Assembly: GCA_002205965.3 (NCBI GenBank)
Contig: NADL03000529.1
Coordinates: forward strand, 62,001 to 126,000
Reading direction: 5' to 3'
DNA: 64,000 nt
Origin: Kappaphycus alvarezii
Taxonomy: Eukaryota; Rhodophyta; Florideophyceae; Gigartinales; Solieriaceae
Below the pieces are notes generated by a model, which made no database searches, had not been told where the DNA came from, and was given only the letters and a program-made list of their open reading frames with translations. Shown one piece after another: positions 1-64,000 of this stretch. The translations under genes and the position numbers were made by a program. The stretch's first letter is position 1. Each line of letters starts with the position of its first letter.

Positions 1-1
1 T

Positions 2-759
2 TTCCGCAATATAAATTTTTCTTTGAATGAGGATTCATTAGACCCTGTTCAAGCCCCTCCTCGATCCGACAAACCACAGCTTTCCCCGGAGTGCCGTTTC
101 ATCGAAGACTCCGCTATTGAATCTGACGGTTAAAGGAAAGATATAACTTCCACCGCAACCCCTCCAGACGTCGTTTCAATCCCTTTTCACTCTCACCCGA
201 AGACTCTTTCTCCCAAGAAGAAGAATTTTATTCAACACATCCTGGCATTAAGTACAATTAAAACGCGCGGAATCGACAAAAACTCCAAGAATCCAGTCAA
301 TCTCCGCTCAAAGCTTCTATCCGTCACTGCGAGCCATGTATCGACACCAAACGGTCAGAAGAAACGGGTCAAAAAAATAGCTGTCCCATTTCAAGTTATT
401 AACATGGTCTTTCCTATTTCAGCTCTTCCGACGCCTCCAGCGCCTGTTACAGTCACTGTCACCCAGTCCTCTTTATCGGCTAAGGTTCAGCCTGTTATTT
501 TTGACCCTCCAATGTTAAGAATAACGACTCCGCTTACTGTCGAACCTCTCTTTTTGGCTGCATATCTTCCGTATAATGAAACATTTCCTCCATCTCCTGT
601 GGCACCTTTAATAACATCTGTTTTAGAACTCAAGTCTTTTTTACTCACCTGTCATCTATGTTAGCTCAAATTATCGGGTACGAAATAACTTGCTTAGAAC
701 AGAAGTTGTAGGAAATTAAAGGTAAGTCTGATCACCAACATAAAGTTCCAAAAAGTAAT
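2..759 (+). pseudogene. Decayed protein-coding remnant, unidentified
   Basis: A single reading frame runs from the window edge to a stop at 662-664 with only one internal stop (TAA at 131-133), about 220 codons in otherwise stop-rich AT-rich DNA. The translated product is rich in Pro, Ser and Thr with a basic patch in the middle. Just before the terminal stop a neighbouring frame takes over and stays plausible for some 25 codons, suggesting one frameshift. No domain is recognised. It may be a truncated transposon gag or a dead host exon; the 5' end lies outside the window. Confidence 0.4.
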
Positions 760-1924
760 TTTGTATCACTTTACTTTGGCTTCGTCCCATTGCTTCAAAT
801 GTAAATCTTATAAACTTAAGGCTACATTAGGGACAGTCGTCTTCCGTAACATTTTTGAGTCAGTTAAGAGTGAATTAATATATTTGATATGCGTACTCAT
901 CTCGAAGGTGCCACGGATATTGATATCGGTAAAAAGTGAAGAACGAAGCAACTAGATTTATTTTTTTGATGAAATTTGCGGTCTTTTTAGAGCTTCAAAG
1001 CAGAAACCGATACTACTCACAAAAAATCAGTAAATAGTGCTTCATTTGCGTCTTCGAAAATATTGCGAAGAAAGAAGCATATCTGCCTCCGTCCAACCAA
1101 ATTATGGGTACTATTATGAAGTAGATGTGTGGTTAAATTGGGTGAAATCTCTCCATGGACTTTAGTTGCCATTTGCTTGTGTCCTTGGGCCGGCAGGAAG
1201 CTCTCTTGGGGGACTTCAGGGCCCGTTTTGTGGTAAAATTGCCATTCGAAAGGTCTTTGTACGACATTATCACTGCTTGACGAGGATTGTTTTCTCTACT
1301 TGAACTTTCATGGCTTCTTTACGTAGTAAGAGGTTGCCATAGCGGGTATCGTACCAATGGATATTTCGAGTTCGGGATCATACCTTACTCTCTATCTTGC
1401 TTCATTGCACTTGAAAAAGTGAAAAACCCAGGTAGATAGTATTCAAATAGGTTTCTGATATGCCCGTAGTAACTAATTCCATTTGCCACCTTAAAGAGAA
1501 ATGATATGCTCATTTTGAAATTTTTGGAGCTAATTCTATGAGCCGGTCGTTTTATTTAAAAAAGTAGTGCAAAATACTAGTTATTAGTCGCTTTCGGGAA
1601 GCAATGGATGTTGAAATACGCGAAATAATAGATAGAACTATATATAGAAATGAATGGTTACCTCAAGTTAGAACCGGTTTCATGTAAAAACTTTTATCCA
1701 TTCCTAAGCTCTTTTTCTTGCAATAGAAATAATTCGGTAGATTTAAATGGGTATATATTTTGGTTGCACATAATACTATGTAAGAAGATATATGTCATGC
1801 ATTTGAAGGTGAGGGGAGAGACGAGGTGTGTCGGAGCCTCTTCTTGATTTCTTCTCTGAGCCTCAAAAGAGCTTGAGGTGCGGATTTTTCTTTTCCATAA
1901 GAGTACGAGGGCTAGAGTAATTGT
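760..1924. other. AT-rich stretch without recognised gene
   Basis: Only short open frames are present and none resembles a known family. This is where the integrase of relic 1 would be expected, but I could not align it. Confidence 0.5.
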
Positions 1925-3105
1925 AATGCAAGGTGCATAAATTCACGGTCTGCAGTATTGACAAGCTATTCCAATGCAAACGACGCGGCCAATGCATCCT
2001 TCTTATTAACATATTATTGCACCTCTGCAGCAGTTTAAGGACGACTTGCGTATTGAACGGAATCAACCTTCCTTTTCAATCTTTATGGGACAGAAATGCT
2101 CCTAATGAAATATCTGATGCGTCTGTTCCAACTATACGTAGCATATGAAAATATTGATACAGAAGTAATGGCGGGGCGCATAATTTCTTCTTGTGTTCAT
2201 CTAGTCCATTACTCATTTTCTTTTTCCAAGGAAAATTCACTTTTTATCGGATGCAACATAATTTGGTGAACTTTTCATAGAGAACCATTTGGTAAAACTT
2301 CGTAAATATGAGGCTAGACTAAGGAAGCTTCTAGTTTCAGTAAGAGTTCGAAGTAAGTCATGGCGCCAGATAGATCATTTTTATTTTTTGTGTGTCCATG
2401 CTGATTACTTCTAGATCTGCTGTGTACCCTAGTACCTTGATCGACTTGGGCGCAAAGACACATACATTCATTTTTTCATTCAAGCTGTAATATAGTGGTA
2501 TCTTCAAAACAGTCTCACATCTTATTAGGTCTGATCCTATATTCTTGAATGCATCACACCATCATCGATACAAAGCCACGCAAGTGGACGTTCTTTCAAA
2601 AACTATTTCACTTATCTTTGTAATGTAGCTGCTGCATTCATGAGATCAAACTGCATCACTTCGAGTCTGAAGGTAACGAATGTTCTGGAAAGATTTTTTT
2701 TCTCGTTGCAATTTTTCTAATTAAAACAAATATTTCAATTTTCCAATTGAATTAATAAATAGACCTTGTGCAGGTTAGTAGATGTAGAATAACTCACCTT
2801 CTGCAAATTTCTGAGTGTTTCATCCATACTAAGAACTGGAACCCGACCTGGTGTCATTGGTATAATTGTTGGGTTTTAACTCAATATAGAAATATTAATT
2901 CTTCTATGTTGTGAAGAGACAGTAAATATCCTTGAAGAATAATCTGATAGAGTAATATCATTTTACCGAATACTTGTAACATTTTTTCGGAATAAACTGT
3001 TCATATTTTGGGTGTTCCTTCGGGACCTATGGTAAGTTGGCTGCGTACCTGTGCGTTTCAAGAATTGAATAACCAATAAAATTGCTTGTCTTTAATCATA
3101 ATCTT
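1925..3105 (-). pseudogene. RT and RNase H relic of Ty3 relic 1
   Basis: DNA stretches match the young element with conserved spacing. The segment near 2,300-2,350 matches the post-RT block at 45,145-45,200. The segment near 2,620-2,680 matches the block encoding the MPFGLMNAPATF box, and 2,950-3,095 matches the start of RT. The 1,925-2,150 part matches the RNase H region at 44,790-45,010. No usable open frame remains. This is a dead polymerase. Confidence 0.75.
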
Positions 3106-3689
3106 TTCGTGCTGTGTCTATGGAAGATGTCAATATTTCCGATATCCTCAAAGGATACCTAAAGAGATTGTGTTCCGAAAAGCGGGTTTGTTCCAATTTT
3201 TCGCAAATTGCAAAAATGTTTTGCTTTTTTTCTGGCGATTGTTCCTTTACTCGTTTCGATAATCTACCTCCGTTCCAGCTTTAATCTTGGAGTTTGAAAC
3301 TACTGAATCCTCTACTTCTTAGGATTAAATTTCATTCATATTATTGTTAATGTTGTTTTTAGTTCAACCTGATTGCGAAATGCTACAAATCCTAGCTCTA
3401 ATTTGCTATCAAATCTTAGTTGTTTTCTGCACAATGCTCTGAATGGTAATAATTCTATACCGAGCTGAACTTTCTTTTAAAATAAATGATTCAAATGTCA
3501 CCGGCGTATTTTGACACTGAAATTTCTCTGTTATAGCTAGAGGTTTGTACAAAATTGCTATATCTCTTAATTATTCTTTTCTCACGATATCGCCGAGAAA
3601 ACGTTGTCTACGTTTATGTTCCCAATTTGAATTCAGAAGCTCTTTGTCAAGTTCGAGTCACTTATCGGTCTCTTTTATCGCCGAACAGC

Positions 3690-5376
3690 CAATTATTACA
3701 TCGCAAAGTAGCACGAGCATAAGATTAAGTATATGCCAACTGTCGCGTCCTCAAAGAACTTGGAAAAGTTGTCAACAATTCCCATACATTTTGGTACGAT
3801 TCCATTAGCACATTTTAATCTTCTGAATCTTCTCGTAGTTTGAACTATTTCGAGACCAAGGTCAATCACCAGACTTTCTGAAATCAAACTTGGAACCAGT
3901 TCGAATCGAAAAGAACTTATGTTTCACTAGTAATGATTTTGAGCGACTTTAAATTAAAATAGACGTCTTGATAGTATCTTGCTAAACGTGATAATCTGTT
4001 TGAGCTCTTTCATCCTATTCTTTGCGTCCTCCCTTAGTAGCTGACCAAACGTAACTCCAGTTGTTGCTGAAGCGAGCTGGGCTACCAAGCTTTATCTTTC
4101 ACAAACTCTAAGAAATCCCTCAAGATAATGTTTTGGTTTCCTCTGCTTTATCGCTTTATTTGTCTGAATAATTTCCGCATCGGTGCAATGTTATCAATTC
4201 TTTTCGTCAGGAGGGGTACGAGTGATGAGATAGGCACAAGCATTTTATGATCCATTCTCGGCCTTTTCGGTAGCAAACTTCCCTCGGAGTCCCTTTTTGT
4301 CATTTTTATTTGGCCGATATTCTCGGAGATAGATGCATTTCAGCGTTATTTAGCTTCCCATATATCCTTTTTGTATAGTATACATTTCAGGCTAAGACGC
4401 GCTACCTGACTCCGAGATAGTGGCCCGTCTCTAATATTTAGTCCAGCATTAGACATCATGTTGACTGTACAGACTACGCTTTTATCCAAGCATATTCCGA
4501 TATGAGTTCTCCTAGCGCTTTTTTGGAAAATAGTCTGACTTATGACAGTACAAGCAGGCGTTTTAGCCTTCAAGATACAGGAAAAGGTTTTCTCAATGAT
4601 CAGAGTAGGGCTCTCAAACTGTGATATTGTCCTGTCAAGTCGTTGGTTGAGCCGGATTTCTAGTGTTTTTCTCAAGTTTCCAATTACGCTTATTACATCC
4701 TTCGTTTTCATTGAGCTGGTAGCAGACTTTAAGTAGTTGATTTCAGGATGCAAAAATGCCATTAATTTATGATCTCCCTTCGTAAGTCCACCCAGGGACT
4801 AAAATGTATGTGATCCGTTATGGGTCACTTCAGGTCACATAGCCTAGGGGGGAATTTCAACAGGAGAAACTCGGGTGGCCTCCGTTTCCGTCTTACGCAG
4901 CATTCCTTACTTGGATCATGCACTGAAACTGGCTTTCTCGTAAATATCACCTAACCAAATCAATGAAACTAAACATAACAGAAATTGAGGCGGGTCTCTA
5001 CGGCGCACCTGATCGACTGGTTTGGTTCACTTTCCTCGCCAGTTCTTTCAAAAAAAAACACGTAGCTTAGCGACGCTGCGCCCATCTCCATAAAGGAACC
5101 ACCCATCGATGAACTTTGTTTCATAATTGCTTTATGTAGAGAAAAATATTGAAATATGATCACGGCTGTCTCTCAATAGTTTGTGTACAGTTTATCAGTA
5201 CCATACATGTAAAGAAACTTTAACAAATCTTCAATCTTGCTTCCTGTGAAAGATATGCGAGCAGCCTTAAGATCCAAGGCTGCGGAAAAATAAAGAGAAA
5301 ACATCACACTTAGAGTAAACGTAATACTTCACAGCTCGATTACTTCGTGTGCAAGCACTTCCAGAAGACTACCAAA
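3690..5376 (-). pseudogene. gag-protease relic of Ty3 relic 1
   Basis: The minus-strand frame at 3,696-3,887 reads ISESLVIDLGLEI, matching ISETLVTDLGLEI just after the protease DSG site of the young copy. The frame at 4,346-4,762 begins with an HPE-x-NY motif like the coiled-coil segment of young gag, followed by degraded zinc-knuckle sequence. Further upstream, 4,880-5,110 matches the capsid region and 5,200-5,376 the gag start and leader. All frames are broken. Confidence 0.8.
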
Positions 5377-6408
5377 TGATGGAGATAAATTTCCAGAAAG
5401 TGAAATTTTTAGAGCCAATTTTCCCAATATGGAGGCATTCATGTCGGCAAGAGTGCTACCAAACTATTTTTGTGGAAAAACAAGACATGGACAACTGAGA
5501 AGGACCCACATAATCCAATTTTGTATTAAAGGGTAGTTTCTTCCTAATATGCTCAGGGAATAGCGTTGAAGAAATTTGTCTGAGGGCAGAAGTTGACTTT
5601 AAATTTCTATAGTACTTGATTCTGCGCTTGAATTTGTCTCCCAACTTGTTTGAATTCTCAATGAGGTAGCAGTTTAATCAGAATATGTAGGGTTCTAATT
5701 CAAACCTTAAAATCTCAAATAAACGTAATAGCTAACATAGGCTGAATTTAAAAAAGTCATGTGGCTGATAAAGACCAATCAAAAGAAACTTTAAAAATAA
5801 ATATCTATTTTACCCCCTCAAAACCACTATTTGGGAGGTAATACCCAAGCCGCGCTTTCAAAATACCCATAGTACCCCTAAAATCCACACATAAATATTT
5901 GAACGGTTCGAAACTTCCCATTTCCTCTACTAAAATATATAGACCCCTAAAGATATTTTGATTTACTTAAATACCGAGCATAATCAGTCACTAATTTCCT
6001 ATTTCCCATTCTGCCTCGACGGAGGAAATTTTCTGATCCGATTTTACGGAGTACACCTTCTCTTTGGCAAGCAATCCTTTTCCCTGATTCCTTGACATCG
6101 AGCAGGTCTTCCGCCCTCTACCCTGCTCACTTTCTCCCATGACTTTTCCTATTATACATCTCAGCGACAACACTTTTCTTGACGGGGTTTCGGCTCTTCT
6201 TTACGACCTTCTTAGCCTAACGCTTACTTACGTCGCCCTCTTCTTACTCTATAAAAAGATTGCGGACGAACTTGCTAATCTTGTTCTTAGTCTGCTTCAA
6301 GAGGTATTCATCGGCGACAGTTGGCCCATAGGCGAATATTTGGAGGCCATTTAAAGGACGCGAAAGGCGACTGGGGGAAATTAGGGTAGATAGGCAGGGT
6401 CAAGCCAT
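5377..6408 (-). repeat. Long-type 5' LTR relic with acidic-ORF remnant
   Basis: It starts at 5,377 with TGATGGAGATAAAT, the decayed form of the TGATAGGGGTAAAT terminus of the younger LTRs, immediately next to the gag leader of relic 1. The paired motifs GAAGTTGACT and GAATTTGTCTCCCAACTTG are kept in order. Inside lies a remnant of the acidic ORF (minus, ATG at 6,408-6,406, end near 5,998). Its residues RPLNGL, AYGPT, ADEY, QTK, KFVRNLFIE align without gaps to the intact copies, but it has a stop at codon 3. The outer edge of the LTR beyond 6,408 could not be fixed. Confidence 0.75.
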
Positions 6409-7989
6409 ACCTTTGGTAAAGATGATGACCATTTGAAATGATGTGGTTGTTGATGGTGGACATGATGGTTCAACTATGTTCTTTTAGCACTCTAGTTAGA
6501 AACATATCTTCGAATTTTCACGGCCGTTTCAAACAAAAACGAGGAAATGTCGCAGCTTTGCGTTTGCTCGCAATCAGAGCAATTATTAAAAGTCTGTATG
6601 ATATAATATCACAACTGAATTTGGATAACGAAGTGGATGGAGATTGTCGAGGTATTTTTTTGAAACAAACGACAGAAATACTCAGGGACACATTATAAAA
6701 TGGATTTGTACAGAGAATTTTGTTTTTTAGTTGAAAAGATGTTTCAGGATTTTTTTCTTAAACGAAATGGCTTGGAAGCGTTTTTCTGAAAAAACCACAA
6801 CTCAAGGATGAAAAGACCAAAATATGTGGATTGGAGAGGGAAAGGGCCGTTGTACTATATACAGGTCCGCTTTTCTACCAAAAGTATCCTCCAGGATGTA
6901 TACTTCATACCAATTTCCTTCCTCCTTGATTTATTTTTCGTAATTTACTATCAAGTTGAGCATTGGAATGAGTAAATTGCTCGTAGGAATGGTTCAGAAC
7001 CTTCGTTTGATTTACTGCAATAGGAACACAGGCGAAAACATCAAGGAGCTTGTTCAGTTTGGCGGCTGTAAAGAAAATATTACACTGCGAATGAACTCAC
7101 TATTCTATGGCGACTAAAATGTCCTTCCGAGCCCTTTCAGCACATATGCAGCATTCAATGTTACAGGTAGTGCGCACTCACTTCGTTTGCCTATATAATA
7201 GCTCAATGGCCGCTAAGTAGCAGTGCTCATAGTGACCTGGTGCGCGTGAGTCGTGCCCGTAAAATTTAAACACTGTATCATATGTCTAATCAATTATCAA
7301 TCTCTGAATATTAGAAATGACCGGTGTCATTACAAAACAATCTCCCGCTGTTTATTTAGAGCTGAAAAACATACATAAAATATTCAACAAGTAAGGAATG
7401 TCCCTCAACATTATTACTTTCCGTATCATCCTCAATTTTTCTATCTTTGACGCTATTAGTGCCGTTCTATCCTATATTTAAAGCAGTCGTTAACGAATAC
7501 TTACGGTGTAAAACTCTTCTTATGAACTAAAGAAATTGTTCTTTGGCATGCCAGGGGGCCAAGTGTGCCACTTCTATTACGAGGTAAACTGATCTTGGTA
7601 ACCGCCTGGGACAGTAGAGATTGAGTCAATATGGTAGGACTCCTGGCGATGTAATCCAGCAAAAAAAGTTCTAAATTTTCCGAAGCGTTCCCGCGCAGGC
7701 GACTTTTTAGCAGGCGAGAGGCTTAAAGGTCCGCATCGTGCGATAAGAGAGTATAATCGGGTTGGCAAATATTACCTTGACGTTAGAGATACCTCAGATA
7801 GTACCAGTAGTACTAAAAACTCTAGTTTAGCGCTGTGTTTTCTTCGTGGCTTTGGCCCGATGGCGGAATGCCTGCGTTGATGCGACATCCGTGCCCCTCA
7901 ATGCCATTTCTGATAAACGAGAAGATGAAGGTATTATCTCTATGCTAGAAGATACAATCTTTTTACGTTTTCCACTTCGTTTCTCCCTC
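6409..7989. other. AT-rich stretch without recognised gene
   Basis: It probably includes the outer U3 end of relic 1 and the start of the relic 2 LTR, but both have decayed past recognition. An 86-codon open frame at 6,438-6,698 resembles nothing known to me. Confidence 0.4.
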
Positions 7990-9295
7990 CAGTTTCTTCT
8001 TCTTTTGTGCAAGTAAATTTACATTTTCTCAAGCTAAATACTTTTGTTGTCTCGTTATGTATGAAAAATTGCCTTCTATTATGATGTTAACTCTTTTAAT
8101 TCTCTCCAATGAATTGATGTTCTTCACCCTTAGATATATTTTTCCCAAATAGGTATTTGAAGTGGTGTTTTTCGCAATAAGTAATACCTTTAAGGAATTT
8201 TCAGTATTTGCCACTACAAGACCAATTTCTGCCTACTATTTTTCGATTCAGCAGGCCTTTTATTCGAAACATTGTGCGGTATTTATTCATGCAAGATGCC
8301 GCCTAAAAATTATACACGTCCCTAAAATAACAGAGAGTCGGCAATTCACATCCACCTGGCCGGTGATTATGCGTAGACTACCCCATTCTCGTCCATTTCC
8401 AAAACCAGTCACCCTTACCATACTACCACCTCTCGTCTATTGCCTTCTGGCCAAACCAACGTTAAGGACTACCTCCGTTTCCAAAGCGGGAAACCTCTCA
8501 CAGATGTGGTTGCTCTTTATCCGGTGGATATCGGAGCACAGAAAGCAGCCAGATAGGACTTGGAGGAGAAGAATGGCAGTTTAATAGAGTGCTTCAAGTA
8601 ATGTATGACCCACGAGCTCGTCTACGGGATAAAAAATAGGAGACCGACAAAAGTTAAGGGGTAGAATATTAGGAAGATTAAAACTTGTGGATGTAGCAAG
8701 TGTTGTCGAAAAGGGTCATATGAGAGGAGGAGGAATGAGATGATTTGACCAGGTAGTTTAGAGCATGGGCTCGTTTAGAGAAGCTTCAAGTGAGCAGTAT
8801 TCGTTGCAGGGAGAGATAGTACTGTTCCGGTTATTACCAGGCATGAGTACGGACCAAATTGGTACTAATGATGTCTTCAGGGAGTGATAGTTTCTCACCA
8901 AGAGGATGAATATTTTGAGTAGTAGATTTGTTAAGCTTCTTTGAAGTATTTCTTGTCACACTATTTGAGTCCATGTGAAGTCGTCTCCTACTTTTCTCTT
9001 GCTTCTAGTTGTTTCATAAGATATTATTTCAGGGAAGTATATGTTAGCAAGGTAAAAAATTTCTTCCATGAGGAAAGCAAATTAGGAGTCAACGTCAAAT
9101 TTAACGGTTTCATTGCCTTGAATCGAGGTGGTGGGGCCTACTACATTACAGTTTCTTACCGGAGCATTCACTGGGCTTTAACTTTTACTCCTCTTTTTCG
9201 CCCGTTAACGTCTCAGGTAGCTAACTGGTCGCTCGCAACGACTCTCACCTCAAGTAGTAAGTGTTTAACTTTCCATGTTGTTGCCATTCCACGCT
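7990..9295 (+). repeat. Long-type LTR relic of Ty3 relic 2
   Basis: The order of short matches follows the intact LTR at 37,576-39,156: a block near 8,080-8,150, a block near 8,205-8,265 ending at the position of the TATA-like box, the acidic-ORF start at 8,369, then blocks near 8,950 and 9,075. The segment GGTCGCTCGCAACG near 9,229 matches TTGTCGCTCGCAACACC near the LTR end. Divergence is high and both ends are approximate. Confidence 0.65.
8369..8920 (+). pseudogene. Remnant of LTR-encoded acidic ORF
   Basis: The ATG at 8,369 and following bases align with the ATG region of the acidic ORF at 49,924, including the CATTTCCAAAA block. After a frameshift, a frame reading RLLPSGQT-x-VKDYLRFQSGK corresponds to SLLPFGPT-x-REDYLRRQTKK of the 49.9 kb copy. 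A block at 8,610-8,635 matches the PELVYEA segment. Later sequence keeps purine-rich GAGGAGGAGG but no open frame. It is dead. Confidence 0.65.
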
Positions 9296-11589
9296 AACGG
9301 CTTATTCATTGTCACGGACGATTCTCAGCTTATTGTACTTGCAATAGGTCAGATACTCTCAATGAAAGTCCATTGCTTTCGGGGTAAAACTCTTGGGAAG
9401 GCGGTTTCTGGTCCATACAGTGTACCTGACGAAAGAATTGAAGGTAAATTGAGAAGTGGTTCGTGGTAATTTCGGGCTTAGAATCTGGATTTGGAACACA
9501 TTGGACCCACATTTTGGCAACATGTAGTTTCAAAGATGTTTGCAGAGCCCTTATTTTAAGAATTTTGCCTTGAAACAGCTTCTCATGAAGTGCCTTGCAT
9601 ACTGCATTGTCTGCTTTTTATAATTCAATGGGTATTTCGAACAAAAGATGCTGAATAACAGTAAGTCGTGTGGGTGGCAAGAGAAAAACCATGGACAAGA
9701 TGCAGCTTTCGGCTCGCTCTATCTCTATAAATCGGTTAGAGAGGTGAATATTAACGACAGTGAGCTTATGCGTTCATATTCACCTAGGAGGAGGAACAAA
9801 GATGGTGTGAGTGGCGTCAGAGAGGGGGAAAAAGGAAAAAAATGATTGCGATTTGCGGGAATCTGTAGACTAATACGGGTGGGATCTCCTACGGTATTGA
9901 TGACAAGCACTCAGAAACACCAATGAGGAGTAAATTAGAAGCTATTCGTAAATATGTCTGGAATTAACATGAATAAATGTTATGCCGTACATGCAAAAAG
10001 TGAAGCGTAGAGCCAAATCTTGAAGCAATGGATAACGAAGTTTGTTGCGGTGTTTGACAGCAAAGAGGGTACGATGGCGGAAGACATGAAGTTCTTTGGG
10101 CCCGTGGGCGACGAAGATGCTAATTCTGGCATCGGAAAGAAGTACATATCAGAAAATTCTCAATTACTCGTTGTACGAATGCTTGAAACGTTCGGCAAGA
10201 GCTGCTAAGAAAGATCAGAACAAAGCGACCTTGTATAATTAAAACTTGAAGAGGGAATAAGTGATTCTAGTACTCATGGACCGATCAAAATGACCGAATA
10301 TTTAAGCTTAATAAACGTAAAGTCCAAATGAAGCGGAGAAGGTGAAAAAGTAGAGGTGGAGCTATGTAAAACATGGTGTTCCAGTAAAGCGATAACCCCA
10401 ACTTCCCTGCAGAATCATTGGAAACCACTGTTTAGGAAATTTCTACAGCGGTTTTTAGCGTTTTACTAGTCGCAAGAAATAGTATGTCTATTATCAGATT
10501 GTCAGGGAAGGGTGCCCTTTATCGTAGAGGGCAAGCAAACTGGTACACGACTACGAATTTAGTTTCCAATAGTGGACGTAGGAACTTTACATTCAGCTCC
10601 AAACCAAAGAAGAGTTCTTTACATGTAAGTAACAGATCACGGGTGGTATAACATGCCTCATTTGTACTGGCTTGTAGTCCTTCGAACTATGTCCTTTCCC
10701 AACTCCAGGTTCTCAATGAAGTATAAAACGATAGCATTTTTTTTATCGCACAACATCTCCTTTAGGGGTAGCTCTTCCTTAGGATCCTTTTACCATACAA
10801 CTTATCCCCATCAATTCTTACTTTTGTGGGGGATGCACCTAACGTAATCAAGTTGTGAAGTACTAAAATTTCTATTAGTTTGATAATAATTATTTTCTTC
10901 GCAGTCAAGGATCTTAATGATTCCCGGATATTTTTCACAAGAAGCAAGAATAAAGACTTCGAAGAGTTTATTTATACGTATGTTATTTTTTTATTAGGAA
11001 AAAGAACAATAACGAAACTTCCACGTGTATTGTTGGCTATATATTTAGTGATCCAAAGAGAAATTGTAAAGCATTCATCAATGTAGTAGGTGGTAACAGA
11101 AATGAGCTAAACTTCTCTGAACCAAGCAGTGGAAACCGGAATAACAAGCAAGTGAACTTGAAATACATCCGATCATTAGCAAAGCCACAGATGGTCGCCT
11201 AAACTTCAGGGATTTGTTGGTCTCACTGTTTGTTTGCTTATGTAATCTTTACGAGAATGCTAGTTTCTGAGCTCGGGCCAAGCAATTAGGGCTGCGTGGG
11301 GCAAAAATTGAAATAGGACGCTCTTCATTTCCTCCTCACGAGATCTCCTCATTCGTTGAATTATATGACATCAAGAAGTCTAGAATGAATACAAGTGATT
11401 CAAAATATTTCGTACCAGGAACACAAGATTTTTTGCGATCCAAATACTGTCCTTAATTTGATTTCAAGACGTTTGGCTCCTTTCATCGCTCTGTAAGTTG
11501 TCTAAACCTGAAGAGAGTTAATATTGCGGATATAACCATATCTTAAAGTATGCTAACTGTTGACGAAGCTATCGTCATTTTATAGGATG
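9296..11589 (+). pseudogene. Presumed gag-protease region of relic 2, mostly unreadable
   Basis: At 9,362 an ATG is followed by a frame containing CFRGKT, comparable to the FTGGKT start of gag in the young copy, at the expected distance behind the LTR. Beyond about 9,450 I found no convincing match. Short open frames at 9,648-9,845 and 10,020-10,208 are unexplained. Confidence 0.35.
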
Positions 11590-12760
11590 CAATATTTGAT
11601 AAATATTTCCTTGTTGTGTGTGTGGTTCAATTTCTATTTTTCGCCGAAACCCGATAACTAAACCGAAGAATGATACACAATCGATTTCCAATTCCAATGA
11701 ATTTTTGGAAAAATTCATCAACAAAATAAAGGACAGGAGATATCTCAAATTAATTGACCTTTGCATTGGATACTACCAGATTCTCATCTATGAAAATTGT
11801 AGGGACAAAACAAGTTCTACTAGAAACCCCCTTATCTTTATATTTGAGATTATGCCTTTTGGTATCATGTAAGCAACAGCTGCATTCCAAGGAATAATGA
11901 ACGATGTTTTGAAAAGAAGTCCAATTTGCAATGGTTTATATCGATAATCTGGTGATATTCTCAAAAAAATGAATCAAACAATATCAGATGTCAATTTAAT
12001 AGTGGAGATAATATCATAATATAGCGTGAAATTCTAGTTGACCAAATTATTATTTTCGCAAAAATGTATCAAACTACTGGGAATCATAGTAAGTCGAGGA
12101 TGCACCAAGATCAAACCAGAAAAAAAGCAAGGAAGTTTGAGCTGGCACCTCGATATACTTCCAAATCGGACGTTAGAATCTCCCTTGGTCTCTACTCAGA
12201 GTAATGGAGTTATATAAAATGCTTCGTCTTGACAGGTGTCCCAATAATTGTTGGAGCTGGGAAGTGGTAGATTTCCCCAGAAAAATAAAATGAATATCGA
12301 ATTCAACGAACATAAAAAGAATACATGCTCCCTTCCAGAACCTTTTTTACCAGTTATTCAAAGGCTATCAATAGTTGTGACGTACCCATTAGATCGTTCA
12401 TTGGCAGCAATTTGTCGAGAAATGATGAAAATGGAAGAGGAAACCCCGTTGAATACCCAATTCGCACTTTAAATGGTGCTAATGCGAAATTTTTTGTCGA
12501 AGAGATGGACGCATTGCCCACTTCGTTTGCATTGCAAAATGTTTGGTGCCTGTCTATTTTCACCCCAAAATTTTGTTCTGATTAAGGACCACCAGGCACT
12601 GGAAGAAGCATTATGATGGAAATAGGCTTATCACTGGTTGGCGAGGTGTCTCGATATTCTGGCGGAATGCTAGCATAAAATTTTGTGCAGACTGGGACGC
12701 ATTGTTCAAGTAGCTTAATACTTATCTCGTTTAGGTACCACATAGAGCCATAGTGACTGT
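11590..12760 (+). pseudogene. RT and RNase H relic of Ty3 relic 2
   Basis: The open frame at 11,618-11,872 reads RRYLKLIDLCIGYYQI, then EIMPFGIM, matching the GRYFTSIDLYTGYWQI and EVMPFGLM boxes of Ty3 RT. Downstream, frameshifted sequence keeps FQGIMNDVLK. RNase H follows: a frame with FVEEMDALPTSFAL matches the CEKEALAVVFAL block. DNA near 12,575-12,660 reads LIKDHQAL and LARCLDILAE in pieces, matching LITDHQAL and LARWLDIFAE. It is inactive through many stops. Confidence 0.85.
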
Positions 12761-12964
12761 TTCCACTGAAACATAATTGGACTTAATCAAACGCCAGGGT
12801 AGGGCAAGAAACTGGTTAAGGTTAGTATCCAAGAACTGATTCCATTCTTTGAAGAAATGTAAATAATTAACATCAGAAGAAACCCTAGAAAATGGGCAAT
12901 TAGCAATAAAAAGTCTTTCACCCTGTGAAAAGGAAAGTTCTTTCAATTAAATAAGGCCAGTTCC

Positions 12965-13545
12965 CGAAAAGTGGCCCATTTCAAAGAAAGGATGAATAAC
13001 TTAAGGAAATTGCATTATAAGATAGTTCGTAGGTATGTGAAAAGAACCAAAAAATCAACTAAGGAAGATTTTGGTAACCCAGCATGAAAAAAGGTGTAAA
13101 GTTTCGTTAAAAGCTGTGTAACTATTCAAAATCTCACAACAGCTTGGCACTTGAATAATACAAAAATGTTTTGGGGTTTTACGCCTCTGTCGAACCTTCT
13201 CAATCGAATTTGCTGGCATGGTCAAGAAAATTCCTTCCGACAATACATATCTTCCTATGCATGTGGAACAAATTACGGACTATTTATTAGCATTTGGAGT
13301 TGATGTGGCCATTGCTAATTTGGTTCTGAAATTAATCGAGAAAAATAACAGAAACGATTATTCTTTCGATACGGATCATCTTTGATAACGTTTTCTGATT
13401 GATTGCAACACAGAGCTTCACTTTTTGATAGAGATAGTAGTTCCGTTGAAATCTCTCATTCATGGAACTATATCAAATTTTAAAACAGAAAGAATAGTCA
13501 GAAACGTCAAACGATTAATATAGAAATGAATGCACGAAAATAAAA
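12965..13545 (+). pseudogene. Integrase relic of Ty3 relic 2
   Basis: DNA from 12,970 matches the H2C2 zinc-binding region of the young integrase. At 13,198 a frame reading EFAGMVKKIPSDNTYL leads to QITDYLLAFGVDVAIANLVLK. This aligns with the catalytic-core segment around EHLTGWPIAVAGEETNAEVVL. The second catalytic region is degraded (LIDCN where ISDN is expected). It is decayed and truncated. Confidence 0.7.
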
Positions 13546-13560
13546 TCGAATGAGAAAATG

Positions 13561-16500
13561 CTCCAAGAAAATTTGTGATGGGGTTATTGCCGGGGAAGAT
13601 GACTACGTGTACATACACCGCATGATGTCATGAATTACACATCTAGAAAAATGCCCAAAAGGGACGTAGAAAGAAATAGTGACGATTGGAAAGGTGTGCA
13701 AGTCGAACAATTGCCTAAATAATGTCTCCAATCACGCCGATTGCTAAGTTCTACAAGACAAGAGGGTTTGAATCATCTAATCCAAACATTTCCAGTTGCT
13801 TCAAAAGTGCCTCTGACATATGCAAATTACATGTAGCAGTCTGAGAACTGATCAGATTCCAAAAATAAGTAATCAAACTCTTGCATCTTCGATGAGTATA
13901 TAAACTCAGATTGTAAGCTCTCTTTAGTCTCAGGCAAGAGACTGAGGAGAGAAATCCATACACTTAGTCTCGTTTTGTACCAATAAACAAGAAAAGAATC
14001 TTATAATAGAAAAGTAGCGCGCAACATGGAGGCATACTCATCAATGACTATAGAATGATTCCCATGAGAGGAAAAGGAGTCAGGAAATGAACTATCTCGT
14101 TTAAACGGAACTATTGTGAGGTCCACATAAAAATGCATTTCTACATAAATATCTGCCTATAACTAAACAGGTTAAAGGGACATTTTATTTATGCCAAAGG
14201 CTGGCAAAAATTACTAAGAGTTCTATTATAGTTCCAAAATGGGAGTTTTGTGGAAGCTTGTTTAAATTTTGAGGAAGTAATAAATCACAATTCTGCAAGA
14301 AGATACGAGAAAGTAGCTACAAGGGATCTTTTTCAAAATTATTTGAATATTACCAGCCTAGATTTTGTAATTATTGAGAGAAATCCGGATGTGCAAGTTA
14401 GAAGTCACCATCTATCCCCGAATATTTGGATATGGACTAGTGCAGTACCTGTTACGAAAACCTCATCTCACGACAAAAATTATTGATATTTGAAGTGTAG
14501 ACATTGACCTTCATGAGAAAGTGAATATGAACGGAGAATGGCCTTACGAAGGACATAACGTATCACGAAGAAGTTCTGGACATCCCCCCCAGAACCATCT
14601 GCCGGCCCGCCCACGAGAAGAGATGTGAAAGGAAGTCCACCAAGAAACCGCACCATATCTTCATCCATTCTTCTCAATCATAATCATGCATAATGTATGG
14701 TTGGTAGTAGGAGATTATTCTTTTGCACTCTCAATTCTTTAAGGACGCGATTGATGCAATAATTATTGCATATTTCATGGTAAGCTTGTTTATATGATTT
14801 CGAGCTCTACATGGGTTTTACTTGTCACGTGAAGAATCATTATTGTTGTTATGTATCTTATTTTATTTAAGAAATACGTTTCCTCGGCACCTCTCCGGAG
14901 AGTTACCATATAAGTTTATTTACTCACTTTATTAATATTCGGAAATTTTACAGACGGCGATTGTACTCACCCTCATCTTAAGGTCATCAAATCTGCACCT
15001 GAATCCATGACACGAAGTCAAAGCCCAGTGAAAGAAACTCACTTTTAGGATCATCATGTTGGTGAACACCTACATTCAATCCATTTGAAAGGTCTATTAT
15101 TATGGAAGTAACGCGGAGAACTTTAAAAGTAGAAGAAGTAAAATTAAGAAGCCGAAGGTTAGTCCAGGGGGATATACGAGAAAACGGAGCATTTGGCGAG
15201 CTTAAAACATTTCAATGCTAGAAGCTGACCTGCTGTGCTCGTTGAGCTGGCGTGCAGCGCCAGTTGCGCTGAAAATTTACTTCCAAATTTTTTCTCAATT
15301 ATTTCTAGAGTAATACTGCGTACACTGCATTAAAGTTGCTGTGTTGGTATTAGTACTGCTCAGGTGCCACAAATTGCAGGAGTCTGAAAATACATGTAAG
15401 GAGGTAGGAACATATGCCCAGAATCAACGTCCAGGAATCTAAGAAAAGATATTCTAGTGGTCACGATATTGCAGTCAAAGGTCACAAGAAGATATGAGAC
15501 ACTTAAAGAAATATTTGAGGTATGGATAGCATGAATTTTTTGCATGATTTATTTTTTCTGGTCTTAAAAGCACTATTTGTAGGATTACATGTACATATTT
15601 ATCTTGCAAGAATCTTATATCTGATGTTAATCGTCCACACGATTTTTTGATGCATTTCATTGTATTTTTCATGCGTCTTCGAGGTTTATCCTTGGCCAAA
15701 AATTGCAAAAGGGTTTAGTTGGATGCTTTCTTTTAGAACTTGAAAGCTAGCTAGCAAATTACTTCAATTCCAGCTCAAAACAATTGGAAAGTTGGGAAAC
15801 AACTTTGTTTCTCAGAATATCACTCCTTCCAAATTTATCCCAATTACGGGCATCGTGGTACAATAGATGAAGTAAACCATTTGCCACATATACGCCTTTT
15901 TTTTCTCGAAATGTCTTCTACTTTGAGAGCAAAAAGCCAGCATCAGGTCAAAGAGGAGATTCTAGAGCTTGTCTCCCTGTTGAAAATTGTATGCAATTTC
16001 TCTGATGTGACAGAAAAGTTACAGGAATTTGTACTAATTCAAGCAGTTGTATTAGACTCTAAAATATAGCTTTGGAAGTTTCTGTCTCAAATATTCCAGA
16101 AATCACGGTGTGGTACGCATATTAAAAGCGTCCGTGAAATCGTCCGCCAACAACGTATACCCTAGATTACTGCCAACCCCCGAAACGACTCCTCCAAATA
16201 CCATCTTCAATTATATGGGTATCCCACTTGCTGGCAATATCTACTCTACGGGGTGGAGAGTATTCTGCAGCCTTCTGGGATACTCTCTTGTTAAGCAGCT
16301 ACAGACCAATCTTCGAAGCGTCTCAGCGGTAACAATTTGACTAAGTGGTATGTCTTTCATCGCTAAAGAGGTCAAAAAAGCACTGCCAATCCGAGGATTG
16401 AAAACAGAGAGAGCTTTTTGTGTTTTTAGAACATCGATTAGTCCCAAAAGCGCTGGTAAAAGCCGTAAATACCCGATGATGATGTTATCTTAAGCGATTC

Positions 16501-18119
16501 AACAATATTAAATTGCTTTGAAGCTGGGACTACGCTAAAAAAAATTCACAGATTGGTACCCATAAGAGTACCAACGACCTTTTCTTCAGTTTGCAATTAG
16601 AAAAGTAAATTGGAAAGAAATATCACACTGGCTACGAGTGTCAACGCGGCTTTGTAGGATATGTTCAAAAATGATAGCGTTAATAACATGAAAAGTGTCT
16701 GTTACGACTGGAAAAAGCTCGAAACCTATGGACCTTTTACAAATTCACTTTTTATTCTCAGATTTGTAGCCCTTTTTTTAGGTTGACCTGTTGATGGGCA
16801 TAAGGAGAGCGAGCTAATTTCGTGTAGTTTTTGGACTGGTGGAGTGCTTGCTTCCATTGTATTTTAAAGTACCGTGCAGCTCCATGCGTTTACTAGTTCT
16901 ATCATTTTTCGGATTTAATTCTTTCTTTATTAACTGGAGCAGGAACCTGGTGGGTGAATGCTCGTGATCACAGCTTATGGAAACAGAATTGCTATTGTAG
17001 GCTCCTGAGTGGTTCGTGAATTCCTAGCAAAATATTCCCGGCCTTCATCGTCCCCATAATTTGCAAATTTCCTTGCCAGATAAATGCATACTTTCGCCGG
17101 TATATGGGGCATGTTATTTGTGTAAGTTGCATTGATTCCTTTCAGGGAGGGCACGGACTACTCCCAATGATCGGGGTCTTGAAGGCTATATTAGGCACTT
17201 GGTTTGATTCTGATGGAGCTGGTTCACTCAAGAATAGTAACGGTGTATTTTACTCATAATATTCAAAATTTAAATGCTCAAGAAAAATCTGATTCATTTT
17301 AGCTATCAAAAAGAGTTCTAACATAAAATTACGCGATATTTTCGACTTTCCTGTCTCACCAGGCTGCGATTGAGTATACTTCTGGACAAAACCTATGCCA
17401 TTGTGCCTCTGTTGTTGTATTTTTAGGTTATTCTTCGGTGCAAACAAACAGTCTCCGAGACGAAAGTTTTTTAAACAAATATTCCTGCGTTGAGAGAAGT
17501 GTTATCCCAGCGGCGACGTAGGAGGAAACATTGGCGGTAAATAGAGAGAAGTATAGTAAAACCACAAAACCCCTTGAAATCTGGCAGCAGACAGTGCACC
17601 TTTGAAGTAATTACTTCATGCATGTTACAGCGGAGGGCTTAGCTACTCTCAATCATTAAAAAGGGAACATTTTTCCTATCACTAATTTATGTGGCAGTGC
17701 AACATGAGTAAATATAGTGCATCTTGGCCTGTACTTTTACATTGAAAAAGTAATGATGTTTCAAGCAATGGGTATCAAATATGAAGATACTGTTAAAACT
17801 TTCTGTGGTGTAACAGTTTTTGAAAAGACCATTCCTTTTCAAGGGCTAAACTTACTAAAACAGTGCAAAGAGTTTTTGAAGAACAAAAGTGTTTTATAAA
17901 TAATGGCTCGCATGGTGTCTGATATCACTGCAATTGTGTCCGCGAAAGAAATCAGGAAGAGGTCCTAGTTCAGGCAGTTTATTCAAGCCTGCGATATGTT
18001 TTTAGCTATGTGACTGTGGGATCTTCATGGTATTACTTTTTGATAAGCTAATAATATTAAATGAAAGTATATGTCAGTGTGTTAGAGGGTATTGTGCTCG
18101 CGTCTTGGACACCATATAA
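13561..18119. other. AT-rich stretch without recognised gene
   Basis: It would contain the 3' LTR of relic 2 and the U3 part of the relic 3 LTR, but neither was recognised. An imperfect hairpin lies at 13,918-13,951 (14-bp arms, 12 paired). The open frames at 14,250-14,486, 15,881-16,069 and 16,110-16,340 have no recognised family. Confidence 0.4.
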
Positions 18120-18570
18120 GTTTCGAACAATATTTACCATGATATTATCTTCTCTATGGGTAACAAGGTCCACAAAATTCCCTTTAATGCACTTCATGGT
18201 ATTTTTATGTCAGTTTTAGACTTCATGTAAACCCAAAAATCTATAATAACTGAGCCTGCTCATTATAGGAGAGAGAAAGTAATTTGCGGGACAACTATAT
18301 GTGCAGACCGAAGTATTTTAGAAATTGTAAGTCAACTTTATCTTTAAGAAACTTTCATAACCGCAAGTACCTCATCAATATGTGGTCGACCATTTTTCGC
18401 CTGTAATAACCCGTGACTCCTTGGCTCTTCGCCCTTATTCATACCTTCTAATTTCCACAACCTTAATTTCCAAGCACTATTGTCGCTTGCAAAGGCTCCG
18501 TCTTGAGGTAACTGGTTGTGCAAATATCATTCTTTAGATCATAACCCCTACTTTTTGGAACTCTCGTGGA
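18120..18570 (+). repeat. LTR relic (3' part) of relic 3
   Basis: Blocks align in order with the terminal part of the long LTR. GGTCCACAAAATT matches TGTCCACACAAAG, and the block near 18,225 (AAAAATCTATAATAACTGAG) matches the TATATAAG box and following GCTGAG. The block CACTATTGTCGCTTGC matches CACTTTTGTCGCTCGC, followed by GGTAACTGGTT. The acidic ORF that should lie upstream was not recognisable. Confidence 0.65.
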
Positions 18571-18689
18571 TGGGGCTGCACCCAAATAGTTCGACCTGTG
18601 ATATTTTAAGCTCGCTTCCATTTTGATATGTATATAGATTTTTTCAGTAGTAACAGATCTTCATGCTGCTTATATTTAGTTCACAGGAA

Positions 18690-19420
18690 AAAGAAACAAA
18701 GACGCCGAGCAGTTTATTCATACAAATGATAATGTTAAAAAGAAGGAAACGAATGACCGAAGAAAAGCCTCGAGGATCTCTGCGTATATTTTTTGGATGC
18801 TTAGAGAGCAAACATAAAGCTATCTCATCAAAAACATAATTCCCTAACGAAAATTGGCGAGATTTGCTAATTTATGTGCGTGGCTCTCATAAAAAATAAG
18901 ATAAAGATGATGAAGTAGAGGAGATGATCTGCACCGCCACAGAGACCTGCCATACTTTCAGTGATTTCATTCAATCATTAGTTTACTTATTTGATCTTTA
19001 CGAGAAGGCAGGGTTCAACGGCCGAGCCAACTGTAGAGAGCTTTCAAAGGCGTAACCGGAGGATATGCGACTTCCATATGTCCTCTGCATCAAATTGCTT
19101 CATATATTTATTGATCTGAAAATCATCTTTGTAAAGTTTGTTCAAATTCTGAGATGTTTCACTTCCTATATTAAATACTGAAGAGAGAAGGTATATTTAT
19201 GTCATTTTGGCATCCTAAAAAAACTACTAAACGCGAGCTATCAACTCAGCGGCGTTTGATGTATTGAATAGCGATGTCACAGACTTGAAAGAGCGACTAG
19301 ACAAAATGTTTCAAAAACTACCTGACATGATAGTGTCCCAGTCGTACAATCTTTCTCGGACAATAGACGAAAACCAGCCTAGATTTATTGAGGATACATA
19401 ATCTGCTTCTACTGCACTGC
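18690..19420 (+). pseudogene. gag relic of Ty3 relic 3
   Basis: Frames with VYLFDLYEKAGFNG and SAAFDVLNSDV-x-DLKERLD match capsid and coiled-coil parts of the gag of the 43-49 kb element. Several stops and shifts separate the pieces. Confidence 0.8.
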
Positions 19421-20059
19421 GCTTGAATATTTTACAAGTAGGTACTCCAAACATTTACACAAAAATACTTGTGGGGGAAAGTGAGGAATCTAGGGCTTTC
19501 ATAAAAGCTACAGCGAGATTTGTTGATAACGAACGGGCCACTTTCCAGGGGCTGAGAAGCAAAAATAGACTTGAGAAAAAACGTATACGAATTATAAAGG
19601 AGTATGAGGTATAAAAAGGTACAAATTTGTCTCTTACGGTCAAAAGCAACCAAAATTACTTAACAAAAAGGGATTCAGAAGGAATTTTTTTGTAAAAGAA
19701 TCCAGAATCGGACCATAAAATGCTTGAATAAATGTCGGTACCCGTAACTCTAAGGGCCAAAACATTTGATTACTTAGTTTCGAGGATAAAAAGAGTTCTT
19801 GTAAATTAAATTAAAAACAGAAAGATTAAAAAGTACCTAAAGAGATGAGTTAGGTTATTTGAAGAAATACAATTTGTCAGCCGAGCTTGCGTCATATCCA
19901 GGTAGAATCACGTTTGGTTTGTTATTTAGAAGAGATTCAAAAGGTAATATAAAAATATGAGAAAGACCATGAAGGCTATCAAGTCTAGTGAGATCAAGAA
20001 AATATTTACTGTTTCGGTCTAGAGAGTCTCGTGTCGTCTATAGTAAGTGCTGGTGGTTC

Positions 20060-20650
20060 AAACTCTTGCAAACGAGAACAGCAGCTCTTTTCTATCTCAA
20101 TGCTGTTCCCAAGCTGATTTCAGAAAATTAATTTATTGCCGAGACTTGGTCCCTAATTCGTCCGTGGTACGAGTAAATAGATTTTTTGGCACAAAAAGGA
20201 TGAAATACCTCCACTTAGCGTCGAAAACCAACAGTTGAACCAAAACATGATACATAGTCGAATTAATACTCTAAACGTGAGTTAAAAAAATGAAAAAATG
20301 TAGGAAGGTAGACAAAGAACTTAGATTAATTGTGTATTGTCAATTGCAGTATAATTTAGATGAGAATATAATAAGCAAAAAAACACTTACCAACAAATCA
20401 GGACTCTAAACTGCAATTTTTGATCTCATGAACATATTGACAATATTCCAAAGAATGATGAGGGAAATTTTGAATGGAATGTAATTTTGGAGGGTGTAAA
20501 GTGATGTTGTTGCGGTATTTTCAAAACTATTTAATGAGAATGTTTCGAAATCCAACACCGTATTGGATATAATTGCGGCAAGGAGGTTTAAATAATATTG
20601 CTCAAAATATTTTTTAGCAACTTTCCATCACGATATTTGGACCAAGAATA
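20060..20650 (+). pseudogene. Protease and RT relic of Ty3 relic 3
   Basis: DNA near 20,098-20,130 (AATGCTGTTCCCAAGCTGAT, TTTCAGAAAA) matches the bases behind the protease DSG site of the young element. From 20,425 the segment CATGAACATATTGACAATAT, CCAAAGAATGATGAGGGAAA is the counterpart of the MNAPATFQRMMNEVL coding stretch. All frames are broken. Confidence 0.75.
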
Positions 20651-21113
20651 GATCAGGGACAAATAAAGGTCGATGGGTAATAAAAGAGAAGATTTGAGCC
20701 GCCACTAAGACATATATAAACAACGAAAGCTCGAAGCTTCCGTGAACTAGCTTCGTATTTCTGAATGTTTAATCACGTTTTCGCCATATGGGCTGCACCA
20801 CTACACACCCGGGGTTTTGTTCGAGCAGGGAAGCACAAATCGCATTCGACGAAATTAAAAAATACATTATAAACTCTTTCATAACTATTGCATCCAAATA
20901 TTAAAGAGCTAGTTTGGTGAAATCCGTTGCAATTTTATCGATATCTGAGAACAGGCCCGTCCAAAAAAGATGAATATCGAAAGCTATATGCTCGTCATTA
21001 TCAAGTTGTACTCAGATTAATACAAAGGTAGAAAATATTTCTATGAAAGGGAAGCACCAATTTTCGTTTTTAAAATTTTGAAGATTTCATTGATGTGTTT
21101 GCAGATCTATTCA

Positions 21114-21164
21114 AAGGTGGTATTCTCTTCTGGAAAATACTTTTTCACAAGAGAATACCACCTT
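21114..21164. repeat. Perfect 16-bp inverted repeat
   Basis: AAGGTGGTATTCTCTT at 21,114-21,129 is the exact reverse complement of 21,149-21,164, with a 19-base spacer. It lies in the decayed zone where the RNase H of relic 3 would end. Confidence 0.9.
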
Positions 21165-24100
21165 AATGTCTCGACATTGGTAGTATCAACTGAGAATGAT
21201 ACTGAAGGATTGGTCCTTAAATTTGTAACAAATTAAAAAAGTATGCCATTTTGTCTCCCGAATAGGATTATCCTGGGTGATGCTTTTCATTACGTTGCAA
21301 CAAAATATCAGCACTTGTTTGGAGAGAGAGTTATTCAATTGTAATCGCTTCTCGCCTAAGCTCCTATTTATAACTGAAAAACAGAATTAATGTTAGGAGA
21401 GCTCAAAAGAACAATAGCAACAACTAAGTCACACGGGGAAGCCGAGTGGAAAAACCTATATTAAATGTGCTGTATTGATACTGACGAAGAAAAGGTGTAT
21501 ACAGTTGGTGAATATTTGACTTTATGTACAGAAAAGCTACAAGATTTCTAAACAGATGTGCAAAAATAAATAAAGATTAGGATGAAAGTAGGGAGGTTGA
21601 GTTAATGGCCACAGAAAATTGGAGATCACAACAAGCGTTGTAAAAGCATAAAAAAGAAAGTTTGAGTCTCCGACCGTAAATTTTTCATTGAGCTTCAAAG
21701 TCCTTTGAATTTATGCAAAGGCCATGGAATAGACTACGAAGTGGCCAGAATTCCAATCAAAGTAATAAGACCCCTGCAACATCACAGAAAATAGGCACCG
21801 ACATTACGAGCTCCGTTCAAAGAAAAGGAAGAGATCAAGAAGGGCTATCCGAGCACATCATCTCTTCCGTTAACACCCAAGATATGAAGAATTTTTTTCT
21901 GACAAAAGACTATCTGAAACCATCAAATATAGTCGAATAGAACCAGGTAAAGTTTTCTATTACACGAGAAACCGCTCGGGATAGATTGAATAGTTTACGC
22001 AGAAATATTTCGGAATCAATGCCATCGTGTACTTTCAAGTTAGCAAATGACTACGCTTTCTTGTGCTGAGCGGACATATTATTCCAGAAGAAAATTGTTA
22101 ACAATTAATAATGTTTCTTTTCACCTTTCAAAACGGGCAAGCCATGGAAGCAGTCCCAATCTTCGAGGAAGTAATACATCATTATTTTGTGGGAAAACTC
22201 TAGGAAATAGATACTTGGGACCACCCGCAAAATCTATATGAAAATCTTCCGTCAAGTATTTTAAAAGAATCTTCATTAAATATTTGCTTTCATTAACATC
22301 ACATTTCTACTCAGATGCATCCAAATACATTTTACAGACCGAATATTGTAGCAACAATGCAATGAACACTAAAAAAACCTTAAATAATGACGAGATGATG
22401 TGTAATTCTTAAAGAAGAGCGCCTGTAACTAGGAAACTGGTCCTTTTGGGAAATGTTTTGTTTCCATTTTACCGAGATCCATTATCGACCTTCTTTTTTT
22501 CAGAGCAGCCGTCTTAATTTCATTCAGCGACGAAAATAATTAATTCATTTTTCCTTTATGACTTCAAATTCTATTTCGAGTCAATTTTTTATTTGTTTTT
22601 TGAAGATTTCGTCCTCTTTTCTCTGAAAGCACTCTTTAGAATTTAGATTTTCTTCTTTTTTCACATCAATTTTCGATATTTCATATAGAATACTTTTTAT
22701 TACTCTAGACGCATGCAAATTTAAACTGCTGCATATCTTCGAATTTTTGATTCAATCAAGGCGGTAAATTTTAAGGGTAGAGCTCTAATTTAAGTATGTC
22801 GTAACCATCATTGAAGCAAAAAACTGCCATCAATCACTCCGTCTGCTCACATCCCTTTGTTCTCAGTTTTAAAAGCCTCCGTCCGGCATTTACCATCGCA
22901 GAGTCATTCAGAGCCGCCATTTCCAACAGGAGCTTGGTTTTGATTGCCATTAGGACAACTAAATAAGATGGTATTTGTAGCGTTCGGGAGAAATTCCGCC
23001 ATAACTGCTTTGAGCAGGAATATAAGGCAGAAGTTTAGGTAGAGGATCGAGGCTGACTAGAGGCAGAGAAGTAAGTAGGGGAGAGTGAAGATGAGGTTAC
23101 CGTAGAGTATTTGGAAGGTGAGGAGGGTTTTCTGGACCCATGGAGACCTTTCGGGAACCACTGTGAAGAAAAGCTGTGAAAAATTGGGGAAAAAGCCAGG
23201 AAGTAATCATTTTTAGCTCTTTTGCGAAGCTTAAGGCGTAAACTGAGGCCTGTAAGGAGTAGTTTAAGGGTCTAGCTATTTCTTAGGAGGTTTTCTTTTG
23301 CTCTCAGCTTTTTTGGAGATTTATAGAGACTGAATTGGGGGTACGGACAATTTTAGGATATGGCTGGCTCTGATGTCTTGAACGGAGATTTTGAGCAGGA
23401 AAGTTTGACATTTATTCTGATATTATCTACCTTTATTCTTTTATAGTAAAACTATGATTCCCTTTGACTCACTTTACGGCAGTAGGCATATTTTCTGAGA
23501 ATAAAAGTTGTCCAAAAAGCCTGTATAAGCTCAGAATATTGTTTGCTCTACAACATGGAAAGAAAGTCGAGAGACCAATTCATGTGAAGACATAAGTAGT
23601 CTATAATTTCAAACTCGACGTACTTTCTGATAACGTTTTCTAAAACCGAAGTCCCTTGGCATATGTGGTATACTATAGCAGTGTTATTCTTCCTTGCAGC
23701 CTCTTGTGCCCCTTCTTCACTCTCTATTTTCCATTCAACAGCCACAATTGGATTGTCTCTTCGTCGTTTGCGAAACCTACGTCCTGGAGTACTTAGCTCG
23801 GAGAAAAACACCGCCGGAATATTTATCCCTAGCGAACCCCATATTACTTTCTACTAAATTATTTTAAATTTGAATCGCAGGTATAGCTTCACTGATTATT
23901 TAAGTCACGGCGGAAATCCCAGAGCTGTTCAGGCTCACAGAGAGGGTTATTGCAAAAAGTCAACAATCGAGGAAACTAATATATCTATGAGTAATAATGT
24001 GGTGCCTGTAACCTTTCTTTCTATAGTTCATTGAATTTTGTAAGCAGATCACGGTATAGAAACCGCATATCTGGACCATAGCGCACATTGGTGTACAATA

Positions 24101-25639
24101 ACTTTTCGAAGCTGTAGCTCTGTGTTGAGGCCAGAAAAGGGCATTGAACTCGCTTTTCAACGGGTGGAGCTTATCGAACGCTCTAGCTCAATTTCATTAT
24201 ACTTAGAGTGAAGGAGCAACTCAGATGCTCCTGACTCTTACTATCAGCCAGAATGTTTTTGTTCGAAAGGCATGTGAAATCAAAGCCTCATAAGAAATTT
24301 TTTAATTTCGATCAAGCATGCTAGAATTATCAATGAATTATCGCTCCTTAAAGGTTCTTAGCAACGTCGTTAAAAAAAGCCATCCCATTCACAGCTCAAA
24401 CAGCTCACCCACACAATTCCAATATTTGTCATCAAATTTTCCCTCTCCGCCTGTCACTCACTATTTTTAAATCAACCAAAGACTTTTTTCCTATCAAATT
24501 CCTGGCTTTTAATGTGAATGTTCCAAGTAAATTCGAAGGATCCTGTAGAATAATTGAGCTAGAACCCTTGGAGGATTTATGTCGAGGCTGTGGAGGAGAC
24601 TGATGAACTGGATGAGGCTGCGTCGAATGACACGGGATAAAAATATGGATAGCACCGCTTGCGCCCATTAAATCTAATGTTTTACTCCATGAGGGATTGC
24701 GATAGAGAATATAGAGTATAGTACGGTGTAATATTTATCTAAAAATATTCCCTTGCGGATAGAGGGGAGATTGTTCGACTTCAAAAAGAATTTGAGGACC
24801 TTTGAAATATTCGTGTGCCTATCTATGCTTCCAAACTGCTTGATAGAGTCTGTAGTGACTTTATTTGAGATACAGACATTTTGGAGGCAATTTTGGCTCT
24901 CATCTTGAAAACGACGACTATGAGGAGTAGATAGAGATATTCATCCTAATAGTCTCTGCTGCACGCCGTCTCTCAAGTGATATACTCTTGAAAGCCTTAC
25001 CCGTAATTTACATGTTTGTTTGACAGTTCAGGGCTATCTGAAAATCCAGCAAAGCTGATTAAATTGTTTTCTCCAGGAGAGGTCAAGTAAGTTGGGCGAC
25101 AAATTTTGGGTAGTTCGAAGAAAGTTTGAAAAAATATGTTGTTTTCGATCTAAAAAGTGTTTCTTTTGCGTTTTTTTACTGAGCATGTGGAGTACATCCT
25201 GCCATTTCAACTCACTTATAACCCATTTAGTCCCTTTTTCATCAACCGCTTCATGTTCGCACGACTATAATTCGGTAGCATTGTTTCCGTTTTCAATATC
25301 TCCCTGTTCTATGTCTAGAGTAAATGGTTCTAAGAGTCTTAACCTCGCGGAGTTAGCTCTATCAACCGCCGTCAATCTCCGGAAGCTGCACCCAGCTATT
25401 CCCTTGTACATCTGTTCTTCCTTCTCCCCTACCGTAAAATTATCCCTCTCTATCCGGCACTAGAAAGAATAGAATTATTTCATAACAAAAAGTAATCATC
25501 AGGACTAAATTAGTTGTAGTTTTCTGCGATTTATCGCGATCTCAGTTCGCCGTTGACCCAAAGAACTGATAATTGGCAGTATTTGACGGGTTGATCAGTT
25601 GGACTGGTCCTTTTACGAAAGGCCATTCATTCAGACATA
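21165..25639. other. AT-rich stretch, no confident gene
   Basis: A short frame near 22,305-22,345 reading FYSDASKYILQTEY resembles the start of an LTR-retroelement RNase H. The minus frame at 23,548-23,811 and the plus frame at 25,092-25,463 are open but unrecognised. Overall this looks like further decayed transposon DNA. Confidence 0.4.
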
Positions 25640-25644
25640 CAGGG
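25640..25644. repeat. Target-site duplication CAGGG, left copy
   Basis: CAGGG precedes the TGATAGGGG terminus and recurs at 27,142-27,146 after the opposite terminus. Confidence 0.9.
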
Positions 25645-25950
25645 TGATAGGGGTAAATCGGCGGGGGAAGAGATCCTTAGAACCAATTACCCTGAGAAGG
25701 AGGTGTTGCGAGCGACAAAAGTGCTACCTTGGTATTGTTGAACGAACAAAAGGGTGTGTATATAGAGAAGAGTTGAGAAAGCTACAAGCAAGTATAAAAG
25801 GGGCAGGGTCTACCACCGACGCTCTGCGACTAGCGTAAGAAAAAGTTTTCTTGGGTCTGAAGTTGACTCTCAACTTCCTATTACTCCGGACTTGGCTTGA
25901 AGTTGTCTGCCAACTTGCTTGACCTCTCCATGAGGAAGCAGTTTACTCAG

Positions 25951-25958
25951 CTTATATA
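25951..25958 (-). promoter_or_regulatory. TATATAAG box, probable LTR promoter
   Basis: TATATAAG on minus lies after the acidic ORF and just before the R-U5 portion shared by all LTRs of the family. The same box sits at the equivalent place in the other long LTRs. Confidence 0.6.
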
Positions 25959-26124
25959 GACTTCTGGCTACCCCTAAAGTCCGAACAAAATTACAGAAGG
26001 TACCAGGAAATGCACAGAAACAATTTGTGTGGATGACATACTCTAAACAAAAGATACTTAAGAAAATAACAATCAATGAGGTTCTCTTATTTCCCATTCT
26101 CTAAATCAGATCCAAACAACTCCT

Positions 26125-26655
26125 CTAAAATATCCATGCTGTCCAAGCAGTCCCCACAAATACTGCGAATGGCTCACAGCTCTCTATTCCCCCCTGGGAG
26201 ATATCTAGACTACTAAAGATATCTCCATCCGGTTCCATCGTGGGCACAACTTGATCCATACTCTCCATTCCAGGCCCCACCAGTCCAACACTTTCCATGC
26301 CCCCTGTTCCCTCATCCTCAGTCTCCTCCTCCTCCTCTTCCTCCTCCCCATTCTCCTTCTCCTCATCCTCCTCCTCTTCATCCTTCTCCCGAGCCTCGTA
26401 CACTAGCTCAGGGGCTAACCATTCCTCGAAGGACTCCTCGCTCTCCTCCTCGACTTTCTCAGTCTCATCCTCACTTACCTCCCTCGCTTCTGCTTCTATG
26501 AAGAGGCGGCGAACGAACTCGATGATTTGCTTCTTTGTTTGCCACCGGATGTAGTCGTCGGCATCGGTTGGCCCGTAGGCGGCGAGATGAAGGCCATTGA
26601 TGGGACGGGAAGGGCTGTTTTTGGAAATAGGGACAGAGGGGCGAAGGTTGTTCAT
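26125..26655 (-). CDS. LTR-encoded acidic protein, copy 1 (C-terminal frameshift)
   Basis: This 176-codon ORF lies in sense within solo LTR 1. Residues 1-60 form a mildly basic module with the signatures RPINGL, AAYGP, DADDY and QTKKQIIEFVRRLF. Then come a Glu/Asp-rich low-complexity tract and a C-terminal segment with repeated GME motifs. It is not related to gag or pol, and I recognise no domain. Compared with the 38 kb copy, one base is missing in the codon run for EPFADICGD. The tail therefore leaves frame and ends early, losing the Cys-containing end. The ATG is the one shared by all copies, 117 bp behind a TATTTAAA box. The acidic tract suggests a nuclear, chromatin or transcription-related role; this is inference only. 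Confidence 0.75.
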   Translation of the reverse strand: MNNLRPSVPISKNSPSRPINGLHLAAYGPTDADDYIRWQTKKQIIEFVRRLFIEAEAREVSEDETEKVEEESEESFEEWLAPELVYEAREKDEEEEDEEKENGEEEEEEEETEDEGTGGMESVGLVGPGMESMDQVVPTMEPDGDIFSSLDISQGGIESCEPFAVFVGTAWTAWIF

Positions 26656-26764
26656 TTTGAGAGACGTTGGGGAATGGGAGGCAATGTAGGGTGTTTTGAG
26701 TGTGTGGGGGGAGAAGGATGATGAGTAAAATGATCAGGGGCATTTGGAACTTAGGATAAAGGGG

Positions 26765-26772
26765 TTTAAATA
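26765..26772 (-). promoter_or_regulatory. TATTTAAA box upstream of acidic ORF copy 1
   Basis: TATTTAAA on minus lies 117 bp upstream of the ATG and is followed by a C-rich tract. Position and sequence are kept in all three younger long LTRs. Confidence 0.6.
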
Positions 26773-27023
26773 GGCTCCCGGGGCAGGTTCTATAGATTAG
26801 GAATAGGTAAAATAAATCTGCAAGGGATTTTGCAGTAGTGCATTTGCGTCCTTCTTCTCAAAAAGGCGAATTTAGAGGAGAAGGTAAGCTAAAAGGGAAA
26901 AGGAACTTGATTCGGGGTCGATTCAGAGGGTTAAATACAGTATAAAAATATCTAGATAAAATGGAAGTAAATTTGGAAATGAGGGTGGGAGAAGTTAGGG
27001 GCGGGATCGTTGTAGGTTGCTGG

Positions 27024-27141
27024 ATTACACGAAGGGAGGACCATTTCCTGTATTACATGAAGGGAGGATCATTTCCTGTATTACATGAAGGGAGGACCAT
27101 TTCCTGTAGAACATGAGGGGAGGACCATTTTTTGTATTACA
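27024..27141 (-). repeat. 28-bp tandem repeats at outer U3 end of solo LTR 1
   Basis: About four units of GAAGGGAGGACCATTTCCTG plus TATTACAT form the LTR terminus. The last unit ends in the TGTATTACA border. The 37.6 kb LTR has the same repeats. Confidence 0.9.
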
Positions 27142-27146
27142 CAGGG
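27142..27146. repeat. Target-site duplication CAGGG, right copy
   Basis: Exact match to 25,640-25,644. Confidence 0.9.
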
Positions 27147-27964
27147 TATGCCTATTTGTCTACCGTAACCGATTGAGCAGTAGACATCAAATATCATCGG
27201 ATGAAATTCTATGTCTCGTGCATTTCATAAACCTTGGCACCATCACTTTTTGACTTCAGCGCGTCGTGAGAGGAGAGGGGATAAATCAGTGGACCAGAAT
27301 CGACTGTACTGCGTAGAATACTAGCTAATCATATCACATAGTACCCCTGTGGTTGGAGAGCGAAGTTCGGACCATTGACAATAATTTCAACACGGCAACG
27401 GGTGGGGTGATAAGACTAGAGCCTTGGGGGAACTATCATTCGCCGATTTGGCATAAAGCAATCGAGAGGCCTGAGGGATCAGGAGTGAAACGTTTCCGAA
27501 GCATGGTATGACGCGGAACAGAAGCCTTTGAGTAGGGACAAACGGTAGCGTGGAAACTTGAAGCGTCAGAAACTGCAGGGGTGCGGCGTTGGGAACTTTA
27601 AGAGAATGAGCAACGCTTTACACAGAAGAGGGTGTTTGGAAAACTTTACGATAGATCGAATATATCTTTTAAGAGTAAATACACCCGAAGCTTTTCCACC
27701 GGAGAAGTTCGTGGATTCGATGCCGAAATAGTTTGAAGGAATAGTGTGGATTGGCCTGATCGCATTCGTGTTACAAATAGAACACAGTCGCTTTCACGAA
27801 TTAGCAGGCTCAGTGTTACAGAGGACAGGAAGACAGAGGGATCCCTGCAATTTGTCCATGAGGTTATCCGTATCCAAATCCTGAAAAACAAGATGGACAG
27901 TTTCTGCTAAGCTGCTAGGCTAGCTGGTGGAGACAGAAGCTTTGACGCAAGACATACAGCTGAG
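27147..27964. other. Intergenic, no recognised gene
   Basis: The composition is more even than in the first 25 kb. An 81-codon minus frame at 27,646-27,891 is unrecognised. Confidence 0.4.
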
Positions 27965-28160
27965 AAAGGGGAACGTTTGGGTGTTTTACTCTTGGAAGAT
28001 ATCTCCAACCTATCCCGTAGTTTTCCAGACAACCGCTATCCACTCAAAAAGGGTATACCGACACAGTAATGGGGAAGGAACTACGCTCCCTAAAATGCTA
28101 CCTTTAGGCCAGCCATCAAGAAGGCCGCATTGGACATGAAGGCTGCTGCAGCGTGCCTGA
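27965..28160 (-). repeat. Dispersed repeat C, copy with ~80-bp extension
   Basis: The core (AACGTTTGGGTGTTTTACTC to AATGGGGAAGGAACTACG) and the following block ending GCTGCTGCAGCGTGCCT are nearly identical to 36,072-36,265. Plus-strand copies of the core are at 30.2, 42.5, 42.8 and 49.4 kb. In one copy the core directly follows the stop codon of a non-LTR element, so this may be a LINE 3' tail. Confidence 0.8.
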
Positions 28161-29281
28161 GAAATGAAGTAGCAAACTAGATTATTCCGGTAGAATCAAT
28201 TTACGTAATTGGTGTAGGGAAAGGTTAAACCGGCATTCTGGCAACAGTTTTGTGCAGGATCAGTTCTTTTGCTACATTTGAGCAACTCTATTTATAGCAT
28301 TGCTCTGAGAATAATAGCTGAAAAGTATTTGACATATTTTGGTCCTCGGATAGCTATGCATAAGCTATACTTTCGTTTAATAAGACCCCACTAAAGAAGA
28401 GAGTGACAGGGAAATGGAACTGACCTCATTGAAAATCCCATTTACCCCTACCCATTTTTCATCCCCACTAGCAAATGAAGATTGAAACTAATCGTCGCAG
28501 GCTTCACCTCCGATCACCTTTATAATACTGCTATTTTCTTAAAAATATAGATCACGTCTCCATCTGCGTTTTGGTATCGAACGTTTACACGAGCGTCTTT
28601 CTTACGTTACAAAGGACTAATTATGTAAAAGCTGGGAAATTTCCACTTGAACGCTGATCTATACTCTTATATTGCTTAGCAAGATTAAGAGAGATTTGGC
28701 GTGACGGACTACAACTATTAGAACAAAAAAAATGGGTCATTCAATTCAAGCATTACACTGGTCGATATTTTCCTGTCCCGAACAAAGTTGAGAGGCGCAG
28801 CTCAGCTTTTTTTATGACTAAAATCGATATTACCTTTTGGAAAATTAATTTAAGTGTCAAGCTCTAATCTACGGAAATCCATATTAAGTAATTGCAATAA
28901 AAATTATCAGTTATCTACCATCACTCATTCATTGAGTTCTTAGGGATCCTATTCGATACACAACTTAGTCAAAGAGTCTCGGAATAGCCTGTGTCTCAAG
29001 ACAGTTACTAATCGAACACAGTTTGGTGTTAGAACTTCACACAAGAGGTGCTTACAGGATATGGCAGATCTTAATAAAACAGAGTTTATCTACAGCTGTC
29101 TTCCTAGTATGTACGAGTAAATAATGCTTACTGTCGAGCAACATATTCCTTTTCCCCCATGTGGAAAATATTCTTCTTACTTAAGGAGTGATCTTACTAT
29201 GCAGAAATGGCAAGATGTCCAGTACCGGACCTCTCCATAGTTTGACCTTCTGAAATTTATATTCTCCTGTTTTTCAGTAAC
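28161..29281. other. AT-rich intergenic, no recognised gene
   Basis: No open frame of interest. The last bases, CTGTTTTTCAG at 29,268-29,278, look like a 3' splice site just before the zinc-finger ORF. Confidence 0.4.
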
Positions 29282-29731
29282 ATGGGGGTACAAGGAAAAG
29301 CTCCACAGAACTCTTCGGGAAAATCGAGTACTGGCCCGGCTTCACAGTCACCCAAAGAGAACGTGAAAGAACTTCCTTCCTACCCTCAGGACAGTTCAGG
29401 ACAGAAGGAATTTTGGAACATTGTAATGAACACTCTTGAGGGACCTATTCAAAGTGAGCTTCATTATTTAAAGAAGTCTACTAGCTCGCTTCTCTCTGTT
29501 GCAAAATCGACCAAATAATTATCTCGACATGCAAAGAGGTTTGTCTGTAACAGCTGTGGGTCCTTTTTTCAAAGGGTTGGTCACTTAAATACACACAGGG
29601 AGACAGTACACCAAGGAAGAAGGCCCCACCTGTGCCCTTTTGGCTGCGGCAAATACGATGGACATCGCTCATCTCTTAATCGTCATATTCGAAGCGTTCA
29701 TAAGAATTACCACAGCCAATCCTCTCTATGA
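29282..29731 (+). CDS. C2H2 zinc-finger protein, interrupted by an in-frame stop or a short intron
   Basis: The frame opens at ATG 29,282 with a Ser/Gly/Pro-rich segment, reaches TAA at 29,516-29,518, and stays open in the same frame to TGA at 29,729-29,731. Behind the stop it encodes two C2H2 fingers. The first is C-x2-C-x12-H-x4-H (FVCNSCGSFF...HLNTHRETVH). The second is C-x3-C-x12-H-x4-H (LCPFGCGKY...LNRHIRSVH). Family knowledge points to a DNA-binding transcription factor. The stop is either a true nonsense mutation or lies in a 39-base phase-0 intron, GT at 29,498 to AG at 29,536, whose removal joins LLS to RFVCNSC. A polypyrimidine-AG directly before the ATG hints at further upstream exons. 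It is the only host-like gene I can name here. Confidence 0.65.
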
Positions 29732-30084
29732 GATAACATTTCGCGGTTGATGTAACTTTAACTTTTCAGTATTTATTCTGATACTTGTTGAGAGGACGGA
29801 AAGGCTTGAGTGGTTTTACTCTTGGATGATATATTCGATCTTGTTGAGATGAAGAAGGTGGCTGCAGCAATCATACTGGGAAGGAATGTTTGATAATGCT
29901 AGTCCTTCCAGTTGCATGTTAAAAGCGTGTCAAAGGAGGCTATCAAAGAAAGCCTTTTTCATGGAATCGTAGATGTCTACACACTTGAGCAAAGTAAAAA
30001 TTCTACACTTCAACATCTGTTTGCAGAATATTCACTGAAGTGTGTCACGGGGCCTCCGTAGTAGCGATATTGCGCTGGATATCT
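29732..30084. other. Intergenic with a short repeat C fragment
   Basis: Bases near 29,805-29,845 (TTTTACTCTTGGATGATAT) are a fragment of repeat C in minus orientation. Nothing else is recognised. Confidence 0.45.
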
Positions 30085-30300
30085 ACGCTCCCGAAAATGC
30101 TACCTTCAGGCCAGCCATCAAGCAGGCTGAATAGTGCATACTGGCAGCACAGGCTTTTTCGAGACCACCTTCGTAGTTCCTCCCCCACCACTGTGTCGGC
30201 AAATTTTTTTGAGTCGATTGTGGCTGTGTGAAGAACTGTGGGATAGATAGGGTATATCCTCCAAGAGTAAAACCCCCAAACCTTTCCCACTTTTTCAACT
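30085..30300 (+). repeat. Composite copy of dispersed repeat C
   Basis: 30,085-30,132 matches the extension block (TGCTACCTTCAGGCCAGCCA) in the orientation of the minus copies. 30,170-30,300 is the core in plus orientation, starting CGTAGTTCCTCCCCC and ending AAACCTTTCCCAC. The copy is therefore rearranged. Confidence 0.7.
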
Positions 30301-30744
30301 CCTTGGTAGCCTCCCATAGGAGATTTTGTACGTAAATACGCTGACCTCATCCAATGAAAAGAAAAATGTGAAAGTGAGGAGGTCCGTGGCATTCATCGCA
30401 AGTTTTTGCCAGAGGTAGACATATTAGCGTACCCATCTTCATCCTCAACCACAACCGACCACATCATCCACAAATTAAATTACTTCAAAAATCCCCCCTT
30501 TGGAGGATGAAACTCGAATGCTCAAGCGCTGCTAAGTGACGCCGCCCGGAATGTAACAGTAAGGACAATGGGGACATATGGAAAGATAAAATAACTCCTC
30601 ACTCAAAGGCGCCCCGCGGCAATGTCAATGTCCAATGTTGCTTGCATAATGGCTGAACTCCAGCCAATTTTCTAGGGCGGTGGTGGTTAGTTTTTACGTG
30701 TTTTAAGGTACGAAGGTTTGCGAAGAGCATTCAGAGATTACCAC

Positions 30745-31235
30745 GCAGGCATGCAGCGGGAGGCCAATCTGTCGCGCCTGCATTACATGGAAGCTAAACG
30801 CAAAGCGGTTAACAAAGTCTCGAATTTCCTGCTGAGGAAAGGATCAAGAACGCGAAGGAGCGAAAGACGAGAGCCATCGGTCGAACCTCCGGCCTTCGTC
30901 GACCAAGGCACCATAAACTCTCTAATACACATACCTGGCAACCTAGTCTTCTGAACGTAGCCGTCCTACATCTCTAATCAGTAGAGCATCTAGAAGTGTC
31001 AGACCACGAAGTAAACTATCCCATCATTCCCCCTGTACAGCATCCCAGTTTTTTCTACCTATACATATCAATTCAGACAGGGGAGAGGAGTATATAGTGT
31101 TGGTGGTAGAAAAAGCCGTACTGAAGACGTTTATCGCGCTCTGCGAGTGTACATGGGTAGATGTGCCAGATAACAGAAGGATGGGCAATAGTAACGTCGA
31201 ATGCTATATCATTTGTGTGTGTGTCACTGTGTACC
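30745..31235 (-). mobile_element. 3' fragment of the non-LTR retrotransposon
   Basis: Its reverse complement matches the 3' end of the ORF of the element at 39.2-41.6 kb. The frame readable from the opposite strand (LSRLHYMEAKRKA) parallels the antisense frame of the intact element. The block near 31,190-31,215 (GGGCAATAGTAACGTCGA) matches the segment coding for AVDVTVAHP. Sequence 30,960-31,110 does not match and contains repeat E, so it is an insertion or replacement. Confidence 0.7.
30990..31042 (+). repeat. Dispersed repeat E, copy 1
   Basis: GAAGTGTCAGACCACGAAGT followed by a CCCCATCATTCCCCC-type block recurs at 34,301-34,346 and 34,911-34,964. Confidence 0.7.
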
Positions 31236-31290
31236 ATTATAGATCGAGTAAATCTTCCTGGAATAAAACAACCAAACCTTTCCCCTGTAT
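31225..31290 (+). repeat. Repeat C partial copy
   Basis: The end block, AAAACAACCAAACCTTTCCC preceded by a degraded TAGATCGAGTAAATCTTCC, matches the terminal part of the repeat C core. Confidence 0.5.
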
Positions 31291-31380
31291 ATCAGGTAAT
31301 CGGGAATAGGGTTTCACGAAATCTCGATCCCTACTTGTAATATACCCATTCTAGCGATCCAAATAAACGATAAAAGGGGG

Positions 31381-31455
31381 TGTCTTTATTGAGATGTATG
31401 AATTGGCTGGAACCCATTTGGAGTTGCAAATCTGCATGTCATATTAAATACATGT
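31381..31455 (+). repeat. Dispersed repeat F, copy 1
   Basis: ATGTATGAATTGGCTGGAAC and GGAGTTGCAAATCTG are shared with 50,970-51,045 (same strand) and 34,735-34,797 (inverted). Confidence 0.8.
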
Positions 31456-31694
31456 ATCCGAATAAATACTTGAATGAAATGGGTAAATGGAGATGCACCC
31501 CGAAGAGTTCCTCTTCATCAAGGAGTGGCCCGATCTTTAGCCAACCGAGCCTTGGACAAATATTCAGGGAAGAAATACATTCTCCATCTAAGACACGCCG
31601 CGTTGATGGCTACCAGCAACGCTGATTGCTTGCTGACGGGGCTACCAGCTTCATTTTAATTGATAGAAATGCGTTGTTATTAGCACTGTACTGC

Positions 31695-31775
31695 GGATCC
31701 AGCAAGAACTCCGCGACTTCGTTACTAGCTTTGCGTTCAATCTTCGATTAATGCAGGCGCGACAGGTTGCCGGCG
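31695..31775 (+). mobile_element. Short 3' fragment of the non-LTR retrotransposon
   Basis: AACTCCGCGACTTCGTTAC and AATGCAGGCGCGACAGGTT match the last ~75 bases of the ORF at 41,505-41,580. Confidence 0.75.
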
Positions 31776-33869
31776 TAGCTGATCTCTGAGTACTCACTTT
31801 CGTTCCTTAGAACTCGAAAAGATTTTCCATTCCGTCCTGCAGATCCTGAATCATAGTTTGATTGGAAGATGATATGATCCAAACCCTCCGAACCAGTCGC
31901 AGTAGTTAAACCCCAATTTCCGCCTTAAATGAAATGCCTTGTTTGCCCTAATGTAAATTCATAAATGAAGGACAGTTCAATGCATAGTTTCCCCAAAACG
32001 CAGGTAGTTTCGAATAGTTTTTTACCCCCAACCAACATGTCTGAAATCTTGCTCGTTGACATCAACCGGCCTACTGATAGTAATTGATAGACTCCAGCTA
32101 TAGGTACTACATCCTTTAGGAGCTTCTATGCTTTTCTACTGCCGACCAACTGGAGTTGCTATAATGGACTGGTACCATTGACTGCTTAAATGATGATTGA
32201 TCTTAGGCTGAAAATGGCCGGTGTTACAAAGGTAATACCTACTAAAAACCGTGAAGCTTAACTATATCGAGTTCTGACAAGCTCGAGAATTTTGCTGAAG
32301 TTATCTGCAAATTTCAATTACAAATACTGTAACCACTCAGACAACTCCCGTTCTTATTCGTAAGTTAAGCCAGACCAGACGTTTGTCACCTCCTTATTTT
32401 ACTAATGCCAAAAATCATTCTTGAACCCTTCCATTGCTCTCTTAATCGCGAAGTAAATTTTAATGAATCATATTCTGTGGTTTTAGACGGTAAAACTAGC
32501 AAAAAAATCTCGGTTCCATATATATTGATTGTATTGATAATATTTGCCTTCCGCAAGCACTTCCATTGATCTTGTCTCGTACCGTTCGTGACGATGTTGA
32601 TTGGAAGAGTCATAAAGCCGTAAAAAACTGCTGTAAATCACATCACACCATATATAGGTAGTTGCTATCTTCTAGTTGTGAGATACGTTACTTTATCTAA
32701 AACGCATGTTAGATTTGAAATGTATGAAGAAGCGTACTACAAAAATATAAAGTTACAGCTTTCACACCATTAATGTAAGAACGGATCTTTCTATACTAGA
32801 AATGTAAAAAAGGCGCGAGACATTTGCCTTGAACATTTCAATCAGCAAATAATGTTTTCGCATAAACGAATGCTTCAAAAATGACTCCATTTTTCGGCTG
32901 CAGCATCTCCACAACTTATTGTAGAAATTCCGTTAAGGACCGTCCATCACCCATGGGTTTCTATTTTCGACAGGCCTACAGTTTAGTTTTTATTGAGTAC
33001 CTTGAACAGATATTTTCTTTCTCTCGTTGGCATAAAAAATTAACTACATTAAAAGGACACTTTGTTTTTGTTAACGACAGAGTGCTTACAAATTATCATA
33101 TCTCCGATGCAATAGATTCCCGTTACAATATAGTCAGAACGTATGTTTCAATTAAGGATGGTGATACATATGAAAGTAATTAAGTTCTTGCAAATTCTAA
33201 TCATTTTTCCGCAAGAGTCTCATTTTTGAAGAAGGCAGCACTGTATATTTTGTAAATGCCATTTTTCGATTTATTTTCAATCATTGGGATACGAGTGACC
33301 ATTTTTTAAAAGAGGGATCAATGCAGTGATTTCCTTTTCGAAAAGAAACTCCTCTTATGGACACTAACAACTGGTTTCCGCAAGCTGACTCACAGACTTG
33401 GTAGCAATTATAAGGGTGAAAGACTTCAGAACTTCGATATTTAACAGAAACTTTCACCTCAGGTGGGATACCGTCTTACTGTTACAGGAACATCAAAAAT
33501 TTGAACAAATGCGTAATAATTTTTACAGTATTCTTTTGAGAGAATACAACTAACAAGATTTAACATGATTCAAAAGTCTACATTTGAAGAAAGTTTAAAC
33601 CAAACCAGGAAATCTACATCAACTTCCGTATCATATTTTTGTTTCTTATTTAATATCCAAGTGAGACCTCCAAGCTTAATGTAGTTACGAACCAAATCCC
33701 AACTTTACTATACCATAATTGCCATACGAAATTTATGGGCATCAACCAGGATATATCTTACAGTAAATTTACCTCTCGCGTTCCCCATAAAGTTTTGTCG
33801 TAGGGGTTCTCATATGCGTATTGATTGTCATGAGAACGTTGGCTGGCATTTCACTGTAATTGAAAGCCC
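31776..33869. other. AT-rich stretch without recognised gene
   Basis: The 100-codon plus frame at 32,881-33,183 is the longest and resembles nothing I know. Confidence 0.4.
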
Positions 33870-34140
33870 ATTTCTACCAGCTGGAATACTCCGGCGGTTG
33901 TACATCGAACATTTTTTTGTAAAATTCTACTTTAAAAAATAAATTGTTAAGATCTAAACTTTTACGCCACTGGAGGGAAGCAACACAATTGCTCTGGCAA
34001 ATATATGGCGAGAAACGCCATTGTACTGTACTATGTCTTGATCCTGTATGATTACGTAACTTTATCGGCAATCTTCGTGGGGATAGGACCAAAACAGAAA
34101 ACAGGGCCATTAATGCTACAAGCGGATACTAGTTCAAAAA
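33870..34140 (-). pseudogene. Possible copia-type RT relic
   Basis: The minus frame contains KSLDLNNLFFKVEF, then KKMFDVQPPEY. This has the spacing of the copia RT box DVKTAFLNG followed by EEIYMQQPEG. Key residues are changed and no YVDD box follows, so the call is weak. Confidence 0.3.
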
Positions 34141-34300
34141 AGATCCTGCTGTGTTCATGACAAGGGAAATGAATAAAACGTTTAGCTTTTCAAAAATCAA
34201 ACATTTGCTGATTATCGAAAGGTAAAATCAGAACTCTGTGGAACCAACTTTCCGGACACCTCCCAAGCCAATTTTGAACTCCGTTTGGATTCCCCCCCCT

Positions 34301-34346
34301 CGGAAGTGTCAGACGGCGAAGTGAAATTCCCCATTATCCCCTCTTT
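34301..34346 (+). repeat. Dispersed repeat E, copy 2
   Basis: GGAAGTGTCAGACGGCGAAG and CCCCATTATCCCC match the copies at 30,990 and 34,911. Confidence 0.7.
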
Positions 34347-34654
34347 TGAACAGACGTATCCGCTAGTACGAAAGGATGAAAAACTTTCGCAACCAATAGT
34401 ACCATGACATTTTTTGCGATCTTCTTGGAGGAGCTGTTTGTAAAGGAAACTCCACTTCAATAAAGATAGGAGTACATACACTTCTTTCCAGTTTAGCAAA
34501 AACTTAAGAGTCAAAACTGACTATACTTAGTGGCATTTACATTTTAGCACACTACTTCCCGTCAGAGCGCAAAGTATAGAGATTCGAATCGATAGAGGAC
34601 AGATTTGTGAAAGTACTAACAGCGACGCTTTGTACCACTAAAATGCGGCTTTGC

Positions 34655-34712
34655 ATATATGTATTTCAGATATATCTTCCAAACGTAAAACACCCAAGCC
34701 ATTCCCCCTGTG
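34655..34712 (+). repeat. Repeat C partial copy
   Basis: ATATATCTTCCAAACGTAAA followed by ACACCCAAGCCATTCCCC matches the last half of the core. Confidence 0.65.
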
Positions 34713-34734
34713 CATATAGTCCCCCTCCCAATAA

Positions 34735-34797
34735 TGTATCAGATTTGCAACTCCAAATGGATTCCAACCAATCTATACATCTAAATAAAGACACACC
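34735..34797 (-). repeat. Dispersed repeat F, inverted copy
   Basis: CAGATTTGCAACTCC, ATTCCAACCAATCTATACAT is the reverse complement of the core of repeat F at 31,381. Confidence 0.75.
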
Positions 34798-34910
34798 CTC
34801 TTTTTCCATAATGTATCAGCATCCCTTTTGGGTAGATTGTGGTTATCGTGAAATCTACAGGACAGATCGAATATATTTTCCAAGATGGGGAAATGTTTGG
34901 CTTTAACCCC

Positions 34911-34964
34911 CGGTAGAAGTGTCAGAAGACGAAGTGAATTACCCCATGATCCCCCCTTCTGGCC
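34911..34964 (+). repeat. Dispersed repeat E, copy 3
   Basis: AGAAGTGTCAGAAGACGAAG and CCCCATGATCCCCCC match the other copies. It follows a partial repeat C at 34,845-34,910. Confidence 0.7.
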
Positions 34965-34967
34965 TTA

Positions 34968-35290
34968 ATGGGGTGCTTGACTTGGAGGTATTGGTAAATT
35001 AGTTGGCATTGTATACTTAATTTTCCTGATTAGGACAATAGAGGCCTAATGCGAGTAGCTATTGACATACCCTGAGAACGTAAAATCTCCGTAATATGCA
35101 TACCTTCAAGTCGTGGCTTTAGGTTTCGCTCAAAACCACTCCCAGCAAACAACTGGCTTCATTCTGGACGAATCTCATCGCATAACTGCCTAACAATGTT
35201 TGCTGCGCATCAGCAATCGGAACAGCTTCTCGGGCGGCAATGCTAGTCGCAGCCTGGTTGGCGAAGTCCCGGTCAGTCGGTCAGTCGAGT
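34968..35290 (+). repeat. Dispersed repeat B, diverged copy
   Basis: It matches 42,080-42,400 over most of its length, for example CATACCCTGAGAACG, CAAACAACTGGC and GGTTGGCGAAGTCCC, in the same order. It is a ~425-bp family; see the copy at 42,061. Confidence 0.8.
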
Positions 35291-35598
35291 GCCAGCCCCG
35301 CAACGTGGAGAGTGGAGGGGCAATGGAGCGATGCCCAGCACCCTTCGAACGTATCACGTAGTCAAAGCAGCTGTCCTTTCCAAGGAAAGGATGGTTAAGT
35401 GGCTTGAGTGGGCATCGCGCCAAGGAGGGGAGGCGGGCGGAGGTCAAGGGATGGGTGCAGGCTGCGTCATAGTGGTCTCTGTCCCAGTTCCCTCCAAGCG
35501 CCTTGATTTCCGAACGAGCTGCAATGCAGCGTTGTGGGGGCTCTAGGACAGGTGTCGGGCGGCTTTGGAGAAGTCTGCGCAAACAAGTTACGGTACGT

Positions 35599-35651
35599 TC
35601 AGTACGGTGACCACGCGCTGAGCTTAGAACAGCGCGTGGTCAATGTACTGA
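35599..35651. repeat. Strong 22-bp hairpin
   Basis: TCAGTAC-GGT-GACCACGCGCTG pairs with CAGCGCGTGGTC-AAT-GTACTGA around a 9-base loop. Nineteen of 22 positions are Watson-Crick in two perfect blocks. It lies in GC-rich transposon debris. Confidence 0.9.
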
Positions 35652-35984
35652 TCTACAACTGATGTGCTTCCCCCCATGCGGCATTTTGAGGCAGGAGGGA
35701 ACACTGGTACCCTGCAATAGAACTGCAGCCACGTCCTGTAATTGCGGTCCGAGATATAGGTTTCCAAGCCTGGAGCCGGTTGGCATTAAAGTCAGTCCTT
35801 GCAACCATCCACTGACATGGAACGGTTTTCGAAGGTTAGAGCCCTTCTTTTACAGCGGCACTCCGCTTTGACAGAAACCTCCAATGCCGCTTGTTTGCTG
35901 GCGGGCCTCCCTTCCACCTTCTGGTAGATTGGAGTGCCATCCACAGCTTTCGACGCATCGTACGGTTTCGCAATTCGCTTGACA

Positions 35985-36055
35985 ATGATACGATATCTAC
36001 GCTCCGGTACAAATTTACTGGATACCAACCCACATATCTACCACAGTAAATTAAC
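35985..36055 (-). repeat. 3' end of repeat B, inverted copy
   Basis: The reverse complement matches 42,415-42,485: CATATCTACCACAGTAAATT and GATACGATATCTACGCTCCG are shared. Confidence 0.85.
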
Positions 36056-36071
36056 CCCCCATTTACACTGA

Positions 36072-36265
36072 CAGGGGGAAACGTTTGGGTGTTTTACTCT
36101 TGAAGGGTATATCCGATCTATCCCATGGTTTCCAGACAACCATAATAGACTCAAAAAGGGTATACCGACACCGCAATGGGGAAGGAACTACACTCCCTAA
36201 AATACTACCTTCAGGCCAGCCATCAAGCAGGCCGCATTGGACATGACGGCTGCTGCAGCGTGCCT
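36072..36265 (-). repeat. Dispersed repeat C with extension, second copy
   Basis: Near-identical to 27,965-28,160 over about 190 bases. Confidence 0.85.
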
Positions 36266-36357
36266 TGCATCAAAACCCCCTGAACCTTTCCGTACGTCTC
36301 CAGTGCCCTCACGAGGCTTTACACTGACAAGACGAGGCTCGGAATGCCATGGTCCTC

Positions 36358-36500
36358 TCATCCCCCTTTAGTATGGCGACAATCGACGCGAGGTTTAAAA
36401 CCTCTAGCAAGTTCATATGGAGTCTTTGTGGCATTCCTTGGAGCGAACAGACGGTTGCGTACATGAGCGGCGAATGTTACTGCCTCTGCGATGCTACCAT
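36358..36500 (-). pseudogene. Copia integrase C-terminal fragment
   Basis: The minus frame ending at the TGA at 36,358-36,360 reads AEAVTFAAHVRNRLF, then NATKTPYELARGFKPRVD. This is the conserved region behind the catalytic core of Ty1/copia integrases: A-V-x-x-RNR followed by KTPYE-x-x-x-G-x-KP. Only about 45 codons are left, with no neighbouring copia domains. It is an orphan fragment in non-LTR debris. Confidence 0.7.
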
Positions 36501-36539
36501 CCGAACTTGATTCACTAAACAAGCATCAGACTTGGGTCC

Positions 36540-37488
36540 CTGTCAACAAGCCAAAGGACTGTAAGCCAATTCAGACTAGGACAATGGCCTCCTCCTTCAA
36601 CTAGGCGAGCGAGTTGCCCTTGCCCAAACCGCTGCATTGAGTCGATAACCATGAACAGGACAACATTCGCAGGTACCACTCGTGTCTTCCACTCATCTTG
36701 CGCCCGAACTGCGGATACGTAAGGTTGGAGAGCAGTGTTCGGCAGCACAGGGAGACGCGAAGAGCAGAGGGCACAGTGTGAGATACAGAGGAAAGGTAGG
36801 CAGCCGCCGCAGTAAGCTTAGCAGAGCGGAGCCCGATGCCAAATGTTGGCTTGCGGGGCCCAAACGGCGCAGTAGGAAGTTGTAACTCCCGAAAACTGTC
36901 GTCGTCCAGAACCCAGCCCATCAAGCCCCGCAGCGTGTCTTCAGCAGCGGTGTCGAATTCCGTAGCTCCCTTACGCGTGGAATGGGGGAGAAATGCAGGT
37001 AAGAGGTAGTTGATCCGACATATTCCAAAGCAGGTCCGCAGTAGGTGAAGAGCTACATTAGTGTCCGCCAGGGTTTACAGGGATTTGAAGAGAGGTTGTA
37101 ACGACGTGAGGTGCTCTGATAACTCGCACTCCATCAAAATGTCCGACCGGATGCGAACATGGAGCACTGTTGTCCAGTCGTCATAGCTCCGGCAACGTTC
37201 AAATGGGAAGGACTGCTGAACAAGTGAGGGGGAGTCAGTTGGCCACCAGACAGCGCAGTTATCCATACACAGGGGTAAACCAAAACTGCGCTCCTCCGGG
37301 GACGAGAGGAACTGGGGTGCCGCTCTGATGGCTTTAAAACTGCCAGTTATGTCCCCATCGTCCAAGTACCACAGCTGAAGGAGTAGAGAAGGCCTGCCTG
37401 TGGTGTCGCCTACATTTTCCGGATGAGTTTGGGGTTCCCGCATCACTTTTTGACCCCCCTGCTGCACGCCTACCATGCTCCGTATCAC
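36540..37488 (-). pseudogene. Second non-LTR retrotransposon fragment (RT palm and thumb)
   Basis: The 137-codon minus frame starting at 37,488 contains an RT active-site box, WYLDDG (residues 40-45), followed about 25 residues later by a GLPL-x-x-x-x-C-AVWWP segment. That is the arrangement after motif C in LINE reverse transcriptases. Further along, the frame at 36,601-36,924 carries FGIGLRSA...AAAYLSSVS. It is the counterpart of MGGLGLLQTSD...AAYAASV in the element at 40.5 kb. Frames are shifted between the blocks, so it is dead. It differs from the 39-41 kb element enough to be another family. Confidence 0.7.
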
Positions 37489-37500
37489 ATCATCCCCCCA

Positions 37501-37575
37501 TCATAGATAGCCCGGGATTACACTGTAAGTGTGTTCCACGTTACGAATGGACGGCCCTTCGCAGATGCCGTCGCG
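37501..37575. other. Short spacer before long LTR 2
   Basis: No feature recognised. The five bases before the LTR (TCGCG) do not match those behind it (GCTTC). Confidence 0.6.
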
Positions 37576-37695
37576 TGTAATACAAAAATGGCCCTCCCCT
37601 CATTTAATACAGGAAATGGTCCTCCCTTCACGTAATACAGGAAATGGTCCTCCCTTCACGTAATACAGGAAATGGTCCTCCCCTCGTGTAATCCA
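37576..37695 (+). repeat. 28-bp tandem repeats at outer U3 end of LTR 2
   Basis: About four units with the core CAGGAAATGGTCCTCCCTTC, the inverse of those at 27,024-27,141. Confidence 0.9.
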
Positions 37696-37943
37696 GCAAC
37701 CTACAACGATCCCACCCCTAACTTCTCCCACCCTCATTTCCAAATTTACTTCCATTTTATCTAGATATTTTTTTACTGTATTTAACTCTCTGAATCGACC
37801 CCAAATCAAGTCCCCTTTCCCTTTTAGCTTACCTTCTCCTCGAAATTCGCCTTTTTGAGAAGAAGGACGCAAATGCACTACTGCAAAATCCCTTGCAGAT
37901 TTATTTTACCTATTCCTAATCTATAGACCTTGCCCTGGGAGCC

Positions 37944-37951
37944 TATTTAAA
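37944..37951 (+). promoter_or_regulatory. TATTTAAA box upstream of acidic ORF copy 2
   Basis: It lies 117 bp before the ATG and is followed by a C-rich tract (CCCCTCTCCCCCCACACACC). The ATG context is CAAAATGAAC with A at -3. Confidence 0.65.
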
Positions 37952-38060
37952 CCCCTTTATCCTAAGTTCCAACTGCCCCCGATCATTTTACTTATCACCC
38001 CTCTCCCCCCACACACCCAAAACACCCTACATTGCCTCCCGTTCCCCAACGTCTATCAAA

Positions 38061-38714
38061 ATGAACAACCTTCGCTTCTCTGTCCCTATTTCCAAAAACA
38101 GCCCTTCCCGTCCCATCAATGGCCTTCGTCTCGCCGCCTATGGGCCAAACGATGCCGACGACTACATCCGGCGGCAAACAAAGAAGCAAATCATCGAGTT
38201 CGTTCGCCGCCTCTTCATAGAAGAAGAAGCGAGGGAGATAAGTCAGAGAGAGGCTGAGAAGGTCGAGGAGGAAAGCAGAGAGTCCCTCGAGGAATGGTTA
38301 GCCCCTGAGCTAGTGTACGAGGCTCAGGAGGAGGAGGAGGAGGAGGAGGAAGAGGAGGAAGAGGAGGAAGAGGATGAGGAGGAAGAGGATGAGGAGGAAG
38401 AGGATGAGGAGGAAGAGGATGAGGAGGAGGAAGAGGATGAGGAGGAGGAAGAGGAGGAAGAGGAGGAAGAAGAGGAGAAGAAGGATGAGGGAATAGGGGG
38501 CATGGAAAGTGTTGGACTGGTGGGGCCTGGAATGGAGAGTATGGATCAAGTTGTGCCCAAGATGAAACTGGATGGAGATATCTTTTGTAGTCTAGATATC
38601 TCCCAGGGAGAAATAGAGAGCTGTGAGCCATTCGCAGATATTTGTGGGGACTGCTTGGACAGCATGGATATTTTAGAGGAGTTGTTTGGATCTGATTTAG
38701 AGAATGGGAAATAA
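38061..38714 (+). CDS. LTR-encoded acidic protein, copy 2 (intact)
   Basis: This is a 217-codon uninterrupted ORF in the U3 of a long LTR. Residues 1-60 form the conserved module (RPINGL at 17-22, AAYGP at 25-29, DADDY at 31-35, KKQIIEFVRRLF at 41-52). Residues 60-88 are charged and include EEWLAPELVYEA. About 65 residues of nearly pure Glu/Asp follow. The C-terminal part has two GMES motifs and a Cys-containing CEPFADICGDCLDS segment. There is no signal peptide or membrane segment. It is not similar to gag, protease, RT or integrase. Family unknown; a nuclear acidic regulator or chaperone-like role is conceivable but unproven. The GAGGAGGAAGAGGATGAG repeats coding the acidic tract vary in number between copies. 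Confidence 0.8.
   Translation: MNNLRFSVPISKNSPSRPINGLRLAAYGPNDADDYIRRQTKKQIIEFVRRLFIEEEAREISQREAEKVEEESRESLEEWLAPELVYEAQEEEEEEEEEEEEEEEDEEEEDEEEEDEEEEDEEEEEDEEEEEEEEEEEEEKKDEGIGGMESVGLVGPGMESMDQVVPKMKLDGDIFCSLDISQGEIESCEPFADICGDCLDSMDILEELFGSDLENGK
38328..38490 (+). repeat. GAG/GAA/GAT trinucleotide tract
   Basis: An imperfect GAGGAGGAAGAGGATGAG repeat inside the acidic ORF. It is longer here than in the 26 kb and 50 kb copies. Confidence 0.9.
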
Positions 38715-38842
38715 GAGGACCAAATTAATTGTTAGTTTCTTAAGTATCTTTTGCTTAGAGTATATTGTCCACACAAAGTATTTTCATGCATTTCTTGGTA
38801 TCTTCTGTAGTTCTGTTCGGACTTTAGGGGTAGCCAAAAGTC

Positions 38843-38850
38843 TATATAAG
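38843..38850 (+). promoter_or_regulatory. TATATAAG box, probable LTR promoter of LTR 2
   Basis: It lies 129 bp after the acidic ORF stop and before the R-U5 block common to all LTRs of the family. Confidence 0.6.
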
Positions 38851-39158
38851 CTGAGTAAACTGCTTCCTCATGGGGAGGTCAAGCAAGTTGGCAGACAACT
38901 TCAAGCCAAGTCCCGAGTAGTAGGAAGTTGAGAGTCAACTTCAGACCCAAAAAAACTTTTTCCTAAGCTGGTCGCAGAGCGTCGGTGGTAGACCCTGCCC
39001 CTTTTATACTTGCTTGTAGCATTCTCAACTCTCTTCTATATACACACCCTTTTGTTCGTTCAACAATACCACGGTAGCACTTTTGTCGCTCGCAACACCT
39101 CCTTCTCAGGGTAATTGGTTCTGAGTATCTTTTCCCCCGCCGATTTACCCCTATCAGC

Positions 39159-40200
39159 TTCCTCTCCCGGGGTAGCCCTTCCTGGGCCACAGCAGCCCTT
39201 CTCCAAGTCGATTCCCCACTCTCCCCCAGCGAAGCTACCTTTCAATCCTTGGCTTCAATTCATCCCCCGCTCCCCATCCCAATCACTCCCATGCCCCCTC
39301 ATGGTTTGCCTCCGGCGCTAAAGTTCTCGGTCTCGGATGTCCGCCGTGCCATTCACAGCCTGGATCCTTCAACCGCTCCTGGGGCCGATGGTCTATCCCC
39401 AGTGTTCCTGCGAATGCTGCTTCGCCCGGCAGGTGGGGTCACGCCCGCGAGGGATTGCCTACATGCCCTGACAAAGTTCCTCAACCTCTGTTTGAACAGC
39501 GATCTGCCGGCCGCGTGCCGCCCGTATTTCTGCGGAGGCCGTCTTACTGCGCTGCCGAAGCCAAACGGGGGAATCCGTCCGATTGCGGTTGGGCTTCTCT
39601 ACCGGCGCCTAGTTTCTAGGCTCGCGGCACACAAAGCCACCCCCGCCATCCGCTCTTACCTTCCGCCCCATCAGGTCGGGGTAGGCGTCAAGAACCGCAT
39701 CGATGCAATAATTCATTCTGTGCGTCGTCTTTCCCAGAGACCCGAGTTCCACGATCACGTCTTGGTCCAGATAGATGCTCGCAACGCTTTCAATTGCATC
39801 TCCCGCCAGCGCATTCTGGAAGCCGTACAGACACATGCCCCAGGCCTCGCACGGTGGGTACACTCTTGTTACGATGCTCCTACAGAGCTTGCTTTCGGAC
39901 CCTACTATGTCCGTAGTTCAGAGGGCACTCAGCAAGGTGATCCCCTCGGTCCCTTGCTCTTTGCCCTGGCTCTCCATCCGCTCTTGCTATCGTTACAGGA
40001 GAAGTTCTCACCTGCCCTGAACGCTTGGTACGCAGATGACGGTAACATTGTTCTTCCTCGATCCCAAGCCGCTGCTGCCATCCGTTTCATCCAGCTTGAA
40101 GGAGGTCCACTAGGGTTCCAGCTCAACCTTGCCAAGACCCAAGTTTACGGCTTCTCCCCTTCCCACTCCCCTTTGGCACTTCCTTGCCCCTTTTCAACCC
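39159..40200 (+). pseudogene. Reverse transcriptase part of the non-LTR element
   Basis: Counting from TTG 39,249, the RT motifs are: GADGLSP (45-51), PKPNGGIRPIAV (103-114), LVQIDARNAFN with the first catalytic Asp (172-182), GTQQGDPLGPLLF (226-238), NAWYADD with the catalytic Asp pair (258-264), and GFQLNLAKTQVYGF (289-302). All catalytic residues are intact. The true start lies upstream and is lost. Between about 40,160 and 40,205, near a C6 run, the reading frame shifts by -1 into the next segment. The reading is unambiguous, so the loss of frame is recent or a sequencing error. Confidence 0.85.
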
Positions 40201-41590
40201 CCCTGGTTTTATCGTGCTGGGATCCCCGATTGGCTCGGACGCTTTTGTTTCCCAATTTTTCGCAGGCCGCCAAAACGAAGTTGACCGCATCTTCCAATCC
40301 CTTCGAGACTTGGATGATGCTCAATTGGCTTTCCACTTACACTGCTTCTGCGCGAACGCCTCCAAGGTCATGCACTTGCTGCGTACGCTTCCCTCCACTC
40401 AATCTGCGGTTCTCGCCGCTAGCTTCGATCAGAAGCAGAGGGAAGCGTTCCACCAATTGCAGCTGCCCTGCCCAGAGCGAGCCTGGCTCCAAGCCTCTCT
40501 CCCCTTCTCAATGGGCGGTCTAGGTCTCCTGCAAACTTCAGACATTACCGAGGCTGCATACGCAGCATCTGTAATTGATTCTTTTGGACTTATCTCCGAC
40601 CTGCTTACCCTTTCCCAGGACCGCCACTTGGAAGAGATCCCTCGGTCTGCCATCTCGCTCTTATCCTCCCGCCACCCGCAGCTGTCTTCGTCGCTTACAC
40701 CTACGGCTCTTTTCGAGTGTTGTTCATCGCCGGTCCCCGGCGAAAGGCTCCAGTCTGCGATCACAACTGAACTCATGCTATCGAAGTCCGATAGCTTGTT
40801 CTCGTCCGCGGCAGTCCACGACCGAGCACGGCTCCTCTCCGTGCGCACATCCTCCGCATCGACTGTTTTCTCTTCGCTTCCTCACCCCCACCGCGGTACG
40901 TACATGTCCTCTTCCGCCTGGAAAGTCGCTCTGGCTCTACGTCTCGGCATCGCGCTATTCCCTGGATCTACTCGCTTTCCGGTCTGCTCCCGCCGCTCGG
41001 CCGACATCGCACCCGTCTTAGATCCAAGTGGTCAACACGCGTTGACCTGCAAATACGAAGACGGAATGACTCGTCGTCACCACATCCTCCGCAACGTTCT
41101 TGCCCGCTACTGCAAGGAAGTTGGAATCGTCGCCCTCGTTGAACATCCGCTCCTCCACCAGGTTCCCGACTCATCTGGGCATTCGGAGTCCCCCGTGCTA
41201 CGAATGGATATTTACATACCCGCTGCATACGGGCTTCACAGTACCGATATAGCCGTCGACGTTACTGTTGCCCACCCCTCCGCACGCCGCCACATTTCGC
41301 CAAGTACAGTTACTGCCGGCGCCGCCGCGACACTCGCAGAGCGCGAGAAATATCGTCATTACGGCACTTACTGCAACCGAAACGATATCCTCCTCTCCCC
41401 CGTCGGGATTGACATCTATGGCGCCTTGGGCGACGATGGTAAGGCTTTTTTCCGCCGCCTTGCTTCCTTCGCTGCTTCCCGTCGCGGTTCCTCCCCTCAA
41501 CAGGAGCTCCGCGACTTCGTTACCCGTTTTGCATTTAGTCTCCAAATAATGCAGACGCGAAAAGTTTCTACCCGCCGCCCGCATCCGTAG
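40184..41590 (+). pseudogene. Thumb and restriction-like endonuclease part of the non-LTR element
   Basis: This 468-codon frame takes over from the RT frame. It starts with GFIVLGSPIG (8-17), the usual segment behind RT motif E. It then has QASLPFSMGGLGLLQTS (103-119) and AAYAASV (124-130). From 279 it shows DPSGQHALTC, RRHH (297-300), a Glu at 320, MDIYIP (341-346) and IAVDVTVAHPS (356-366). That pattern resembles the Cys/His plus RH...D...D-x-T core of restriction-like endonucleases of R2-type elements. The exact clade cannot be named by eye. Stop TAG at 41,588-41,590. Confidence 0.8.
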
Positions 41591-41727
41591 TTAATTTATA
41601 AATACCCTCCGCACGCCTCTGTGCGACATTGTACGACAAATAAAGATCTACCACCACGAATGGACATCTACAATCCCACTTCCTATGGACTTCTCACTAC
41701 TGATATTGCCGTCGACGTTATTGTTGC

Positions 41728-41959
41728 TATGAAAGGATCTGATCTATTCGAAACATTTGTATTGTGATAACTGTCACGTATTTGTATCTGCTCACACGTA
41801 CGTTATAACCTTCAATGTATCTGTATCCTATCTACAAGTAGCCTGACGTTGACTGTAAAGTTTTCTCTGACATCGGCTACTACGCCGACTGTGCACTTCT
41901 GACTGTGCACACCCTTGACTATCGGACAGCTGCATCCATCCGGCTCCGATAATACTTAA
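41728..41959. mobile_element. ~230-bp insertion in LINE copy 2, unclassified
   Basis: It begins TATGAAAGGATCTGATC and ends CGATAATACTTAA. A possible 4-base duplication, TTGC, flanks it. I see no other copy in the window and no coding content. A small solo LTR or MITE is possible. Confidence 0.55.
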
Positions 41960-42060
41960 TTGCCCACCCCTCCGCTCTCTGCCACATCTCACCAAGTACG
42001 GTTACCATAGGCGCTGAACCGAAACCCGCAAAGCGCGAGAAACATCGTCATTACGGCACT

Positions 42061-42485
42061 GGTAAATGGGGGGTAAATTAGGTTTACTTGAATGGGTTGG
42101 TAAACTTAATTTTCCTGCTAAGAGCAATCGCAGACTAGGACTACTGTAAGTAGGGTAACAACTTACTGCACATACCCTCAGAACGGAGGTTCTCTGGAAT
42201 ACACTGTATACACTATTTCAAGTTGCGGCCTAAGTGTCGCTCAAAACTCCTTCCAACAAACAACTGGCGTAATTCTGGACGAGTCTCGCCGCGTGACGAG
42301 CGAACAATGTTCGCTGCGCATCAGAAATCGGAATGGCTGCCCGTGCGGCAATGCCAGTCGCAACCCGGTTGGCGAAGTCCCGAGCGGAAGGGTGCCAGCC
42401 CCCCGACGTAAATGGGGGGTTAATTTACTGTGGTAGATATGTGGGTTGGTACCCAATAAATTTGTACCGGAGCGTAGATATCGTA
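42061..42485 (+). mobile_element. Repeat B element, 425 bp, with 13-bp target-site duplication
   Basis: TCATTACGGCACT occurs at 42,048-42,060 and again at 42,486-42,498, flanking this unit. In the uninterrupted element at ~41,355 it occurs once. A 13-base duplication is typical of target-primed (LINE/SINE) insertion. The unit has no ORF of note. Related copies are at 34,968-35,290, 35,985-36,055 (inverted 3' end) and, partly, 57,048-57,240. It is probably a SINE-like or short LINE-derived element. Confidence 0.8.
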
Positions 42486-42501
42486 TCATTACGGCACTTA
42501 C

Positions 42502-42617
42502 AGTTCCTTCCCCATTACTGCGTCGGTATATCCTTTTTGAGTGGATTGTGGTTGTCTGGAAAACTATGGGATAGATCGGATATATCTTCCAAGAGTTAAA
42601 CACCCAAGCCTTTTCCC
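42502..42617 (+). repeat. Dispersed repeat C, 116-bp insertion
   Basis: It lies between two TAC triplets (42,499-42,501 and 42,618-42,620) inside LINE copy 2. It starts AGTTCCTTCCCCATTACTG and ends CCAAGCCTTTTCCC. This is the cleanest copy defining the repeat borders. Confidence 0.8.
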
Positions 42618-42837
42618 TACTGCGACCAAAACGATATACTCCTCTTCCTTGTCACGATTAGTATCTACGTCGCCTCGAGCGACGACGGCCAAGGTATTTT
42701 CAGTCACCTTGCTTCCTTCGCTGCTTCTCGGCGTGGTTCCTCCCCTCAACAGGAGTTTCGCGACTTCGTTACCAGTTTTCCGTTTATTCTCCAATTCATT
42801 CAGGGGCGACAGGTTTCCATCTGCAGTCTCCATTCGT

Positions 42838-42960
42838 AGTTCCTCCCCGATCACTGTGTCGGTATACATTTTTGAGTCAGTTGTGGTTGTCTGGAAAACT
42901 ATGGGATAAATTGGATATATCTTCCAAAAGTAAAACACCCAAACCTTCCCTCATTGTATC
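42838..42960 (+). repeat. Repeat C directly behind the ORF stop of LINE copy 2
   Basis: The sequence begins TTCCTCCCCGATCACTGTGT at the TAG stop and ends ACACCCAAACCTTCCC. This supports the view that repeat C is the 3' UTR of a related LINE. Confidence 0.75.
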
Positions 42961-43027
42961 CACGCCGCTGAAAGTGCGCTGTGCGGGACAAGTCGTCACT
43001 GGGCATTGCAACACTGAAAGAAATTCC

Positions 43028-43063
43028 TTAGAGGGCCGGCTTACTGCTAACAACCAGGCATGC
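43028..43063 (-). pseudogene. C-terminal end of ORF split by the Ty3 insertion
   Basis: When the Ty3 element and one CATGC are removed, the minus frame from 49,170 continues as CLVVSSKPAL and stops at 43,030-43,028. The main part is at 48,854-49,170. Confidence 0.5.
43059..43063. repeat. Target-site duplication CATGC, left copy
   Basis: Matches 48,854-48,858 exactly. Confidence 0.95.
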
Positions 43064-43426
43064 TGATAGGGGTAAATCGGCGGGGGAAGAGATCCTCAGA
43101 ACCAATTACCCTGAGAAGGAGGTGTTGCGAGCGACAAAAGTGCTGCCGTGGTATTGTTGAACGAACAAAAGGGAGTGTATATAGAAGAGAGTTGAGAAAG
43201 CTACAAGCAAGTATAAAAGGGGCAGAGTCTACCACTGACGCTCTGCGACCAGCGTAAGAAAAAGTGTTCTTGGGTCTGAAGTTGACTCTCAACTTCCTAC
43301 TACTCGGGACTTGGCTTGAAGTTGTCTGCCAACTTCCTTTATGCTTTGTGTTTGACTTAACTTGTTGAGCGCCCCGCTCGGGTATGCTGGCTCCCAAGTA
43401 GTCCTACCATTTCATGCAAACAGCCC

Positions 43427-43434
43427 CTTATATA
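43427..43434 (-). promoter_or_regulatory. TATATAAG box in 3' LTR
   Basis: It sits roughly 90 bp before the shared R-U5 block, equivalent to the box in the long LTRs. The 5' LTR has it at 48,609-48,616. Confidence 0.6.
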
Positions 43435-43555
43435 GAGTTTTCAACCCTCACTATCTGTAGCATCTATACAGTACCTATGTGCCAAATCTGCACCGCCACA
43501 GTACAGTGCAAAGCATCCCTCTAAAAATAATTAAAAATATAATTGTAAGTACGGT

Positions 43556-43670
43556 GCCAGCTCAGCCAGCACAGCATGCCAACTCGGCCAGCACAGCATG
43601 CCAACTCGGCCAGCGCAGCATGCCAACTCAGCCAGCGCAGCCAACTCAGCCAGCGCAGCATGCCAAGGAA
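43556..43670 (-). repeat. 22-bp tandem repeats in U3
   Basis: Units of GCCAACTCGGCCAGCACAGC plus AT; one unit more than in the 5' LTR. Copy-number change is the main LTR difference. Confidence 0.9.
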
Positions 43671-43693
43671 TATCTACAATTTTCATTATATCA

Positions 43694-43708
43694 CGCCCCC
43701 TCGCTCAA
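43694..43708 (-). other. Polypurine tract
   Basis: GAGCGAGGGGGCG on minus directly abuts the 3' LTR, where plus-strand priming is expected. Confidence 0.8.
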
Positions 43709-43814
43709 GACGAACGTCCCGACTCGTCATCATTCTTCTTCTGATTCTATTAATGTAATTTGCTTATTGTTAAAACATGAGGCCTTTCAAACGAATAGGG
43801 ATGCAGTTGATTAC

Positions 43815-44480
43815 CTATAAAATATTCCAAAAAGTAGGTGCGCGTTTGATAGTTCCAATCATCTTTTTGGCTTTTCCGTTTGACATAAGAGCGTAGTCGA
43901 GACATGTCTTCAGCTGAATCCCTTTCTCCTTCAAAACTCGAAGCAGTGAAGTTGCAGTAAAACAAAGGGCGTTATCCGAGATTATCCTTTTTGGAAGACC
44001 AAACGGTTCAATTATTTCTTTTTCGATGAATCTCAGGACCACTTCAGCATTGGTCTCCTCACCTGCAACTGCTATTGGCCATCCAGTAAGATGTTCCACC
44101 CCTATAAGGAGATATTTGTTTCCGGAAGAAGTTTCCTTGAACGGGCCGCGAAGTCAATTGAGAAGGTTTCAAAGAGACGGAAACTGGAAAACTTAGAGTT
44201 GTCTTATACTTTCGTATTGGAGTGAATTTTTGGCAGTTGTCGCAGCTTTTCACGAAATTATAGACGTCCTTATGGATACCGGGCCACCAGAATCTCTCAG
44301 TTACGAATTTTTTGGTTGTTTCGAGATCCCAATGCCCTAGCTCATCATGAAAGTCCTCAAGATCTTCATTCTTTCTTTCAAACGGGCCACTAGTCGGGGA
44401 CCGGCTTTAGTGTGCGGGAAGAGTTTCCCATTCCACAATGTAAAAGCCTTTTGATTCCTGCGTACCCAATTTCTATGTTC
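43815..44480 (-). pseudogene. Integrase of the young Ty3 element, broken and truncated
   Basis: In sense order there is a zinc-binding HHCC domain (FHDELGH followed by SCDNCQKF), then the catalytic core: SIDF with the first Asp, EHLTGWPIAVAGEE, and PKRIISDNALCF with the second Asp. At the third position the frame reads SNGKAKKMIG, where this family normally has Glu, so Lys replaces the catalytic Glu. Frames change near 44,165 and 44,110. The protein ends about ten residues later, without the C-terminal domain, and the polypurine tract follows after roughly 100 bases. Enzymatic activity is not expected. Confidence 0.8.
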
Positions 44481-44483
44481 AGA

Positions 44484-45032
44484 TCAACCTTTCTCATTTC
44501 TAGTCCATCGAGAATTTAATAGTCCGTGAATATTAGCTTCGTACTCGTTATCGTTCGGCAACTGCAACTCGGCGACTCCGACGATGTCCTCCGAAGCTTT
44601 TTCATTTGGAATCAGTGCGTCCCTCAAGCGGGATAGGTAATCGGCAGGCTGATTATTGCGTCCGGGTCTATACACAATTTCAAACCGATATTCTGCGAAA
44701 ATGTCGAGCCATCGGGCCAAGCGGTGATGTACATCCTTCTTTTGGAATGCTGTTTTAAGTGCCTGGTGATCAGTTATCAAGACAAATTTCTCGAGTGATA
44801 AAAGGTATACGCGAAACTTTTTCAGCGCGAAGACGACAGCTAGCGCTTCTTTCTCGCAGACTGAGTATCTCTTTTCCGCGTCATTCAGAGTTCGGCTTGC
44901 GAATTGAACAGGGTGTAGTCTTCCGTTTTCATCTTTTTGGGACAAAACGGCACCCAAAGACCGTTCTGAGGCATCTGTCTCCACAACGAATGGTCTCTTG
45001 AAATCTGGGTACATGAGAACTGGGGGACACAT
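44484..45032 (-). pseudogene. RNase H domain of the young Ty3 element
   Basis: This 182-codon frame has FVVETDASERSLGAVLSQ (15-32) with the first catalytic Asp, EKEALAVVFALKKF with the catalytic Glu, LITDHQAL with an Asp, and a RPGRNNQPADYLSRL end. The motif set is complete. It is separated from RT by two frame changes, near 45,205 and 45,030. In an intact element it would degrade the RNA strand of the RNA-DNA hybrid. Confidence 0.85.
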
Positions 45033-45939
45033 AGCTTATCTTTAAGCTCCTGAAATGCAGTTTCCATTTCCTTGTTCCAGTAAAATTTTCCGTTCTTCGT
45101 AGTGCTGGCATGTAACGGTGCTGCAGTCTTGGCGAAATCTTTGATAAATCTTCTGTAATATGAGGCCAGTCCTAAGAAGCTTCGGACCTCCGTCTTTGAA
45201 GCGGGCCTTGGTGCCAACTTATTTTTTTCGTTTTCTCTGGATCCACTCTAATTCCCTCTTGGTCGACGATATGACCGAGTAATTGGATAGAAGTTTTCGC
45301 AAAGAAGCATTTGCTCAACTTAATTTTCAAGCTATACTCCGATATCCTCTCCACAACTGTCTTGACGTGCGAGATGTGCTGATCCAATGTTTCTGAGAAT
45401 ATGACGACATCATCGATATAGACTCTTGCGAATGGAAGTCCTTTCAAAACCTCGTTCATCATTCTTTGGAATGTAGCTGGTGCATTCATGAGACCAAAAG
45501 GCATCACTTCGAACCTGAACGTACCGGCTTTGCTGGTAAAGGTTGTTTTTTCCTTACATTTTTCATCCAATGGAATCTGCCAATAGCCAGTGTAAAGGTC
45601 AATTGAGGTGAAATATCTCCCGTCCTTCAGGTCCTCGAGGATCTCCTCCATGTTCGGAATCGGAAATCGATCGGGTATCATTCTCTGGTTCAGTTGTCGG
45701 TAATCGACGCAAAAACGCAGCTTTCCATCCTTCTTTGGTGCGACCACAACTGGAAACGACCATGGGGATGAAACTGGTCGAATAATATCATTTTTCAGCA
45801 TACTTGTAACATTTTCTGAGATAAATTGGTCATATTTTGGCGGTTGACGTCTAGGCTTGTGGTAAATCGGTTGAGTGTCGGTAAGTTCGAACGAGTGAGT
45901 AACCGGTACACTTGCTTGTCTAAATCTGAAACGCTCCAT
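44885..45939 (-). pseudogene. Reverse transcriptase of the young Ty3 element
   Basis: The main frame, 45,172-45,939, carries PWSFPVVVAPKKDGKLRFCV (59-78), TSIDLYTGYWQIPL with catalytic Asp (111-124), MPFGLMNAPATFQRMM (146-161) and YIDDVVIFS (174-182). It ends with LLGHIVDQEGI. The connection domain follows in another frame (EVRSFLGLASYYRRFIKDFA), with the change close to a T7 run at ~45,220. The active-site residues are intact. The N-terminal overlap with the preceding 45,795-46,214 frame suggests another shift at ~45,940. Confidence 0.9.
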
Positions 45940-46214
45940 GCAATTACTTCGGAAGATGTTAACATGTCGGATATTTTCAGTGAGGCGGGGGCGGGAAGGT
46001 GCTGCACTTTTCCTTGGATTTCTGCCATTTGGCGCCCTTTTTCTTCTTGATCCTCAACCTCAATATTTTGAAGGACCTCTTCCGTCGTGCTCACATCTTC
46101 ATATATGGAATTCGCCGTATTCTTATTTTCATTGCAAAGGTAATCTTCTTTCATGCTCCGAATTCTGTCCTTTGATTCGATATCATCGCAAAAAGAAACA
46201 CATTCGGGTTTCAA
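45795..46214 (-). pseudogene. Linker between protease and RT
   Basis: An acidic 139-codon frame between gag-protease and RT with no recognised motif. It would be joined to both in an intact polyprotein. Position and charge suit the spacer usually found before RT. Confidence 0.5.
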
Positions 46215-46281
46215 ACTTATCCTAGAATCCAGTCGTCATCTGTTTCAAACCCGGAATCATAATCGTCCCATGCCATGTTCA

Positions 46282-48075
46282 TTACCCCCGAGGGTACCCT
46301 TTTCCACTTCCGAAAGTGTTAGTTGGTTCCGAATCTTCGCTGTCATAGCTAGAAGTGAAATCTTCACTGTCCGTTTCTTTTAAATCTTCAGGATGCGTGC
46401 TTTTGTCGAAATCCAGGGGCATCTTCACGGTTCTGCCGTCAATATTAACTGAAACCATTTGGTTGCCCAAGTCAATGCATGTTCCTAGTCTTTCCATTGT
46501 GGGGCAGCCAATGATTGCATCGAAAGGGAGATCCGGCATGACAAGAAAGTCTACATCAACTTTAGAGTCCCCAAAGAACACGGAAACCTTGTCAACAGTG
46601 CCCATGCATTTTGAGACGGTTCCATCCGCTACAGTTATTTTTCGAGTCGTTGGAGTAATTTCGAGACCTAGATCTGTCACCAAAGTTTCTGAAATGAGGT
46701 TTGGAACAGCACCCGAATCGAAGAGAGCTTGGGTTTTCATACCCAATACTTTGACTGGTACCAGCTTAAGACGTCTTGGTGCTGTCGAGGCCGATTGAAG
46801 AAACAGTTTCTTACCCTTAGCGGACTTATTAGACCTGATAATTTTTTTGAGTTCTTTTCTCGCATCCTCTGCGTCGCCCCTCAAAAGTTGACCAAACGTT
46901 ATCCCAGTTGGGGCCGATGCAAGCTCAGCCACCAAATTGTACCTCTTCACATACTCTAGTACGTCCTTAGAGATACTCTTAACTTTCTTACTCTTTTTCG
47001 TCTTCTTGGCCGGAGTGACTCCCACTCCTGGAACAACTTGATCAGACCTCTTGGTTCGAGGAGGTACAGGTGCTGGGATATGCTCCAGCATTCCATACTC
47101 TAGCCTAGGTTTCTTCGATAAAATGTTCCCTTCCCCATCCCTTTTTGTCACATTGACTTGACTAATCTCTTCAGCGATGGATACGTTACCGGCATCCGTC
47201 AACCTTTGATCCCTTCTATTTTGTAAGATTTTCACCTCTGGTCCTGACTCACTCCTTGCTTCCGATAAATTTGCTCTTCTGTTGTCTTTAGACCAGCAGT
47301 TACTTTCATGATGCCCATATCGACCGCACTTTGCACAACGAGTGTTTCTATGTGGATTATCAGGACACCTGTTTGCAAAGTGTCCAGGCTTGTGACAGTA
47401 AGAACAGACTTCTGCGGCCTTAGGGGCCCCAGACTGGTTCTTCTTAATGGTAAGAGTAAGGCTTTCCAACTGCGAGGTTATCATGTCAAGTCGATTATCG
47501 AATCGGGTTTCCAACCTTTCTTCCAAGTTTTTGACATCGCTCCTGACAGATTCTAATGCCGCTGCACTAGTAGCCGGCCTTTGATAATTCTTTTCAGGAT
47601 GTACGATAGACATCGATGTGCGGGTTTCCCTCGGTACCTCACTCAGTGACTGAAACGTCTCCGAATTTTTGACAAATTCTACTATGGTACCCTTCAGTTC
47701 ATCAAAAGTGTGAGGGCCCTTGATGAGGAGGAAATCGGAGAGCCGCTTATCCCCCATAGCCGCCTTACGCAGCATTCCGTACTTGGCTTGGGCGTTGAAC
47801 CCAGCCTTTTCATAAAGATCACACAAGTACACCAATGAGCTTAACAAATCGTCGAAGTTGAGCCGGGCCTCTATGGCGGTACGAATCATCTCATCTGGTT
47901 CTACCTCCTTAGCATACTCTTTCACAAGCCACTCACATACCTCACCGAAGTTACGCCCATTCCCGTTAAGAGACCACCCGTCGATAAACTTGGACTTATA
48001 TTTGTGCTTTGCGTCACCATGAAGATAGGCGAAGATACTTGCGGCCTTCTCTTCATCGCCCTTCTCTCGCATCAC
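46282..48075 (-). CDS. gag-protease polyprotein of the young Ty3 element
   Basis: This 597-codon frame has a capsid-like region up to ~150, a coiled coil (~170-212), two CCHC zinc knuckles (CSYCHKPGHFANRC at 224-237 and CAKCGRYGHHESNC at 247-260) that bind genomic RNA, a lysine-rich stretch (~357-368), and an aspartic protease. The protease has the ALFDSG active site (450-455) and IIG near 521-523. The natural gag start is probably the ATG at 48,159. From there a frame with FTG runs into EDVEEFLYTYVNVV after a one-base shift near 48,120, so the first 28 or so codons are out of frame. Family assignment is firm. Confidence 0.9.
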   Translation of the reverse strand: MMREKGDEEKAASIFAYLHGDAKHKYKSKFIDGWSLNGNGRNFGEVCEWLVKEYAKEVEPDEMIRTAIEARLNFDDLLSSLVYLCDLYEKAGFNAQAKYGMLRKAAMGDKRLSDFLLIKGPHTFDELKGTIVEFVKNSETFQSLSEVPRETRTSMSIVHPEKNYQRPATSAAALESVRSDVKNLEERLETRFDNRLDMITSQLESLTLTIKKNQSGAPKAAEVCSYCHKPGHFANRCPDNPHRNTRCAKCGRYGHHESNCWSKDNRRANLSEARSESGPEVKILQNRRDQRLTDAGNVSIAEEISQVNVTKRDGEGNILSKKPRLEYGMLEHIPAPVPPRTKRSDQVVPGVGVTPAKKTKKSKKVKSISKDVLEYVKRYNLVAELASAPTGITFGQLLRGDAEDARKELKKIIRSNKSAKGKKLFLQSASTAPRRLKLVPVKVLGMKTQALFDSGAVPNLISETLVTDLGLEITPTTRKITVADGTVSKCMGTVDKVSVFFGDSKVDVDFLVMPDLPFDAIIGCPTMERLGTCIDLGNQMVSVNIDGRTVKMPLDFDKSTHPEDLKETDSEDFTSSYDSEDSEPTNTFGSGKGYPRG

Positions 48076-48221
48076 AACGTTGACATATGTGTAAAGAAAC
48101 TCCTCAACGTCTTCAGTCTTGCCCCTGTGAACGTTATACGAGCAGCGTTGAGATCCATGATTACAGAAAAGAAATCCCCCCGAAGTGTTCCTTACTACTG
48201 CTCAACTCGAATACCTCGGGT

Positions 48222-48245
48222 GCAACCCCCTCCACAAGAGTACCA
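48222..48245 (-). other. Candidate tRNA primer-binding site
   Basis: Directly inside the 5' LTR the minus strand reads TGGTACTCTTGTGGAGG two bases after the LTR end. TGG is the complement of a tRNA CCA end. I cannot assign the tRNA by eye. Confidence 0.55.
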
Positions 48246-48247
48246 AA

Positions 48248-48853
48248 TGATAGGGGTAAATCGGCGGGGGAAGAGATCCTCAGAACCAATTACCCTGAGA
48301 AGGAGGTGTTGCGAGCGACAAAAGTGCTGCCGTGGTATTGTTGAACGAACAAAAGGGAGTGTATATAGAAGAGAGTTGAGAAAGCTACAAGCAAGTATAA
48401 AAGGGGCAGTCTACCACTGACGCTCTGCGACCAGCGTAAGAAAAAGTGTTCTTGGGTCTGAAGTTGACTCTCAACTTCCTACTACTCGGGACTTGGCTTG
48501 AAGTTGTCTGCCAACTTCCTTTATGCTTTGTGTTTGACTTAACTTGTTGAGCGCCCCGCTCGGGTATGCTGGCTCCCAAGTAGTCCTACCATTTCATGCA
48601 AACAGCCCCTTATATAGAGTTTTCAACCCTCACTATCTGTAGCATCTATACAGTACCTATGTGCCAAATCTGCACCGCCACAGTACAGTGCAAAGCATCC
48701 CTCTAAAAATAATTAAAAATATAATTGTAAGTACGGTGCCAGCTCAGCCAGCACAGCATGCCAACTCGGCCAGCGCAGCATGCCAACTCAGCCAGCGCAG
48801 CCAACTCAGCCAGCGCAGCATGCCAAGGAATATCTACAATTTTCATTATATCA
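48248..48853 (-). repeat. 5' LTR of the young Ty3 element
   Basis: 606 bp. Same sequence as the 3' LTR apart from one missing 22-bp unit and one 2-base deletion. Confidence 0.95.
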
Positions 48854-48858
48854 CATGC
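48854..48858. repeat. Target-site duplication CATGC, right copy
   Basis: Matches 43,059-43,063. Confidence 0.95.
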
Positions 48859-49170
48859 CGCCTTAGATATGACGTCCGCGGCATGGGTTAGCACCGCTCG
48901 AACTTCCCGTAAGTCTCCATCGCTTGAACGGCCACCTTCCGCGCAATATTGGTTTGCCTCCCGTACGATTTCCGATGCCGTCTTCCGAGGGTAGATATGG
49001 GGATGGGAAACACCTTCCTCTTGCAGAAGTCGCGAGCTGGGGTTCGTACCTTCTGTGCTTGGCAGATATTGCCTCATTGAGGGAGGTGAGTGAATTGAAA
49101 GGACAGAATCTCCTATAAGAAGGCTCGAGGCGGTCGACGAACGTGACGTCGAAGACGTCTGTTCCTCCAT
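48854..49170 (-). pseudogene. ORF of unknown function, interrupted by the young Ty3 element
   Basis: From the ATG at 49,170 an open frame of about 105 codons runs to the Ty3 insertion site. It starts with a Ser/Thr-rich segment. Later it has a PRKTASEIVREANQYC segment and a helix-like REVRAVLTHAADVISKAA. Across the insertion it continues for ten codons to a stop, giving about 115 codons before disruption. I do not recognise it. It may be host or an older transposon gene. Confidence 0.5.
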
Positions 49171-49371
49171 TCCTACCCATTGCCTGGATGTCTGACCCTA
49201 TGTTGTGAAGCCCCTGTCGCTAATATAATACACGAACTCTTCAAATCACAGGAAGACGAAATCAGAGAAAGAGGAGGGTGGAGATTAGGCAAAGTTTGTT
49301 CTGTAGCTGCGGTACCGCGATGACAGGTACATTATCGGACGCCACGAGCAATTTGTCAAATCATTCAAAGT

Positions 49372-49451
49372 TCCTTCCCCATTACTGTGTTTGCATCCCT
49401 TTTGAGTCAATTGTGAGTGTCTGGAAAACTATGGGATAGATCCGATATAAC
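49372..49451 (+). repeat. Repeat C, left half, split by solo LTR 3
   Basis: It starts GTTCCTTCCCCATTACTGTG and breaks off at GATCCGATATAAC. The right half, CTCCAAAAAGTAA, follows the LTR at 50,927. Confidence 0.8.
49447..49451. repeat. Target-site duplication ATAAC, left copy
   Basis: Exact match to 50,922-50,926. Confidence 0.9.
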
Positions 49452-49807
49452 TGTTAGGCGCGTGATGATAGGAACGGAATTTTTGTCGCCGTCATCTACA
49501 GACCTTTAGTTTACTGTACTACCTCTCCTTGTGCAAATTTTCTTATTGTTCCGGTCCTTCCTCGTCCTCCCTGAGCCTCGCTTATCATTACCGCGGTCCT
49601 CTCCAAATTTACTTCCTTTTTATCTAGATATTTTTATACTGTATCTACCTTTTTAAATCGATCCAGAATCAAGTTCTTTTCCCCTTTCTGATTAGGTTCT
49701 CCTCCAAATTCGCTTTTTTGGAGAAAAAGGGCGCAAATACACTACTACAAAAACGCTTACAGATTTATTGTACCTATTCGTAGTCCATAGAATCTGCCCC
49801 TGGTGCC

Positions 49808-49815
49808 TATTTAAA
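49808..49815 (+). promoter_or_regulatory. TATTTAAA box upstream of acidic ORF copy 3
   Basis: It lies 116 bp before the ATG at 49,924. The box and its flanks (GCCTATTTAAACCCCTT) are kept although surrounding bases have changed. Confidence 0.6.
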
Positions 49816-49923
49816 CCCCTTCATTCCAAGATCTAAACGTACCCGATCATTTTGCTCATCAATCCTTTCCCCCTACACACCCCAAACAACCTCATTACCT
49901 CCCATTTCCCAAAGCCTACCAGA

Positions 49924-50494
49924 ATGACCAATGTACGCCCCTCGAAATCCATTTCCAAAAATCGCCATCCCCGCCTCCTAAACTCTATTTCTCTACTCCC
50001 TTTCGGACCTACTGACCGCGAGGACTATCTGCGCCGGCAAACCAAGAAAATGGTCATCTAATTCGTGCGTCGCCTCTTTACCGAGGATGAGACGGAGGAG
50101 GTAGGTAAGGGGCAGGAGTGGGACATCGATGAGGGAGCTGGGGAGAACTTCGAGGAGTGAGTAGCCCCTTGAATGGTCTATGAGGCTAATAACGAGGAGA
50201 ATCAAGAGGAAGAGGAGGATGACGAGGACGAGGGCGAGTTGGATGAGATAACAGGGGGCATGGAATGTGTTGGACTGGTGGGGTCTGGACTGGAGAGTAT
50301 AGAACGAGTGGTACCGACGCTGGAACCAGATGGAGATATCCGTAGTAGTTTAGATATCTCCCAGCAAGGAATAGAGAGCTATGAGCCGTTCGCAGATATT
50401 TGTGGGGACTGCTTGGACAGCATAGATATTTTTGAAGATTTGTTTGGATTTAGAGAATGTGAAATAAGAGGACCTCATTCATTGTTAGTTTCTT
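49924..50494 (+). pseudogene. LTR-encoded acidic protein, copy 3 (two nonsense codons)
   Basis: The reading frame starts at ATG 49,924. It keeps SISKN, PFGPTDREDYLRRQTKK, FVRRLFTEDE, the shorter acidic tract, GGMECVGLVGSG and YEPFADICGDCLDSIDI in one frame. It has TAA at about 50,059 (within the IIEFVRR motif) and TGA at about 50,158. There are no frameshifts up to the C-terminal end. Most of the sequence behind the stops still reads like the intact protein, so loss is fairly recent compared with the LTR divergence. Confidence 0.75.
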
Positions 50495-50595
50495 AAGTAT
50501 CTTTTGCTTAGAGTATATCATCCACACAAATTGTTTCTATGCATTTCCTGGTATCTTCTGTAGTTTTGCTCGGACTTTAGGGGTAGCCAAAAGTC

Positions 50596-50603
50596 TATAT
50601 AAG
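50596..50603 (+). promoter_or_regulatory. TATATAAG box, probable LTR promoter of solo LTR 3
   Basis: Same position as in LTR 1 and LTR 2, in the context AAAAGTCTATATAAGCTGA. Confidence 0.6.
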
Positions 50604-50921
50604 CTGATTGAATCGCTTCCTCATGGAGAAGTCATGGAGAAGTCAAGCAAGTTGGCAGACAACTTCAAGTCAAGTCCCAAATAGTTAGGAAGCTGAGAGT
50701 CAACTTGAGACACAAGAAGCATTTATTTTACGCTAGTCACTGAGCATAGGTGGTAGACCCTGCCCCTTTCATACTTGCTTGTAGCCCTCTTAACTCTTTT
50801 GCATATACAGTCCTTTTTATTCGTTCAACTATACCACAGTGGCACTTTTGTCGCTCGCAATACCTCCTTCTTGGGGTAGTTGTTTCTAAGTATTTCTCCT
50901 CCCGACGATTTACCCCTGTCA

Positions 50922-50926
50922 ATAAC
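50922..50926. repeat. Target-site duplication ATAAC, right copy
   Basis: Matches 49,447-49,451. Confidence 0.9.
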
Positions 50927-50969
50927 CTCCAAAAAGTAATCGTTTAGGTCCTTTTTTGCGGAAAAAGGG

Positions 50970-51045
50970 GCTTTCTTTTTTGAAATGTATGAATTGGCTG
51001 GAACAAATTTGGAGTTGCAAATCTGAATGTCATACTAAATATATT
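50970..51045 (+). repeat. Dispersed repeat F, copy 2
   Basis: ATGTATGAATTGGCTGGAAC and GGAGTTGCAAATCTGAATGT as at 31,381. Confidence 0.8.
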
Positions 51046-51849
51046 TGTTTCTTTAATTTTTGAAAAGTGCGGTTCGACTTTTTCCCGGTGTATGCTACAT
51101 GTGTTCAGGATAATGGGTAATGACACTCGTGTGCCTAAATGGCTGGCTACAAGCCTGTCGGCAGGCATGATGCATTGGACATCACTGCTGCTGCCGCATG
51201 CGTCTGGGTGCCACCCTTCGAGGGTGGATGTAGGGATTGGCATGAGCGTGCTTCGGGCGGCGGTCACGATAAAAGATTAATATCTCCTGTACTTTGCAGT
51301 CTTTGCCGCGTTGAGGGATGTGTGTGGGTTAAAGGTGCGCACTCTCTTGATGGATGGAGCGAGTGGGTTGACAAAAGTGACATCGACTAAATCTCCTCCT
51401 CCAGTGCTTCCCATTACCCTAATTTCTGGCTTTGTACGATGAAGGCTGTTCCCCGGCTCTATGCCGGGGTGACGGGCAGCTTTCTACAGGTTCTGGGCAA
51501 ACCAGTGAGCTTGGCGGTCATGTTTTTGATTTTTGTGGCTTCCGTGAACACAATGCAGGAGATAATTCTCGGAAAATCTTCCAAAAGTAAAACAACTACA
51601 CCTTACACCCTCTAAATATTTCGCTCTGTGGATGCTAAAAACCTAGTACTGCACTTATCGCTGTCAAATGGCACTGCCTGGTGGCCTGCAGCCCCTCCAG
51701 GTTCAGTACGGAGTCTGTACCCAGACGTGATAAAGCAAGAGTACAAAGAGGGAAGTTCTGTCCTGAACGCCCTCGTCGGTACTGAGAATTACAGTAGGGG
51801 ATCCTCCACATAAATGTCTTATCTCTCAGACCGTTCCTCTATGTCCAAT
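51046..51849. other. Intergenic repeat debris
   Basis: It contains a fragment of the ~50-bp block seen at the end of the longer repeat C copies (GCATTGGACATCACTGCTGC near 51,173), a partial repeat C at 51,560-51,605, and a small CCCCGGC/GCCGGGG hairpin at 51,451-51,470. No gene recognised. Confidence 0.5.
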
Positions 51850-52154
51850 TGTGACCTCCGTCATGACTTTACACTGTATTAAGCTTTGACAGGTAGCCTC
51901 CCTTTAACTTCATTTGATTAAAGATTTGAAGAAAGACAGTCTGGTGATTTACTGCTGAATTCATCGTAATCAGGAGAGCACATTGCATTTTAGAGGGTGT
52001 ATCTAGCACATGCATTTTGGAGAGTGCATGAAATATGATGAACAGGAGAGAGAGAGTATTGCAAATGCTACAGTATTTAATTGCTCTTGAGAATCTTGGA
52101 TTCACAGTAAAGAAAGACAGACAACTGCATGAATTTTCGTTTTACCTCTTGTTA
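51850..52154 (+). repeat. 5' LTR of the copia element
   Basis: 305 bp starting TGTGACCTCCGTCATGACTT and ending CTCTTGTTA. It has one copy of the 27-bp unit that is tripled in the 3' LTR, and several substitutions relative to it. Confidence 0.9.
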
Positions 52155-52177
52155 GGTTACGAGCTCAGAGCACTGCC
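52155..52177 (+). other. Primer-binding site, half-tRNA type
   Basis: GGTTACGAGCTCAGAGCAC follows the LTR directly. It resembles the GGTTATGGGCCCAG-type site of Drosophila copia, which pairs with the anticodon region of initiator tRNA-Met. There is no TGG for a tRNA 3' end. Confidence 0.6.
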
Positions 52178-52249
52178 AGCCCTGTATTCCACTGACTGCC
52201 CATTAAAGTCCCTCCTTTCCGTGCTCATTCGCCAAATCAACACAGGTAC

Positions 52250-52630
52250 GGATGGCGACAAAAAAAGCGTTCCTCCATTGGATGAGAAATCAGACTACAG
52301 ATTGTGGAGAGGCCGAATTGAAGCATTTTGTGATGCTAAAAACTCGGCTAAGCTCTCTCCGAAGAGAACAATCCGCACGAAGAAGGGACTGCCGAGTTCA
52401 AGAAGTTCCAATTAGACTGTAAGAAGGCATCATACCTAATTGTTACGTCATTGACAAACAGGGTACTGAGAATTGTTCTTCCAAATATTGGAAAGCCATT
52501 CAAAATGCTCGAGAAATTGGACGAGCGGTATGATTCGAGGTCTACGGCAACTAAGATAACGGCAATGTCAGATCTCGTATCAACGAAGTAAACTTCTATA
52601 AAAGAAGATATAGGCCTACATATTGACAAA
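52250..52630 (+). pseudogene. gag N-terminal part of the copia element
   Basis: The first frame contains PPLDEKSDYRLWRGRIEAF, the typical start of copia gag (UBN2-like). A frameshift near 52,355 leads into a second frame with TAEFKKFQLDCKKASYLIVT and KLDERYDSRSTATK. That frame has a TAA at about 52,588 and continues into the long ORF at 52,631. Gag would form the particle shell. Confidence 0.75.
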
Positions 52631-53875
52631 ATGGCTGGACTGATTGATGAGCTTGCTAGCATGGGTACACAACTCCCCAATGAGCTGCGAATAAGGCTAC
52701 TTGTTCTTTCCATTGAGGCACCTGAGTTGCAGGCTGTATTCGCAGCTATCAAGACCCTTGCAGATGAAAAGGCTGATTGGAACGTTGTCTCTAGCCAACT
52801 ACTTGAGGAGCATAGAGAAATGAAATCCGGATCTCGGAATTATCACGTTATAGCAGCGGCAAGTACTGGCCAAGGACACTTGTACTGTCAAATATGTGAG
52901 AGAAATGTACATTCAGCCAGCAAATGTTTCTGGAATATAAATAATCCGGAAAACAAGATTCAACTTCGGCTAGACCAAAAGAAACAGGAATCAAAAAACA
53001 ATGCTGTACAGGAAGATGATAAAACGAAGTATAACAGAAAGAAGAATAGATATCATCGGGCTTGCATAGCAAGAGCAAATGTCGCATCAGCAAAACAGCA
53101 GTCGAGTATGATGCTTGATTCCGGCACAACCACTCATATGGTAAATCAGCTTGAGAAACTCACGCAAACAAAAGAATGTGATGTGAAGATTTCCCTCGGA
53201 GAAAACTCGAAGATAAAAGGGTCTCACACTGGACCACGTGAAGTTACATGGACTAATGAGTATTCTGATACAGATGTCTCTCTAAGCAATGCTCTTTTCT
53301 CAAAGGACCTTGCTATGAGTCTCCTGTCTGTTCCCTCACTTGCTCGTGCTCTAGTATGCACTCTATTCTTACCTGATTGCGCTCTTCTGTTGGATATGAC
53401 CAAAAATTATAAGCTACTTGGAAAAGCCGAAGTTAATAAGGACGGGCTGTACTACATGGGGGAGGCACAGAACTCAGATGATCAGTTAAAGATCCAAGAA
53501 AACTCCACGATGAGAGCAGTAATCGAAACTGCACAAAGGCACGAGGCCATTGACATGAATACATTTGGTGCTTCTAGCTCTCAAACAGTATCCTTTGCAT
53601 CATCAGCACCTGGTGTTGCTGAAAATAGTGAACCTATTGATTTATCATCAAAAGAAACAACTGACAGTCATATGTCTCCCAACAAGGCTGACTCTGGTTT
53701 CTACGCGGATTCTGATGGGGACTCTCCAGCGGAAGTGGACAAAATGAGTGGCATGTCGATTACCAGCTTACTTATAATGAGAAAGAAAAGCCTCCACCGT
53801 CCCCATCGACAAAATATTCTGAGGACTGTGAAATCTGGCACCGTGGGTTTAGCCATCAAGGTTCAGCTAAAATGA
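52631..53875 (+). pseudogene. gag zinc knuckle and protease of the copia element
   Basis: This 414-codon frame, continuous with gag, carries a CCHC knuckle (CQICERNVHSASKC, 86-99) and an aspartic protease site, MLDSGTTTHM (161-170). A pre-integrase region with DGLYYMGEA follows. Its last ~45 codons are out of frame: the true continuation (EWHVDYQLTYNEKEKPPPSP, then CEIWHRGFSHQ) lies in the next frame, with the shift near 53,735. The ATG at 52,631 is internal to gag, not the natural start. Confidence 0.85.
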
Positions 53876-54909
53876 TTCGAGAAGTGGTCAGGAATGGGGA
53901 CTTGCCTAAAGTACCTACACGGTCAAAATGCAAGCCTTGTATCCATGGAAAGTTTCGAAAGTCCTATAAGGGCAGTATCACAAAGGCAGATAAGCCTGGT
54001 CACTTGGACATCGATGTTGTTGGTAAGATTAAGCAAACATCTCCACGCGGGGGGAAATATCTTGTTACCATTGTTGATGAAGCTACAGGCTTTATTTTTG
54101 CAAAGCCTATTTCGAATAAGGAGGATGCGTCTCCTGCGCTGCTGGAATTCATAAAGTGGTTCGAACGTCAAGTAGAGAGTACTGTGAACTCTTTACATTC
54201 AGATGGTGGTCGGGAATTTACTGAAGGACAACAAGTGCTTCAGGTAAATGGCGTTGATATAGACATAACATCCAGCTACACTCCAGCATTAAACGGCTTT
54301 GTTGAGCGAACCCAGGGCGTCATTATCAATGCAACACGTTCATCTCTGTCTGCTTCGAAAGTACCATTGCAGTTCTGGCCATACGCAGTGAAACATACCG
54401 TAGATTGTAAGAATGCAATCCCACACACCCAATCAGGAAAATCACGATATGAGGCTTTATTTGGTACAAAATCGCCAATAATTAAGCATTTGCGCGTTTT
54501 GGGGTGGAGAGTCAGTTACTTAACTGACCCCGGAAAGAATTTTAAGTCCAACAAACTCGCACCACTCATGGCTAGTGGTCTTAATCTCGGACATGACAAA
54601 GGTGGCGTCTACTTCATCCTTTGCCCGGGACACTCTTCAAAGGTCATAAGAATAAAGCGTGTGACCTTTGATGAGGATAACTTCCCTAGGCTTAAATACC
54701 TAGTAACCACTGTCACAAACAATTCTCTACAGAGGGAAGAGTGGCATACTGACTTTGACTCAGATGGGACACACACTACTGATGAAGAAATTAATAGCTG
54801 CGAGCAGTCAGACAAAAAACATCTCGTCAGTCGACCATTATCACGATTCTTTAGACCAGTATCACGATTCTTTAGAACATATTTCTCTTTGCGGCAGTGC
54901 AAGTTCTAA
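53740..54909 (+). pseudogene. Integrase of the copia element
   Basis: After the zinc-binding HRGFSH and CKPCIHGK segments, the frame has the catalytic residues D46 or D48 (HLDID), D111 (LHSDGGREF) and E145 (NGFVERTQG), counted from 53,872. VPLQFWPYAV and SRYEALFGTKSPI follow, as usual for copia integrases. The catalytic triad is intact. A duplicated SRFFRPVSRFFR stretch marks the end before the next frame change, near 54,830-54,900. Confidence 0.9.
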
Positions 54910-55105
54910 TGACAGCGAAGGGGGGGAGTTCGTAGCTCGTGCCACAGCCTCTGAAGGCCCTTTAAATGGCTTGACACGATCAATATCCACCAAAGACGAA
55001 CCGAAACTTCGAGATGCTCTCTCAAGTGAGGGAAGTACCTATTGGAAACATGCGATCATGGAGGAAATGGAGCTGAGAAATTTAGCAGTAAAACACGGAA
55101 AATAG
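54755..55105 (+). pseudogene. Linker and first part of copia RT
   Basis: The frame includes DEPKLRDALSSEGSTYWKHA and IMEEMELRN, the conserved opening of copia RT. It changes frame near 55,080 into the main RT frame. A 17-base direct repeat (CACGATTCTTTAGACCA-like) near 54,840-54,875 lies close to the shift from integrase. Confidence 0.8.
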
Positions 55106-56154
55106 AGTCAGAACTCCCTCCATCAGGTGAAGAAGCTTTGCTCTCCTTATTTATTCTCAGACTAAAACGCAACTCAGAGGGGCTGCCTGCTCGGTTCAAA
55201 GCAAGATTAGTTGCAAGGGGAAACATGCAGCGTATATATGGAAGTGGATCATCTGAGTTTTATGCACCTGTCATATGTATGGAGATGGTCAGACTACTTC
55301 TAGTCCTTTCCGCTGCTTTCGGATGGGCTCGTCAACAGTCAGATGTCAAGGGGGCGTTCCTATACGCAGAACTCCCAGTAGACACGCCAATATGGATCAG
55401 ATTGCCAAGTATCCCAGGCATCGAAGGTCTGGATGGTAGAAAATTCCGTTTGCTCAAGAGTCTCTATGGTCTACGACAAGCACCTAAACTCTGGTATAGA
55501 AAGCTCAGAACTTGTCTCAAAGAAATTGGGTTTGAGGAGCTCCGGATGCATGAATGCGCCTTTATGCTTAAAAGGACTGGTAAAGTTGTTATTCTTCTGT
55601 GTTACGTGGACGATACGGCTATTTTTGGAGATATTAACCTCATTGAATACGTCAAGGATGAACTAAGGAAAACATTTGAGGTCATTGACCTTGGAGAGCT
55701 ATCCTTCTTTTTAGGAGTAAGGATTGAAGATCATGGTTCCTTTCTCTTACTATCCCAATCCTCATATACTAATCAGATTATTGAAATGGCTGGTATGGAC
55801 ACAGCAAAGTCAACTCAGTCTCCACTGGCAATGGGACATGTCTTGTATGAATCTCGAAAACCACTTTTGCAGAAAGAAAAGGTTGCTATGGAACATACGC
55901 CATACAGGGCAATATTGGGATCTTTACTGTACTTGGCAACGAGAAGCAGGTCGGACATAGCTACTGCGGTATCATTGCTTGCCAAGTTTAATGAAAGCCC
56001 TGCACCGAAACATTGGAATGCGATGAAGTACCTAATTAGATACTTGATTGGAACAAAAGGCACCGGGATCATTATAAATAAGGTTTCAATGTTCACTCTA
56101 ATGCTGACTGGGGCCGTGATGAAGAACAGCGAAGGTCCAGATCTGGAACAGTAG
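55042..56154 (+). pseudogene. Reverse transcriptase of the copia element
   Basis: The frame carries ARLVARGNMQ (54-63), QQSDVKGAFLYAEL with catalytic Asp (98-111), LLKSLYGLRQAPKLWYRKL (137-155), LLCYVDDTAIFG with the Asp pair (185-196), LSFFLGVRIE, and SLLYLATRSRSDI. All RT motifs are intact. Its final ~20 codons run out of frame, and the RNase H begins in the next frame near 56,095. Confidence 0.9.
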
Positions 56155-56571
56155 TTTCTTTAAATGATGTACTGATACTGTGGACATCAAAGAAACAGTC
56201 CAGTATTGCGCTCTCTACGGCAGAAGCTGAATTAATAGCATTATCATCAAGTATTCGAGACGTATCATGGACTAGAGGAGTACTTAAAGAACTGGGACTC
56301 GCGGATGGAAAGACGATAAAGGTATTTAAGGATAAAATTGGGGCCATTAACTGGACCACAAAATTCCCAGGTCTTCGCCATGTGCAACATATTGCCATCA
56401 ATTACTTTCATGTTCGCGAGGCTGTTGAGGCTAAGGAGTATGAGGTGGTTTACAATTCGTCCTACAACAAAAAAGCAGATTCCCTCACCAAAGCCTTACC
56501 ATCCGAGCTGACTAGCCACCATCAAGCTTTACAAAACATTGTGGATATCAACTCGAGGGGGCTTGTCGAAA
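56090..56571 (+). pseudogene. RNase H of the copia element
   Basis: In the shifted frame the sequence reads HSNADWGRD (first Asp), LWTSKKQSSIALSTAEAEL (Glu), HVQHIAINYFHVRE and KKADSLTKALPSE, the full copia RNase H signature. It stops at the 3' LTR. Confidence 0.85.
56550..56571 (+). other. Purine-rich tract before 3' LTR
   Basis: GAGGGGG followed by CTTGTCGAAA precedes the LTR. It is a weak but correctly placed candidate for plus-strand priming. Confidence 0.5.
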
Positions 56572-56928
56572 TGTGACCTCCGTCATGACTTAACACTGTA
56601 TTAAGCTTTGACAAATAAACTCCCTTTAACTTCGTTTGATTCAAGATTTGAAGAAAGACAGCCTGATGATTTACTGCTGAATGCATTGTAATCAGGAGAG
56701 CACATTGCATTTTGGAGAGTGCATCTAGCACATGCATTTTGGAGAGTGCATCTAGCACATGCATTTTGGAGAGTGCATCTAGCACATGCATTTTGGAGAG
56801 TGCATGAAATATGATGAACAGGAGAGAGAGTATTGCAAATGCTACAGTATTTAATTGCTCTTGAGAATCACGGATTCACAGTAAAGAAAGACAGACAACT
56901 GCATGAACAAAAGTTTTACCTCTTGTTA
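56572..56928 (+). repeat. 3' LTR of the copia element
   Basis: 357 bp. It differs from the 5' LTR by two extra 27-bp units (GCATTTTGGAGAGTGCATCT plus AGCACAT, 56,709-56,800) and scattered substitutions. Confidence 0.9.
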
Positions 56929-57047
56929 CTTCAGACCATTGCTGGCCTTGAGAATAGGCAAGGGGCGTTCCAGGTACTGCGTAACTGTTTGGGCATCTAT
57001 AAAGTGGGCTATTTGTTACGCGTAGTATGTGAAAACTGAAAAAATAC

Positions 57048-57240
57048 TTTGACAAGTGGGCTATTTGGGTTGGTAACTGGGTTTACTTGAATGGGTTGGT
57101 ATACTTAAGTTTCCCGGGGAATTGGGTTTACTTTAATGGGTTGGTATACTTAATTGTTCTGCTAAGAGCAATTGCACGCTAGGACTACTGTAAGTAGGAT
57201 AACTACTTACTGTTCATACACTCGGAACGGAATTGGGTTG
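57048..57240 (+). repeat. Repeat B, partial and internally duplicated
   Basis: GGGTTGGTATACTTAA occurs twice, followed by CTAGGACTACTGTAAGTAGG, matching 42,080-42,175. Confidence 0.75.
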
Positions 57241-57345
57241 GGTTACTGTCAGTAATGGAAAGGTTGGGAGTTCTCTGTACTTGTAATGAAACCATTGGAA
57301 GAACCTATATTGCAAGTGCTTGAGCGTGTGTACCAACTATGACAA
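57233..57345 (+). repeat. Dispersed repeat D, copy 1
   Basis: AATTGGGTTGGGTTACTG, GTACTTGTAATGAAACCATT and TTGAGCGTGTGTACCA are shared with 58,627-58,745. Confidence 0.85.
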
Positions 57346-58309
57346 GTATTGGAACACTATTTAATTTAGTTCTAACCTAGAATACAGAGATGTAAAAATT
57401 GTTGCTCACAGATAAAAATTGTTGCTCAACTTTTATCAGGGACCAGCGGTTTTTATTCATTGTGAATCACAAAAAAATTATCTTTTTCACTGGCTCAATA
57501 TTTACACTGTATTACGCGTGAAGCAATTTTTATGACTGTCGGTTGGTTTTTAAATTCTAAAGTTAGAATAAATGCAATTATATTGCTGGCAAATTATCAC
57601 TTGAATAAGTGCTCGCCTAAAAAACTTATTCCGTAATTACTACGGACCACGAATCTGGTCTACAAAAACTGCTATTCTTCTAGAATCATTTTTGTGTGAT
57701 AACTTTATGGCATCAGTAGAACGGGTGTCCGCGTTCTTCTTCTCTTATCTGCATTATAAACAGTCTTCGAGGTTTACAAAATTTTACCCAGCCTCTGGTC
57801 ATCGAACTATCCCCGTCGATCAGTAAATATTGGTTTCCTTTTTATTATTATCATTTGTCATATTAAAGTAATTTATTATTCATTTGTTCAAAACTACATA
57901 TTTTAGATCTACGCGTCATTCAATTTTTACATAGTGCCCGATCTTGCACCGCAAAGGCGCGGAAGCGCTCCATCGGATGATGGAGGACTGTGCTCGAAAA
58001 TTATCAGGGGAAGTACTGGACTTTGAAGTATTCCAAGAAGTCCAGGTACCTGCCAGACCTAAGACAGAAGAAAACTGTCTGCTGTGATCAGGCTCACCTC
58101 GGAGAGCAAGAGCGTCGCCGCGACATTCTTGGCTTCTGTCTGATCATCGAGAAACATTTGGTAGGCTTTGCTTTCAGCTCCTATTAGGCAAAATAGTAGT
58201 TGTATACGCCAAAGTTTTAGTCCGCGAAGAAGCTATGTATTTTTTTCTTTCACAAATATGTAGGATTGAGAATGTGAATTGAATATTATATTCTAAATAT
58301 GAACTGTAT
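57346..58309. other. AT-rich stretch with an unrecognised frame
   Basis: The plus frame 57,990-58,187 (65 codons, Lys/Arg-rich) is more GC-rich than its surroundings and unrecognised. Confidence 0.4.
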
Positions 58310-58626
58310 AAAAACAACTACCCTTTCAACGAACTGATGAAGTACAGGATCAAAAAGGATTACCAAAATACTTTTCTAGCTTTTATCTACGATTAAGATA
58401 TCATCATCGACAATTTCGAGAGGAATATATATTAAAGCAAGCTTTTCTAGCTCTAAATGGTCAGTTTAAATATTTGGCTACAATATTTGGAGTCTAAGGA
58501 GCCCAGTATATCTCAAACATTTTATGAGTGTTGTCTTTTATCCTTCTTTAGATAGTATAGATCACGTCTATCTCGATGAAATTTTACTTTATAATTAAAC
58601 AGTAGAAGATCATTTAAGACATACAC

Positions 58627-58745
58627 TGGGGTAAATTGGGTTGGTTTACTGTGAGTAACTGAATGGCTGGGAGTCCTCTGTACTTGTAATGAAACCATTG
58701 GCAGGACCTTTATTGCAAATGTTTGAGCGTGTGTACCAGCTAGGA
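58627..58745 (+). repeat. Dispersed repeat D, copy 2, inside RT relic
   Basis: GTACTTGTAATGAAACCATT and GAGCGTGTGTACCAGCT match copy 1. It separates the YLDEIL box from the downstream RT sequence that resumes near 58,850. Confidence 0.8.
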
Positions 58746-59739
58746 AGTAGCTGGTAGACCGGTTGAGAAGCAGGCTGCGTTGGAGGTGACCATCAACGCC
58801 GCGACATATACGTGCAGTTACTTAGGTAGTAAAGGAAACTAATGATACAGAAAATATCCAAATGTTCTTTTTCGAGTCTTTGCTTACTATACTTAGACAA
58901 AACTATCGCAAAAAATGGAATGAGTGTCGATCAGTAGAAAATAGAAGCGATTAAAAATTGGGAATCTCCATCCTCCGTTTTTGAATTTCAATTTTTTTGG
59001 AACTTGTTATAAATGTTAGAGATTAATCAAAAAGTTGTTTTAAATTTCTAGTATTTTAACAAATATTTTTAAAAAAGGGTTTACTTTTTGGCAGAACTCT
59101 ATAATTTCAGAAAAATTCCGATGATTAAAAGAAAAAGTTTTATCAAAAGAAACTATTTTATGATATAAAGATTCAAATATAACATATATATTTGTGAAAG
59201 ATTCTCCCCCAACAGGTATTGGAGTGATTATAACTCAAAAGAATCAAAATGGTGCCTAACCACTTCTTTTTAAACTCGTAAATCTAAAGGAGACCAAACA
59301 AAATTAGAACACACTAAAAGAAAACTACCTGCAGTCATTCAAGAGCTAAATATGCGGAGACCATCCTTCACAAGATCGGAGTTTTATATTGGATATAATC
59401 ATCATCCATTAAAATACTTGGATACTCAGATTTTTTTCTCGTAAACAGGCTAGATGGGTTCAATTTATGTAGGAGTCTGGCTATGAAATTTAATACACAA
59501 AGGGTATGTAAAGCAAAATTGCTGATTCTTTATAAAAAAATATATATATAGAAGTTAAAATATGCATCCTCCAACGATGTTTCCAAGTAAATTATTATAG
59601 CAGTTGCTAAAAGTAATGATGAGTCTTTCAAAATCTGGAAAAAATCAACATATTAAAAAGTATTTTTTATAGATTATTCTATACACCCAAATGCTACTTT
59701 CAGAAGAAAACGAATGAAGCTTTATCATCAAAGCCAAAT

Positions 59740-60785
59740 GTACATTAAAAAAGGATAAGATATACATCCTATTCTCGGTGATAATTACGAGTTATTACAT
59801 GGGGCTCACAGACATATTATAAGGAAGGATATATCCTCAATAGAGACACATTACTTCTGGTCGGAATCAAGAAGTAATAAATGTGCAAATATCAAAGCTT
59901 TCGAGGAATGTCAAGAGTCCAAAAGCTTAAAACAGAAAAACAAAAAGTTTGGATATTTAAATGCAATTTAACCTCCGAAGCGTAAAATGGTGTAGATATT
60001 AATAGATTTTACATTATATATTCATTCAACAGAGGACAATGAAACTTCTATAATGATAATAGCCGACAAGTTATGTAAAAAACGCGATTAATTCCTTTTG
60101 GAATCGAATAACAATGCCCGGAATACTGAAAATTATTTAATGAAGAAATATGTGAGCAGAGACGAACTATTCACTAGAAAAGTTTGGAAGCAAGTGATGA
60201 AATTGCTAAATATGAAACTCAACATTTATACTGAGTTTTACCATGAAAAATATATTCATAATGAGAGAGAGATTAAATTTTTAGAATGAATGCTGCAGAG
60301 GTTTGCGAGTTATGGTCAGAATCATTAAGCGAGATACCATCTAGTATAATAATTTGCGTAAAAAATTGCGAGATTGAGTCAAGAAAACATAAAACGTTCT
60401 TTTTGGAATATGGACAGTATCCATATTCAGTATTCGAATTACTCCATTATGAATATGTAGGAAATAAACTGAACCCATCTAGCATATGTTAAAGAATTTA
60501 TCAAAGGAATCAGATAATCTTTGCAACTGTCCAGGAAATCGATTGAATAATCAAATATCAAAAGTTCAGGAACTTTCAACAGATATAGAATTATCACTTA
60601 TTCAACATTGGAGATTAGTTAATTCCATTCACAGAAAAGTTGTCTACACCAAGTGGAATGACTTGAAAATTATTTTACCGAACCTTTTCTCAATCTTGAA
60701 AAATATGCATCCGGTAGCTCGTACAAACTCCAAATACACTTCGGGTACAAAAACCTTTATTGTACTTTCCATTTATCTTTTTTGA
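59740..60785 (+). pseudogene. Integrase relic of the second Ty3 lineage
   Basis: Near 59,785 the sequence has GAHRH, then about 40 codons later C-x-x-x-x-AFEEC-x-x-SKS, a degraded H2C2 domain. The frame at 60,098-60,492 reads LLNMKLNIYTEFYHEKYIHN, like the LGTKL-x-x-STAYHPQTDGQ core end. It then has KTFFLEYGQYPYS, the TPFFLNYGQHPR-like segment. The frame at 60,486-60,785 carries KVVYTKWNDLKIILPNLFSI and LKNMHPVA, which fits the GPY/F module. It is dead. Confidence 0.75.
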
Positions 60786-61857
60786 AACTTTTCCTAGCAG
60801 ATCCCTTCTTTCTAAACAACTCCTCAGCCTTATTTTAAATACTTTTTCCAAGACCTTTTGACCTTACCCTTAATCATCGCATACAGTGAGGTGGTCTCCA
60901 CTTTCTTTTACATTTCGAGGGAATAAGTTCCTGTGAAAATCGTTGGACAGATTCTTGAAATATTAAGGACATCACAAAAGTAAACTGACGAAAAGATCTT
61001 CTCCTTTGAGTTCCGAAACTCAAACGGTGGACCAATATATTTCTTCCTCCTTGGACGTATAGATTTCAGTGGTCGTGTTGGCAATTTAGCTGGACTTGGA
61101 CTCCGTATGGGACCTTTTCGCGGATCCAGCTAAAGTCAATCACATTTTTTTTGCTCATAACCGAACTAATATACATTTCTATCCTACAATCACGTCAGAG
61201 AAGAATTTTTAGAGCATAAATAATTCATGGAAATTATTCTACTTATTGGTTGCCCTTGTGAGGGCGTAGTAGAACAGATTGGCGCTAGATTCAACAATGC
61301 ATTTTTTGGATGCACTATTGCTCATTATAGCAGCATGTCTCTTACCGACTCCCAATACGAGGTAGTACAGATAGGAATTCACCTGTTGGCTAGTGTAGAT
61401 CTTTTATATAACTGGTTAATACCTAACCGCTATCACAGGTATACCTTTTACCAAGTAATGTATCAACTTCTTTAATGGCTCCATTTGAAGAAGATTGGAT
61501 ATTCTACGGTGAATTCTGGTGCGGGAGGAGATGAGTTATCACAGGACGAGTCAGCGCGCGCAGGGCAAGCGTAGAACTGTTCAGTACTGTATTTGCACAG
61601 CAACTGTGTGAATACAGTATTTATCTAATGGGGTAACTCCTGTGTATGCCGAGGGGTGTTCCAGGGTTATATTCAGGAGCGTAGTTAGGAGGAGCTGCAT
61701 ATTAAAGTACAGTGCAATGCTGTTCTTTGAAAGCACGCTTTTCAAGTTCAGTATATTACTGTAATTACCCAAAGATACTTGTCAAAACACGCTGCCAACT
61801 TTACACAGGCTATGCATGGAGAAGTCTCATGCTAGTGTCTATCCGTCATAGCACTTT

Positions 61858-61893
61858 CCTCATATGAGGCAAACTTTGTCCTCATATGAGGAC
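61858..61893. repeat. Two adjacent palindromes
   Basis: CCTCATATGAGG at 61,858-61,869 and GTCCTCATATGAGGAC at 61,878-61,893, both perfect. Confidence 0.95.
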
Positions 61894-62242
61894 AGCTTCC
61901 GTCACATTTTGGAAAAACAAATGTTTTAGAAGCCAGGATTTTTTACTGCAAAAAAGTTTTTTTGTGTTAAGTTACAGGATATTAATTCTTACTGTACATG
62001 AGAATTCGTTTCTGAAACCCCTCGCGATAATACGAACTAAATTTGCATCCAAAATGAAGTCGTTCTCACAACTTCTCGCGAAGAGCCGAGGTTGGTGAGG
62101 GGAAATTGCTCTAACCTTAACCGAGGTCAACAATCTTGAAACCTTTGTTTTGATCGGCCATCTGCACTCATGAGCTAGTGCGAAGGGACAAGAAATGGGC
62201 TGAGGTAAAAATATTTTGTATTGAAAAAAAGTGCTAAAAGTA

Positions 62243-62258
62243 GTCCTCATATGAGGAC
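62243..62258. repeat. Third copy of the palindrome
   Basis: GTCCTCATATGAGGAC, identical to 61,878-61,893 and followed by AGC in both. The pair may mark a 365-bp unit. Confidence 0.95.
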
Positions 62259-62904
62259 AGCGGTCCAATAAACACTAGAGGTAAGCGAGTGATATTTATT
62301 GTGAAGTTTGTAACTAGTTTTACCTTACGTTAAATATTATTACTCAGGGCCTGTACTTTACACTGCAATATCATTGTCAACACTCAACGGCAGCTGATAC
62401 AGCATACCGACAGCTACGGCTGTTGTCATTGTATAGGATTGCCTTAAGTTATTAGTTGCACTGCCTGCACGGTGGAATCAAGAGAGTTGCAACCAAACTA
62501 CTGTACAATACAGGGGAAATACTGAACGTATGTTATTTTCTAGAGGCATCCTGTTCGAGAAAAGGCAGAAATGCCCCAATAACCTCTTGCATATCTGAAT
62601 TGAGGAAAACTTGTCCCTAGAAGTTTTGGGTCGCACTTTTAGTTGCGGAATATAAGGTTCAGTAAAATTTATTCAAGTCGTGTGGGTGGCTAGACGTGTG
62701 CGTGTTTTCAATGGTAGCATCGCACCGAATTTGGACATCACATTTATCTTATCTCTCAATCTGCCTCTCTTTATTTGCTCAATATTTTTTCTATTGCGAT
62801 TCAGTTAATTTCAAGATTGCAACTGAACAAGGCACTCCCGATTTTCCGAATCTTACCTGAGCCAAGGATTTCATTCCGTGAAGGCCATGCATGTAATTTA
62901 TTTG

Positions 62905-64000
62905 CCTTTGGGAATTTTTCAACGTTGTTAGCGCTTCACAGCGTGCCAAGTTGAAGAAAGCATCTACCAGAGCTAGAAAAGCTATCATCCTCGCTCTGGA
63001 TTATGGACCAATGGCTCACACAAGTGATATCATTGATGACACCGAGAAGTCTGGCGGGGATTTGTGTGATGTTCTTGCAGCTCTCTAAACGACTTCAAAA
63101 AAACAAACAGTCATACATTTGATGCAAGCTCTCGAAAACCTGAGCTTCAAAGAAAATTTGAACCAACTGATCCATGTGAATAGGTTTCATGAAAAGCCTG
63201 GAGAGCTCTCAGCTCTCGAAAAATCAATCAAAGATAAAAAAGTTTTCGAAGCTAGTTCGTACTTTGCACAAACATTTATTCCCCCTTGAGATGGTTACAA
63301 GTTGTATGAAACAGGCAGAATTGGTAACCACTGCTGCACTATTGAAGATCCGTCGCTGTCGAATGAAGAAGAATGAAAATGAGAAATCAGCAGTCAATAT
63401 TCCAAAAGCAAATACAGCCGATGGAAACTTAAATTCAAGAGGAGCAAGGATCAGGAAAATAGTGCTGTGAAACACAGGGTTTCCTAGATATGCAATAGAC
63501 CAGGTCATTTCGCTAAAGATTGTTGGTTTCATGCCAATAAATCTGAGCAAGAGAATGTTGGAGACAGTTCGAGCTATGACCATGGACGTTGCTGTGGCAA
63601 ATGGTATCGTGTAGGTCTTAGAGGATCGAAATCTCATCTTGGTTGTAGTCTTGGAAAATTTCATCATTCGGGATCTCACTATCAGTACTATGGCCAATGA
63701 TTTGGTCAGAATCATTCAACCCATAGAATATTTTTCGAAACGAAAATTGTGCCAGAGCAAGGAAAATTCTTGCAAAGGGGTGACGTAACAAGTAGTCAAG
63801 CTACAGGAATACGGAATTATCCTCGTCCAACCTACCTTGGGCGCAATTCTGGAAACCATCATCAGCATGCACGGCGAGATTTTATGGCTAAGATCAAAAT
63901 CACAAACAATGTTGCCAAGTGTGATAATAACAATGGCAACGATATACTTATTGTTTACAGGGTATACCACCCGTTCTTTGATATTCAGGGCCCTTTTATT
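62905..64000 (+). pseudogene. Copia-type gag remnant, cut by window end
   Basis: A frame from about 62,940 reads AKLKKASTRARKAIILALDY, a copia gag (UBN2-like) segment. LMQALENLSFKENLNQLIHV follows. Near 63,490 there is a damaged zinc knuckle, CNRPGHFAKDCWFHANK, whose first Cys is replaced by Ser next to a stop. A Gly/His/Ser-rich stretch follows. Several stops and a frame change make it a relic. Pol would lie beyond the window. It is not obviously the same family as the element at 52-57 kb. Confidence 0.7.

Follow-up and report, generated by a model that had tools for sequence, protein, structure and literature searches.

Protein genes inside long terminal repeats (LTRs) are rare, and the usual example comes from one mouse retrovirus. 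Among plant Ty3/gypsy elements, Ogre, Retand and Grande carry an accessory ORF between the LTR and gag or after pol; this ORF is present once per element and is absent from solo LTRs. The tas gene of foamy viruses is not limited to the LTR. The U3 region of mouse mammary tumour virus (MMTV) is described as holding an ORF for Sag and Naf and, besides the genomic-RNA promoter, a U3 promoter, P2 (PMC9412291). Tas of foamy viruses is an accessory protein that is expressed from a second, internal promoter and activates the virus's own promoters (PMC8670036). The VANC proteins of Arabidopsis VANDAL transposons are element-encoded, sequence-specific and trans-acting on their own family (PMC10398659 and PMC5735166).

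The Ty3/gypsy family described here carries an ORF in its LTRs that is almost certainly a real, selected LTR gene. Like MMTV sag/naf, the ORF appears to lie within U3 and is found in the LTRs at both ends of gag-pol; a U3 promoter of its own is putative here. Unlike MMTV, the carrier is a high-copy Ty3/gypsy retrotransposon, the predicted product is an acidic, soluble-looking protein, and part of the gene appears to be exchanged as a cassette. The LTR ORF gave no Pfam match to the Sag superantigen at E 0.01. The likeness to foamy virus Tas is one of how the system would work, where activation is inferred for the present protein and no homology was found. The same kind of comparison applies to VANC anti-silencing, with sequence-specific self-action suggested here by the cassette exchange; VANDALs, in contrast to this family, are DNA transposons without LTRs, and no shared domain was found with Pfam. 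Ogre, Retand and Grande share the combination of a Ty3/gypsy backbone with an accessory ORF, which here sits in the LTRs. No LTR retrotransposon with such an LTR gene was found in the open PMC literature searched, a body that covers a minority of subscription papers. The layout itself is known from MMTV; the cassette pattern and a gene-less short-LTR derivative are new here.

ORF-bearing LTRs in the window and the genome

The genome searched is a 336-Mb eukaryotic assembly of 884 contigs, and the window is the whole 64,000-nt stretch analysed, C525:62,001-126,000. An initial annotation had described three LTR units in this window, and alignment confirms their coordinates, their TG...CA borders and their mutual similarity, with units A and B 88.6% identical over 1,583 columns and units A and C 79% identical over 1,350 columns. 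A, B and C are LTRs of one Ty3/gypsy family. The features of the window are as follows.

6,250-6,393, minus strand: remnant of the N-domain within an old, diverged LTR; the adjoining gypsy interior is 65-70% identical
25,645-27,141, minus strand: unit A, a solo LTR with target duplication (TSD) CAGGG, from its TG...CA ends and flanks
25,951-25,958: TATATAAG in unit A
26,125-26,655, minus strand: LTR ORF of unit A, open for 176 aa, with a frame shift that removes the family C-terminus
26,765-26,772: TATTTAAA in unit A
37,576-39,156, plus strand: unit B, a long ORF-bearing LTR without TSD and with no adjoining gag-pol
37,576-38,880, plus strand: inferred U3 of unit B, which holds the ORF, from the homology border
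37,944-37,951, plus strand: TATTTAAA, putative promoter box of the LTR ORF in unit B
38,061-38,714, plus strand: intact LTR ORF of unit B, 217 aa
38,843-38,850, plus strand: TATATAAG, putative promoter box of the genomic RNA in unit B
38,881-39,156, plus strand: inferred R-U5 block in common with short LTRs, 95-96% identical
43,064-48,853, minus strand: Ty3/gypsy element with short LTRs at 43,064-43,693 and 48,248-48,853, TSD CATGC
49,452-50,921, plus strand: unit C, a solo LTR of a diverged subfamily, TSD ATAAC
49,808-49,815: TATTTAAA in unit C
From 49,924, plus strand: LTR ORF of unit C, with 3 in-frame stops
50,596-50,603: TATATAAG in unit C

The TSDs of A, C and the short-LTR element are each 5 bp long, and the flanks of unit B, TCGCG and GCTTC, contain no matching target duplication. 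The sense ORF that had been claimed for all three units is fully open in B (217 aa), but it is frame-shifted in A and interrupted by 3 in-frame stops in C. Both boxes were located in A, B and C where they had been reported, TATTTAAA 116-117 bp 5' of the ATG and TATATAAG 3' of the stop. Two other element remains were observed nearby, namely a LINE-like RT region directly 3' of unit B (window 39,249-41,590) and, at window 52,631-56,154, an element of Ty1/copia type that contains Pol_BBD, rve, SH3 and RVT_2.

With unit B as genome query, the best 40 of 5,255 first-look candidates were scored and yielded 42 matches, 39 of which (B included) span nearly the whole LTR at 89-100% identity; the resemblance of the units is not chance. 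L009, L010 and L011, each formed by a same-strand pair, prove to be full elements: both of their ends are ORF-bearing long LTRs, and a PBS-like start follows the 5' one. Over ~4.4 kb, their interior matches the short-LTR gypsy element in the window at 98.7% (L009, L010) or 97-98% (L011, in two pieces) identity. A copy from a second subfamily on C836 has LTRs that are 99.6% identical, with 2 mismatches in 1,554 columns; they enclose gag and, in broken frames and the order known from Ty3, aspartyl protease, RVT_1, RNase H, H2C2 and rve. The domain order in L049 is Asp_protease_2, RVT_1, RT_RNaseH, Integrase_H2C2 and rve, with pol split into more than one frame, and L053 presents an ORF-bearing 5' LTR followed by gag-pol.

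The remnant of the N-domain at 6,250-6,393 served as protein query in a further search, in which the best 150 of 3,481 candidates were scored. All 150 matched, 149 of them without a stop across the 48-aa stretch, and among these best 150 we found 16 same-strand ORF pairs at a spacing of 7,481-7,613 bp and no opposite-strand pair at that spacing; the C836 pair alone of the 16 was sequence-read from end to end. Full elements with two ORF-bearing LTRs around gag-pol, as the initial annotation had proposed, are thus present in the genome (L009, L010, L011 and C836, with the 16 spaced pairs), and long units flank gag-pol in L053 as well. At C679:4182-19429, three same-strand ORF matches lie 7,558 and 7,552 bp apart, in what looks like a tandem LTR-interior-LTR-interior-LTR array.

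Inspection of the element borders reveals the PBS-like TTTGGTAC directly 3' of 11 of the 24 near long LTRs whose 3' ends are listed (B counted; A, partly listed, left out), and a purine-rich end 5' of the 3' LTR in L010, L019, L020 and L026. Target duplications were script-detected for 7 long LTRs, two of which (L014 and L018) represent one insertion on two contigs. The family combines TG...CA ends and TSDs with a PBS, a purine stretch and the PR-RT-RH-INT order of Ty3/gypsy elements.

Integrity, selection and apparent exchange in the LTR ORF

The 217-aa protein of unit B consists of an N-domain (residues ~1-60), an acidic tract (~88-145) and a C-domain (~146-217). Across B, L046 and L048, net charge is +3 to +5 in the first 60 residues, -31 to -50 in the acidic tract and -10 to -12 in the last 46 residues, where 14-18 residues are hydrophobic. 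The predicted layout is reminiscent of a recognition domain followed by an acidic activation domain. Searches of the protein collection returned 33 candidates for the N-domain, none at E <= 0.001, and 1 candidate for the C-domain, no homologue, while a profile of the window copies against PDB sequences reached a best E of 0.23 with no solved relative. With no homologue or solved relative, the proposed function rests on composition. Pfam matches to Mpp10, DNA_pol_phi, Nop14 and Presenilin in the scan at E 0.01 were all under the cut-off, reflect acidic low complexity and were rejected.

Of 27 near copies, 6 keep the frame intact and 21 have it broken. L024, with an ORF that continues from an upstream ATG, counts as intact; the ORF in the 5' LTR of L010 has a shifted middle, L005 starts where its contig does, and one of the L022 copies is incomplete at the fetched edge. 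Among 20 further loci, a biased sample picked mainly for long open frames, 12 keep the frame to the family C-terminus at 183-223 aa (L045, with a shifted middle, among them), and 3 gave no ORF under the script's rule. A stop-to-stop frame of at least 180 codons occurs in 85 of the 150 N-domain matches (best 150 of 3,481), which is an upper bound on intact ORFs; stop-to-stop length was itself rejected as a measure of intactness, two examined cases (199 and 213 codons) being frame-shifted. The proposal that each full copy holds the gene twice stands insofar as the ORF occurs in both LTRs, but in none of the four full elements read is it intact in both (L009 0/2, L010 1/2, L011 0/2, C836 1/2). 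The ORF of L053 is shifted inside the acidic tract.

Frame slips cluster in the acidic GAG/GAA/GAT repeat, for example at window 38,330-38,490, and in 26 copies compared with B the acidic tract holds 28 non-triplet indels, the N-domain 10 and the C-domain 5. The slips in the acidic tract may represent either a hypermutable switch or long-read error. L014 (C761) and L018 (C423) are the same solo LTR with the same flanks, and the ORF is open in one and shifted in the other, such that some frame breaks may be allelic or assembly errors; because these contigs are duplicated or allelic, copy counts may be inflated. Indels in multiples of a triplet (34 of 62 in the acidic tract) were discounted as a sign of selection, since slippage of a 3-bp repeat itself proceeds in threes.

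To describe selection, dN/dS was calculated over the 62 codons of the N-domain, with values of 0.19 for B-L048, 0.19 for L046-L048 (bootstrap 0.05-0.40), 0.15 for L048-C, 0.23 for B-C and 0.24 for B-L019d; several intervals reach 0, and B-L025d is printed as 0.00, because synonymous sites saturate. The two wrong sense frames give 0.82-2.02 in diverged pairs. One antisense frame is also low in such pairs (0.19-0.64), probably as a shadow of the same third positions. For the C-domain, dN/dS is 0.25-0.50 and rises to 1.00 for some decayed pairs. These ratios show purifying selection on the diverged subfamilies, which are near synonymous saturation. Young copies carry no selection signal (L046-B 0.77; A-B 2.37), as expected after insertion, yet they offer no support for selection either. 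A single-copy host gene caught by chance, the counter-case named in the initial annotation, does not describe this ORF, which is high-copy and under purifying selection in diverged subfamilies.

A second deep clade (clade II) is represented on C93, beside L048, by another LTR with a deeply diverged, intact ORF of 197 aa. When the best 150 of 9,953 candidates for a clade II query were scored, all 150 matched, many with at least one stop. In five clade II copies that were selected for absence of stops, the ORFs are 199-202 aa long (L058 counted from the second ATG), and each of the five has TATATAA 137-138 bp past the stop. TATTTAA precedes the family ATG by 84-85 bp in four copies (L058 from the second ATG) and by 70 bp in L059. 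The similarity of the clade II N-domain to that of B was matched by 0 of 1,000 shuffles. Between the clades, pS is 0.71-0.81, pN is 0.31-0.34 and dN/dS is printed as 0-0.19, a value of 0 reflecting synonymous saturation; within clade II, dN/dS is 0.31-0.73. Clade II carries VIVISDSSDEDEE, which we take to resemble a SUMO-interacting motif and which would again point to the nucleus. No PBS follows the LTR in L055-L057, and the stretches examined contain no full clade II element.

The promoter boxes were examined across the family. Of 51 copies, 45 keep TATTTAAA and 38 keep both boxes; some of the 51 stretches are incomplete, and the copies, being kin, do not amount to 45 independent cases. TATTTAAA arises in 4.5% of 200 mononucleotide shuffles of B. 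Family-wide, a TATA-like box is located 70-117 bp before the ORF and a second ~125-138 bp after the stop. The conserved box at a near-constant distance suggests that the ORF has its own putative U3 promoter. Long and short LTRs become homologous at 38,881, 38 bp past the first base of TATATAAG, and stay so to the LTR end at 95-96% identity. The simplest reading would place the U3/R border at 38,881 and the ORF within U3.

Over the 225 bp 5' of the ATG, B is 87% identical to L048, a pair with an ORF pS of 0.60, and 82% identical to L046, a pair whose N-domains are 93% identical. From these two values, the upstream region may be constrained, mosaic or both, and its conservation may be mosaic rather than functional. 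In 50-bp blocks, L046 (C836) and L053 (C741) differ by 0-6% as far as LTR position 317. The difference rises to 10% in the box-containing block (318-367) and to 12-30% over 368-771 (5' UTR, N-domain and start of the acidic tract), falls back to 0-6% over 772-1,222 and is 8-20% beyond. The two loci share 100% identity in the C-domain, 74% in the N-domain and 96% in gag-pol over ~4.3 kb, and the L053 N-domain is 90% identical to that of L048. Taken with this last likeness, the mosaic indicates that protein-conserved N-domain variants appear to be exchanged between elements. In this one clear pair, promoter and N-domain have the look of a cassette swapped in next to a C-domain that hardly varies.

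A proposed role for the LTR protein

On the basis of its composition, we lean with modest confidence towards a regulatory role for the LTR protein, which would be acidic and nuclear and act in trans on its own LTRs. Box 1 (TATTTAAA) would start a short mRNA for an acidic nuclear protein, predicted to comprise a mildly basic N-domain, an E/D tract and a C-domain that is acidic and hydrophobic in the manner of an acidic activation domain. This protein would act in trans on the LTRs of the family, either boosting transcription or preventing silencing, and box 2 (TATATAAG) would then start the genomic RNA at R. A swap of the N-domain together with its upstream region as a cassette would be expected if the N-domain sets which LTRs or partners are recognised. 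With the gene inside the LTR, recombination that leaves only a solo LTR can still preserve a gene copy.

More tentatively, the gene could be a self-specific regulator in which recognition domain and promoter are swapped as a matched cassette among elements that are otherwise nearly identical and the effector is fixed, with open-frame solo LTRs as free-standing regulator genes; the possible outcome would be a genome-wide modular activation/anti-silencing network parasitised by integrase-deficient, regulator-less derivatives. The LTR-gene arrangement is here old, high-copy and selected between retrotransposon subfamilies, and it makes element-encoded self-regulation testable. Some solo LTRs can be genes, not just promoters or scars.

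We rank the regulator first, a chaperone or integration role second and negative feedback third. As an acidic chaperone or integration tether, the protein would bind histones or the integrase complex and steer or protect that complex instead of regulating transcription. Acidic histone-binding tracts are long E/D stretches, which the composition of the LTR protein resembles, and the SUMO-interacting-motif-like VIVISDSSDEDEE of clade II and the loss of the gene from the short-LTR derivative along with the C-terminal part of integrase would fit as well. We nevertheless consider this role unlikely, given that it needs neither a separate U3 promoter box nor exchange of the upstream region with the N-domain.

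Negative feedback would make the protein a copy-number control factor, expressed from solo and 3' LTRs, that the derivative does without. Ty1 copy-number control, which uses an internally initiated Gag fragment, provides a comparison, and solo LTRs with frames are numerous in this family. Naf of MMTV, from the U3 ORF, is described as a negative transcription regulator (PMC9412291). A repressor that harms its own element would, however, be hard to keep selected through the element lineage, and the composition of the C-domain is more activator-like, which leaves this reading quite unlikely. A functionless passenger, either a host gene fragment or a chance ORF caught in the LTR, would suit the broken frames in 21 of 27 near copies and the neutral pattern in young copies, but it is very improbable and largely refuted by dN/dS of 0.15-0.24 between subfamilies and at most 0.19 between clades, by intact ORFs in two clades and by boxes at near-constant distances.

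The short-LTR derivative

The short LTRs in the window, 606 and 630 bp in length, lack the LTR ORF, and the interior between them is 98.7% identical to the interior of the long-LTR elements. Homology to the full interior stops just past the integrase core match, with the C-terminal part of integrase and most of the 3' region absent. When the U3 of the short LTR was used as query, the best 40 of 1,168 candidates were scored at 96-100%, and among these 40 are nine short-LTR pairs at 5,166-5,187 bp (on C112, C152, C398, C575, C616, C62, C717, C803 and C822). The derivative is common and young. It is apparently a non-autonomous recombinant with the same gag-RT interior and a different U3.

Since the derivative spreads without the gene, the gene product is either dispensable or supplied in trans and is not needed in cis; joint loss of the gene with part of integrase would favour supply in trans. 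With a shared interior and no gene, the derivative is a natural comparison for the role of the gene. In the long-LTR elements, the region 3' of integrase (L049:4600-5980 and, on the minus strand, L009:2008-2808) is long and coding and has no Pfam match in the pieces scanned; by eye, this post-integrase region appears as two related copies of one domain.
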